The position numbers were made by a program, and so were the translations under genes. This document shows positions 1 through 64,000 of a stretch of 64,000 nucleotides of DNA, piece after piece. The notes beneath the pieces are model-generated. The model was not told the DNA's origin and did no database searches. It was given only the letters and a program-made list of their open reading frames with translations. Source of the stretch: Procambarus clarkii (Eukaryota > Arthropoda > Malacostraca > Decapoda > Cambaridae). The stretch is from NCBI RefSeq assembly GCF_040958095.1, contig NC_091193.1, positions 37,855,886 to 37,919,885 on the forward strand. Reading direction: 5' to 3'. Within the stretch, counting starts at the first letter, position 1. Every line of letters begins with the position of its first letter.

Positions 1-465
1 CTGTAGAGGGGTGTGACGGTGGGGCTGTAGAGGGTGTGTGACGGTGGGGCTGTAGAGGGGTGTGACGGTGGGGCTGTAGAGGGTGTGTAACGGTGGGGCT
101 GTAGAGGGTGTGTGACGGTGGAGCTGTAGAGGTGGTGTGACGGTGGGGCTGTAGAGGGTGTGTGACGGTGGGGCTGTAGAGGGGTGTGACGGTGGGGCTG
201 TAGAGGGTGTGTGATGGTGGGGCTGTAGAGGGGTGTGACGGTGGGGCTGTAGAGGGGTGTGACGGTGGGGCTGTAGAGGGTGTGTGATGGTGGGGCTGTA
301 GAGGGGTGTGACGGTGGGGCTGTAGAGGGTGTGTGACGGTGGGGCTGTAGAGGATGTGTGACGGTGGGGCTGTAGAGGGGGTATGACGGTGGGGCTGTAG
401 AGGGGGTATGACGGTGGGGCTGTAGAGGGGGGTATGACGGTGGGGCTGTAGAGGGGTGTGACAGG
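1..465. repeat. Minisatellite, 24/25-bp unit
   Basis: Tandem copies of a G-rich unit built on CTGTAGAGGGGTGTGACGGT followed by GGGG. There are about 19 copies. Units alternate between 24 and 25 bases because the run after GTAGAGG is either GGTGTG or GTGTGTG. The array is cut by the window edge on the left and ends in a G-rich tail near 470. Confidence 0.95.
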
Positions 466-507
466 GGGGAGGGGGGAACCCAAGAATAATAGAAAGAAGA
501 ATTTCGA

Positions 508-3500
508 ATGTGTGGGGGAGTAAGAGGGGAGATGTGTGGGGGAGTTAGAGGGGAGATGTGTGGGCGAGTAAGAGGGGAGATGTGTGGGGGAGTAAGAGGG
601 GAGATGTGTGGGGGAGTTAGAGGGGAGATGTGTGGGGGAGTTAGAGGGGAGATGTGTGGGGGAGTTAGAGGGGAGATGTGTGGGGGAGTAAGAGGGGAGA
701 TGTGTGGGGGAGTAAGAGGGGAGATGTGTGGGGGAGTTAGAGGGAAGATGTGTGGGGGAGTTAGAGGGGAGATGTGTGGGGGAGTTAGAGGGGAGATGTG
801 TGGGGGAGTAAGAGGGGAGATGTGTGGGGGAGTTAGAGGGGAGATGTGTGGGGGAGTTAGAGGGGAGATGTGTGGGGGAGTTAGAGGGGAGATGTGTGGG
901 GGAGTTAGAGGGGAGATGTGTGGGGAGTTAGAGGGGAGATTTGTGGGGGAGTAAGAGGGGAGATGTGTGGGGTAGTAAGAGGGGAGATGTGTGGGGGAGT
1001 AAGAGGGGAGATGTGTGAGGGAGTAAGAGGGGAGATGTGTGGGGGAGTAAGAGGGGAGATGTGTGGGGGAGTAAGAGGGGAGATGTGTGGGGGAGTTAGA
1101 GGGGAGATGTGTGGGGGAGTTTGAGGGGAGATGTGTGGGGGAGTTAGAGGGGAGATGTGTGGGGGGAGTTAGAAGGGGAGATGTGTGGGGGAGTTAGAGG
1201 GGAGATGTGTGGGGGAGTAAGAGGGGAGATGTGTGGGGGAGTTAGAGGGGAGATGTGTGGGGGAGTTAGAGGAGAGATGTGTGGGGGAGTAAGAGGGGAG
1301 ATGTGTGGGGGAGTTAGAGGGGAGATGTGTGGGGGAGTTAGAGGGGAGATGTGTGGGGAAGTTAGAGGGGAGATGTGTGGGGGAGTTAGAGGGGAGATGT
1401 GTGGGGGAGTAAGAGGGGAGATGTGTGGGGGAGTAAGAGGGGAGATGTGTGGGGGAGTAAGAGGGGAGATGGGTGGGGGAGTAAGAGGGGAGATGTGTGG
1501 GGGAGTAAGAGGGGAGATGTGTAGGGGAGTAAGAGGGGAGATGTGTGGGGGAGTAAGAGGGGAGATGTGTGGGGGAGTAAGAGGGGAGATGTGTGGGGGA
1601 GTAAGAGGGGAGATGTGTGGGGGAGTAAGAGGGGAGATGTGTGGGGGAGTAGGAGGGGAGAAGTGTAGGGGAGTAAGAGGGGAGATGTGTGGGGGAGTAA
1701 GAGGGGAGATGTGTGGGGGAGTAAGAGGGGAGATGTGTGGGGGAGTTAGAGGGGAGATGTGTGGGGGAGTAAGAGGGGAGATGTGTGGGGGAGTAAGAGG
1801 GGAGATGTGTGGGAGAGTTTGAGGGGAGATGTGTGGGGGAGTTAGAGGAGAGATGTGTGGGGGAGTTAGAGGGGAGATGTGTGGGGGAGTTAGAGGGGAG
1901 ATGTGTGGGGGAGTTAGAGGGGAGATGTGTGGGAGAGTTAGAGGGGAGATGTGTGGGAGAGTTAGAGGAGAGATGTGTGGGGGGAGTAAGAGGGAGATGT
2001 GTGGGAGAGTTAGAGGGGAGATGTGTGGGGGAGTTAGAGGGGAGATGTGTGGGGAGTTAGAGGGGAGATGTGTGGGGGGAGTTAGAGGGGAGATATGTGG
2101 GGGAGTAAGAGGGGAGATATGTGGGGGAGTTAGAGGGGAGATGTGTGGGGGAGTTAGAGGGGAGATGTGTGGGGGAGTTAGAGGGGAGATGTGTGGGGGA
2201 GTTAGAGGGGAGATGTGTGGGGGAGTTAGAGGGGAGATGTGTGGGGGAGTTAGAGGGGAGATGTGTGGGGGAGTTAGAGGGGAGATATGTGGGGGAGTAA
2301 GAGGGGAGATATGTGGGGGAGTTAGAGGGGAGATGTGGTGGGGGAGTTAGAGGGGAGATGTGTGGGGGAGTTAGAGGGGAGATGTGTGGGGGGAGTTAGA
2401 AGGGAGATGTGTGGGGAGTTAGAGGGGAGATGTGTGGGGGAGTAAGAGGGGAGATGTGTGGGGGAGTTAGAGGAGAGATGTGTGGGGGAGTAAGAGGGGA
2501 GATGTGTGGGGGAGTAGAGGGGAGATGTGTGGGGGAGTTAGAGGGGAGATGTGTGGGGGAGTTAGAGGGGAGATGTGTGGGGAGTTAGAGGGGAGATGTG
2601 TGGGGGAGTAAGAGGGGAGATGTGTGGGGGAGTAAGAGGGGAGATGTGTGGGGGAGTAAGAGGGGAGATGTGTGGGGGAGTAAGAGGGGAGATGTGTGGG
2701 GGAGTAAGAGGGGAGATGTGTAGGGGAGTAAGAGGGGAGATGTGTGGGGGAGTAAGAGGGGAGATGTGTGGGGGAGTAAGAGGGGAGATGTGTGGGGGAG
2801 TAAGAGGGGAGATGTGTGGGGGAGTAAGAGGGGAGATGTGTGGGGGAGTAAGAGGGGAGAAGTGTAGGGGAGTAAGAGGGGAGATGTGTGGGGGAGTAAG
2901 AGGGGAGATGTGTGGGGGAGTAAGAGGGGAGATGTGTGGGGGAGTTAGAGGGGAGATGTGTGGGGGAGTAAGAAGGGAGATGTGTGGGGGAGTAAGAGGG
3001 GAGATGTGTGGGAGAGTTTGAGGGGAGATGTGTGGGGGAGTTAGAGGAGAGATGTGTGGGGGAGTTAGAGGGGAGATGTGTGGGGGAGTTAGAGGGGAGA
3101 TGTGTGGGGGAGTTAGAGGGGAGATGTGTGGGAGAGTTAGAGGGGAGATGTGTGGGAGAGTTAGAGGAGAGATGTGTGGGGGAGTAAGAGGGGAGATGTG
3201 TGGGAGAGTTAGAGGGGAGATGTGTGGGGGAGTTAGAGGGGAGATGTGTGGGGAGTTAGAGGGGAGATGTGTGGGGGAGTTAGAGGGGAGATGTGTGGGG
3301 AGTTAGAGGGGAGATGTGTGGGGGAGTTAGAGGGGAGATATGTGGGGGAGTAAGAGGGGAGATATGTGGGGGAGTTAGAGGGGAGATGTGTGGGGGAGTT
3401 AGAGGGGAGATGTGTGGGGGAGTTAGAGGGGAGATGTGTGGGGGAGTTAGAGGGGAGATGTGTGGGGGAGTTAGAGGGGAGATGTGTGGGGGAGTTAGAG

Positions 3501-3566
3501 GGGAGATGTGTGGGGGAGTTAGAGGGGAGATGTGTGGGGGAGTTAGAGGGGAGATGTGTGGTGAGA
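508..3566. repeat. Minisatellite, 24-bp unit, about 127 copies
   Basis: The unit is GAGATGTGTGGGGGAGT followed by TAGAGGG or AAGAGGG. The period is 24, divisible by three, so one frame stays open and reads as an eight-residue repeat (MCGGVRGE). This is a property of the array, not evidence of a gene. Occasional one-base length changes break the frame into many short pieces. Most copies differ only at the T/A after GGGAGT. Rare variants such as AAGTGTAGG and GAGAGTTTG occur twice at the same spacing, marking an internal duplication. Confidence 0.95.
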
Positions 3567-3855
3567 TAAATCAATTTTCTGAATGAAACTTAAAATTATT
3601 GCTCCCAAAACAAACAAACAAACATCCAACACTCGTACAAAAGTCATATAAATGTAAGATGACTCAGGTATGAGGAGGTGAGTGGCAGCGTCGGCGGGGT
3701 GTTCACAGCTCAGTATGAACACCTCCCAGTAATAGGTGACCAGGTGACCCCTAACGCCAGGCCATTAAATATTGAGGAAACCACCAAGTAATAAAGCAAC
3801 TAGCATTACTAGACGATAGTAAAGTTAATGGACCAGGGTAAGTGTACTATCAGGA
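3567..3855. other. Non-repetitive stretch, no gene seen
   Basis: Unique-looking sequence between the 24-bp array and a SINE. It contains a short AAACA-rich run near 3610. No coding signal stands out. Confidence 0.5.
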
Positions 3856-3857
3856 GA

Positions 3858-4020
3858 GAGCACCAAGTCATCGTGACTATAGCACTTGGAAGGGATCAGG
3901 ATAAGGATTAGGGATGGGACGGGGGAAAGGAATGGTGCCCATCCACTTGGACGGTCGCGGATTGAACGCCGACCTGCATGAAGCGTGACCGTCGCTCTAC
4001 CGTCCAGCACAAGTCGCTTG
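3858..4020 (-). mobile_element. tRNA-derived SINE, family A
   Basis: Read on the minus strand, the element starts with a tRNA-like head. A box A-like GACGGTAGAGCGAC lies at 3991-4004 and a box B-like GCGTTCAATCCGC at about 3957-3969. A body runs down to the GATCCCTTCCAAGTGCTATA stretch near 3880. A second copy with the same head and body lies at 11088-11248. The two-box spacing fits an internal RNA polymerase III promoter. The tRNA of origin was not determined. Confidence 0.75.
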
Positions 4021-4082
4021 GCGGAGCTGCCACTGAGTAGCTTCAATGACAAGGTCCTTGCCATTTAAGCTCAGGGGCCAGA

Positions 4083-5300
4083 TAAAGGATCACCTTGGAT
4101 CATTAATGAAGAGGCACAGTCACTCAGCGTTCATCATGCACTATTCTTTAATGAGTCACTTACAAAGGGAAAATTGTCCAGCTGCTGGTAAGAGGCAAAT
4201 GTGGGAGCTACAAAGAGGGAGATAGAGAAGAGGCACTTATCTACAGACCAGTGTCAGTCACTAACCTCTCCGGCAAAGTACTCGAAAGAATAATAATGTT
4301 AATTAAGTTTGTACGCAAACATCAACAAGGCTTTACGGAAGGGAAATCTTGACTACGAATCGACTCGAGTTATGTGATAAGGTAAACAAAGTAAGGCAAG
4401 ACAGAGAAGGTTGGGCAGAGAGCGTGGTTCTCGACTACTAAAATGCCGTTGATACAGTGTATCGCACAAAAGATTACTATACAAACTTGAGAGGCAGTCA
4501 GGAGTAGTAAGCGGAAGAGCACTGACACAGGCAAGGAATTACCTAACTGACTGGAGTCAGAGAGTGACGGTGTTGGGCGAGAAATCCGACTGGAGTAAGA
4601 TAACAACCAGACTACCTCAAGGATCGGTCCAGGGACCCATACACCAGCAAGTGTAAGATGGTGGAAATGGGAACAGGAGCCAAGGGACCGAAGGGGCAGT
4701 AAACGATGAAGGGAAACTGCCTCCTCATAACGACTAGTGAGAGACATGGGAGTGGACATCACACTAAACATAACTCCAAAGGCTCGTGAAAAATAGGATA
4801 ACATCAGCACCTTAACCCTAGCGAAAGTTAGAACTTCCTTCAGGAACTTAATGGAGAATTTTAGATCGTTCAACACTGCCAATGTGACACCAGAATTAGA
4901 AAATGCCGCCCCCCTCCTAAAAATACATTTAAAGAAACTCGAAAAGGTCTAGAAATTTGCAACGAGACTTGTTAGAAAATTGCGAGGGATGAGTTATGAG
5001 AGACTAAAGGAATTAAACCTAATGACTCTAGAATGGATGAGGGAGAAGACATGATAGAGACATAATAAATACTTAGGTGGATTTCTCAAAGTGGAAAAAA
5101 ACGAGGAAATGTTCATAATGAATCCCAGTAGAGCAAGAGAACACGAACGGAAACTTGAGCCTCAGATGTGTCATTAAGATGTTAACAAGTTTCCCTTCAG
5201 AGTAAGAGAGGAGATATGGAACTAAGTAAAGAGTTTGGTTGTATAACCAAACACCATTCATGGCTTTAAAATTAGTTATGATATGGAAATATGTAAGACG
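4083..5300 (+). mobile_element. Degenerate LINE reverse transcriptase fragment
   Basis: Plus-strand translation, switching frames, gives recognisable pieces of a non-LTR reverse transcriptase. In order they are: IYRPVSVTNLSGKVLERII (about 4236-4295), the finger/palm entry; TTRLPQGSVQGP (about 4606-4640), the motif before the catalytic YADD; then MGVDIT with a following thumb (about 4748-5000) containing KFATRLVRKLRGMSYERLKE and LNLMTL; then the C-terminal end near 5290 (HGFKI). The catalytic Asp-Asp block between PQGS and MGVDIT is missing, so there is an internal deletion. Many stops and frame changes show a long-dead copy. The thumb matches the better-kept copy at 60258-60859. Confidence 0.75.
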
Positions 5301-5497
5301 ACATTGCCTTAGACAACCGGATAGAAAAGCGGAGTCCGAGAGCTGGAGCTCGATGCTGCAAGCACAAAAAGATTCGTACGCACACTCGATGGCTCCAGTG
5401 GGACTGAAAATAGCTTCAAGTAATGATATTATTGTCTGATACATTTAAAACTAGAAGAACACCTTATTATGTACTTCACTGTGTCTCTTACGACCGA
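5301..5497. other. No gene seen
   Basis: Short unique stretch after the LINE fragment. Nothing recognisable. Confidence 0.4.
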
Positions 5498-5523
5498 GGA
5501 GAGAGAGAGAGAGAGAGAGAGAG
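5498..5523. repeat. (GA)n microsatellite
   Basis: Uninterrupted GA dinucleotides, about 12 units. Confidence 0.9.
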
Positions 5524-5635
5524 TTCCCTGTCTTCTGGAGTTATCATACCGCACACAATATATGTGTGTCTAACTTAACAGCTCGTCAACTTAACGAGCC
5601 TTTATGATTGAAAGTTAACAATGTATCATTCGAGA

Positions 5636-6130
5636 GGACAGGTTGCACAGAGAGATTGACAGGTTGCCCAGACAGACTGACAGGTTGCACAGAGACTGAC
5701 AGGTTGCCCAGACAGACTGACAGGTTGCCCAGACAGACTGACAGGTTGCCCAGACAGACTGACAGGTTGCACAGAGACTGACAGGTTGCCCAGACAGACT
5801 GACAGGTTGCACAGAGAGATTGACAGGTTGCACAGAGACTGACAGGTTGCCCAGACAGACTGACAGGTTGCACAGAGACTGACAGGTTGCCCAGACAGAC
5901 TGACAGGTTGCCCAGACAGACTGACAGGTTGCACAGAGACTGACAGGTTGCCCAGACAGACTGACAGGTTGCCCAGACAGACTGACAGGTTACACAGAGA
6001 CTGACAGGTTGCCCAGACAGACTGACAGGTTGCCCAGACAGACTGACAGGTTGCCCAGACAGAATGACAGGTTGCACAGAGACTGACAGGTTGCCCAGAG
6101 AGACTGACAGGTTGCACAGAGAGACTGAGA
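5636..6130. repeat. Minisatellite with two unit types, 21 and 19 bp
   Basis: Two related units are mixed. One is GACAGGTTGCCCAGACAGAC plus T (21 bp). The other is GACAGGTTGCACAGAGACT (19 bp). There are about 24 units. The 19-bp type returns every two to four units, giving an irregular higher-order pattern. Minus-strand open frames here (QPVSLSG, CNLSVCLG) come only from the repeat. Confidence 0.95.
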
Positions 6131-6300
6131 GAGAAAATGATTATTACATAAATATCGACACACAAAGTTTCGCTGAATATTTTATAAAGTTATTTTTTAT
6201 AATAAAAAATAACAAATAAAAAAAATATCATATATAAATTTGTTTAAATGTTTTTTATATTTTATAAAAAATAAAAATAATAAAAATAATAAAACAGAAA
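6131..6300. other. AT-rich spacer
   Basis: Very AT-rich sequence with runs of A and TTTTTTATA. There is a partial inverted repeat around 6190-6215 (TTTTTTATAATAAAAAATAA). No gene is seen. Confidence 0.6.
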
Positions 6301-6358
6301 GAGAAACACCCAACAACAACAGCTTAAGCTGAGCCGTAAATATTCAGCTTTGTTTTTG

Positions 6359-6511
6359 GTGAGACCTTCTCGGGAGCTTCAGTAATAACGCTCACACATA
6401 ACACACCACGTGAGACCTTCTCGGGAGCTTCAGTAATAACGCTCACACATAACACACCACGTGAGACCTTCTCGGGAGCTTCAGTAATAACGCTCACACA
6501 TAACACACCAC
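6359..6511. repeat. Three exact tandem copies of a 51-bp unit
   Basis: Each unit starts GTGAGACCTTCTCGGGAGCT and ends CATAACACACCAC. The three copies are identical as far as I can read, 153 bases in total. The junction between units forms CACGTG. Confidence 0.95.
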
Positions 6512-7091
6512 GTGCTTTGTGGCTCATAAATTAACACAAGTAAATATACATAAAACTCAGAGCCACGACAGGCCAGGATATAATTAAATCTAATTTCATC
6601 CGTTAATATGTTTTCTTATCCGGCGTTAGTTAAATAACACATGCCATGTGGTTGTTATCACCTTCCGGATAAAAAAGTCTGTCAGTTCGGATGTAAATGT
6701 GGTGAAACGTCTTGGGAAGCCTTAACAAATTATTATTATTACGATGAATGAGTGACAGCTGGCCGAGAGTTATCACATCTTAAAGCAACTGGTGGCTTTG
6801 TTTTGGGTTTTACTGTCATGAAAGAGAGCGGAAATTTGACTGTCAAGGGAGAGACAGGAGAAATTATACTGTTAAAGAAAAGACAAAGAAATTGTTCTGT
6901 CAAGGATGAAACAGATTAAATTTAAGTAAGAACTTGGCAACACACGAATTAAGAAAACATCACAGGGCTTATTGACCAACACGAGGCAGCTCCTATATAG
7001 ATCCACCCAAACTCATTCTTGTATATGGAAAAATCTTTGGTTCAGGACGATGAGGCAGAACCAAAGTTCTTTGTTAACCTGGATGTTGGTT
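6512..7091. other. No gene seen
   Basis: Moderately AT-rich unique sequence. Two phrases recur around 6818-6915: CTGTCAAGG at 6840 and 6898, and TACTGTTAAAG near 6868. This is too short to call a repeat family. Confidence 0.4.
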
Positions 7092-7290
7092 CACACCCCC
7101 CGTCCTGGGGTTCCCAGGATGGTGGTACTACCCCCCCCCGTCCTGGGGTACCCTGGAAGGTGGTTCTACCCCATCGTTCTGGGGTACCCTGGATGGTGGT
7201 TCTACCCCCGCGTCCTGGGGTACCCTGGATGGTGGTTCTACCCCACCGTCCTGGGGTACCCAGGATGGTGGTTCTACCCCCCCCCTCCCA
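7092..7290. repeat. Minisatellite, about 36-bp unit, about 5 copies
   Basis: The unit is CCTGGGGTACCCTGGATGG followed by TGGTTCTACCCC and a variable C run. Length changes are confined to the C run. The apparent proline/glycine/valine peptide (PGVPWMVVLP) is a repeat by-product. Confidence 0.9.
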
Positions 7291-7318
7291 TCTGGGGAGC
7301 ATGGTCTGAAGGGGGACC

Positions 7319-8211
7319 TTACTGTCTGGGGAGGTGCAAGTGATTGGTGGGGGATGGCTGAGGGGTTGGTTGGTGGAAGGCTTCTGTTACAATCCTCCCT
7401 GGGGACGGTGGTCTGCTGGTGGGGGGATTCCCACTCCCTTCTGAGGTTCCTGGAGACACTGAGCTGAGACCTGTGGCTCCCATATCCCCACCCCTTTCTC
7501 TGCGTCTCCTTCTTGTTTCTGCAGCCTTCCTTCTCTTCTCCCTTGTCATGTCCCTTTGCAGAAAGACGTCCTCGTATCCCCCTAACCTCACAAGTCTGCT
7601 CTTCCTGGATAGGATTTTCTCCCTTGTTGCCTCGTTCGTGAGCACTATCTTATCAATCGTTTCCTTTCCCTCTTGTAGATGCCCAGCCTGAAAACCTTCT
7701 CTATGTTTCCATCTACCTCTTCCATATCCAGTCCCTCCAAGATCTCTGTCATGGTTGCTCGGTCCCTCCTTCTCCACTCCTCCCGATTGGATCCCTCTGG
7801 TACCTGTACTCCTACAACTATAATTGTTCGTTTCCTTTCCAGCATTTGTTCAGTGCATTTTGCAGCTTCCTGTGAGGTAGCTGCTTTCATAGCTGCTGTC
7901 TCTAAAGCGGCCTTGGCACTCAGACTGTTCTGCAGTATTTCTGCAAAAAAGAGTCCCCCTGGGAGGAGCCATCCATCAGCTTCGTCCCCTGTTTCCAGGA
8001 GGTTGCATACCCCGTGCTGGTTTGAATTCTGATTTTCCCCGAGTCTCTTTATCTCCTCTCTGGCTTCCTCTAACTCACTCCTTTGGTTCTGTATTAATGT
8101 TTGCATTGCCTGCAAGTCTCTGCCAAATCCCCCTAATGTCTGTTTGAGCCATTCAAAAATAGTATCCACCACCCTCCCCTGTCCCTGTATTTGGTGATGT
8201 CCCTCCATCAT
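7319..8211 (-). pseudogene. LINE ORF1 (nucleic-acid-binding protein), frameshifted
   Basis: Read on the minus strand from a Met-Met start at about 8211. The N-terminal part has a likely coiled coil (SELEEAREEIKRLGENQ). It is followed by an Ala/Glu-rich helix (AAMKAATSQEAAKCTEQML), then ERKRTIIVVGVQVPEG and GNIEKVFRLGIYKRERKRL. The reading then moves to another frame near 7650 and continues IVLTNEATREKILSRKSRL and a basic stretch (TREKRRKAAETRRRRRERGG), ending in a Pro/Ser-rich tail near 7319. The order (coiled coil, RRM-like middle, basic tail) fits ORF1 of CR1/Jockey-type LINEs, which coats the element RNA. A second copy lies at 14110-15178. I see no ORF2 next to this copy. Confidence 0.75.
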
Positions 8212-8229
8212 TTTCCCTGGCTGAGTGAT

Positions 8230-8660
8230 AAAAACGTCCTGGCTTTTTCTTGTGCGCGTGTTTGTGTATATGAGTGTGTTTGTTATATGTGTGTGTTTGT
8301 GCGTGTGTGTGCAAGTGCGTGCATGTTGGCTTGTGTGTGTGTGTGTGTGTTTGTAGGGGAGGGGACGCCTGGGAAACTGGGGAGGGGGGGTTGGAGGGGG
8401 CGGAGATGTCACTTCAGGTCAGGTGGTCAGATAGTGGGAGGGAGTCCCGCTGTGTGGGAGGGGTTTGGGTGTAGGGGGGGGGGAATCTGGCATGCTACAG
8501 AGGCAGTGTGAAAAGGGGGGGGGTGATGTGTGTGTGTATTTCTGGTCAGTTGTAGGGGGAAGTGGGAGTGGGGGGGGGAGTATTTTGTTAGAGTGAGTTG
8601 GGGAGCGTGCGTGTGTGCTTGCGTGCGTGCGTGAGTGCGCGTGTGTGCGTGTGCGTGCGG
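8230..8660. repeat. GT-rich low-complexity region
   Basis: Interrupted (GT)n tracts (8256-8352 and 8606-8660) separated by G-rich sequence with long G runs (8475-8484, 8514-8522, 8570-8578). It directly follows the start of the minus-strand LINE ORF1. No gene is seen. Confidence 0.85.
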
Positions 8661-9034
8661 AGTATGTGTATGGGGGAGGTTAGAGGTAGAGATATTGGGA
8701 GAAAAGGGGGAGAGGCACAGAAGAGAACTATTTGTGTATGCTTAGGGGGAAGGAGGGGGAGGAGGAGGAGAGTGATAGATAGGAGGTATGGTCAGTTGTC
8801 CCACAGTTGTCAACTAAGTGTCAAAGGCCGCTATCTAGCCGGTTCCCATGCATGGGGGAGGGGGAGGAGGGTTTCGAGAAAGATGGGGTGGGAAAGAGGG
8901 GGAGGGGTGGGGGGTTATCCCGTGACTGGAGTGATGTTTTACATAAGTAAAAACGTTTCGTATTTTGATTTACTCCATCGCTTTACTGTGTGTGTTTGCT
9001 TGTGTATGTGTTTGCTGTGCATGTGCGTGTCACG
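8661..9034. other. G-rich spacer, no gene seen
   Basis: Purine-rich, G-heavy sequence to about 8920, then a short unique stretch and an interrupted GT tract at 8988-9030. Nothing recognisable. Confidence 0.5.
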
Positions 9035-9039
9035 AGGGT

Positions 9040-9290
9040 CTCCAATGTGTCACACATCTACCCGGAATGAGCCACTTTGAGAGTCTAAATATATATGATA
9101 AACTGAACAAGATTTCTCTTATGATTGACCTGACTGTACATCAGTTAACTGACAGAAGCAGGCAGTACTCACCGGCCAACACCGTCCCGCTCACACTACC
9201 AGGTGAGTTTATAATGATGTCCTTATGTCGAGGTCCTCGGTGGATTCGTCGTCTCTCCACGTGGTGTGGAGTCCCACTCTTCCACTGAGT
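9040..9290 (+). repeat. Dispersed repeat, copy 1
   Basis: Shares ordered blocks with 17945-18170: CCGGAATGAGCCACT, then CTAAATAT, then AGGTGAG with GATGTCC and TATG. The identity is patchy but colinear over about 230 bases, so the two are copies of one old dispersed sequence. The family is not recognised. Confidence 0.5.
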
Positions 9291-9643
9291 GTCAGTGGAC
9301 CGGTCCTGCTGGGTGTTTCAGTTTGCTGTATCCTTTCGCCTGTTGTGTTACCGTTCACTAATTTACTGTATCACTGTTCACTATATTCGAAGTACACCTT
9401 GATACAAATATGTAAACATCGGCCTCGTGGCCCTTTGCTCCCCACGTGGCCTGGAGCTGTGATTATTATGTTTAACACAAAAGTTCTAGTGATATCACTG
9501 TGTTTATTTTTTCTATGTGCGGTTATACACTTTGTGATATCCCAGTTCTGTATCAATCACTGTGAACCTAAGAAGCCCGATTTTATGGACGATTAATGCG
9601 GAGCCTCAAGCCCTCGACCCTCCCACACGGCTGCCTCGACCCG

Positions 9644-9645
<2 letters not shown>
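9291..9645. other. No gene seen
   Basis: Unique sequence. A hydrophobic 123-codon plus-strand open frame (9225-9596) crosses it, but it has no recognisable domain and starts inside a dispersed repeat, so it is not called as a gene. Confidence 0.4.

Positions 9646-9688
<43 letters not shown>
9646..9688. repeat. (GT)n microsatellite
   Basis: About 20 GT units. On the minus strand this is the (AC)n that follows a LINE 3' end. Confidence 0.95.
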
Positions 9689-9690
<2 letters not shown>

Positions 9691-9772
9691 CACCTAGTTG
9701 TATTCACCTTGTTGTGTTTGCGGGGGTTGAGCTTTGCTCTTTCGGCCCGCCTCTCAACTGTCAATCAACTGT
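9689..9772 (-). mobile_element. LINE 3' end, short fragment
   Basis: On the minus strand this reads TTGAGAGGCGGGCCGAAAGA, then GCAAAGCTCAACC and CAACTAGGTGAACAC, leading into (AC)n. The same terminal phrase closes the LINE copies near 60890-60950 and 15890-15960. Only the last ~85 bases are present. Confidence 0.75.
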
Positions 9773-9791
9773 TAACTACTTTTTTTTTCTC

Positions 9792-9990
9792 ACACCACAC
9801 CACACACACACACACACCCCAGGAAGCAGCCCGTGGCAGCTGACTAACTCTCAGATACCTGTTTACTGCTAGGTAACAGGGGCATTCAGAGTGAAAGAAA
9901 CTTTGCCCATTTGTTCCTGCCTCGCGCGGGAATCGAACCCGCCCCACAGAATTATGAGCCCTGCGCGCTATCCACCAGGCTACGAGGCCC
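9792..9990 (-). mobile_element. tRNA-derived SINE, family B, with (CA)n tail
   Basis: On the minus strand the head contains a box A-like TAGCCTGGTGGATAGCGCGC (9963-9982) and a box B GGTTCGATTCC (about 9929-9940). The body includes AAGTTTCTTTCAC and CTGTTACCTAGCAGTAAACA and ends in CTGCTTCCTGGGGTGTGTG. A poly-purine/CA tail lies at 9792-9818. The same body occurs at 28403-28634. Confidence 0.85.
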
Positions 9991-10009
9991 CCCCCCCAAG
10001 GCTTCGAGG

Positions 10010-10031
10010 CTGTGTGTGTGTGTGTGTGTGC
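10010..10031. repeat. (GT)n microsatellite
   Basis: Short GT run directly after the SINE head and a C run. Confidence 0.9.
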
Positions 10032-10139
10032 GCTTTCCTAACATCAGTTAAGAGTGTGTACGGGGGAGGGAGTGATGATGCGCTCTGTATGCACTATCTA
10101 TCTGTATGTCTATCTATCTATCTACACTCTTGTATCTTT

Positions 10140-10850
10140 TTGCGTTACAATTTAAATATTTTGGTCGAATCTGGCTTTAAAGTCGTGGGAGAAGGTGGCT
10201 TCTATAACTTCTTTCAATGAAATACATTTGCTGAATATCCGTGAAGGATACCAGTATTTTCTTATCTTTCTTTGACTTCTTTACAATTCCAGTTTCCGCC
10301 TCTGTTCTCTTGCCATACTTTCTCCATATATGGAGACCTTTGATGTCCCCCTTGTGTATTCCCTTCCATATTATGTATGTTGCGGTCGTATCCCTTTTCT
10401 TTCTTATCTCCTCTTGGGTTGTGAGATTTAGTTCCCTAAACTTATTCTTAAAGCTTAGTTATTGCAAAAATATGTTTTTGCAAACCTGTGTTTTGTTTTA
10501 ATTTTTTTCTTGCAATTCATTGTACCGAGTTCAAAACGGTGCTCTGTTAATGCGTTTGTTAATCTAAAATAGGCTGTATTAATTGTTTATAAGCCTCCTA
10601 ATTTATGGTTTTAAATGTCTTTCTAATGTTGGCTAGCTCACCATGTGATAACGATATTATCCTGTTTATAGGTGGCACTGAGGTTGTTGTGGCATTATAT
10701 CTATCTCAGAATCTTTTTCTTATTTTTCGATTCCTGCAGTTGGCTTTCCATTATGGTATAAATATATTTGGGTCTACATTCTTCCTTTCCCATCTTCATT
10801 ACCTTACAGTAGTTGGAAAAGAATTCTAGCGAAATCATTCATGCTCACTT
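10140..10850 (-). mobile_element. Degenerate LINE reverse transcriptase thumb
   Basis: Minus-strand translation from about 10830 gives YCKVMKMGKEECRPKYIYT, matching the conserved KCKVM block that follows the catalytic centre of CR1/Jockey-like reverse transcriptases. It continues with ESQLQESKNKKKILR, then a thumb-like ANIRKTFKT near 10610. A decayed REEIRK block and DFKARFDQNI follow near 10160-10180, the usual C-terminal end. Several frame changes and stops mark an old copy. It is more diverged from the 60.3-kb copy than the 16-kb copy is. Confidence 0.65.
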
Positions 10851-11087
10851 CTGGAGTTTGTTAGTCTCTATTTTCTTCAGTGTTACTTATTTTTGGACGA
10901 TAGTTCGACGCAAGTGATGTATCGTTCCTCTTATAATCAGCCCCACATTGGAGTTCCTCAGGACACTTTTTCAGGGCATGTTGCCCCTCCTGCTTTCTCT
11001 CATACCAAATCTTCAGATCTTATTTCACCATCTCGTCCTCCAAGAATTCATCAGGAACAGGGAAGGAAAGGGGAACCATCTGGGAAA

Positions 11088-11248
11088 AGCACCACGCTAT
11101 TATGATTATATTGCACCTGGAAGGGATCAGGATATGGCTTTGGGATGGGATGGGGGATAGAATAGTGCCGAACCACTTGGACGGTCGGGGATTGAACGCC
11201 GACCTGCATGAAGCGAATCATTTTCTCTACCGTTCAGCCCAAGTGGCA
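11088..11248 (-). mobile_element. tRNA-derived SINE, family A, second copy
   Basis: Same layout as the copy at 3858-4020. On the minus strand it reads CTTGGGCTGAACGGTAGAG, then GCAGGTCGGCGTTCAATCCC with CGACCGTCCAAGTGG, and ends near GATCCCTTCCAGGTGC. Its box B is closer to consensus than in the first copy. Confidence 0.8.
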
Positions 11249-12530
11249 TGAGGAACTGAATCAATTATCTTTTGAAACTCAAGGAAGATACAGTTTACTG
11301 AGGCCTAATGTTCCATCGTCTCTTGCTGCCCTCCATTACAGAGTTCATCCTCTTAACACTGGCCTCACGTACACCGTATGTACATATGTCTAAGGTGGTA
11401 AGATGTCTTATGTTGGTAAACCATGTATTAAGAACTTATAAAATTTGTTTGATTTAGAAAACTGGTCACAGGTTTGGTGTCAAATCTACCCCCCCCCCCC
11501 CCTTACCTCTCTGTCCGATATCATGGGTGTTTCCTCTCCCATGGAGCATCTTGTGTCGGGCTTCATCTTTGCCTATAAAACATAATTAGTTTTCTATTCA
11601 TCTTTGGCGGCCAGACACATGGAGCTTGCCTCGTTGAACTGTGTTGGATTACAGATGATTGCAGGGGATTGTAATAGAAGATCGGGGTCGGTCACAATGG
11701 CTCCTTTGATAGTTGTATCGGCCATCAGTATTACCAAGCTTCTTGTTCCCGGTGGTAATTAAATATTCTGAGGCGATTCCGCAGACTTTATCATTTGCTC
11801 AAATACCTGCACATGCCTGCATGACTAATCCTCCTATGTGATGGGGGATTTTTAGTATCACTTAGCTAGTTTTTTTTTACACACTCTGTATTCCCCTTCA
11901 TATAGTCTACGGTAGCTACACAAAGGCAGATGTACCTAAATGTGTGTGTGTTAGTGCATTATAATATTTGAATTTAAAACTTAGGTTGATAAGCAACCCA
12001 TTCTCCTGTTTCGATAGTAATGTTTTAACTATGTTGACCATCGTACATATACTGACGTAATTGACGAATAGAATTTGGCACTATTCACTTTATACAGTCC
12101 CGTAAAAATAAAGCTAAACACAACCTTAAATATGCCTAGTATACTATGGTAATATTTGTAGTGTATTAGACCTCAGATAGCGAGTATTAGGCTTTGGAGA
12201 GTTAGTTGAGGTTTAATTAGGAACAGAAATAAACAAAAACGTTTTCCGGTTATCTACTCTCTAATCGTCCATCATGATTATATATTTATAATATAAATGA
12301 TTATTTCATAAGTATATATGTAAATATTTACATTTACATTTTTCTCCAGTTAGTAAGAGAAATTAATTGTGCCTTCATTATTACATTTATGAATAAATTA
12401 ATTAAACATTGTTATTTACAATTTTCCATGTTCCCAATAATCGTACATTCTTGCCGTAACTCATTTGATCAGTGTATGTTTATGCTTATTAACATTAAAC
12501 ATGTTCTTAAATAACTATGTGCTAGATACT
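11249..12530. other. 1.3 kb without a recognisable feature
   Basis: AT-rich, apparently non-repetitive sequence with a C run at 11491-11503. Only short open frames are present and none shows a domain. It is most AT-rich at 12240-12450. Confidence 0.5.
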
Positions 12531-12625
12531 AACAGCCTGGTTGACCAGTCCAGCAACGAGGAGGAACTAGTCGAGGATCGGGCCGCGGGGACGCTAAGCC
12601 CCGAAAACACCTCAAGGTAACCAAC
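12531..12625 (+). mobile_element. SINE tail fragment, family B-related
   Basis: Contains CAGCCTGGTTGACCAGTCC, then CGAGGATCGGGCCGCGGGGA and ACCTCAAGGTAACC. The block GTCGAGGATCGGGCCGCGGG occurs in the minus-strand SINE at 28403-28634, so this is the isolated 3' part of a related element. Confidence 0.65.
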
Positions 12626-13050
12626 CTCAAAGTAGATGAGTCACCACAGCTAAGGCCGCGTATGGCTTTGGGGGTTCAGCGGATCGCCCCCATCCGCCAG
12701 GCCAGCGACGCGGAGCCCCCATCACGAGGTGCAATCGTTAGCTGGGAGCTGTGGGCGCCTTCACGGTGTTAGCTGAGAGATGGGTAATAGAGAGGCCAGA
12801 GGTGGGGGGGGGGGAGGTATGGAGGGGGAAGGTGGGCATTTTACCCGTGCCGTGATGGGTCGGCACCTCCCCCTATCCCGAAAGGCGAGAGAAAAATATT
12901 TTAACCTCCCTGTCCACTACATCAGGATGGACACCGTGCCGTATGTTATTGCTTGCTGGCTTTATCTACTCTACCAAAATCTACTTTCTAATCGTCTTTT
13001 TCGTCAAGATATATGTCCAATGGTCCACATTGCTACATTAATTCCAATCT
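12626..13050. other. GC-rich patch then unique sequence
   Basis: A locally GC-rich block at 12640-12780 (GGGGGTTCAGCGGATCGCCC and similar) is followed by unique sequence. No gene or known repeat is recognised. Confidence 0.4.
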
Positions 13051-13179
13051 AAACAGGAGAATGAGCTGCCATATGAGAGATTTGCTTTGTGAGTGCAACT
13101 TTTTGCTTACAGTGACTGTGTGTGTGGTGAAAATGGTTACAGTACTGAGGGAGGTGTTTGTGTGAGGGGGAGGATGGTA

Positions 13180-14045
13180 GATTCTTTGCACAATCGTCTC
13201 TAGCTTGCATGGGATGCAGGTTAGGGACACTGGCCTGTAGTTCAGTGCCTCCTGTCTATCCCCTTTCTTGCATATCGTGACTATTAGCTGCTTTCCAAAT
13301 TTCTGGCAGTTCCCCTGTTGCCAGTGATTTGTTATACACTATGGAAAGTGGTAGGCACAGTACTTCTGCTCCTTCCTTTAGTATCCGAGGGGAGAGTCCA
13401 TCTAGGCCTATAGCCTTTGTCACATCGAACTCTAGTAACAACTTTCTTACTTCCCCGCTGGTAATCTCAAACTCTTCTAGTGGTTGCTGGTTAACTATTC
13501 CCTCTCTTATCTCTGGAATTTCTCCTTTCTCTAAGGTGAAGACCTCTTGGAATTTCTTAGTAGTTCCTCACACACTTCCTTGTCGTTTGTAGTGAATTCT
13601 TCTGCCCCTATTCTTAATGACATTACCTGTTCCTTTACTGTTGTTTTTCTCCTGTTGTGGCTGTGCAGCAATTTAGGTTGAGTCTTTGCCTTGCTTGCGA
13701 GGTCATTTTCGTATTGGCCTTCTGCCTCTCTTCTCATCCTGACATATTCATTCCTGGCACTCTGGGATCTTTCTCTGCTTTCAAGTGTCCTGTTATTCCA
13801 ATAGTTTCTCCATGCCCTTTTACTTTGCTGCTTAGCTAGTCTACATCTCTGATTAAACCATAGGTTTCTCGTCTTCATTTCGTCGTTTTCCTTTTGGACT
13901 GGGACAAACTTGTTTGCTGCCTCCTTGCACTTGTGCGTGATGTAGTCCATCATGTCCTGGGCCATCATTATTATGAGCTCTGTTTCCCATGTTATATCTG
14001 TTAGGAATTTTCTTATCTCCTCATAGTTTCCCTTTCGGAATGCCA
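13180..14045 (-). pseudogene. LINE ORF2 fragment: linker and start of reverse transcriptase
   Basis: On the minus strand it begins GLAFRKGNYEEIRKFLTDI (about 14040). It continues through the endonuclease-to-RT linker (EENDEMKTRNLWFNQRCRLA-type sequence; AWRNYWN; KAKTQPKLLHSH). The first RT motifs follow: DVTKAIGLDGLSPRILKEGA (about 13420), LPEIWKAAN and SLTCIPCKLETIVQRI (about 13190-13230). It stops before the catalytic Asp residues. The endonuclease domain that should precede the linker is absent, and the ORF1 copy upstream ends at about 14110. The element has therefore lost about one domain between ORF1 and ORF2 and is cut at the 3' end. At least one frame change is needed within the RT part. 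Confidence 0.8.
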
Positions 14046-14109
14046 GCCCTTTGTTTTCAATACCCGTCCTCCTAGGGGGGCATAAAAGGAAGGAGGTTTT
14101 TTTGGGGGA

Positions 14110-15178
14110 GGAGACTATTGGAAAAGGAGTGCTGAGAGGAATAAAGAAGAAGGGAGGGCATAGGAGAGTGTGGGAGAGGGAGGGCTCAGGAGAGTGGGGG
14201 ATGCTGGAATGTTTAAGGGGGGTGAGAGAGAATGGAGGGCTTGGGGGTAGGAGTTCAGGGATGGCATGGGGGGTGGGGGTGAAGGGAGATCATTGGGAGG
14301 GGGGAGGGGGCAGTGGGGGAGAGGGTTCCCAAGGTAGGCACCTTGGGCACCAGGGGTTAGGGCAGGTAGGGCATCTATTGGGTGGAGGATGGGGGAGGTG
14401 CTTCTCTCACTGTATCTGTTGAGCTGCTTGTGGAGGGTTCCCCGCTCCCCTCTGGGATTGTAGGGTTTGGGGTTGTGGCTCCCTGATTCCTTTCTCTCTC
14501 CCTGTACTTCCACCTCGTGGCTGCTGCCCTCATTCTCTCGTCTCTTGTCATATTCCTCTACAGGAATACTATTTTGAACTTCTGTACATTTGCTAGTCCA
14601 CTCTTCCTTGCTAACAAGTCCTCTTTTATTTTCTCTCTTGTGAATACCACCTTTATTACTTTGTCTCTGTCCTTGTTGTACCATCCGATCCTGAAAACAT
14701 TTTCAATATTTTGGTCAACCCTCTCCATCTTTACTCCTTTAAGGATCTCATTAACTTCCTTCTTGTCTTTATCTCTCCTTTCCACTGGATTGGTTCTAGT
14801 TTGCTACTTAATGCTTATTATTACTACTGCTCTTTTTCGCTCTATCAGCTGGCTAGTACATCTAGATGCTTCCTGAGAAGAAGCCACTTCCATAGCACCT
14901 TCCCTAACTGCAGACCTAGCTTCAGTGCTCTTTTTAAAGAATTCTGCATATGAGAGTTGTTTTGTAGAAGTCCCCTCAACAGTAGCATCACCATCTCCCT
15001 GAGGGATGGTTTGTGTCTGGTATTGGGGAGAAGTCTCCTTCAGGCTTCTTTTCTCCTCCGTCTCTGCCGTTAGTTCATACAACAGGTTGGTTACTGTCTC
15101 CCTCATTACCCTCAGTCCTTCACTGAATTCATTCCACATTTGCTGGAATGTTCCCCTAATCCAGGATTCCTGTTCCAC
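14110..15178 (-). pseudogene. LINE ORF1, second copy, frameshifted
   Basis: Starts MEQESWIRGTFQQMWNEF at about 15178 on the minus strand. It has the same order of parts as the copy at 7319-8211: helical N-terminus, the Ala-rich helix (ASSQEASRCTSQLIERKRAV), the middle domain (ERVDQNIENVFRIGWYNKD and VVFTREKIKEDLLARKSGL), a basic/polar stretch and a long Pro/Ser-rich C-terminus. The reading moves frame twice, near 14795 and near 14600. The two copies differ at many residues, so they are old members of one family, not a recent duplication. It lies directly upstream of the ORF2 fragment at 13180-14045, in the normal LINE order. Confidence 0.75.
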
Positions 15179-15227
15179 CTGATCCTCTGAGTGAGAGGGA
15201 GGAATAGGAATCCTGGATTAGATGAGA

Positions 15228-15816
<589 letters not shown>

Positions 15817-15884
15817 TGTCAGCTGGGAGGGAGGAGGGTGAAGTATGGTCACCTATCGCCAGGGCGTCAAATCCTGTTTGTGAT

Positions 15885-16905
15885 GTGCGTGTACTCACCT
15901 ATTTGTGCTTGCGGAGGTTGGGCTCTGGCTCTTTGGTCCCGGTTCTCAACTGTCAATCAACTGATGTACAAGTTCCTGAGCATGTTGGGCTTTATCATAT
16001 CTACACTTGGAACTGTGTATGGAGTCAGCCTCCACCACATCACTGCCTAATGCATTCCATTTTTCAACAACTCTGACACTAAAAAAAAAAAAAAAACTAA
16101 TATCTCTGTGGCTCATTTGGGCACTCAGTTTCCACCTGTGTCCCCTAGTGTGTGTACCCCTTGTGTTAAATAGCCCGTCTTTTCTTTAAATAGCGTCAAT
16201 TCTGAGAATCTTGTATGTGGTAATCATATCCCCCCTAACTCTTCTGTCTTCTAGCGACGTGAGGTTTAATTCCGGTAGTCTCTCCTCGTAGCTCATGCCT
16301 CTCAGCCTGGGGACTAGTCTGGTGGCAAACCTTTGAACTTTTTCCAGTTTGGTCTTATGATTGACTAGATATGGACTCCATGCTAGGGCTGCATACTCCA
16401 GGATTGGTCTGACATAGGTGGTATACAAAATTCTGAATGATTCCTTGCACAAGTGTCTAAATGCCGTTCTTATGTTAGCCAACCTGGCATATGCTGCTGA
16501 TGTTATCCATTTGACATGGACTTCAGGGGGACAGGTCTGGCGTGATATCAACCCCCCAGGTCTTGCTTTCTTTCTGACTCTTGAGGAATTCCTTCTCCCA
16601 AATGATACCTTGCAACTGGCCTCCTGCTCCTTACACCTATCTTTATTACATTACATTTGCTTGGGTTAAACTTTAACAGCCATTTGTTCGACATTCCTCT
16701 ATTTTGTCTAGGTCTTCTTGAAGCCTCAAGCGATCCTCCTCTGTCTTAATCCTTCTCATAATTTTGGCGTCGTCAGCAATCATTGAGAGGAATGAGTCTT
16801 TACCCTCTGGGAGTTCGTTCACGTATATCAGAAAAAGGATAGGACCGAGTATAGAGCCTTCTGGGACTCCACTGGTGACTTCACGCCAATCTGAGGTCTC
16901 ACCCC
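15885..16905 (-). mobile_element. LINE 3' half: reverse transcriptase core, thumb and 3' end
   Basis: From about 16905 on the minus strand the translation reads [17 protein letters not shown], then [12 protein letters not shown] and a catalytic-type IADDAKI (about 16764-16782). It continues [57 protein letters not shown] and FATRLVPRLRGMSYEERLPE, with a stop near 16186. Frame changes are needed between the Asp-Asp block and the thumb. An A run and the shared terminal block (TTGAGAACCGGGACCAAAGA, then GTGAGTACACG) close it at about 15890. It is 5' truncated and close in sequence to the 60.3-kb copy. The type is CR1/Jockey-like; the clade is not settled. Confidence 0.85.
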
Positions 16906-16929
16906 CTCACTGTAACTCTTTGCTCACAC

Positions 16930-16930
<1 letters not shown>

Positions 16931-16978
<48 letters not shown>

Positions 16979-16985
16979 GTGTTGT
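16931..16985. repeat. (GT)n microsatellite
   Basis: About 26 GT units with one GC interruption. It sits just beyond the 5' truncation point of the minus-strand LINE. Confidence 0.95.
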
Positions 16986-17389
16986 TGGGATCGAATTGTT
17001 GACAACCCAACACATTTAATTTAGGTTTATTCTGAATGTCTATCCTAATGCTTCGTTGTACTACAACGGGGTACATGAATCTGAACAGGTGTCAGCCTCA
17101 GCCGGACCTGTTGTCAGGTGCGACACACTTTGTGCCGAGGTCTGACAAAGGACAAGAAAATAAGATGGTATAAAACTTCATCATGGATATATTGTGATAT
17201 ATCTCTAATCACCTTATATACAATATTTTACATGTATATATATATGTGCATTGTACACAAGTACAGTTAAATATATATATATAGAGAGAAAGATACTACG
17301 ACCATGCTACGGTCGTCTCTTGTCCGATTGATCTTCCCACTTATAAATCATCTACTTTCCTGCAATTTGTACAGCTATCAGGAAAATCG
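16986..17389. other. No gene seen
   Basis: Unique sequence with a short (TA)n at 17268-17281. Nothing recognised. Confidence 0.4.
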
Positions 17390-17394
17390 TTACC

Positions 17395-17683
17395 TCCACG
17401 CCGACCTCTTAATCTCACAGCTGTTATCTTCCATAACTTTCAAGAGCGTCGACCATGCCTCGAGGTCCTCTTCCTTCATGAGGGTGGAGCACACTAACAG
17501 TTGGGTCGGTTGGTCACACATCCAAACGCGACGACAGCCTGTTGACTCAATGGAGGGGAGTAGATGTCTGTCTCTCCACATGCTCCGGCCAGCACACGTT
17601 ACCTCGCCCGGTGGTTCTGATTGGCTAACAGACATTCCCGCCACCGGACGAGCCACACCGTGCTGACAGTTAACTACCTCCAT
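17395..17683 (-). other. Possible orphan coding exon, unproven
   Basis: A minus-strand open frame of 97 codons starts MEVVNCQHGVARPVAGM and ends STLMKEEDLEAWSTLLKVME, then DNSCEIKRSAWR. The last 35 residues look like ordinary protein (charged helix with Leu/Trp). A GAG/GTAACG sequence at its end (about 17391-17396) would serve as a splice donor. There is no similarity I recognise, no promoter and no partner exon visible. It may equally be chance. Confidence 0.2.
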
Positions 17684-17778
17684 GGTTGTTAACCTCGTTC
17701 TTCCTGTAATAATGAACGTATGACTTAAATAATCGTGCCTTTATGCGATGAAATAACACGAAATACGATATACCGTAA

Positions 17779-17779
<1 letters not shown>

Positions 17780-17840
<61 letters not shown>
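17780..17840. repeat. (GT)n microsatellite
   Basis: About 29 uninterrupted GT units. Confidence 0.95.
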
Positions 17841-17841
<1 letters not shown>

Positions 17842-17944
17842 GGGGCATTTGTGTATAAGGGGGAGGGAGAGGGGGGGGGTGTCTTGGGAGAGTGTGATGC
17901 GTGGGAAGTTGGTGGGATGGGTGGACGGTCACCAGGACCTGTGT

Positions 17945-18170
17945 AGCATCTAAGTGTCAAGAACCTGTATCCGGAATGAGCCACTGGAGTTTGTAGATCT
18001 AAATATCTCAGGTACACTTTAAATTAATTATTTTAAGTCACTCTGTACACCTTATTGATGACCTAGAGAGGAGTACCTGCCGTCAGCTCACCCCGAGCAA
18101 GCACACCTAGGTGAGGTTGAGGAGATGTCCATATGACGGGGTTGGTCGCCTGTCCTCTCCTCAGCCCTGG
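17945..18170 (+). repeat. Dispersed repeat, copy 2
   Basis: Colinear with 9040-9290 (CCGGAATGAGCCACT, CTAAATAT, AGGTGAG, GATGTCC). Here it is followed directly by the 20-bp array. Confidence 0.5.
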
Positions 18171-18180
18171 TATCAATGTT

Positions 18181-20298
18181 GTCTCCACGTGTTCCTGACT
18201 GTCTCCACGTGCTCCTGGCTGTCTCCACGTGCTCCTGGCTGTCTCCACGTGCTCCTGACTGTCTCCACGTGCTCCTGGCTGTCTACACGTGCTCCTGGCT
18301 GTCTCCACGTGCTCCTGGCTGTCTCCACGTGCTCCTGACTGTCTCCACGTGCTCCTGGCTGTCTACACGTGCTCCTGGCTGTCTCCACGTGCTCCTGGCT
18401 GTCTCCACGTGCTCCTGACTGTCTCCACGTGCTCCTGGCTGTCTCCACGTGCTCCTGGCTGTCTCCACGTGCTCCTGGCTGTCTCCACGTGTTCCTGGCT
18501 GTCTCCACGTGCTCCTGGCTGTCTCCACGTGTTCCTGGCTGTCTCCACGTGTTCCTGGCTGTCTCCACGTGCTCCTGGCTGTCTCCACGTGCTCCTGGCT
18601 GTCTCCACGTGTTCCTGGCTGTCTCCACGTGCTCCTGGCTGTCTCCACGTGCTCCTGGCTGTCTCCACGTGTTCCTGGCTGTCTCCACGTACTCCTGGCT
18701 GTCTCCACGTGCTCCTGGCTGTCTCCACGTGCTCCTGGCTGTCTCCACGTGTTCCTGACTGTCTCCACGTGCTCCTGGCTGTCTCCACGTGCTCCTGGCT
18801 GTCTCCACGTGCTCCTGGCTGTCTCCACGTGCTCCTGGCTGTCTCCACGTGCTCCTGGCTGTCTCCACGTGCTCCTGGCTGTCTCCACGTGTTCCTGGCT
18901 GTCTCCACGTGCTCCTGGCTGTCTCCACGTGCTCCTGGCTGTCTCCACGTGTTCCTGGCTGTCTCCACGTGCTCCTGGCTGTCTCCACGTGCTCCTGGCT
19001 GTCTCCACGTGCTCCTGGCTGTCTCCACGTGCTCCTGGCTGTCTCCACGTGCTCCTGGCTGTCTCCACGTGTTCCTGGCTTTCTCCACGTGTTCCTGGCT
19101 GTCTCCACGTGCTCCTGGCTGTCTCCACGTGTTCCTGGCTGTCTCCACGTGCTCCTGGCTGTCTCCACGTGCTCCTGGCTGTCTCCACGTGCTCCTGGCT
19201 GTCTCCACGTGTTCCTGACTGTCTCCACGTGCTCCTGGCTGTCTCCACGTGCTCCTGGCTGTCTCCACGTGCTCCTGGCTGTCTCCACGTGCTCCTGGCT
19301 GTCTCCACGTGCTCCTGGCTGTCTCCACGTGTTCCTGGCTGTCTCCACGTGCTCCTGGCTGTCTCCACGTGCTCCTGGCTGTCTCCACGTGTTCCTGGCT
19401 GTCTCCACGTGCTCCTGGCTGTCTCCACGTGCTCCTGGCTGTCTCCACGTGCTCCTGGCTGTCTCCACGTGCTCCTGGCTGTCTCCACGTGTTCCTGGCT
19501 GTCTCCACGTGCTCCTGGCTGTCTCCACGTGCTCCTGGCTGTCTCCACGTGCTCCTGGCTGTCTCCACGTGTTCCTGGCTGTCTCCACGTGTTCCTGGCT
19601 GTCTCCACGTGCTCCTGGCTGTCTCCACGTGTTCCTGGCTGTCTCCACGTGCTCCTGGCTGTCTCCACGTGCTCCTGGCTGTCTCCACGTGCTCCTGGCT
19701 GTCTCCACGTGTTCCTGACTGTCTCCACGTGCTCCTGGCTGTCTCCACGTGCTCCTGGCTGTCTCCACGTGCTCCTGGCTGTCTCCACGTGCTCCTGGCT
19801 GTCTCCACGTGCTCCTGGCTGTCTCCACGTGCTCCTGGCTGTCTCCACGTGTTCCTGGCTGTCTCCACGTGCTCCTGGCTGTCTCCACGTGCTCCTGGCT
19901 GTCTCCACGTGTTCCTGGCTGTCTCCACGTGCTCCTGGCTGTCTCCACGTGCTCCTGGCTGTCTCCACGTGCTCCTGGCTGTCTCCACGTGCTCCTGGCT
20001 GTCTCCACGTGCTCCTGGCTGTCTCCACGTGCTCCTGGCTGTCTCCACGTGTTCCTGGCTGTCTCCACGTGTTCCTGGCTGTCTCCACGTGCTCCTGGCT
20101 GTCTCCACGTGCTCCTGGCTGTCTCCACGTGCTCCTGGCTGTCTCCACGTGCTCCTGGCTGTCTCCACGTGCTCCTGGCTGTCTCCACGTGTTCCTGGCT
20201 GTCTCCACGTGCTCCTGGCTGTCTCCACGTGCTCCTGGCTATCTCCACGTGTTCCTGGCTGTCTACACGTCCTCCTGGCTGTCTCCACGTGTTCCTGG
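18181..20298. repeat. Minisatellite, 20-bp unit, about 106 copies in perfect register
   Basis: The unit is GTCTCCACGTGCTCCTGGCT. Every copy from start to end keeps the 20-base register with no insertion or deletion. Variation is almost confined to two sites: C/T in GCTCC/GTTCC and G/A in TGGCT/TGACT. Each unit carries CACGTG. The period is not a multiple of three and the unit has no stop in any frame. All three frames on both strands therefore stay open for 600-700 codons (for example ETARSTWRQPGARGDSQEHV on the minus strand). None is a gene. Confidence 0.97.
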
Positions 20299-20685
20299 AA
20301 TACTATTCGTTCCTATCTTCCTCACTGATCGTCAATCAATATGCGCAACATAGTATACATTCCTGAACGGTGCCCACACTTTGGGGGATCAATCACTATG
20401 TATGCTATAATCCACTTCACAACACAATACTTGGCAAGGCAAATCGTTGGTCCTGGCTAAACTGTCCCACGGTACCACTGATTTGGCCACTTTTCCTTAT
20501 TTATGTTTTCTTAATTAATCTACCGCTGTAGGAGCTCACTATAGACGTGATCACTGCGTTTGTATACACTCCCGTGACAAGAAACAATGTTTCTTGTCTC
20601 TGTACCACTTCAATGTCTCGAGGTATTGATGTTATTCGCGGACCCTACTGACACGTGTGCCTATTATGACGTCAGTCTCCCGAGT
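20299..20685. other. No gene seen
   Basis: Unique sequence between the 20-bp array and a GT tract. Nothing recognised. Confidence 0.4.
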
Positions 20686-20687
20686 GT

Positions 20688-20775
<88 letters not shown>
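20686..20775. repeat. (GT)n microsatellite
   Basis: About 42 GT units, interrupted only at the left edge. Confidence 0.97.
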
Positions 20776-20776
<1 letters not shown>

Positions 20777-21290
20777 CTCCTATTTGTATGTCTTTGTTTT
20801 AAAGTGTGTTCCAATTAACGTAATTGTACGTGTCTGGGTGTTTAGTGCGTTTGCGTGTATGTATATGTGAGAAATTCGATACAGGTATAAACGTATCGAT
20901 AAATGAACACACACTCTTGCTCTTGTATATTTAGGTTTAAGAGCTTATGACTGGTGCATTGAATGTTTGCATGTGTGAGGGAGTGCGTGAACTTGAGCCA
21001 AGTTAAGAGCATTACGAGCTTCACCAACGACCTGTTGCACTTGCTTTGTCTTCCAATTTGTGATGTATTCTGATAGAGACATCGGACAGGCACAACCGGA
21101 TCCGATACATTAACCAGTTAGGCTTCAATGTTCACGACCGATTTTGGGGCCAGTCCTTTGGCTAATCAGTCTCTAAGAGAGTACTCAATTCAGTCATATC
21201 CATGGACAGTACACGCAGATGCAAGACTTTCCTATCCAAGTGCGTAGGCGATAAAAATGATGACGTAAATGTTGATAATGGTTATCAACA
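20776..21290. other. No gene seen
   Basis: Unique sequence with short open frames only. Confidence 0.4.
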
Positions 21291-21292
21291 TG

Positions 21293-21416
21293 CGAAGATT
21301 TTTTCTCAAGCCGGATGAGAAAAGCCATTTTGTCAAGATGTGAAAAGGCATTTTTGCCAAAATGAGAATTTTTTTTGGTCAAAATGAGAAAAGCCATGTC
21401 CGCCATTTTTCTCAAG
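21293..21416. repeat. Short imperfect internal repeats
   Basis: The phrase ATGAGAAAAGCCAT recurs, with related forms GTGAAAAGGCATTTTTGCC and AATGAGAATTTTTTTTGG. There are about four degenerate units of 30-35 bases, each pairing a GAAAA run with a TTTT run. Confidence 0.55.
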
Positions 21417-21828
21417 TTCTGAGCTTCAAATTAACATTAACCCTGTACGAGACAAATTAGAAAGAAATATATTTCATATTTTGTTTCAGTTTCCTATATC
21501 TTTCCTGCTTTCTCTATGGAAAGAAAATATTTTCTCCCATTTTATCCAAGTTTCACGAGGGATGGTGAGAGAGCCGCTCTGGCTCCTTCATCCATGTAGA
21601 CGCTGAGAACTGAGTCACATGTCAATAATGTGCAAGCTGGCGGTGCCTGCAGGAAGCACCAAGCCACAAATTAGACGCGCAGGAAATTCTATTTATGTAT
21701 GGTCAGTAAAAGATGCGATAGATTAAGGAATTTTTTGCAAGGCAAGGAGAAACTGGTTTGATGTACGTACTTGCGGATTAAATACAATATTTTGTATAAT
21801 TATTCTAAGTAAAATATTCCATAACAAT
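21417..21828. other. No gene seen
   Basis: AT-rich unique sequence. Nothing recognised. Confidence 0.4.
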
Positions 21829-21905
21829 AATAATAATAATCTTTATGTATTTATTATTATTATTATTATCATCATCATCATTATTGTAATAATAATATTA
21901 TTGTT
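21829..21905. repeat. Imperfect (AAT)n/(ATT)n
   Basis: (AAT)n at 21829-21841 and (ATT)n with ATC interruptions at 21850-21882, facing each other and able to pair. Confidence 0.8.
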
Positions 21906-22114
21906 AAACTTTGCAAAACTCTCATGCTTTAATGAAGGCGAAGAAACGATTCATTACAGATGTACAAATATTATTAAATTAAAGCAAATCTTCCGAAGTA
22001 CCAACATTCTATATCATGGTACTGTAAACAACTGTACTGTTTACACCACCTTGATAGAGGATGTAAGTTGATATAAAAACTCGGTTTATTAATACATTTA
22101 CACATGTGATGTCT

Positions 22115-22119
22115 ATTCT

Positions 22120-22174
<55 letters not shown>
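22115..22174. repeat. (ATT)n microsatellite
   Basis: About 19 uninterrupted ATT units. Confidence 0.97.
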
Positions 22175-22313
22175 GAAAGTAAAGAAAAGACCCAATTTAT
22201 GTTTAAGTGCAATAATATAAAGTGAATTTAATTAAATATATTGTTTTTTATTACACTTATTGGGTCTTTCTTTCACCTTCCTTCAACCACTCAGGCATTG
22301 TAGTAAGTTTCTC

Positions 22314-22368
<55 letters not shown>

Positions 22369-22381
22369 ATTATTATTATTA
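22314..22381. repeat. (ATT)n microsatellite
   Basis: About 22 ATT units with one AATATT interruption. It lies 140 bases from the previous ATT tract. Confidence 0.97.
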
Positions 22382-22524
22382 TCAGGGACTTGAAGCGTAG
22401 CTATATGGAGCATATGGAATTTCTGAATTTTATTGAATACCCACAGACTGCGACATAGTTTCTGTTTTAAAAAGTCAACATGTATGATATAGGGTCTCGT
22501 ACCCTTTGCCTCTAACAACTTAAG

Positions 22525-22570
22525 GTTGTTGTTGTTGACAACTTAAGGTTGTTGTTGTTGTTGTTGTAGC
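22525..22570. repeat. Short (GTT)n with a duplicated flank
   Basis: The block ACAACTTAAGGTTGTTGTTG occurs twice in tandem (from about 22515 and 22540) and runs into (GTT)n. Confidence 0.8.
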
Positions 22571-22637
22571 CTGATAACTGGTACTACAAATAAAGGGTTT
22601 GTACTTCTTGATAGATTTGATTTTGAAGCTGTAGAAT

Positions 22638-22697
22638 ATTATACATTATATTATGTATAATTATTAATATAATTATACATTATATTATGTATAATTA
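22638..22697. repeat. Tandem AT palindrome
   Basis: ATTATACATTATATTATGTA followed by TAATT occurs twice, 34 bases apart. Each copy is close to self-complementary (ATTATACAT against ATGTATAAT). Confidence 0.75.
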
Positions 22698-22744
22698 TAT
22701 ATGTATATATTATATTATTTACATTTCATATATATATGGGATGT

Positions 22745-23110
22745 AAACAGGGACAAGGGGCAGTAGACCAACAGTGAATGGGGAACAACCTCCTAGAAAC
22801 AAGTGGAATTTCCAATAGTAGATAGACTAAGCCCAGAGGCACACACAAATAGGCATACTCTTTACTGCCCAACGTAAAACTTCTCTTCAAAAGACTCAAT
22901 AAGACAGTGCTCAGATCATTCCGCATGTGTGGGAGCAATTAGCACTGCCTTGTAGTGAATCTTCCAGCCTTAGAAGCACATTTGGAATCTTTGAGAGATC
23001 TAAAGATTTGGTTCGTGGCCCTTACCAAAGCTCCTTTGGAAATGTTCATAATAAACACCAATATAACAAAAGACATCAGTGAAAGTGAAAGACTCCGACG
23101 AACTACAATG
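22745..23110 (+). mobile_element. Very degenerate LINE reverse transcriptase fragment
   Basis: Aligns by eye with 4685-4950: GGGGCAGTA, then AACTGCCTCCT against AACAACCTCCT, then AAACTTCTCTTCAAAAGACT against GAACTTCCTTCAGGAACTTA, then GATCATTC against GATCGTTC. It is the thumb region of the same LINE group, heavily decayed. No usable frame remains. Confidence 0.45.
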
Positions 23111-23540
23111 ATGTGAGAAAATGATTCTCTGAGTCATTCCTAACATCTTGGAATCTCTCTGAAGTGTTTCCATGAACATGTGATCATATTTGTGTAACCT
23201 GTGTCTTTGTCTATAAATGAGTCCAACAAAGCCTTGAAAACTAAACTAAAATTAGGATTCAACACCTTAAATACCGCTGTAATCCTTGTCGTAAACCACT
23301 CGACAGTGGTGTTGTGTGACTCCGTCCAGCTGTTCACTGTAAGACTCCCGGATGGTCATCGTACTGAACTAGTGTTTAGCTTTCAGTGTTAAAGTCATAA
23401 ACAGTCACGTGCAAATCTCTTCCGAGCGCGCTAATGACCTTTAAGTCATAGAGTTTCCCTCCCGTGTAAAGAGGATTTATTAGCTGGAAACACATTTTTA
23501 TTGCAATTGTTTTCTAGAATTATAAAATGGTGGTAATGTG
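23111..23540. other. No gene seen
   Basis: Unique sequence with two opposing 60-odd codon open frames that are mutual shadows. Nothing recognised. Confidence 0.4.
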
Positions 23541-23544
23541 TTAA

Positions 23545-23612
23545 CCAAACCACACACTAGAAAGTGAAGGGACGACGACGTTTCGGTCCGTCCTGGATCC
23601 TTCTCATTACAG
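23545..23612. repeat. Short dispersed-repeat fragment
   Basis: Contains CACACACTAGAAAGTGAAGG and GACGACGTTTCGGTCCGTCC, ending TGGATCCTTCTCA. I recall this phrase as a common crustacean interspersed repeat but cannot verify that here. Confidence 0.35.
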
Positions 23613-23712
23613 GAAACATCTTCCCACATGTCTACTTCCCATCAAACATCCTCCCCATCTTCCACCTGTACAACCCCCAACTGCCCCTTCCCACACCCTC
23701 ACTATATACCCG

Positions 23713-24070
23713 CAGCCTGTCCTCTTAAAAAGAACGTCGCTTTTGGCCGTTTGCCAGTATGGCCGAATATGGACGTAATTTGAAAATGAAAAAAAATTAA
23801 AATAAATTTGGGATTTTTTTTTCAACAACAGTAAGTTAAGGGTCCTCTGGTAGGTTAGGTGGGCAGGAAATTGTCATAAAGTTTCAAAACGTTATGAAAA
23901 AGTTAATGGAAAGAATCCTCTTCTATGCTTGCCGAGTAAGCCGGACGACTCAAACAGAAAACGGAACGGTACGTCACTTTTGTGAGTCGATTTCATTTCA
24001 AATTACGTCCAAATTTGGCCATAGCGCGCATAGGAGCGAAAAGTGCCGTTATTTTTAAGAGGACGGGTTG
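23713..24070. mobile_element. MITE-like element with 7-bp target duplication (first)
   Basis: The left end is CAGCCTGTCCTCTTAAAAA. The right end, on the other strand, is CAACCCGTCCTCTTAAAAA. The inverted similarity continues through TGGCC...TTTGGACGTAATTTGAAA for about 75 bases. The 7-bp ATACCCG is repeated directly at 23706-23712 and 24071-24077. The element is 358 bp and non-coding, so it would depend on a transposase made elsewhere. The superfamily is not assigned. Confidence 0.85.
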
Positions 24071-24077
24071 ATACCCG

Positions 24078-25685
24078 AACAACCTTCCCCGCCCATGTTG
24101 GTCTACATACATTCCTCGTCTCCTTCCTTCCTGCCCACACATGGTCATTCCCTGAGTCTTCTCTCCCTACCCACGCATGCTCTTCACCCATTTCCTCTCT
24201 TTTCCTCCCATTTCCCCCATTTCCTCTTGCCTACATCCTCCTCTGTCCAATCAATGTAACCAAAAGGTTGTGCCCACAATGTAAATCTGTTATATGTACA
24301 TGTATTTTGAAAATCAATTTCAGAATTTATTATTTTAAATGATTATGACATCTATGGACTCTGGGCTGAATATTTCACATCACAAAAGTTCATGGAGGAG
24401 GGTCATTGGCGTCGTGGCCTTCTTCAGGGGGGTTGTTAAAGCCACTAAGTCTCCTATCACACCATTACTTGTGCAAAATTTAGTGAGGCTAGCCTGAAGC
24501 ATCTGACCTCCAAACACACATACAGGCAGACAAATATTTCCTTTTTTTAGATGTAGGGATTATGAAAGGCTGAAATGTGTATGCAAATAATTAAAAATAC
24601 TATGCTCTCCTTTTTTTAACATGGGAAGTGTTCTGTGCGACTTGTCATGGACGTGTTTGTGATCACTCATACATATACGTGAGTGGAGACGCACTTCCCC
24701 TCAAGCGTCGGGAAAATATAGCTGACATCATCTGAGTGACCTCCTAGCGTGACCTCAAACTTGCACAGAGCCAAAGTTCCCGTCTCCAAGTTTGGTCATT
24801 ACGGCTGTGAGTGGGTCGTTGTATGAGAGCATATCCTCTATTGAGACTATGGCCCAGCTGGCTGCGGGCTGTGTCCCGCACACCCACCATATACAACAAC
24901 AGTGATCACGGATGATACAACCTGCGGAGAAGCGACGAAGAGAAGGTATGAAGAAGCACTGTGATATTGTAATAGTATTAGGCTGTGATGCTGACGCTAT
25001 TATTACTGCAACAGAAAGATATGTTAATGGAGCATCACAGAAACTGCGAGATATCCCAACAACATGTTAGGGGGATTCATTAATATTATTAGTATGCCAA
25101 AAAGAGGACACTCACACATGACAACATAACCAATTGTGTTTCAGTCCTTTCTGATAAGTGTCCAGCAAGGAATAAAGTCTCATCATATTCCTGTACATCT
25201 CTGTTATTACAGATGATTGTCTATTTTCTACAGAGTTGCTGTTACTTTTGACCTTCATTAGTGTTTATGTGCTTCACTCACAGACTTATAACTAATGCGA
25301 ACTTCAGACTGCAGTCACTTCTCTGCAACATTTGTAGCTGGTACACTGATCAACACAAAATTTTATTTAGTTGTATCTTTTATCAATATTGTTTACAACG
25401 CTTCGGGCGATATGAGAGACTTTAGCCTACTAATTTATAACTGACAATATAAATATAGCAGGTGAGCAATTTCTTTTTGTATTAAAAATATCATATAGTG
25501 AAAAATTATTGTAATCATACAACTAAAAAAAAATATAAAAAGTACATTTTAAAACAACTATAATTCAATACCGTATCACACTGTACCTCAGGTGGGGGAG
25601 AGCAACTACACACACGCGGTCAACCAGGTTTACACACGGCAGATCTACCATCACCTCCACCCTCGCACTGACTAATGACACATAG
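24078..25685. other. 1.6 kb without a recognisable gene
   Basis: A pyrimidine-rich stretch (24085-24245) is followed by AT-rich unique sequence. A plus-strand open frame at 24043-24342 overlaps the MITE end and is not convincing. Nothing else is recognised. Confidence 0.45.
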
Positions 25686-25688
25686 CTA

Positions 25689-27945
25689 AGAGTTCAGTGT
25701 TGTTCATACAGTATACGACAGAGTTCAGTGTTGTTCATACAGCACACGACAGAGTTCAGTGTTGTTCATACAGCACACGACAGTGTTCAGTGTTGTTCAT
25801 ACAGCACACGACAGTGTTCAGTGTTGTTCATACAGCACACGGCAGTGTTCAGTGTTGTTCATACAGCACACGATTGTGTTCAGTGTTGTTCATACAGCAC
25901 ACGACTGTGTTCAGTGTTGTTCATACAGCACACGACAGTGTTCAGTGTTGTTCATACAGCACACGACAGAGTTCAGTGTTGTTCATACAGCACACGACTG
26001 TGTTCAGTGTTGTTCATACAGCACACGACAGTGTTCAGTGTTGTTCATACAGCACACGACAGAGTTCAGTGTTGTTCATACAGCACACGACAGAGATCAG
26101 TGTTGTTCATACAGCACACGACAGTGTTCAGTGTTGTTCATACAGGATGCGACAGTGTTCAGTGTTGTTCATACAGCACACGACAGAGTTCAGTGTTGTT
26201 CATACAGCACACGACAGAGTTCAGTGTTGTTCATACAGCACACGACAGAGTTCAGTGTTGTTCATACAGTATACGACAGTGTTTAGTGTTGTTCATACAG
26301 GATATGACAGTGTTCAGTGTTGTTCATACAGGATACGACAGTGTTCAGTGTTGTTCATACAGCACACGACAGAGTTCAGTGTTGTTCATACAGCACACGA
26401 CAGAGTTCAGTGTTGTTCATACAGGATACGACAGTGTTCAGTGTTGTTCATACAGTATACGACAGTGTTCACTGTTGTTCATACAGTATACGACAGTGTT
26501 TAGTGTTGTTCATACAGCACACGACAGTGTTCAGTGTTGTTCATACAGGATGCGACAGTGTTCAGTGTTGTTCATACAGCACATGACAGAGATCAGTGTT
26601 GTTCATACAGTATACGACAGTGTTCAGTGTTGTTCATACAGGATACGACAGTGTTCAGTGTTGTTCATACAGGATACGACAGTGTTCAGTGTTGTTCATA
26701 CAGGATGCGACAGTGTTCAGAATTGTTCATACAGCACACGACAGAGTTCAGTGTTGTTCATACAGCACACGACAGAGTTCAGTATTGTTCATACAGCACA
26801 CGACAGTGTTCAGTGTTGTTCATACAGCACACGACAGTGTTTAGTGCTGTTCATACAGGATACGACAGTGTTCAGTGTTGTTCATACAGTATACGACAGT
26901 GTTTAGTGTTGTTCATACAGGATACGACAGTGTTCAGTGTTGTTCATACAGTATACGACAGTGTTTAGTGTTGTTCATACAGGATACGACAGTGTTCAGT
27001 GTTGTTCATACAGGATACGACAGTGTTTAGTGTTGTTCATACCGTATACAACAGTGTTTAGTGTTGTTCATACAGGATACGACAGTGTTCAGTGTTGTTC
27101 ATACAGGATACGACAGTGTTCAATGTTGTTCATACAGGATGTGACAGTGTTCAGAATTGTTCATACAGCACACGACAGAGTTCAGTGTTGTTCATACAGC
27201 ACACGACAGAGATCAGTGTTGTTCATACAGCACACGACAGAGTTCAGTGTTGTTCATACAGCACACGACAGAGTTCAGTATTGTTCATACAGCACACGAC
27301 AGAGTTCAGTGTTGTTCATACAGTATACGACAGTGTTCAGTGTTGTTCATACAGGATACGACAGTGTTCAGAATTGTTCATACAGGATACGACAGTGTTC
27401 AGTGTTGTTCATACAGTATACGACAGTGTTTAGTGTTGTTCATACAGGATACGACAGTGTTCAGTGTTGTTCATACAGGATACGACAGTGTTCAGTGTTG
27501 TTCATACAGTATACGACAGTGTTCACTGTTGTTCATACAGTATACGACAGTGTTTAGTGTTGTTCATACAGTATACGACAGTGTTTAGTGTTGTTCATAC
27601 AGGATACGACAGTGTTCAGTGTTGTTCATACAGGATACGACAGTGTTCAGTGTTGTTCATACAGGATGTGACAGTGTTCAGTATTGTTCATACATGATGC
27701 GTCAGTGTTCAGTGTTGTTCATACAGGGTGCGACAGTGTTCAGTGTTGTTCATACAGGATGTGACAGTGTTCAGCGTTGTTCATACATGATGCGTCAGTG
27801 TTCAGTGTTGTTCATACAGGATACGACAGTGTTCAGTGTTGTTCATACAGGATGTGACAGTGTTCAGCGTTGTTCATACATGATGCGTCAGTGTTCAGTG
27901 TTGTTCATACAGGGTGCGACAGTGTTCAGTGTTGTTCATACAGGA
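25689..27945. repeat. Minisatellite, 31-bp unit, about 73 copies
   Basis: The unit is TTCAGTGTTGTTCATACAG followed by a variable GCACACGACAGAG or similar. The variable part changes along the array. CACACGAC dominates on the left, GATACGAC and TATACGAC in the middle, and GATGTGAC, GATGCGTC and GGTGCGAC at the right end. The register is kept throughout. Period 31 cycles through all frames, so several open frames of 100-390 codons arise. They are not genes. Confidence 0.97.
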
Positions 27946-28400
27946 TGAGATGAAGCAAAATGGTGTTCATTCAGGATATAGGAAGGAGTTTAATGATATA
28001 CAGTATACGAGGGAGATCAATGATGTTCCAATAGAATAAGACTAAGTTCAGCGCTGTTCACGCCAGATCCTTATCGTGACTCCTCCCCAGTACTATATAA
28101 TCGTAATGGCTTAACGCTTTTCCCCTGATAGTTCCCTTCCCTTCAACCAGGATAGGTGTACCAGGAGGCCAACACCTCCACGACGAGCCCCTGTGACATG
28201 TAACAATATCATGCCGTCAGGTCAGTGCTTGACGGATAAACACGACAGGCAGCAATAGACACCGGTCAAATGGACCAGGCAAAATATAGCCCCCATACGA
28301 AATAATGGTATTTGCTTTATCCCCAATACTAATGATTAATATTTACCGCTTGTTATGTATGCGACAGTGATTGGTCCATATTGTGTGTACATTACGCTGT
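27946..28400. other. Array edge and unique sequence
   Basis: Decayed units of the 31-bp array continue to about 28060 (GTTCATTCAGGATATAGG, GTTCACGCCAGATCC). Unique sequence without a recognised feature follows. Confidence 0.5.
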
Positions 28401-28402
28401 GT

Positions 28403-28634
28403 CAGGTTATCTTGAGGTTATCTTGAGATGATTTCGGGCTTTTTAGTGTCCCCGCGGCCCGATCCTCGACCAGGCCTCCACCCCGAGGAAGCAGCCCGTG
28501 ACAGCTGACTAACACCCAGGTACCTATTTTACTGCTAGGTAACAGGGTCATAGGGTGAAAGAAACTCTGCCCAATGTTTCTCGCCGGCGCCTGGGATCGA
28601 ACCCATGACCACAGGATCACAAGTCCAGCGTTAT
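28403..28634 (-). mobile_element. tRNA-derived SINE, family B, second copy
   Basis: On the minus strand the box B-like GGTTCGATCCC lies at about 28593-28604. It is followed by AGAGTTTCTTTCACCC, CCTGTTACCTAGCAGTAAA, GTCAGCTGTCACGGGCTGCT and the tail block CGGGCCGCGGGGACACTAAA. It ends in two copies of TCAAGATAACC. The box A end is cut near 28634. Confidence 0.85.
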
Positions 28635-28839
28635 TGCTTAGTTTTATGGAATATTTCTCAGTGAGCGGCGATATAGCGAGACAGGCGAACAACCAGGTAA
28701 ACATAAATGAATGGATGGGGATATATTTATTTAACAACAATGAACATTTTTACTATTCACTTCAACTGTTCCGAGGTAAACCAAGTACCACTGCCAATAT
28801 TTGTATAATAAATCACATCTAGTTTAGTTCATTTATTAC

Positions 28840-28960
28840 GCACCCCATACCCATCTTGTGGACGGTAGCGGAAAGGTTACAGAGCCACATAATGGGCTCA
28901 GGGACTGAATCCCACAATTCATTTAGCTTAGCAAGCTACAATCTTGTTGAGCTAGTTACA
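28840..28960. repeat. Dispersed-repeat fragment
   Basis: The phrase GACGGTAGCGGAAAGGTTAC at 28861 is echoed as GTGGTGGATAGGTTACAATC at about 29388. Both precede transposon sequence. Family unknown. Confidence 0.35.
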
Positions 28961-29012
28961 AAATTCAATACACTTCGTCACATCAACAATGGGCTCGAGA
29001 CCGACCACAAGT

Positions 29013-29290
29013 CAACCCATTCTCGCACTTGCTTCAGTCAATATTGGCTTATTTAATAAGTGCATATGTGACATACTAATTGATATTATTACTTAATCTA
29101 TACCGTTGATAGGTTAAGAAATAATTGTAAATAAGATGCTTATCTTAACATACTAAGAAAGTTAGGTGAGGTCAGTGTTTTCTATGAAGCTTTTTCAAGG
29201 TAAACTAAAATATTCACAATCAATTAGTATGTCACATATGCACTTATAAATAAGCCAGTATTGACTAAAAGCAAGTGCGATAACGGGTTG
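29013..29290. mobile_element. MITE-like element with 7-bp target duplication (second)
   Basis: Long terminal inverted repeats of about 75 bases. The left starts CAACCCATTCTCGCACTTGC. The right, on the other strand, starts CAACCCGTTATCGCACTTGC. Both continue through the TAAGTGCATATGTGACATAC block. CACAAGT is repeated directly at 29006-29012 and 29291-29297. The element is 278 bp, non-coding and able to fold into one long hairpin. Confidence 0.9.
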
Positions 29291-29388
29291 CACAAGTACA
29301 GTTTCTAAATTACGCCACTGACATATGTGGAGAGCTAGCGTCACAATTGATATGTTAGCCCTGCACACTGCCCCCTATCCAGTGGGCA

Positions 29389-30345
29389 GTGGTGGATAGG
29401 TTACAATCACATAGTTACTACAAACAGTTAGCAAACAGGAACTTCTTTTCGAAATTTTACAGAAATTTTTTTTACAGGAACTTCTTTTCGACGGCTCATA
29501 AAACGGAGAAAAGGGTCCTGAAAGATATTGTTGATAAGAACGTCATCCCTACAGACAAAAATCAGAAAATGCAATTGAAAATTTACAATAAAACCAAAGA
29601 AACACGGCCAATCTACTCATGAAAAACTCCCCAGACACTAAGCAGAACGCTTTGAAGGAGACCAACGTCGTCTATGTCATTAAATGCCCACTTGCGGACT
29701 GTAAGCCCCAAAGAACTTAGTATATAGGCAAGACAACAGCGTCTCTTTCCAGGCGACTAACAATGCATAAGCAACAGGGCGCCACCAAGGAACATATATT
29801 CTCTTCTCACAACTAGACTATCACCAGAGAAATCTTAACAAACAACACAGAAATCATCACTAGGTACAGCGATGGCAGGCGGCTTGACATCAGCGAGGCA
29901 CTACACATCAAGAAGTCAACACCAGCAATCAACAGCCAATTAATGCACAACTATATTCTTCCCACTTCAATTCATGGTATGGGCCAATAGGCCCTCTGCA
30001 GTTACTTCCATTCTCATGTACCCACCTCACCCAAACCAATAAAAAGGGAGTGATATATAAAATGTTTCATACACAGTTCATCGAGTGTATTATAAATGTT
30101 GTTCATAAGTGTACTGTTATGTATAAAGAAGTCTTTGAGAATGTAAGAAGCCTTACTAAACGCTTCTAAGCGTCAGACCATTAATAAAAAAAGAATTTTG
30201 GAGGATTGATTTTTTACATTACCACCAACAGAGATGAAAAACATCAGAAATATTGAAAAAAAAAATCGTGTTAGAATTATTAATCTTACTTTTTCGGTCA
30301 TATTCAACAGCATATGTTTACAAGAAAGACTGCTACCAAAATATA
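29389..30345 (+). mobile_element. Penelope-like element, 3' part with GIY-YIG endonuclease (broken)
   Basis: The plus strand encodes the end of a PLE protein. The block FFSTAHKTEKRVLKDI with NVIPTDKNQK precedes NSPDTKQNALKETNVVY. Then come the Cys-containing CPLADCK and YIGKT blocks of a GIY-YIG endonuclease, followed by LSRRLTMHKQQG and LDISEALHIKKSTPAINS. PLEs copy themselves with a telomerase-related reverse transcriptase, and this nuclease opens the target. The 3' untranslated part holds a small hairpin (ACGCTTCTAAGCGT) near 30160 and ends ATTAATCTTACTTTTTCGGT just before a (TA)n tract. The copy is 5' truncated and its frame is broken. Confidence 0.8.
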
Positions 30346-30348
30346 CTA

Positions 30349-30349
<1 letters not shown>

Positions 30350-30426
<77 letters not shown>

Positions 30427-30463
30427 TATATATTATATATATATATTATATATATATATATAT
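30350..30463. repeat. (TA)n microsatellite
   Basis: Long TA tract with a few TATTATA interruptions at its right side. It lies between the PLE end and a TTAGG-bearing inverted-repeat element. Confidence 0.95.
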
Positions 30464-30771
30464 GTCGTACCTAGTAGCCAGAACGCACTTGTCAGCCTAC
30501 TATGCCAGGCCCGATTTGCCTAATAAGCCAAGTTTTCATGAATTAATTGTTTTTCGTCTACCTAACCTACCTAACCTAACCTAACCTAACTTTTTCGGCC
30601 ACTTAAGCTAACCTAACCTATGAAGATAGGTTAGGTTAGGTTAGGTAGGGTTGGTTAGGTTCGGTCATATAACTATGTTAATTTTATCTCCAATAAAAAG
30701 AAATTGACCTCATACATAATGAAATGGGTAGCTTTATCATTTCATAAGAAAAAAATTAGAGAAAATATATT
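30464..30771 (+). mobile_element. TTAGG-bearing inverted-repeat element, copy 1 (right end lost)
   Basis: Starts GTCGTACCTAGTAGCC like the full copy at 58719-59112. It contains CCTAACCTAACCTAACCTAA followed after a short gap by TTAGGTTAGGTTAGGTAGGG, and the TTTCATAAGAAAAAAATTAG block. It breaks off at GAAAATATATT, where a SINE follows. Confidence 0.9.
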
Positions 30772-30790
30772 GAAAGAAAGAAAGTGAGAA

Positions 30791-30932
30791 AGTGTCTGAG
30801 TTGTGGTGCAGTGGGTTAAAGGCATACCAGTTATGCCAGTTGCTGTAAGGCTTCTGTGCTGGCTAGGGTTCGAATCTCCTGGTGGGAAAGTGTTCTAAGG
30901 TTGTATAACTTCTCTTGCGTGTTTAGGCAAGT

Positions 30933-30935
<3 letters not shown>
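30791..30935 (+). mobile_element. tRNA-derived SINE, family C
   Basis: Box A TTGTGGTGCAGTGGGTTAAA (30801-30820) and box B GGTTCGAATCT (30867-30877) lie at normal polymerase III spacing. The body CTGGTGGGAAAGTGTTCTAA follows, with a short tail before a (TA)n tract. It sits exactly where the preceding element is truncated. Confidence 0.8.

Positions 30936-31000
<65 letters not shown>
30936..31000. repeat. (TA)n microsatellite
   Basis: About 32 TA units. Confidence 0.97.
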
Positions 31001-31001
<1 letters not shown>

Positions 31002-31380
31002 TAGCAGTACCAGGCCACGCGTTGCTGTGGCTCAGCAACCCATGTGCGTTGCTGAGCCACAGCAACCTCTACTGTCCCCCCAGTCCTACCCACAATTCCC
31101 CCCTCACCCGTCTCCTCGGCTACCCATTCATTTCCCACTCCTCTGTGATCTCGTCCTCACCACTATTCCCCACTCCACCATCCCCTCTTCCTTCCCGCGA
31201 TGCCCCACTCCCCCGTCCCCTCGTCCTTCCCCACCATTACCCCCTCTCTTGTCCCCTCGTCATCCCCACCATTCCCAACTCCCTCGTCCGATGCCTTCCC
31301 AAATGGTCTGATGTTCCCATCAGAAAATTGGGAACATCAAGTGATCTGATGTTCCCATCACTGATATGATAAGAAAAACA
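31001..31380. repeat. Unclassified dispersed repeat with perfect hairpin and pyrimidine-rich body
   Basis: Begins TACTAGCAGTACCAGGCCAC. A perfect 19-bp inverted repeat with an 8-base loop is at 31021-31066. A C/T-rich block with repeated CCCCTCGTC and CCCACC phrases follows to about 31290. Then come two copies of GATCTGATGTTCCCATCA-type sequence around GGGAACATCA. The layout suggests a mobile element end, but I do not recognise the family. Confidence 0.55.
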
Positions 31381-31589
31381 GTTAAAACATTAATTTAAAA
31401 TATGAAACAATAAAAAATAAGCTATACTCACGAAATGAACGGTATGGTAAACAACACAGCTTATTTCCAACGCAATTCACACAAAATAATTAAATCAAAA
31501 TGAAAATAAATCAAAATCTAAGAAAATTAAATTTATCAATTCAATCAGAAATTTGAAATGGAATTGTAACAAATTTAGTATAGCGTGTG
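31381..31589. other. AT-rich spacer
   Basis: A/T-rich sequence with AAATCAAAAT runs. No gene is seen. Confidence 0.5.
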
Positions 31590-31985
31590 TTGCTTCTATA
31601 TGCAACAGATGGTGCTGTTTTTGCATGATTTTACCTGTCACAGGTGAGGCATCTATATAGTAGGTATAAAAAACATGCTTGTATTCGAATAGAATGTTGT
31701 GTCAAAGTAATCGGTGAAGAACTTTCAAATTACTGCGTGTGGTGCTTTTACATGCAACAGTTGGCGCTGTTTAAAAATAATGGTTTGACCTGTCACAGGT
31801 TTGGCATGTATATAGTGGGTATATAAAAATACGCACGTATTCGAATGCAACGTTGTGTCAAAATTTCAAAGCAATCAGTAAAGAGGTTTCGGAGATTTCC
31901 ATCACATGAAAAATACAGCTTTTCCAAAAAGCATGTTTTAACTTGTCACAGACGTGACATCTATATAGTAGGAATGTAAAAACAC
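31590..31985. repeat. About 2.5 diverged tandem copies of a ~155-bp unit
   Basis: Recurring landmarks are TATGCAACAG/CATGCAACAG then TGGTGCTG/TGGCGCTG (31600, 31752). CCTGTCACAGGT/CTTGTCACAGACGT then CATCTATATAGTAGG/CATGTATATAGTGGG occur at about 31635, 31789 and 31943. GTATTCGAAT with GTTGTGTCAAA occurs at 31681 and 31838. Copies differ by many substitutions. Confidence 0.75.
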
Positions 31986-32129
31986 GCATGTACGCGAGCG
32001 GGTTTTCAACCTTTTTGGGGGCCTTTGTCAATAGCAGAATGATGGCCACGAGAGCAGCAAAGATATTATATATGCATCCCGTGAACAATGGGAAGCAAGG
32101 AGGGTTAGGCGGCGGGTGGATAAAAAAAA
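31986..32129. other. Short spacer before the large satellite
   Basis: Unique sequence. A minus-strand frame gives a hydrophobic run (FAALVAIILLLTKAP), but this has no context. Confidence 0.4.
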
Positions 32130-35100
32130 GCACGTGTCCTCCAGGTAAACACTCGGATGCTTGCAGGAAACACGTGTCTCCAGGTAAACACTCGGATACT
32201 TGCAGGAAAAAAACGTGTCCTCCAGGTAAACACTCGGATACTTGCAGGAAACACGTGTCCTCCAGGTAAACACTCGGATACTTGCAGGAAACACGTGTCC
32301 TCCAGGTAAACACTCGGATACTTGCAGGAAACACGTGTCCTCCAGGTAAACACTCGGATACTTGCAGGAAACACGTGTCCTCCAGGTAAACACTCGGATA
32401 CTTGCAGGAAACACGTGTCCTCCAGGTAAACACTCGGATACTTGCAGGAACACGTGTCCTCCAGGTAAACACTCGGATACTTGCAGGAAACACGTGTCCT
32501 CCAGGTAAACACTCGGATACTTGCAGGAAACACGTGTCCTCCAGGAAACACTCGGATACTTGCAGGAAACACGTGTCCTCCAGGTAAACACTCGTATACT
32601 TGTGCAGGAGAACACGTGTCCTCCAGGTAAACACTCGGATACTTTGCAGGAAACACGTGTCCCTCCAGGTAAACACTCGGATATCTTGGCAGGAAACCAC
32701 GTGTCCTCCAGGTAAACACTCGGATACTTGACAGGAAAACACGTGTGTCCTCCAGGTAAACACTCGATACTTGCAGGAAACACCGTGTCCCTCCAGTAAC
32801 ACTCGGATACTTGCAGGAAACACGTGTCCTCCAGGTAAACACGCGGATACTTGCAGGAAACCCGGTCCTCCAGGTAAACACTCGGATACTTGTCAGGAAA
32901 CACGTGTCCTCCAGGTAAAACACTCGGATACTTGCAGGAAACACGTGTCCTCCAGGTAAACACTCGGATACTTGCAGGAAACACGTGTCCTCCAGGTACA
33001 ACACTCGGATACTTCAGGAATAACGTGTCCTCCAGGTAAACACTCGGATACTTGCAGGAAACACGTGTCCTCCAGGTAAACACTCGGATACTTAGCAGGA
33101 CAACCAGTGTCCTCCAGGTAAACACTCGGATATCTTGCAGGAAAACACGTGTCCTCAGTAACATCGGATGCAGGAAACAGGTCCTCCAGGAAATGGATAC
33201 TTGCAGGGAAACACGTGTCCTCCAGGTAAACACTCGGATACTTGCAGGAAACACGTGTCCTCCTAGGTAAACACTCGGATACTTGGCAGGAAACACGTGT
33301 CCTCCAGGTAAACACTCGGATACTTGCAGGAAACACGTGTCCTCCAGGTAAACACTCGGATACTTGCAGAAACACGTGTCCTCCATGGTAAACACTCGGA
33401 TACTTGCAGGAAACACGTGTCCTCCAGGTAAACACATCGGATACTTGCGGAACACGTGTCCCTCCAGGTAAAACACTCGGAATACTTGCAGGAAACACGT
33501 GTCCTCAGGTAAACACTCGGATACTTGCAGGAAACACGTGTCCATCCAGTAACACTCGGAGACTTGCAGGAGGTAATACACTCGGATACTTTGCAGGAAA
33601 CACGTGTCCGCTCCAGGTAAACACTCGGATACTTGCAGGAAACACGTGTCCTCCAGGTAAACACTCGGAATACTTGCAGGAAACACGTGGTCCTCCAGGT
33701 AAACACTCGGACTACTTGCAGGAAACACGTGTCCCTCCAGGTAAACACTCGGATACTTGCAGGAAACACGTGGTCCCTCCAGGTAAACACTCGGAATACT
33801 TGGCATGAAACATCGTGTCCCTCCATGTAAACAATCGGATACTTGCAGGAAACACGTGTCTCCAGGTAAACACTCGGAATACTTGCAGGAAACACGTGTC
33901 CCTCCAGGTCAACATCGGATACTTGCAGGAAACACGTGTCCTCCATGTAAACACTCGGATACTTGCAGGAAATCACGTGTCCCTCCAGGTAAACACTCGG
34001 ATACTTGCAGGAGACACGTGTCCTCCAGGTAAACACTCGGATACTTGCAGGAGACACGTGTCCTCCAGGTAAACACTCGGATACTTGCAGGAGACACGTG
34101 TCCTCCAGGTAAACACTCGGATACTTGCAGGAGACACGTGTCCTCCAGGTAAACACTCGGATACTTGCAGGAAGACACGTGTCCTCCAGGTAAACACTCG
34201 GATACTTGCAGGAGAACACGTGTCCTCCAGGTAAACACTCGGATACTTGCAGGAAACACGTGTCCTCCAGGTAAACACTCGGATACTTGCAGGAGAACAC
34301 GTGTCCTCCAGGTAAACACTCGGATACTTGCAGGAGACACGTGTCCCTCCAGGTAAACACTCGGATACTTGCAGGAGACACGTGTCCTCCAGGTAACACT
34401 CGGATACTTGCAGGAGAACGGTCTCCAGGTAAACACTCGGATACTTGCAGGAGACACGTGTCCTCCAGGTAAACACTCGGATACTTGCAGGAGACACGTG
34501 TCCTCCAGGTAAACACTCGGATACTTGCAGGAGACACGTGTCCTCCAGGTAAACACTCGGATACTTGCAGGAGACACGTGTCCTCCAGGTAAACACTCGG
34601 ATACTTGCAGGAGACACGTGTCCTCCATGTAAACACTCGGATACTTGCAGGAGACACGTGTCCTCCAGGTAAACACTCGGATACTTGCAGGAAACACGTG
34701 TCCTCCAGGTAACACTCGGATACTTGCAGGAACACGTGTCCTCCAGGTAAACACTCGGATACTTGCAGGAAGACACGTGCTCCAGGTAAACACTCGGATA
34801 CTTGCAGGAAACACGTGTCCCTCCAGGTAAAACACTCGGATACTTGCGAGGAAACACGTGTCCTCCAGGTAAACACTCGGATACTTGCAGGAGACACGTG
34901 TCCTCCAGGTAAACACTCGGATACTTGCAGGAGAACAACGTGTCCTCCAGGTAAACACTCGGATACTTGCAGGAGAACGACGTGTCCTCCAGGTAAACAC
35001 TCGGATACTTGCAGGAACACGTGTCCTCCAGGGTAAACACTCGGATACTTGCAGGAGACCACGTGTCCTCCAGGTAAACACTCGGATACTTGCAGGAGAC

Positions 35101-38100
35101 ACGTGTCCTCCAGGTAAACACTCGGATACTTGCAGGAGACACGTGTCCTCCAGGTAAACACTCGGATACTTGCAGGAGACACGTGTCCTCCAGGTAAACA
35201 CTCGGATACTTGCAGGAGACACGTGTCCTCCAGGTAAACACTCGGATACTTGCAGGAGACACGTGTCCTCCAGGTAAACACTCGGATACTTGCAGGAGAC
35301 ACGTGTCCTCCAGGTAAACACTCGGATACTTGCAGGAGACACGTGTCCTCCAGGTAAACACTCGGATACTTGCAGGAGACACGTGTCCTCCAGGTAAACA
35401 CTCGGATACTTGCAGGAGACACGTGTCCTCCAGGTTAAACACTCGGATACTTGCAGGAGACACGTGTCCTCCAGGTAAACACTCGGATACTTGCAGGAGA
35501 CACGTGTCCTCCAGGTAAACACTCGGATACTTGCAGGAGACACGTGTCCTCCAGGTAAACACTCGGATACTTGCAGGAGACACGTGTCCTCCAGGTAAAC
35601 ACTCGGATACTTGCAGGAGACACGTGTCCTCCAGGTAAACACTCGGATACTTGCAGGAGACACGTGTCCTCCAGGTAAACACTCGGATACTTGCAGGAGA
35701 CACGTGTCCTCCAGGTAAACACTCGGATACTTGCAGGAGACACGTGTCCTCCAGGTAAACACTCGGATACTTGCAGGAAACACGTGTCCTCCAGGTAAAC
35801 ACTCGGATACTTGCAGGAAACACGTGTCCTCCAGGTAAACACTCGGATACTTGCAGGAACACACGTGTCCTCCAGGTAAACACTCGGATACTTGCAGGAA
35901 ACACGTGTCCTCCAGGTAAACACTCGGATACTTGCAGGAAACACGTGTCCTCCAGGTAAACACTCGGATACTTGCAGGAAACACGTGTCCTCCAGGTAAA
36001 CACTCGGATACTTGCAGGAAACACGTGTCCTCCAGGTAAACACTCGGATACTTGCAGGAAACACGTGTCCTCCAGGTAAACACTCGGATACTTGCAGGAA
36101 ACACGTGTCCTCCAGGTAAACACTCGGATACTTGCAGGAAACACGTGTCCTCCAGGTAAACACTCGGATACTTGCAGGAAACACGTGTCCTCCAGGTAAA
36201 CACTCGGATACTTGCAGGAAACACGTGTCCTCCAGGTAAACACTCGGATACTTGCAGGAAACACGTGTCCTCCAGGTAAACACTCGGATACTTGCAGGAA
36301 ACACGTGTCCTCCAGGTAAACACTCGGATACTTGCAGGAAACACGTGTCCTCCAGGTAAACACTCGGATACTTGCAGGAAACACGTGTCCTCCAGGTAAA
36401 CACTCGGATACTTGCAGGAAACACGTGTCCTCCAGGTAAACACTCGGATACTTGCAGGAAACACGTGTCCTCCAGGTAAACACTCGGATACTTGCAGGAA
36501 ACACGTGTCCTCCAGGTAAACACTCGGATACTTGCAGGAAACACGTGTCCTCCAGGTAAACACTCGGATACTTGCAGGAAACACGTGTCCTCCAGGTAAA
36601 CACTCGGATACTTGCAGGAAACACGTGTCCTCCAGGTAAACACTCGGATACTTGCAGGAAACACGTGTCCTCCAGGTAAACACTCGGATACTTGCAGGAA
36701 ACACGTGTCCTCCAGGTAAACACTCGGATACTTGCAGGAAACACGTGTCCTCCAGGTAAACACTCGGATACTTGCAGGAAACACGTGTCCTCCAGGTAAA
36801 CACTCGGATACTTGCAGGAAACACGTGTCCTCCAGGTAAACACTCGGATACTTGCAGGAAACACGTGTCCTCCAGGTAAACACTCGGATACTTGCAGGAA
36901 ACACGTGTCCTCCAGGTAAACACTCGGATACTTGCAGGAAACACGTGTCCTCCAGGTAAACACTCGGATACTTGCAGGAAACACGTGTCCTCCAGGTAAA
37001 CACTCGGATACTTGCAGGAAACACGTGTCCTCCAGGTAAACACTCGGATACTTGCAGGAAACACGTGTCCTCCAGGTAAACACTCGGATACTTGCAGGAA
37101 ACACGTGTCCTCCAGGTAAACACTCGGATACTTGCAGGAAACACGTGTCCTCCAGGTAAACACTCGGATACTTGCAGGAAACACGTGTCCTCCAGGTAAA
37201 CACTCGGATACTTGCAGGAAACACGTGTCCTCCAGGTAAACACTCGGATACTTGCAGGAAACACGTGTCCTCCAGGTAAACACTCGGATACTTGCAGGAA
37301 ACACGTGTCCTCCAGGTAAACACTCGGATACTTGCAGGAAACACGTGTCCTCCAGGTAAACACTCGGATACTTGCAGGAAACACGTGTCCTCCAGGTAAA
37401 CACTCGGATACTTGCAGGAAACACGTGTCCTCCAGGTAAACACTCGGATACTTGCAGGAAACACGTGTCCTCCAGGTAAACACTCGGATACTTGCAGGAA
37501 ACACGTGTCCTCCAGGTAAACACTCGGATACTTGCAGGAAACACGTGTCCTCCAGGTAAACACTCGGATACTTGCAGGAAACACGTGTCCTCCAGGTAAA
37601 CACTCGGATACTTGCAGGAAACACGTGTCCTCCAGGTAAACACTCGGATACTTGCAGGAAACACGTGTCCTCCAGGTAAACACTCGGATACTTGCAGGAA
37701 ACACGTGTCCTCCAGGTAAACACTCGGATACTTGCAGGAAACACGTGTCCTCCAGGTAAACACTCGGATACTTGCAGGAAACACGTGTCCTCCAGGTAAA
37801 CACTCGGATACTTGCAGGAAACACGTGTCCTCCAGGTAAACACTCGGATACTTGCAGGAAACACGTGTCCTCCAGGTAAACACTCGGATACTTGCAGGAA
37901 ACACGTGTCCTCCAGGTAAACACTCGGATACTTGCAGGAAACACGTGTCCTCCAGGTAAACACTCGGATACTTGCAGGAAACACGTGTCCTCCAGGTAAA
38001 CACTCGGATACTTGCAGGAAACACGTGTCCTCCAGGTAAACACTCGGATACTTGCAGGAAACACGTGTCCTCCAGGTAAACACTCGGATACTTGCAGGAA

Positions 38101-41100
38101 ACACGTGTCCTCCAGGTAAACACTCGGATACTTGCAGGAAACACGTGTCCTCCAGGTAAACACTCGGATACTTGCAGGAAACACGTGTCCTCCAGGTAAA
38201 CACTCGGATACTTGCAGGAAACACGTGTCCTCCAGGTAAACACTCGGATACTTGCAGGAAACACGTGTCCTCCAGGTAAACACTCGGATACTTGCAGGAA
38301 ACACGTGTCCTCCAGGTAAACACTCGGATACTTGCAGGAAACACGTGTCCTCCAGGTAAACACTCGGATACTTGCAGGAAACACGTGTCCTCCAGGTAAA
38401 CACTCGGATACTTGCAGGAAACACGTGTCCTCCAGGTAAACACTCGGATACTTGCAGGAAACACGTGTCCTCCAGGTAAACACTCGGATACTTGCAGGAA
38501 ACACGTGTCCTCCAGGTAAACACTCGGATACTTGCAGGAAACACGTGTCCTCCAGGTAAACACTCGGATACTTGCAGGAAACACGTGTCCTCCAGGTAAA
38601 CACTCGGATACTTGCAGGAAACACGTGTCCTCCAGGTAAACACTCGGATACTTGCAGGAAACACGTGTCCTCCAGGTAAACACTCGGATACTTGCAGGAA
38701 ACACGTGTCCTCCAGGTAAACACTCGGATACTTGCAGGAAACACGTGTCCTCCAGGTAAACACTCGGATACTTGCAGGAAACACGTGTCCTCCAGGTAAA
38801 CACTCGGATACTTGCAGGAAACACGTGTCCTCCAGGTAAACACTCGGATACTTGCAGGAAACACGTGTCCTCCAGGTAAACACTCGGATACTTGCAGGAA
38901 ACACGTGTCCTCCAGGTAAACACTCGGATACTTGCAGGAAACACGTGTCCTCCAGGTAAACACTCGGATACTTGCAGGAAACACGTGTCCTCCAGGTAAA
39001 CACTCGGATACTTGCAGGAAACACGTGTCCTCCAGGTAAACACTCGGATACTTGCAGGAAACACGTGTCCTCCAGGTAAACACTCGGATACTTGCAGGAA
39101 ACACGTGTCCTCCAGGTAAACACTCGGATACTTGCAGGAAACACGTGTCCTCCAGGTAAACACTCGGATACTTGCAGGAAACACGTGTCCTCCAGGTAAA
39201 CACTCGGATACTTGCAGGAAACACGTGTCCTCCAGGTAAACACTCGGATACTTGCAGGAAACACGTGTCCTCCAGGTAAACACTCGGATACTTGCAGGAA
39301 ACACGTGTCCTCCAGGTAAACACTCGGATACTTGCAGGAAACACGTGTCCTCCAGGTAAACACTCGGATACTTGCAGGAAACACGTGTCCTCCAGGTAAA
39401 CACTCGGATACTTGCAGGAAACACGTGTCCTCCAGGTAAACACTCGGATACTTGCAGGAAACACGTGTCCTCCAGGTAAACACTCGGATACTTGCAGGAA
39501 ACACGTGTCCTCCAGGTAAACACTCGGATACTTGCAGGAAACACGTGTCCTCCAGGTAAACACTCGGATACTTGCAGGAAACACGTGTCCTCCAGGTAAA
39601 CACTCGGATACTTGCAGGAAACACGTGTCCTCCAGGTAAACACTCGGATACTTGCAGGAAACACGTGTCCTCCAGGTAAACACTCGGATACTTGCAGGAA
39701 ACACGTGTCCTCCAGGTAAACACTCGGATACTTGCAGGAAACACGTGTCCTCCAGGTAAACACTCGGATACTTGCAGGAAACACGTGTCCTCCAGGTAAA
39801 CACTCGGATACTTGCAGGAAACACGTGTCCTCCAGGTAAACACTCGGATACTTGCAGGAAACACGTGTCCTCCAGGTAAACACTCGGATACTTGCAGGAA
39901 ACACGTGTCCTCCAGGTAAACACTCGGATACTTGCAGGAAACACGTGTCCTCCAGGTAAACACTCGGATACTTGCAGGAAACACGTGTCCTCCAGGTAAA
40001 CACTCGGATACTTGCAGGAAACACGTGTCCTCCAGGTAAACACTCGGATACTTGCAGGAAACACGTGTCCTCCAGGTAAACACTCGGATACTTGCAGGAA
40101 ACACGTGTCCTCCAGGTAAACACTCGGATACTTGCAGGAAACACGTGTCCTCCAGGTAAACACTCGGATACTTGCAGGAAACACGTGTCCTCCAGGTAAA
40201 CACTCGGATACTTGCAGGAAACACGTGTCCTCCAGGTAAACACTCGGATACTTGCAGGAAACACGTGTCCTCCAGGTAAACACTCGGATACTTGCAGGAA
40301 ACACGTGTCCTCCAGGTAAACACTCGGATACTTGCAGGAAACACGTGTCCTCCAGGTAAACACTCGGATACTTGCAGGAAACACGTGTCCTCCAGGTAAA
40401 CACTCGGATACTTGCAGGAAACACGTGTCCTCCAGGTAAACACTCGGATACTTGCAGGAAACACGTGTCCTCCAGGTAAACACTCGGATACTTGCAGGAA
40501 ACACGTGTCCTCCAGGTAAACACTCGGATACTTGCAGGAAACACGTGTCCTCCAGGTAAACACTCGGATACTTGCAGGAAACACGTGTCCTCCAGGTAAA
40601 CACTCGGATACTTGCAGGAAACACGTGTCCTCCAGGTAAACACTCGGATACTTGCAGGAAACACGTGTCCTCCAGGTAAACACTCGGATACTTGCAGGAA
40701 ACACGTGTCCTCCAGGTAAACACTCGGATACTTGCAGGAAACACGTGTCCTCCAGGTAAACACTCGGATACTTGCAGGAAACACGTGTCCTCCAGGTAAA
40801 CACTCGGATACTTGCAGGAAACACGTGTCCTCCAGGTAAACACTCGGATACTTGCAGGAAACACGTGTCCTCCAGGTAAACACTCGGATACTTGCAGGAA
40901 ACACGTGTCCTCCAGGTAAACACTCGGATACTTGCAGGAAACACGTGTCCTCCAGGTAAACACTCGGATACTTGCAGGAAACACGTGTCCTCCAGGTAAA
41001 CACTCGGATACTTGCAGGAAACACGTGTCCTCCAGGTAAACACTCGGATACTTGCAGGAAACACGTGTCCTCCAGGTAAACACTCGGATACTTGCAGGAA

Positions 41101-44100
41101 ACACGTGTCCTCCAGGTAAACACTCGGATACTTGCAGGAAACACGTGTCCTCCAGGTAAACACTCGGATACTTGCAGGAAACACGTGTCCTCCAGGTAAA
41201 CACTCGGATACTTGCAGGAAACACGTGTCCTCCAGGTAAACACTCGGATACTTGCAGGAAACACGTGTCCTCCAGGTAAACACTCGGATACTTGCAGGAA
41301 ACACGTGTCCTCCAGGTAAACACTCGGATACTTGCAGGAAACACGTGTCCTCCAGGTAAACACTCGGATACTTGCAGGAAACACGTGTCCTCCAGGTAAA
41401 CACTCGGATACTTGCAGGAAACACGTGTCCTCCAGGTAAACACTCGGATACTTGCAGGAAACACGTGTCCTCCAGGTAAACACTCGGATACTTGCAGGAA
41501 ACACGTGTCCTCCAGGTAAACACTCGGATACTTGCAGGAAACACGTGTCCTCCAGGTAAACACTCGGATACTTGCAGGAAACACGTGTCCTCCAGGTAAA
41601 CACTCGGATACTTGCAGGAAACACGTGTCCTCCAGGTAAACACTCGGATACTTGCAGGAAACACGTGTCCTCCAGGTAAACACTCGGATACTTGCAGGAA
41701 ACACGTGTCCTCCAGGTAAACACTCGGATACTTGCAGGAAACACGTGTCCTCCAGGTAAACACTCGGATACTTGCAGGAACACGTGTCCTCCAGGTAAAC
41801 ACTCGGATACTTGCAGGAAACACGTGTCCTCCAGGTAAACACTCGGATACTTGCAGGAAACACGTGTCCCTCCAGGTAAACACTCGGATACTTGCAGGAA
41901 ACACGTGTCCTCCAGGTAAACACTCGGATACTTGCAGGAAACACGTGTCCTCCAGGTAAACACTCGGATACTTGCAGGAAACACGTGTCCTCCCAGGTAA
42001 ACACTCGGATACTTGCAGGAGACACGTGTCCTCCAGGTAAACACTCGGATACTTGCAGGAGACACGTGTCCTCCAGGTAAACACTCGGATACTTGCAGGA
42101 AGACACGTGTCCTCCAGGTAAACACTCGGATACTTGCAGGAACCACGTGTCCTCAGGTAAACACTCGGATACTTGCAGGAACACGTGTCCTCCAGGTAAA
42201 CACTCGGATACTTGCAGGAAACACGTGTCCTCCAGGTAAACACTCGGATACTGCAGGAAACACGTGTCCTCCAGGTAAACACTCGGATACTTGCAGGAAA
42301 CACGTGTCCTCCAGGTAAACACTCGGATACTTGCAGGAGACACGTGTCCTCCAGGTAAACACTCGGATTACTTGCAGGAGACACGTGTCCTCCAGGTAAA
42401 CACTCGGATACTTGCAGGAACACGTGTCCTCCAGGTAAACACTCGGATACTTGCAGGAACACGTGTCCTCCAGGTAAACACTCGGATACTTGCAGGAAAC
42501 ACGTGGTCCTCCAGGTAAACACTCGGATACTTGCAGGAAACACGTGTCCTCCAGGTAAACACTCGGATACTTGCAGGAAACACGTGTCCTCCAGGTAAAC
42601 ACTCGGATACTTGCAGGAAACACGTGTCCTCCAGGTAAACACTCGGATACTTGCAGGAAACACGTGTCCTCCAGGTAAACACTCGGATACTTGCAGGAAA
42701 CACGTGTCCTCCAGGTAAACACTCGGATACTTGCAGGAAACACGTGTCCTCCAGGTAAACACTCGGATACTTGCAGGAAACACGTGTCCTCCAGGTAAAC
42801 ACTCGGATACTTGCAGGAAACACGTGTCCTCCAGGTAAACACTCGGATACTTGCAGGAAACACGTGTCCTCCAGGTAAACACTCGGATACTTGCAGGAAA
42901 ACACGTGTCCTCCAGGTAAACACTCGGATACTTGCAGGAAACACGTGTCCTCCAGGTAAACACTCGGATACTTGCAGGAAAACACGTGTCCTCCAGGTAA
43001 ACACTCGGATACTTGCAGGAAACACGTGTCCTCCAGGTAAACACTCGGATACTTGCAGGAAACACGTGTCCTCCAGGTAAACACTCGGATACTTGCAGGA
43101 AACACGTGTCCTCCAGGTAAACACTCGGATACTTGCAGGAAACACGTGTCCTCCAGGTAAACACTCGGATACTTGCAGGAAACACGTGTCCTCCAGGTAA
43201 ACACTCGGATACTTGCAGGAAACACGTGTCCTCCAGGTAAACACTCGGATACTTGCAGGAAACACGTGTCCTCCAGGTAAACACTCGGATACTTGCAGGA
43301 AACACGTGTCCTCCAGGTAAACACTCGGATACTTGCAGGAAACACGTGTCCTCCAGGTAAACACTCGGATACTTGCAGGAAACACGTGTCCTCCAGGTAA
43401 ACACTCGGATACTTGCAGGAAACACGTGTCCTCCAGGTAAACACTCGGATACTTGCAGGAAACACGTGTCCTCCAGGTAAACACTCGGATACTTGCAGGA
43501 AACACGTGTCCTCCAGGTAAACACTCGGATACTTGCAGGAAACACGTGTCCTCCAGGTAAACACTCGGATACTTGCAGGAAACACGTGTCCTCCAGGTAA
43601 ACACTCGGATACTTGCAGGAAACACGTGTCCTCCAGGTAAACACTCGGATACTTGCAGGAAACACGTGTCCTCCAGGTAACACACTCGGATACTTGCAGG
43701 AAACACGTGTCCTCCAGGTAAACACTCGGATGCTTGCAGGAAACACGTGTCCTCCAGGTAAACACTCGGATACTTGCAGGAAACACGTGTCCTCCAGGTA
43801 AACACTCGGATACTTGCAGGAAACACGTGTCCTCCAGGTAAACACTCGGATACTTGCAGGAAACACGTGTCCTCCAGGTAAACACTCGGATAGCTTGCAG
43901 GAAACACGTGTCCTCCAGGTAAACACTCGGATGCTTGCAGGAAACACGTGTCCTCCAGGTAAACACTCGGATGCTTGCAGGAAACACGTGTCCTCCAGGT
44001 AAACACTCGGATACTTGCAGGAAACACGTGTCCTCCAGGTAAACACTCGGATACTTGCAGGAAACACGTGTCCTCCAGGTAAACACTCGGATACTTGCAG

Positions 44101-46845
44101 GAAACACGTGTCCTCCAGGTAAACACTCGGATACTTGCAGGAAACACGTGTCCTCCAGGTAAACACTCGGATACTTGCAGGAAACACGTGTCCTCCAGGT
44201 AAACACTCGGATACTTGCAGGAAACACGTGTCCTCCAGGTAAACACTCGGATACTTGCAGGAAACACGTGTCCTCCAGGTAAACACTCGGATACTTGCCG
44301 GAAACACGTGTCCTCCAGGTAAACACTCGGATACTTGCCGGAAACACGTGTCCTCCAGGTAAACACTCGGATACTTGCCGGAAACACGTGTCCTCCAGGT
44401 AAACACTCGGATACTTGCCGGAAACACGTGTCCTCCAGGTAAACACTCGGATACTTGCAGGAAACACGTGTCCTCCAGGTAAACACTCGGATACTTGCAG
44501 GAAACACGTGTCCTCCAGGTAAACACTCGGATACTTGCAGGAAACACGTGTCCTCCAGGTAAACACTCGGATACTTGCAGGAAACACGTGTCCTCCAGGT
44601 AAACACTCGGATACTTGCAGGAAACACGTGTCCTCCAGGTAAACACTCGGATACTTGCAGGAAACACGTGTCCTCCAGGTAAACACTCGGATACTTGCAG
44701 GAAACACGTGTCCTCCAGGTAAACACTCGGATACTTGCAGGAAACACGTGTCCTCCAGGTAAACACTCGGATACTTGCAGGAAACACGTGTCCTCCAGGT
44801 AAACACTCGGATACTTGCAGGAAACACGTGTCCTCCAGGTAAACACTCGGATACTTGCAGGAAACACGTGTCCTCCAGGTAAACACTCGGATACTTGCAG
44901 GAAACACGTGTCCTCCAGGTAAACACTCGGATACTTGCAGGAAACACGTGTCCTCCAGGTAAACACTCGGATACTTGCAGGAAACACGTGTCCTCCAGGT
45001 AAACACTCGGATACTTGCAGGAAACACGTGTCCTCCAGGTAAACACTCGGATACTTGCAGGAAACACGTGTCCTCCAGGTAAACACTCGGATACTTGCAG
45101 GAAACACGTGTCCTCCAGGTAAACACTCGGATACTTGCAGGAAACACGTGTCCTCCAGGTAAACACTCGGATACTTGCCGGAAACACGTGTCCTCCAGGT
45201 AAACTCTCGGATACTTGCCGGAAACACGTGTCCTCCAGGTAAACACTCGGATACTTGCCGGAAACACGTGTCCTCCAGGTAAACACTCGGATACTTGCCG
45301 GAAACACGTGTCCTCCAGGTAAACACTCGGATACTTGCAGGAAACACGTGTCCTCCAGGTAAACACTCGGATACTTGCAGGAAACACGTGTCCTCCAGGT
45401 AAACACTCGGATACTTGCAGGAAACACGTGTCCTCCAGGTAAACACTCGGATACTTGCAGGAAACACGTGTCCTCCAGGTAAACACTTGGATACTTGCAG
45501 GAAACACGTGTCCTCCAGGTAAACACTCGGATGCTTGCAGGAAACACGTGTCCTCCAGGTAAACACTCGGATGCTTGCAGGAAACACGTGTCCTCCAGGT
45601 AAACACTCGGATGCTTGCAGGAAACACGTGTCCTCCAGGTAAACACTCGGATGCTTGCAGGAAACACGTGTCCTCCAGGTAAACACTCGGATGCTTGCAG
45701 GAAACACGTGTCCTCCAGGTAAACACTCGGATGCTTGCAGGAAACACGTGTCCTCCAGGTAAACACTCGGATGCTTGCAGGAAACACGTGTCCTCCAGGT
45801 AAACACTCGGATGCTTGCAGGAAACACGTGTCCTCCAGGTAAACACTCGGATGCTTGCAGGAAACACGTGTCCTCCAGGTAAACACTCGGATGCTTGCAG
45901 GAAACACGTGTCCTCCAGGTAAACACTCGGATGCTTGCAGGAAACACGTGTCCTCCAGGCAAACACTCGGATGCTTGCAGGAAACACGTGTCCTCCAGGT
46001 AAACACTCGGATGCTTGCAGGAAACACGTGTCCTCCAGGTAAACACTCGGATGCTTGCAGGAAACACGTGTCCTCCAGGTAAACACTCGGATGCTTGCAG
46101 GAAACACGTGTCCTCCAGGTAAACACTCGGATGCTTGCAGGAAACACGTGTCCTCCAGGTAAACACTCGGATGCTTGCAGGAAACACGTGTCCTCCAGGT
46201 AAACACTCGGATGCTTGCAGGAAACACGTGTCCTCCAGGTAAACACTCGGATGCTTGCAGGAAACACGTGTCCTCCAGGTAAATACTCGGATGCTTGCAG
46301 GAAACACGTGTCCTCCAGGTAAACACTCGGATGCTTGCAGGAAACACGTGTCCTCCAGGTAAACACTCGGATGCTTGCAGGAAACACGTGTCCTCCAGGT
46401 AAACACTCGGATACGTGCAGGAAACACGTGTCCTCCAGGTAAACACTCGTATACGTGCAGGAAACACGTGTCCTCCAGGTAAACACTCGGATACTTGCTG
46501 GAAACACGTGTCCTCCAGGTAAACACTCGGATACTTGCAGGAAACACGTGTCCTCCAGGTAAACACTCGGATACGTGCAGGAAACACGTGTCCTCCAGGT
46601 AAACACTCGTATACTTGCAGGAAACACGTGTCCTCCAGGTAAACACTCGGATACTTGCAGGAAACACGTGTCCTCCAGGTAAACACTCGGATACTTGCAG
46701 GAAACACGTGTCCTCCAGGTAAACACTCGGATACTTGCAGGAAACACGTGTCCTCCAGGTAAACACTCGGATACTTGCAGGAAACACGTGTCCTCCAGGT
46801 AAACACTCGGATACTTGCAGGAAACACGTGTCCTCCAGGTAAACA
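32130..46845. repeat. Large satellite array, 40-bp unit, about 368 copies
   Basis: The unit is TCCTCCAGGTAAACACTCGG followed by ATACTTGCAGGAAACACGTG, 40 bases, with the palindrome ACACGTGT at each unit junction. Domains differ. At 32130-32560 units are regular. At 32560-33970 units have many one-base insertions and deletions. At 33970-35760 most units have GAGACACGTG. At 35770-41760 there is a run of about 150 units that look identical. At 41760-42520 indels return. At 42520-45530 units are regular, with two blocks of four TTGCCGG units. At 45530-46400 units have GATGCTTGCAGG, and at 46400-46650 some have ACGTGCAGG. Period 40 is not a multiple of three and the unit is stop-free on the minus strand, giving open frames up to 4303 codons. 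These are artefacts. Confidence 0.98.
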
Positions 46846-49800
46846 CATACTGGACGTGCTACCACATACTAGACGTGCTACCACATACTGGACGTGCTAG
46901 CACATACTGGACGTGCTACCACATACTGGACGTGCTACCACATACTGGACGTGCTACCACATACTAGACGTGCTACCACATACTGGACGTGCTACCACAT
47001 ACTAGACGTGCTACCACATACTGGACGTGCTACCACATACTAGACGTGCTACCACATACTAGACGTGCTACCACATACTGGACGTGCTACCACATACTAG
47101 ACGTGCTACCACATACTGGACGTGCTACCACATACTAGACGTGCTACCACATACTGGACGTGCTACCACATACTAGACGTGCTACCACATACTAGACGTG
47201 CTACCACATACTGGACGTGCTACCACATACTAGACGTGCTACCACATACTGGACGTGCTACCACATACTAGACGTGCTACCACATACTGGACGTGCTACC
47301 ACATACTAGACGTGCTACCACATACTAGACGTGCTACCACATACTGGACGTGCTACCACATACTAGACGTGCTACCACATACTGGACGTGCTACCACATA
47401 CTAGACGTGCTACCACATACTGGACGTGCTAGCACATACTGGACGTGCTACCACATACTGGACGTGCTACCACATACTAGACGTGCTACCACATACTGGA
47501 CGTGCTAGCACATACTGGACGTGCTACCACATACTGGACGTGCTAGCACATACTGGACGTGCTACCACATACTAGACGTGCTACCACATACTGGACGTGC
47601 TAGCACATACTGGACGTGCTACCACATACTGGACGTGCTAGCACATACTGGACGTGCTACCACATACTGGACGTGCTAGCACATACTGGACGTGCTACCA
47701 CATACTGGACGTGCTAGCACATACTGGACGTGCTACCACATACAGGACGTGCTAGCACATACTGGACGTGCTACCACATACTGGACGTGCCAGCACATAC
47801 TGGACGTGCTACCACATACTAGACGTGCTACCACATACTGGACGTGCTAGCACATACTGGACGTGCTACCACATACTGGACGTGCTAGCACATACTGGAC
47901 GTGCTAGCACATACTGGACGTGCTACCACATACTGGACGTGCTAGCACATACTGGACGTGCTACCACATACTAGACGTGCTACCACATACTGGACGTGCT
48001 AGCACATACTGGACGTGCTACCACATACTGGACGTGCTAGCACATACTGGACGTGCTACCACATACTGGACGTGCTACCACATACTGGACGTGCTACCAC
48101 ATACTGGACGTGCTAGCACATACTGGACGTGCTACCACATACTGGACGTGCTACCACATACTGGACGTGCTAGCACATACTGGACGTGCTACCACATACT
48201 AGACGTGCTACCACATACTGGACGTGCTAGCACATACTGGACGTGCTACCACATACTGGACGTGCTAGCACATACTGGACGTGCTACCACATACTGGACG
48301 TGCTAGCACATACTGGACGTGCTACCACATACTGGACGTGCTAGCACATACTGGACGTGCTACCACATACTAGACGTGCTACCACATACTGGACGTGCTA
48401 GCACATACTGGACGTGCTACCACATACTGGACGTGCTAGCACATACTGGACGTGCTACCACATACTGGACGTGCTACCACATACTGGACGTGCTAGCACA
48501 TACTGGACGTGCTAGCACATACTGGACGTGCTACCACATACTGGACGTGCTAGCACATACTGGACGTGCTACCACATACTGGACGTGCTAGCACATACTG
48601 GACGTGCTACCACATACTGGACGTGCTAGCACATACTGGACGTGCTACCACATACTGGACGTGCTAGCACATACTGGACGTGCTACCACATACTGGACGT
48701 GCTAGCACATACTGGACGTGCTACCACATACTGGACGTGCTAGCACATACTGGACGTGCTACCACATACTGGACGTGCTAGCACATACTGGACGTGCTAC
48801 CACATACTGGACGTGCTAGCACATACTGGACGTGCTACCACATACTGGACGTGCTAGCACATACTGGACGTGCTACCACATACTGGACGTGCTAGCACAT
48901 ACTGGACGTGCTAGCACATACTGGACGTGCTAGCACATACTGGACGTGCTACCACATACTGGACGTGCTACCACATACTGGACGTGCTACCACATACTGG
49001 ACGTGCTAGCACATACTGGACGTGCTACCACATACTGGACGTGCTAGCACATACTGGACGTGCTACCACATACTGGACGTGCTAGCACATACTGGACGTG
49101 CTACCACATACTGGACGTGCTAGCACATACTGGACGTGCTACCACATACTGGACGTGCTAGCACATACTGGACGTGCTACCACATACTGGACGTGCTAGC
49201 ACATACTGGACGTGCTACCACATACTGGACGTGCTAGCACATACTGGACGTGCTACCACATACTGGACGTGCTAGCACATACTGGACGTGCTACCACATA
49301 CTGGACGTGCTAGCACATACTGGACGTGCTACCACATACTGGACGTGCTAGCACATACTGGACGTGCTAGCACATACTGGACGTGCTAGCACATACTGGA
49401 CGTGCTACCACATACTGGACGTGCTAGCACATACTGGACGTGCTACCACATACTGGACGTGCTAGCACATACTGGACGTGCTACCACATACTGGACGTGC
49501 TAGCACATACTGGACGTGCTACCAGATACTGGACGTGCTAGCACATACTGGACCTGCTACCACATACTGGACGTGCTAGCACATACTGGACGTGCTACCA
49601 CATACTGGACGTGCTACCACATACTGGACGTGCTAGCACATACTGGACGTGCTAGCACATACTGGACGTGCTACCACATACTGGACGTGCTAGCACATAC
49701 TGGACGTGCTAGCACATACTGGACGTGCTACCACATACTGGACGTGCTAGCACATACTGGACGTGCTAGCACATACTGGACGTGCTAGCACATACTGGAC

Positions 49801-50455
49801 GTGCTACCACATACTGGACGTGCTAGCACATACTGGACGTGCTAGCACATACTGGACGTGCTAGCACATACTGGACGTGCTACCACATACTGGACGTGCT
49901 AGCACATACTGGACGTGCTAGCACATACTGGACGTGCTACCACATACTGGACGTGCTAGCACATACTGGACGTGCTACCACATACTGGACGTGCTACCAC
50001 ATACTGGACGTGCTAGCACATACTGGACGTGCTAGCACATACTGGACGTGCTACCACATACTGGACGTGCTAGCACATACTGGACGTGCTACCACATACT
50101 GGACGTGCTAGCACATACTGGACGTGCTACCACATACTGGACGTGCTAGCACATACTGGACGTGCTACCACATACTGGACGTGCTAGCACATACTGGACG
50201 TGCTACCACATACTGGACGTGCTAGCACATACTGGACGTGCTAGCACATACTGGACGTGCTAGCACATACTGGACGTGCTACCACATACTGGACGTGCTA
50301 GCACATACTGGACGTGCTAGCACATACTGGACGTGCTACCACATACTGGACGTGCTAGCACATACTGGACGTGCTACCACATACTGGACGTGCTACCACA
50401 TACTGGACGTGCTAGCACATACTGGACGTGCTAGCACATACTAGACGTACTAGCA
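46846..50455. repeat. Satellite array, 19-bp unit, about 190 copies
   Basis: The unit is ACATACTGGACGTGCTACC. Variants are TACTAGACG for TACTGGACG, and CTAGC for CTACC. In the left part (46860-47420) the A/G variant follows a seven-unit pattern of 133 bases. To the right the CTACC and CTAGC units mostly alternate, giving a 38-bp dimer. The array joins the 40-bp satellite with no spacer. Open frames such as LPHTGRASTYWTCYHILDV are by-products. Confidence 0.97.
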
Positions 50456-51484
50456 CATAATAGATGGGCTAAGCTAAGATGCGGCCAAAACATGTTAAGT
50501 CAACAATCTCTGATCTCTACGAAGGTTATTGTGCAATCACTTTCAGTGATTGTTGATATATCATTCTTGTGTACTCTGACGATAGCCCACTGCCAGAGAT
50601 ATATACTGAGCCATGATTACGTTGTTGTGCGACAGTGTCAAGTGCTCAGTGGTACACCAATAGTTATCCCGGGTTTTGGCCGAGCCAAGAGAGCAGTTAC
50701 TAGTGATAAGTTAACTCATTGTGTTGTCTTACATGTGACGGCCTTACTAAGGTTTGCTTAGCTTTTGGCAGTGATACTTTGTATTAAGGTCAAGAAACCG
50801 TGTATAATAGTGTTAATATATATTACTAATATTTAGTTACATACGCTTTCAATCATACCACTTTTCCCAGTACAACGCTCTCCCTCGAGTCCCATTCGAC
50901 TCCCTGGCTCTCTAAATACTTCCTAACACCATCTCAAGGGTAGAGCTGCTTCACAGCCTTGTACCTTACTAATGTGGTGTATCAACCCTCGTAATTTTCT
51001 AAGCTCTCTAGCGATTGTCGTTTGGGTAGAGCGACGACCCATAACTCAAGATTACCATCACACAGTGCAGGAGATCATTACATTGTGTTATTATTTCGGC
51101 CCCCAAGAGTGCCAGTATCTTTGCCTCACTCAGCGTGAGCTGTTGCAACTGCAAGGTGTAATTGCAGGTCTTCTGTGTGAATGAAATCAATATATTTACG
51201 TAATTAGCATTTGTTTATCCAATTATGAAACTTATTTCAATACGAATAATTTAATTAAATAAAAAATCAATCGTTGTTGTTCTTAATGGTCATAATTATG
51301 TGGTTATTTAATATTTAGGACTTCGTTGTTCGTACTGAAAAAACACTGGAATTAGGTACTTTTTCACTAACATTTTCTTACTGAAATTCCTAAACGCTAT
51401 AGATTAACACACTAACACTGTGATTTACGAGTATGTTCAAGATGCGATTATGAAAAGCCTTAACCCTTGAATTGTATTATATTC
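50456..51484. other. 1 kb without a recognisable feature
   Basis: Unique sequence. Open frames of 89 and 70 codons (50492-50761, 50972-51184) show no domain. The right part becomes AT-rich. Confidence 0.45.
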
Positions 51485-53555
51485 CAATGCTGTGATTATT
51501 CAATACACCACCGCTGTGGTTATTCACTACTCTAAGCCTATGATTATTGATTACCACCAATTTCATGATTAAATATTACTCCAACGCTGTGATTATTTAA
51601 TTAAAAAACGCTGTGCTTATATACTACACCAATCCTATGATTATGCAATACAACCCCGCTGTGATTATATATTACTCCAATCTTATGATTATGTACGACA
51701 CCACCGCTGTCATTATATAATACATCAATGCTGTACATATATAATACATCAATCCAATGACTGTGAAACACACCACCGCTGCGACTATGCAATACATCAA
51801 CGTTGTGATTAAAAATTTATAAATCCTATACGTTATATAAAACACAAACGCTGTGAATATTTAATTCAAGAACGCTGTGATGATATACTACACCAACGCT
51901 GTGATGATATACTACACCAACGCTGTGATGATATACTACACCAACGCTGTGATGATATACAACACCAACGCTGTGATGATATACTACACCAACGCTGTGA
52001 TGATATACAACACCAACGCTGTGATGATATACAACACCAACGCTGTGATGATATACAACACCAACGCTGTGATGATATACAACACCAACGCTGTGATGAT
52101 ATACTACACCAACGCTGTGATGATATACAACACCAACGCTGTGATGATATACAACACCAACGCTGTGATGATATACTACACCAACGCTGTCATGATATAC
52201 AACACCAACGCTGTGATGATATACAACACCAACGCTGTGATGATATACTACACCAACGCTGTGATGATATACAACACCAACGCTGTGATGATATACAACA
52301 CCAACGCTGTGATGATATACTACATCAACGCTGTGATGATATACAACACCAACGCTGTGATGATATACAACACCAACGCTGTGATGATATACAACACCAA
52401 CGCTGTGATGATATACTACACCAACGCTGTGATGATATACAACACCAACGCTGTGATGATATACAACACCAACGCTGTGATGATATACTACATCAACGCT
52501 GTGATGATATACAACACCAACGCTGTGATGATATACTACACCAACGCTGTCATGATATACTACACCAACGCTGTGATGATATACTACATCAACGCTGTGA
52601 TGATATACAACACCAACGCTGTGATGATATACAACACCAACGCTGTCATGATATACTACACCAACGCTGTGATGATATACAACACCAACGCTGTCATGAT
52701 ATACTACACCAACGCTGTGATGATATACAACACCAACGCTGTGATGATATACTACACCAACGCTGTGATGATATACAACACCAACGCTGTGATGATATAC
52801 TACACCAACGCTGTGATGATATACTACATCAACGCTGTGATGATATACAACACCAACGCTGTGATGATATACTACACCAACGCTGTGATGATATACAACA
52901 CCAACGCTGTGATGATATACTACATCAACGCTGTGATGATATACTACATCAACGCTGTGATGATATACTACATCAACGCTGTGATGATATACTACACCAA
53001 CGCTGTGATGATATACAACACCAACGCTGTCATGATATACAACACCAACGCTGTGATGATATACTACACCAACGCTGTGATGATATACTACACCAACGCT
53101 GTGATTATATACTACACCAACGCTGTCATGATATACTACACCAACGCTGTCATGATATACAACACCAACGCTGTCATGATATACTACACCAACGCTGTCA
53201 TGATATACAACACCAACGCTGTCATGATATACTACACCAACGCTGTGATTATATACTACACCAACGCTGTCATGATATACAACACCAACGCTGTCATGAT
53301 ATACAACACCAACGCTGTCATGATATACTACACCAACGCTGTGATTATATACTACACCAACGCTGTCATGATATACAACACCAACGCTGTCATGATATAC
53401 AACATCAACGCTGTGATTATATACTACACCAACGCTGTGATTATATACTACATCAACGCTGTGATTATATACAACACCAACGCTGTGATTATATACTACA
53501 TCAACGCTGTGATTGTATAATACACCAACGCTGTGATTGTATAATACACCAACAC
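51485..53555. repeat. Minisatellite, 24-bp unit, about 86 copies
   Basis: The unit is CAACGCTGTGATGATATACT followed by ACAC, with AACAC and ACATC variants. The left 350 bases (51485-51840) hold decayed units such as CCAATGCTGTGATTATTCAA. Regular units start at about 51868. GTCATGATATAC units cluster on the right and GTGATTATATAC units at the right edge. Period 24 keeps one frame open on each strand for 547 and 608 codons (MIYYTNAV; GVVYHHSV). These follow from the repeat and are not genes. Confidence 0.97.
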
Positions 53556-53905
53556 TAGTTATCAATACACAAAGCAGGTTGCGTGTCTCTGGACGATGAA
53601 CAACAAGAGGATTATAAATGTTCTCACATGACCAATATATAAACAAGAACACTCGTATTGGTAGAGAATGTTATAGAGTAATTGTTCTAAGAGTCCAGGA
53701 GGAGTGCAGAGGACAGCCCACAGAGGCGTACCAGGGACGTATATATGTTGGGATTTACATTTATCGTTAAGTATTAAAACCAATTGGTTTATTTCATGCC
53801 CTGAGAGTTTTACCTAATGCGATTTATATGTACGTGCCAGCTTACTCTTGTGTATTTACTGACAAACGGAATGTAGGAACGATTCCCTCCACCATTCCCT
53901 TGGAT
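53556..53905. other. No gene seen
   Basis: Unique spacer between two arrays. Nothing recognised. Confidence 0.4.
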
Positions 53906-53908
53906 TTC

Positions 53909-54512
53909 GAACCCAGGTCCACTCGTTTCGTACCCAGAACCACTCGTTTCGGACCCAGGTCCATTCATTTCGGACCCTGGTCCACTCGTTTCGGACCCAG
54001 GTCCACTCATTTCGGACCCAGGTCCACTCGTTTCGGACCCAGGTCCACTCGTTTCGGACCCAGGTCCACTCATTTCGGACCCTGGTCCACTCGTTTCGGA
54101 ACCTGGTCCACTCGTTTCGGACCTTGGTCCACTCGTTTCGGACCAAGGTAAACACGTTTCGGACGAGGGTCCATTCGTTTCGGACCCAGGTGCACTTGTT
54201 TCGGACCCAGGTCCACTCGTTTTGAACCCAGATCCACTCGTTTCGGACCCAGGTCCACTCGTCTCGGACCCCCGGTCCACTCGTTTCGGACCCAGGTCCA
54301 CCAGTTTCGAACCCAGGTCCACTCGTTTCGTACACATATAAACTCGTTTCGAACCAAGGTAAACTCGTATCGGAGCCAGGTCCACTCGTTTCGGACCCAG
54401 ATCCACTCGTTTCGAACCAAGGTCCACTCGTTTCGGATCCCGGTCCACTCGTTTCGAACCCAGATCCACTCGTTTCGGATCCCGGTCCACGCGTTTCAGA
54501 CCCAGGTCCACA
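53909..54512. repeat. Minisatellite, 21-bp unit, about 29 copies
   Basis: The unit is GGTCCACTCGTTTCGGACCC plus A. Variants include CATTTCGG, CCTGGTCC and AACCCAGAT. Period 21 keeps frames open on both strands (GPGSETS, VRNEWTW). This is an array effect. Confidence 0.95.
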
Positions 54513-54627
54513 AATATAGCTTGACAAGTTTTCTAACTAATAAACAACAATACTCTCCTTCATTGTCGAGGCTGTTCAACCTAACCACGTGAATTCTCAG
54601 AGACCCTGGTGGTGATGAGACAGGTAC
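54513..54627. other. Short spacer
   Basis: Unique sequence between two 21-bp arrays of unrelated unit sequence. Confidence 0.5.
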
Positions 54628-57600
54628 AGTAGCTGCTGTGTTTGGTACTAGTAGCTGCTGTGTTGGTACTTGTAGCTGCTGCGTTGGTACTTGTAGCTGC
54701 TGTGTTGGTACTTGTAGCTGCTGCGTTGGTACTTGTAGCTGCTGTGTTGGTACTTGTAGCTGCTGTGTTTGGTACTAGTAGCTGCTGTGTTGGTACTTGT
54801 AGCTGCTGCGTTGGTACTTGTAGCTGCTGTGTTGGTACTTGTAGCTGCTGTGTTTGGTACTAGTAGCTGCTGTGTTGGTACTTGTAGCTGCTGCGTTGGT
54901 ACTTGTAGCTGCTGTGTTGGTACTAGTACCTGCTGTGTTGGTACTAGTAGCTGCTGTGTTGGTACTAGTAGCTGCTGCGTTGGTACTAGTAGCTGCTGTG
55001 TTGGTACTTGTAGCTGCTGCGTTGGTACTTGTAGCTGCTGTGTTGGTACTAGTAGCTGCTGTGTTGGTACTTGTAGCTGCTGTGTTTGGTACTAGTAGCT
55101 GCTGTGTTGGTACTTGTAGCTGCTGCGTTGGTACTTGTAGCTGCTGTGTTGGTACTAGTACCTGCTGTGTTGGTACTAGTAGCTGCTGTGTTGGTACTAG
55201 TAGCTGCTGCGTTGGTACTAGTAGCTGCTGTGTTGGTACTTGTAGCTGCTGCGTTGGTACTTGTAGCTGCTGTGTTGGTACTAGTAGCTGCTGTGTTGGT
55301 ACTTGTAGCTGCTGTGTTTGGTACTAGTAGCTGCTGTGTTGGTACTAGTAGCTGCTGTGTTGTTACTTGTAGCTGCTGTGTTGGTACTTGTAGCTGCTGT
55401 GTTGGTACTTGTAGCTGCTGTGTTGTTACTTGTAGCTGCTGTGTTGGTACTTGTAGCTGCTGTGTTGGTACTAGTAGCTGCTGTGTTGTTACTTGTAGCT
55501 GCTGTGTTTGGTACTAGTAGCTGCTGTGTTGGTACTTGTAGCTGCTGTGTTGGTACTAGTAGCTGCTGTGTTGTTACTTGTAGCTGCTGTGTTGGTACTA
55601 GTAGCTGCTGTGTTGTTACTTGTAGCTGCTGCGTTGGTACTTGTAGCTGCTGTGTTGGTACTTGTAGCTGCTGTGTTGGTACTAGTAGCTGCTGTGTTGG
55701 TACTAGTAGCTGCTGTGTTGTTACTTGTAGCTGCTGTGTTTGGTACTTGTAGCTGCTGTGTTTGGTACTAGTAGCTGCTGTGTTGGTACTTGTAGCTGCT
55801 GTGTTGGTACTAGTAGCTGCTGTGTTGGTACTTGTAGCTGCTGTGTTGTTACTTGTAGCTGCTGTGTTGGTACTTGTAGCTGCTGTGTTGGTACTAGTAG
55901 CTGCTGTGTTGGTACTAGTAGCTGCTGTGTTGGTACTTGTAGCTGCTGTGTTGTTACTTGTAGCTGCTGTGTTGGTACTAGTAGCTGCTGTGTTGGTACT
56001 TGTAGCTGCTGTGTTTGTACTAGTAGCTGCTGTGTTGGTACTTGTAGCTGCTGTGTTGGTACTTGTAGCTGCTGTGTTGGTACTTGTAGCTGCTGTGTTG
56101 GTACTAGTAGCTGCTGTGTTGGTACTTGTAGCTGCTGTGTTGGTACTTGTAGCTGCTGTGTTGTTACTTGTAGCTGCTGTGTTGGTACTAGTAGCTGCTG
56201 TGTTGGTACTTGTAGCTGCTGTGTTGGTACTTGTAGCTGCTGTGTTGGTACTAGTAGCTGCTGTGTTGGTACTTGTAGCTGCTGTGTTGGTACTTGTAGC
56301 TGCTGTGTTGGTACTAGTAGCTGCTGTGTTGTTACTTGTAGCTGCTGTGTTGGTACTTGTAGCTGCTGTGTTGTTACTTGTAGCTGCTGTGTTGGTACTT
56401 GTAGCTGCTGTGTTGTTACTTGTAGCTGCTGTGTTGGTACTAGTAGCTGCTGTGTTGGTACTAGTAGCTGCAGTGTTGGTACTTGTAGCTGCTGTGTTGG
56501 TACTAGTAGCTGCTGTGTTGGTACTTGTAGCTGCTGTGTTGGTACTAGTAGCTGCTGTGTTGGTACTAGTAGCTGCTGTATTGGTACTTGTAGCTGCTGT
56601 GTTGGTACTTGTAGCTGCTGTGTTGGTACTTGTAGTTGCTGTGTTGGTACTTGTAGCTGCTGTGTTGGTACTAGTAGCTGCTGTGTTGGTACTTGTAGCT
56701 GCTGTGTTGGTACTAGTAGCTGCTGTGTTGGTACTTGTAGCTGCTGTGTTGGTACTAGTAGCTGCTGTGTTGGTACTAGTAGCTGCTGTATTGGTACTTG
56801 TAGCTGCTGTGTTGGTACTAGTAGCTGCTGTGTTGGTACTTGTAGCTGCTGTGTTGGTACTAGTAGCTGCTGTGTTGGTACTTGTAGCTGCTGTGTTGGT
56901 ACTTGTAGCTGCTGTGTTGGTACTAGTAGCTGCTGTGTTGGTACTTGTAGCTGCTGTGTTGGTACTTGTAGCTGCTGTGTTGGTACTAGTAGCTGTTGTG
57001 TTGGTACTTGTAGCTGCTGTGTTGGTACTTGTAGCTGCTGTGTTGTTGCTTGTAGCTGCTGTGTTGGTACTTGTAGCTGCTGTGTTGGTACTAGTAGCTG
57101 CTGTGTTGGTACTTGTAGCTGCTGTGTTGTTACTTGTAGCTGCTGTGTTGGTACTTGTAGCTGCTGTGTTGTTACTTGTAGCTGCTGTGTTGGTACTTGT
57201 AGCTGCTGTGTTGGTACTAGTAGCTGCTGTGTTGGTACTTGTAGCTGCTGTGTTGGTACTAGTAGCTGCTGTGTTGGTACTTGTAGCTGCTGTGTTGGTA
57301 CTTGTAGCTGCTGTGTTGTTACTTGTAGCTGCTGTGTTGGTACTAGTAGCTGCTGTGTTGGTACTAGTAGTTGCTGTGTTGGTACTAGTAGCTGCTGTGT
57401 TGGTACTTGTAGCTGCTGTGTTGGTACTTGTAGCTGCTGTGTTGGTACTTGTAGCTGCTGTGTTTGTACTAGTAGCTGCTGTGTTGGTACTTGTAGCTGC
57501 TGTGTTGGTACTAGTAGCTGCTGTGTTGGTACTTGTAGCTGCTGTGTTGGTACTTGTAGCTGCTGTGTTTGTACTAGTAGCTGCTGTGTTGGTACTTGTA

Positions 57601-58463
57601 GCTGCTGTGTTGGTACTTGTAGCTGCTGTGTTGGTACTTGTAGCTGCTGTGTTGGTACTTGTAGCTGCTGTGTTTGTACTAGTAGCTGCTGTGTTGGTAC
57701 TTGTAGCTGCTGTGTTGGTACTTGTAGCTGCTGTGTTGTTACTTGTAGCTGCTGTGTTTGTACTAGTAGCTGCTGTGTTGGTACTTGTAGCTGCTGTGTT
57801 GGTACTAGTAGCTGCTCTGTTGGTACTTGTAGCTGCTGTGTTGGTACTAGTAGCTGCTGTGTTGGTACTAGTAGCTGCTGTGTTGGTACTTGTAGCTGCT
57901 GTGTTTGTACTAGTAGCTGCTGTGTTGGTACTTGTAGCTGCTGTGTTGGTACTAGTAGCTGCTGTGTTGGTACTTGTAGCTGCTGTGTTTGTACTAGTAG
58001 CTGCTGTGTTGGTACTTGTAGCTGCTGTGTTGGTACTAGTAGCTGCTGTGTTGGTACTTGTAGCTGCTGTGTTGGTACTAGTAGCTGCTGTGTTGGTACT
58101 AGTAGCTGCTGTGTTGGTACTTGTAGCTGCTGTGTTTGTACTAGTAGCTGCTGTGTTGGTACTTGTAGCTGCTGTGTTGGTACTAGTAGCTGCTGTGTTG
58201 GTACTTGTAGCTGCTGTGTTTGTACTAGTAGCTGCTGTGTTGGTACTTGTAGCTGCTGTGTTGGTACTAGTAGCTGCTGTGTTGGTACTTGTAGCTGCTG
58301 TGTTTGTACTAGTAGCTGCTGTGTTGGTACTTGTAGCTGCTGTGTTGTTACTTGTAGCTGCTGTGTTTGTACTAGTAGCTGCTGTGTTGGTACTTGTAGC
58401 TGCTGTGTTGGTACTAGTAGCTGCTGTGTTGGTACTTGTAGCTGCTGTGTTTGTACTAGTAGC
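54628..58463. repeat. Minisatellite, 21-bp unit, about 183 copies
   Basis: The unit is GTAGCTGCTGTGTTGGTACT plus T or A (CTTGTAGC or CTAGTAGC). A GTTTGGTAC variant adds one base. In the left part these variants recur every 232 bases (54854, 55086, 55318), giving a higher-order repeat of eleven units plus one base. From 55762 on the register is steady to the end. Two overlapping open frames of more than 900 codons (CSCCVGT and VLVLVAA repeats) are by-products of a stop-free 21-bp unit. Confidence 0.97.
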
Positions 58464-58630
58464 TCTTCAGAGGTTGCATGGCGTTTTTTTTTCAGGTGAC
58501 CTTCTTTTGTGTCTCGAGGTCGAATATGTCGTCCAACAGGATCTCCAACTCCACTTTCCGGGCCATCTCACTTGGTCTGGACATAACGTGACAGTTTATA
58601 CCCAGATTTAGGAGAGTGACTTGGTCCTCA

Positions 58631-58632
<2 letters not shown>
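58464..58632. other. No gene seen
   Basis: Unique spacer before a TA tract. Confidence 0.4.

Positions 58633-58718
<86 letters not shown>
58633..58718. repeat. (TA)n microsatellite
   Basis: About 43 TA units flanking the left end of the inverted-repeat element. Confidence 0.97.
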
Positions 58719-60053
<1,335 letters not shown>

Positions 60054-60186
60054 ATCGCGTCAGACTAGAAATAAAAATGAATTTTGGAGAATTGATTTTT
60101 CAATTACCATCAACAGAGTGAAGAAAAATAAGAAATATTGAGAAAATTCGTGTTTGAATTCTTAATCTTACCTTTTTGGTCATATT
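60054..60186 (+). mobile_element. PLE 3' terminal fragment in opposite orientation
   Basis: Reads GTCAGACTAGAAATAAAAAT, then TTTTGGAGAATTGATTTTTC, AAGAAATATTGAGAAAATTC and TCTTAATCTTACCTTTTTGG. This is the reverse complement of the terminal ~135 bases of the adjoining minus-strand PLE (59212-59350). It abuts the point where that PLE is truncated, so the pair is arranged as an inverted repeat around the endonuclease region. Confidence 0.8.
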
Positions 60187-60202
60187 TAACCACACACTCA
60201 CA

Positions 60203-60257
<55 letters not shown>
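60187..60257. repeat. (CA)n microsatellite
   Basis: About 33 CA units with minor interruptions at the left. It directly precedes the truncated LINE. Confidence 0.95.
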
Positions 60258-61089
<832 letters not shown>

Positions 61090-61254
61090 GTCTGTATGTG
61101 AGTGTGTGTGTTCGCGTAAATCATGAAAATTAACACGTGAAGAAAAATGTGACAGTGTCAGACCACGGAGGAAGAATTGAAACAGGAATTTCCTTAAGTA
61201 CTTTCGTATATTAAGGAATGCTTTACAAGTCTATAACTTTGGACATATATATGC

Positions 61255-61256
<2 letters not shown>

Positions 61257-61324
<68 letters not shown>
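61257..61324. repeat. (GA)n microsatellite
   Basis: About 34 uninterrupted GA units. Confidence 0.97.
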
Positions 61325-61328
<4 letters not shown>

Positions 61329-61343
61329 AACCCGTCTGTTATA

Positions 61344-61609
61344 ATTTTTTTTTTTTTTTTTTTATATATACAAGAGTTGTTACATTCTTGTACAGCCACT
61401 AGAACGCGTAGCGTTTCGGGCAGGTCCCTGGAATACGATCCCCGCCGCGATGAATCGTTTTTTTCATCCAAGTACACATTTTACTGTTGCGTTAAAGGCT
61501 ACAGTTAAGGATTTGCGCCCAGTAAATCCTCCCTGGCCAGGATACGAACCCATGACATAGCGCTCGCGGAACGCCAGGCGAGTGTCTTACCACTACACCA
61601 CGGAGACTG
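61344..61609 (-). mobile_element. tRNA-derived SINE, family D, with A-rich tail
   Basis: On the minus strand the element starts CAGTCTCCGTGGTGTAGTGG with box A in GTGGTGTAGTGGTAAG (61586-61602). Box B GGTTCGTATCC is at 61540-61550. The body includes CCTTAACTGTAGCCTTTAAC and AACAGTAAAATGTGTACTTG and ends in (TA)n plus an A run (61346-61363 on the plus strand is poly-T). Spacing and motifs are close to a real tRNA, so this is a relatively well-kept SINE. Confidence 0.9.
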
Positions 61610-61735
61610 ATTAATCATCTTCTCTGCCGTGACCATAAATGTCGTAACGTGACCTCTCTTGACCTACATTGCCATGTTTCCATTTATTTTGACCTCCAAA
61701 GTCGGGATCTTATCTCTCTTAACTTCTTCTGCCCT

Positions 61736-62043
61736 TGCCTGCTTTGTTCTGACCTCCTCTGGCTTGACTTCCTCTGGCTTGATCACTTCTGGCTTGATCA
61801 CTTCTGGCTTGACCTCCTCTAGCTTGACCTCCTCTGGCTTGACTTCCTCTAGCTTGACCTCCTCTGGCTTGACCTTTTGCTTGATCTCCTCTGGCTTGAC
61901 CTCCCCTGGCTTGACCTCCTCTGGCTTGACCTCCTCTGGCTTGACCTCCTCTGGCTTGACCTCCTCTGGCTTGACCTCCCCTGGCTTGACCTCCCCCTGG
62001 CTTGACCTCCTCTGGCTTGACTTCTTCTGGCTTGACCTCATCA
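61736..62043. repeat. Minisatellite, 15-bp unit, about 20 copies
   Basis: The unit is CCTCTGGCTTGACCT, with CTAGCTTG and CCCCTGGC variants and one shortened unit near 61876. Period 15 keeps frames open on both strands (SGLTS; EEVKP; RGGQA). These frames are not genes. Confidence 0.95.
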
Positions 62044-62834
62044 TTATAGGTAACAGTTCTACTGAGATAGCTGCACCTGTTGGTTGTAATTTCGCAAGAA
62101 GGATGCATATTACTGAGGCAGTGAGAGCTCTCTCTCAGCTACTTTCCAGTGTGAAAATCCGCACTTATCTTCCTGTAAAATCACGCAGAAAACGTTACAA
62201 ACTGTCTACTTGACGCGCATGTCGGCAAGTTCCTATGGCTGATCCTGGCATCCTTCAGTGATGTTAACTTTCACTTACCACTGGTTGTGCACGCTTGCAC
62301 TGACCACACAACCTTGCCTCTGATCTGAAAGAAAGATAATGTTGCAGACGTCTGTACAAGAAGTCTGCACACAGTAAAGCAAGACATCTTTAGAAAACTA
62401 TTGGCATAAATCCTCACACTCATTCATCGGAAAGCTCTTTGTAAAATTCGTGATGAGATATTAGAAAAGTCGTTGATGAAAAATATTCTCTAAGTAGCAA
62501 GCCATTTGGTTCTGTATGTAACAAAAGCATCGGACATTTTACAACAGTTGACTGCAAAATGGAACAAGAATCTCGACTGTGAAAAGGATAAATATGTCAT
62601 TGCTTTGGAAAATGCTTGAGCATATGAGAAAGTGTGGCTCAGGGCACAGAGAACTGGTGTGCAGATTAAAGAAACTCGGAGATGATGGTAATCGTTTGTA
62701 CCTCATTAAACCTGCTTAAGAAAATGAACCCTTTGGGTTTTTGTAAATAACCTTTCCTCCTGTGAAAAACAGAGAAAGAGAATTATCAGAAGAAAGCGCC
62801 AAGTCACTAACCGCGAACTTAGCACAGAATGAAG
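62044..62834. other. No clear gene; possibly decayed LINE
   Basis: Around 62590-62680 the plus strand can be read as short pieces (ALENA, EKVWLRAQRTGVQIKETRR) resembling the basic linker ahead of a LINE reverse transcriptase. Stops interrupt it. The rest is not recognised. Confidence 0.3.
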
Positions 62835-62945
62835 TGTACTCCAGGCCAGTGTTACGGGACCACTCCTGTGGAACATCTATTTCAATGACATGCTACAGTA
62901 AATAACATAGACCGTTACTATGCATTTGACTGTGCACCAACTCAA
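62835..62945 (+). mobile_element. Degenerate LINE reverse transcriptase motif
   Basis: The plus strand reads LQASVTGPLLWNIYFNDMLQ (about 62845-62900). This is the motif before the catalytic centre of non-LTR reverse transcriptases (QGS-LGP-LxxxYxND). The WNIYFNDML wording differs from the other LINEs here, suggesting a different family. Confidence 0.6.
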
Positions 62946-62994
62946 TCAGAAGACATGAAGAATATTGTAAATCATATGAATACAACCATTACAA

Positions 62995-63800
62995 CTAGTT
63001 CATCTTGTCACGACAGTGGCAAGTTATTTATGCACGGAAAAAATCTTACTGATGACTTACTCATGAACGCACTCAATTTGAACACTCACAGCTCAGGATG
63101 GAAGCAAGTCGATGAAGGACTCTGTAGGGTTAGGCAGGTACTAGTCAACAACGGCTTCTCTAAAGCTTATGTTGAAGACGTGCTTAAAAGAAAGATGAAA
63201 CGCCATGCAACCTCTGAAGAGTCAACTAACACAACATTTGTATCTCCAATTAAGCTGTTGTACAGGAACTTCTTTTCGACGGGTCATAAAACGGAGGAAA
63301 GTGTCCTGAAATATATTATTAATAGGAACGTTATCCCCACAGACACAAATCAGAAGACAAAATTGACAATTTAGTACAAAAACAAGAAAACGGCCAAACT
63401 ACTCATGAAGAATTCTCCAGACACCAAACAGAACGCCTTGAAAGAAACCAACATCGTCTATGCTTTCACATGCCCACTTGGGGACTGTCAGCCCCAAAGA
63501 ACTCAGTATATAGGCAAGACAACAACATCCATTTCCAGGCGATTAACAATGCACAAACAACAGGGCTCCCTTAAGGAATGTAATATCTCCTCACACAACC
63601 AGACCATCACCAGACCAACAAGCAACACAGAAATTATCGACAGATACAGCGATAGCAGGAGAGTCGACATCAGCGAGGCACTACACATCAAAAAGTCAAC
63701 ACCAGCAGTCAACAGCTAATTAACACATTATTATATTATACCCACTTCATGACCCCGAACCAACACAGACATAAGAAGAGAAAATACGCAATGTACCCAT
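62995..63800 (+). mobile_element. Penelope-like element, 3' part with GIY-YIG endonuclease (broken)
   Basis: The longest PLE piece. After the thumb-like block SGWKQVDEGLCRVRQVL and NNGFSKAYVEDVLKRKMKRH come FFSTGHKTEESVLKYI, NVIPTDTNQK and NSPDTKQNALKETNIVYAF. The endonuclease CPLGDCQ, YIGKTTTSISRRLTMHKQQG and NTEIIDRYSDSRRVDISEAL follow. It lacks most of the reverse transcriptase and its frame is broken. The 3' side is short and runs into a (TA)n tract. Confidence 0.85.
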
Positions 63801-63809
63801 TGATTTGTG

Positions 63810-63811
<2 letters not shown>

Positions 63812-63887
<76 letters not shown>
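63812..63887. repeat. (TA)n microsatellite
   Basis: About 38 TA units between the PLE and the last inverted-repeat element. Confidence 0.97.
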
Positions 63888-63890
<3 letters not shown>

Positions 63891-64000
63891 GTACCTAGTA
63901 GCCAGAACGCACTTTTTGGCCTACTATGCAAGGCCCGATTTGCCTAATAAGCCAAGTTTTCCTGAATTAATATATTTTCTCTAATTTTTTTCTTATGAAA
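63888..64000 (-). mobile_element. TTAGG-bearing inverted-repeat element, copy 3 (cut by window end)
   Basis: Starts GTCGTACCTAGTAGCC. After the terminal repeat it runs into TATATTTTCTCTAATTTTTT then CTTATGAAA, the reverse complement of the right half of the full copy, so it is inserted in the opposite orientation. The telomere-like core lies beyond the window. Confidence 0.85.

Follow-up and report, generated by a model that had tools for sequence, protein, structure and literature searches.

Several plant MITEs are known that target microsatellites, among them the SaTar elements of guayule and rice, which include Micron (PMC5907723), MuTAnT of Medicago (PMC4486113), and Ac-mMITE of pineapple (PMC8449440). 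As far as the accessible portions of these reports go, 32% of 215 guayule elements are linked to one another through microsatellites (PMC5907723), and 46.1% of the full-length mMITE copies of pineapple are clustered (PMC8449440). For Penelope-like elements (PLEs), the available text on Adineta describes Penelope copies with a C-terminal GIY-YIG domain and with pLTRs that have an adjacent inverted copy, one of which can carry an optional 31-bp tail (PMC3846280). The excerpted report on Anolis states that purified Poseidon protein and a Penelope endonuclease prefer AT-rich DNA (PMC11167929). In penaeid shrimp, the accessible sections of a genome study place TEs generally beside SSRs, describe Penelope in L. 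vannamei with more long than short (AT)n, and close by asking how simple repeats come to be carried by TEs (PMC7878876).

Here we analyze a window, the whole stretch of 64,000 nucleotides of Procambarus clarkii DNA under study, in which PLE 3' parts, (TA)n tracts and a short inverted-repeat element recur side by side. Collectively, the data make it very probable that long (TA)n tracts are shared landing sites, and that a MITE and a PLE each insert independently into tracts that already exist.

As far as the plant elements are described in the sources cited above, the short element resembles them in being a short non-autonomous TIR or foldback element with (TA)n on both sides and in forming microsatellite-joined arrays, and it shares a high copy number with pineapple Ac-mMITE. 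It differs from them in its animal host, in its 84-bp TIRs starting GTCGTACC, in its TTAGG-type hairpin and in the sites that it shares with a PLE. Among the features that define microsatellite MITEs, we find here a short non-coding TIR element, (TA)n at its ends, related empty sites (in one host family) and modular arrays. A Mutator-type transposase relative, or 9-10 bp target duplications outside microsatellites, also belongs to the profile of this class; the likeness here is one of TIRs, TA flanks, empty sites and arrays alone.

The PLE, in turn, is like Adineta Penelope as excerpted (PMC3846280) in its inverted pLTR (60052-60194 versus 59212-59354) and in the tail found at exactly one end in eight of nine pairs of ends. 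Unlike the Adineta and Anolis elements, in so far as the available descriptions cover them, it occupies TA-microsatellite sites nearly exclusively (29/30 ends), which goes beyond a general preference for AT-rich DNA. The shrimp study, in its accessible part, sees TEs as vehicles by which repeats are spread (PMC7878876), whereas here unfilled sites show TEs entering existing TA.

Literature searches with MITE sequence words and for PLEs with dinucleotide targets gave nothing closer among the matches listed, and no paper with six MITE sequence words was found. For TA-targeting MITEs, the titles naming such elements were all on plants among the matches listed, which does not prove absence from print. 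Chlamys PLEs reportedly target (CA)n; theirs would also be a dinucleotide-repeat target, in another clade and with another repeat. An animal MITE family with tens of thousands of termini and with sites shared with a PLE would widen a kind of element known from plants. The arrangement is also directly testable, as one genome offers the same TA tract both with and without insertions.

Three loci with the same order of elements

The preliminary description of the window proposed that a PLE 3' part is followed by (TA)n and then by the inverted-repeat element. This order is borne out at 29437-30771 (+), from 60050 to 58719 (-) and at 62994-64000 (+), here loci A, B and C (Table 1). As it also held, three copies of the short element are involved, the number of MITE copies that blastn gives for the window, and their orientation relative to the PLE, the same by blastn, is forward at A and reversed at both B and C. 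Not all PLE ends of the window take part, as had been thought: a fourth, inverted end at 60052-60194 meets (CA)n and is without a MITE.

Table 1. Features of the three loci and their surroundings (window coordinates)
Feature	Position	Strand	Basis
PLE copy A, 5'-truncated: C-terminal coding remnant and 3' UTR	29437..30312	+	blastn to copies B and C; tblastn; alignment
Tail extension of PLE A, GACTGCTACCAAAATATACTAA type	30313..30348	+	like the tail before TA in 13/30 genomic PLE ends
(TA)n, PLE A to MITE A	30349..30463	.	TRF
MITE copy A, without right arm	30464..30771	+	93% to copy B, 313 columns
SINE-like, box A and box B-like motifs; leads into TA tract 30938-31000	30785..30937	+	by eye
Probable fragment of a second PLE, far side of locus B TA tract	58465..58630	-	58486-58451 versus PLE C
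(TA)n left of MITE B	58632..58718	.	TRF
MITE copy B, complete: 84-bp TIRs, internal AACCT/AGGTT hairpin	58719..59112	+	alignment; DNA fold z=-21
Telomere-type pentamer inverted repeat within MITE B	58813..58925	.	TRF, alignment
(TA)n, MITE B to PLE B	59113..59210	.	TRF
PLE copy B: GIY-YIG-like coding remnant, 3' UTR, pLTR end without tail	59211..60050	-	Pfam, alignments
Inverted pLTR (fourth PLE end), into (CA)n, no MITE	60052..60194	+	87% to 59212-59354
Comparison TA tract without MITE, behind LINE-like 3' end and (CA)n	60979..61087	.	TRF
PLE copy C, ends within UTR	62994..63810	+	blastn, alignment
(TA)n, PLE C to MITE C	63811..63887	.	TRF
MITE copy C, cut by window end	63888..64000	-	93% to copy B, 113 columns

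The earlier count of three PLE ends at these loci stands for two of them. Copies A and B, both 5'-truncated, have true PLE ends; in A, the UTR is separated from the TA by 36 bases that are the tail seen in other genomic copies of the PLE, which is what makes A a true end. Copy C stops about 90 nt past the stop codon, inside what is UTR in A and B, and thus does not have the same PLE end as these two; its last 18 aligned bases have moderate support (5 of 1000 shuffles score as well). Similarity to the GIY-YIG domain (Pfam PF01541) was detected in copy B (E 8e-4, 20.1 bits) and copy C (E 1.5e-3, 19.2 bits), in both cases below the curated cutoff of 22.6. A hammerhead ribozyme in the PLE was looked for with Rfam: the window has no match at gathering level, and the listing for 58450-60260, which extends to E 5, contains none. 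The miRNA-type Rfam matches in this interval track the hairpin and the TA tracts, far below the cutoff, and were set aside. A search of viral contigs for a relative of the PLE found none.

On the far side of the TA tract at locus B, 58465-58630 is probably a piece of a second PLE, judging by a single short blastn match to PLE C (58486-58451; 37 columns at 89%, E 6e-7). Its LNLG motif is presumably PLE-like, and a 44-aa piece of it has no Pfam match. Directly adjoining it is a 21-bp minisatellite array (54629-58486), with a reading frame that is open over the junction; by eye, the other end of the array holds no recognizable PLE sequence. At locus A, the MITE has lost its right arm and runs on into a SINE-like element, for which neither Rfam nor ARAGORN gives a tRNA call.

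In all three cases the PLE part stops no more than 50 bp from a TA tract, compared with a probability of 0.011 each for a random end in the 29.5 kb outside tandem arrays. TA loci of at least 60 bp number five in the window, with MITEs in the three beside a PLE and in none of the other two (p=0.1), so that the window alone is uninformative about the presence of a MITE given TA.

The short element is a foldback MITE

The MITE has a non-coding consensus of 389 bp, with near-identical 84-bp TIRs and an internal AACCT/AGGTT hairpin. Folded as single-stranded DNA, the 394 nt of copy B lie well beyond 100 shuffles (z=-21). From 1457 first-look candidates, 40 were scored and 30 loci were fetched. The 29 correctly oriented, best-matching full copies, which do not include L021, differ from the consensus by 1-4%, a range that leans young because these are the top-scoring copies. 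A 27-base TIR end has 81,883 exact occurrences in its own genome (4.03 Gb, 2308 contigs), and its reversed control has 0. Outside this genome, a MITE 20-mer had no exact match in viral or prokaryote contigs, the TTAGG hairpin pattern had no match in viral contigs, and there was no plasmid match and no solved-structure match below E 0.5.

The TTAGG content had been called notable in the preliminary description for its bearing on telomeres. With 11-15 TTAGG/CCTAA units in each of 31 MITE copies, the element could be tied to telomeres or to a telomerase-related function of the PLE. However, the units are short, inverted and internal to an element whose TIR end word is found at the frequency just given. 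The PLE likewise has a GIY-YIG-like domain, below the curated cutoff, and the 20-mer just before its end has 55,718 exact occurrences genome-wide (reversed control, 0). Dispersal is plain among the 100 PLE-end places listed, which lie on one contig between 0.38 and 10.6 Mb. A telomere-associated, endonuclease-deficient kind of PLE has no GIY-YIG, and the similarity to GIY-YIG seen here, below the cutoff as it is, points against this kind. As judged from sequence, a telomere link of the MITE or the PLE is not supported, and we regard it as extremely unlikely. The case serves as a warning that TTAGG motifs can sit in very many dispersed short elements of such genomes.

PLE ends and MITE termini are bounded by TA

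For the PLE, we took the first 30 places on one contig that carry the 20-mer, which ends before any TA and is therefore blind to it. TA follows at 29 of these 30 ends, in 28 cases over 44 bp or more and in one over 15 bp; the remaining end (L086) has a short interrupted tract only. Near-duplicate loci, for example L062 and L064, put the independent number below 30. The tail precedes the TA at 13 of the 30 ends, as it does at locus A, and locus B is without it. Of the 29, the far side of the TA was readable at 28, of which 8 lead to a MITE, 1 to a further PLE end and 19 to other sequence. When MITE-chosen loci are taken together with the window, 14 of 15 PLE ends have TA, followed by a MITE in 8; the lone exception is the window's inverted end. 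Nine pairs of PLE ends face outward at most 4 kb apart, two of which are near-duplicates of others. TA is present at both ends in eight of the nine, and a tail stands at exactly one end in eight. PLE parts also occur as head-to-head inverted pairs in L008 and L028, with a PLE-TA-PLE junction in L008.

MITE termini were collected from 60 MITE-centered loci, of which 30 are the best matches and 30 the first places on one contig with an exact TIR end. A terminus was read if at least 150 bp lay beyond it, and identical flanks were dropped. Nearly all of the 204 distinct intact termini adjoin TA: 201 have at least 12 bp of it and 188 at least 20 bp, and the remaining three have 10, 9 and 5 bases. 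The commonest neighbor across the TA is another MITE (115 termini), followed by a PLE end (11) and a LINE-like end (1); the other 77 face other sequence, a class that includes recurrent families. Exact TIR ends face another such end within 300 bp in 28 of 100 cases. A repeat with a spacing of ~260 bp and a box B-like motif was seen in L021, L053, L058 and other loci, and some of its copies end in TA and then a MITE. Both the PLE and the MITE are thus bounded by TA in these samples, which combine best-scoring copies with the start of one contig and include near-duplicate loci.

The two families insert independently of each other

The identical order at the three window loci would be expected if PLE end, TA and MITE formed one composite mobile unit. 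Yet their orientation is mixed, the PLE ends are unlike (C lies mid-UTR), TA and then a MITE follow at only 8 of 30 PLE ends, and a PLE end lies opposite only 11 of 204 MITE termini. Between loci A and B, moreover, the MITE differs by 5.5% (17/308), under half the divergence of the PLE, which is 12.2% in the coding part (47/385; Fisher p=0.002) and 17.4% in the UTR (31/178; p=5e-5). Between B and C, the differences (8/113 in the MITE versus 50/376 in the PLE) run in the same direction and are not significant (p=0.096). Neither equal divergence nor constant order and orientation is seen; on divergence, orientation and counts together we reject a composite for the family as a whole and allow it practically no chance. 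These results agree with the earlier judgment that a fixed composite is less likely than repeated insertion.

The two families are neighbors far more often than random placement would make them. Much as the preliminary description had proposed, we counted neighbors over the initial 7.3 Mb of one contig, for which the exact-match lists of both families (100 TIR ends, 48 PLE ends) are complete. A TIR end lies opposite 4 of the 48 PLE ends at a distance of 300 bp or less; 2000 circular shifts gave 0.10 on average and 2 at most. When the distance is widened to 5 kb, 12 of 48 PLE ends are near a TIR end versus a mean of 1.2; as the over-representation extends to this distance, part of the proximity is regional.

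One reading of this excess, which none of the 2000 shifts reaches, is that a TA tract attracts the MITE more strongly when it lies at a PLE end, as it might through a shared tethering factor. The MITE-chosen loci, where PLE-ended sides face a MITE in 2/4 and 7/12 cases, lean the same way, though they were picked for holding a MITE and so offer no fair test of a preference for the PLE. Once TA is considered, however, the excess vanishes. We compared 55 TA tracts of at least 24 bp in the 30 PLE-chosen loci, all of them more than 90 bp away from the ends of their locus. A MITE lies opposite 9 of 28 PLE-ended sides versus 14 of 56 sides of tracts without a PLE (Fisher p=0.60); counted by tract, MITEs occupy 9 of 27 PLE-ended tracts versus 11 of 28 others (p=0.78). 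PLE ends with TA and without a MITE, which the preliminary description had suggested looking for, do exist.

The claim that insertion favors TA tracts at PLE ends is therefore not upheld. Equal occupancy, together with another MITE as the commonest neighbor, is in this sample the outcome that had been named beforehand as speaking against a special association. A PLE-specific attraction of the MITE is not supported by the PLE-chosen sample, which is small, so that a weak preference may remain; overall we consider such a preference very unlikely. Adjacency of two TE families, in other words, need not imply a functional link.

The same host TA tract occurs filled and unfilled

We clustered the flanks of 212 TA tracts, in which X0 denotes a large single-linkage cluster of 63 flanks. 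The host repeat X3-(TA)n-X0 is present without an insertion in L035, L036, L066 and L080 (TA of 76-133 bp). It also occurs with a pair of PLE ends about 1.5 kb apart in L078 and L079 (TA of 74 and 84 bp; the PLE is assigned from its two ends), and with two MITEs in L042 (TA of 16 and 135 bp). Both host flanks, X3 and X0, are retained in every unfilled and filled copy. As the same host tract is unfilled in some copies and filled in others, the TA was there beforehand and both families entered it, which bears out the earlier proposal of repeated insertion into TA tracts.

This two-sided comparison comprises one host repeat family, one PLE and one MITE array; the other cases are one-sided. Among these, X3 adjoins a MITE in L043 and in L036, where the locus seems to duplicate the L042 region; in L080 it adjoins a PLE. 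Another host repeat (X2-TA-X1) is represented by 5 unfilled copies, 7 with a one-sided MITE and 1 with a one-sided PLE.

The TA could instead originate from the PLE itself, which would make the tract as a 3' tail by slippage at its TA-rich end, with the MITE landing afterwards; PLEs that grow TA tracts would then create sites for the MITE. TA at 29 of 30 PLE ends fits this origin, and the PLE end is itself TA-rich (ATATTTAATAATATAT), so that some of the TA could still be slippage-grown. According to the accessible part of the shrimp genome study, recently expanded Penelope copies likewise contain long (AT)n in one of the two species (PMC7878876). But TA is present at both ends of eight of the nine PLE end pairs, one pair occupies a host TA tract which four other copies of the repeat have unfilled, and MITEs are as frequent in TA tracts without a PLE. 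We therefore think a PLE-made origin of the tracts unlikely, with the qualification that the readings weighed here exclude neither one another nor insertion into shared, pre-existing TA.

Under insertion into shared TA, some long (TA)n microsatellites would be built into other repeat families of the genome, and the 389-bp foldback MITE and the PLE would enter these tracts each by itself. A putative transposase acting in trans may move the MITE by cutting inside the TA, which would make its target-site duplication invisible; such a duplication is indeed unreadable inside TA. The GIY-YIG nuclease of the PLE, for its part, may nick the AT-rich tract, and reverse transcription would begin there. 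Every insertion would leave TA on both sides, making the site reusable, and chains such as PLE-TA-MITE-TA-MITE could accumulate. The PLE-TA-MITE order in the window would then be one frequent outcome of shared TA docking. A more far-reaching idea, which we find conceivable and on balance somewhat doubtful, is that TA microsatellites are self-renewing hubs at which a TA-targeting retroelement and a mechanistically unrelated DNA element grow chains. PLE ends might in that case seed TA, with transposition and microsatellite growth feeding each other.

Other repeats of the window

Further repeats lie near these loci and elsewhere in the window. Three 3' parts, at 60258-60948, 15893-16588 (-) and 9704-9769 (-), which we take to be LINE-like, are mutually related by blastn and have no Pfam match. 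Two of them enter long (CA)n, and the third enters a short CA-rich stretch. Upstream of PLE A, 29013-29290 forms a second inverted-repeat element, with arms of 22, 23 and 32 nt in register (29013-29084 / 29219-29290). Finally, both Rfam and ARAGORN identify a tRNA-Met-like sequence at 9918-9988 (-), possibly the head of a SINE.
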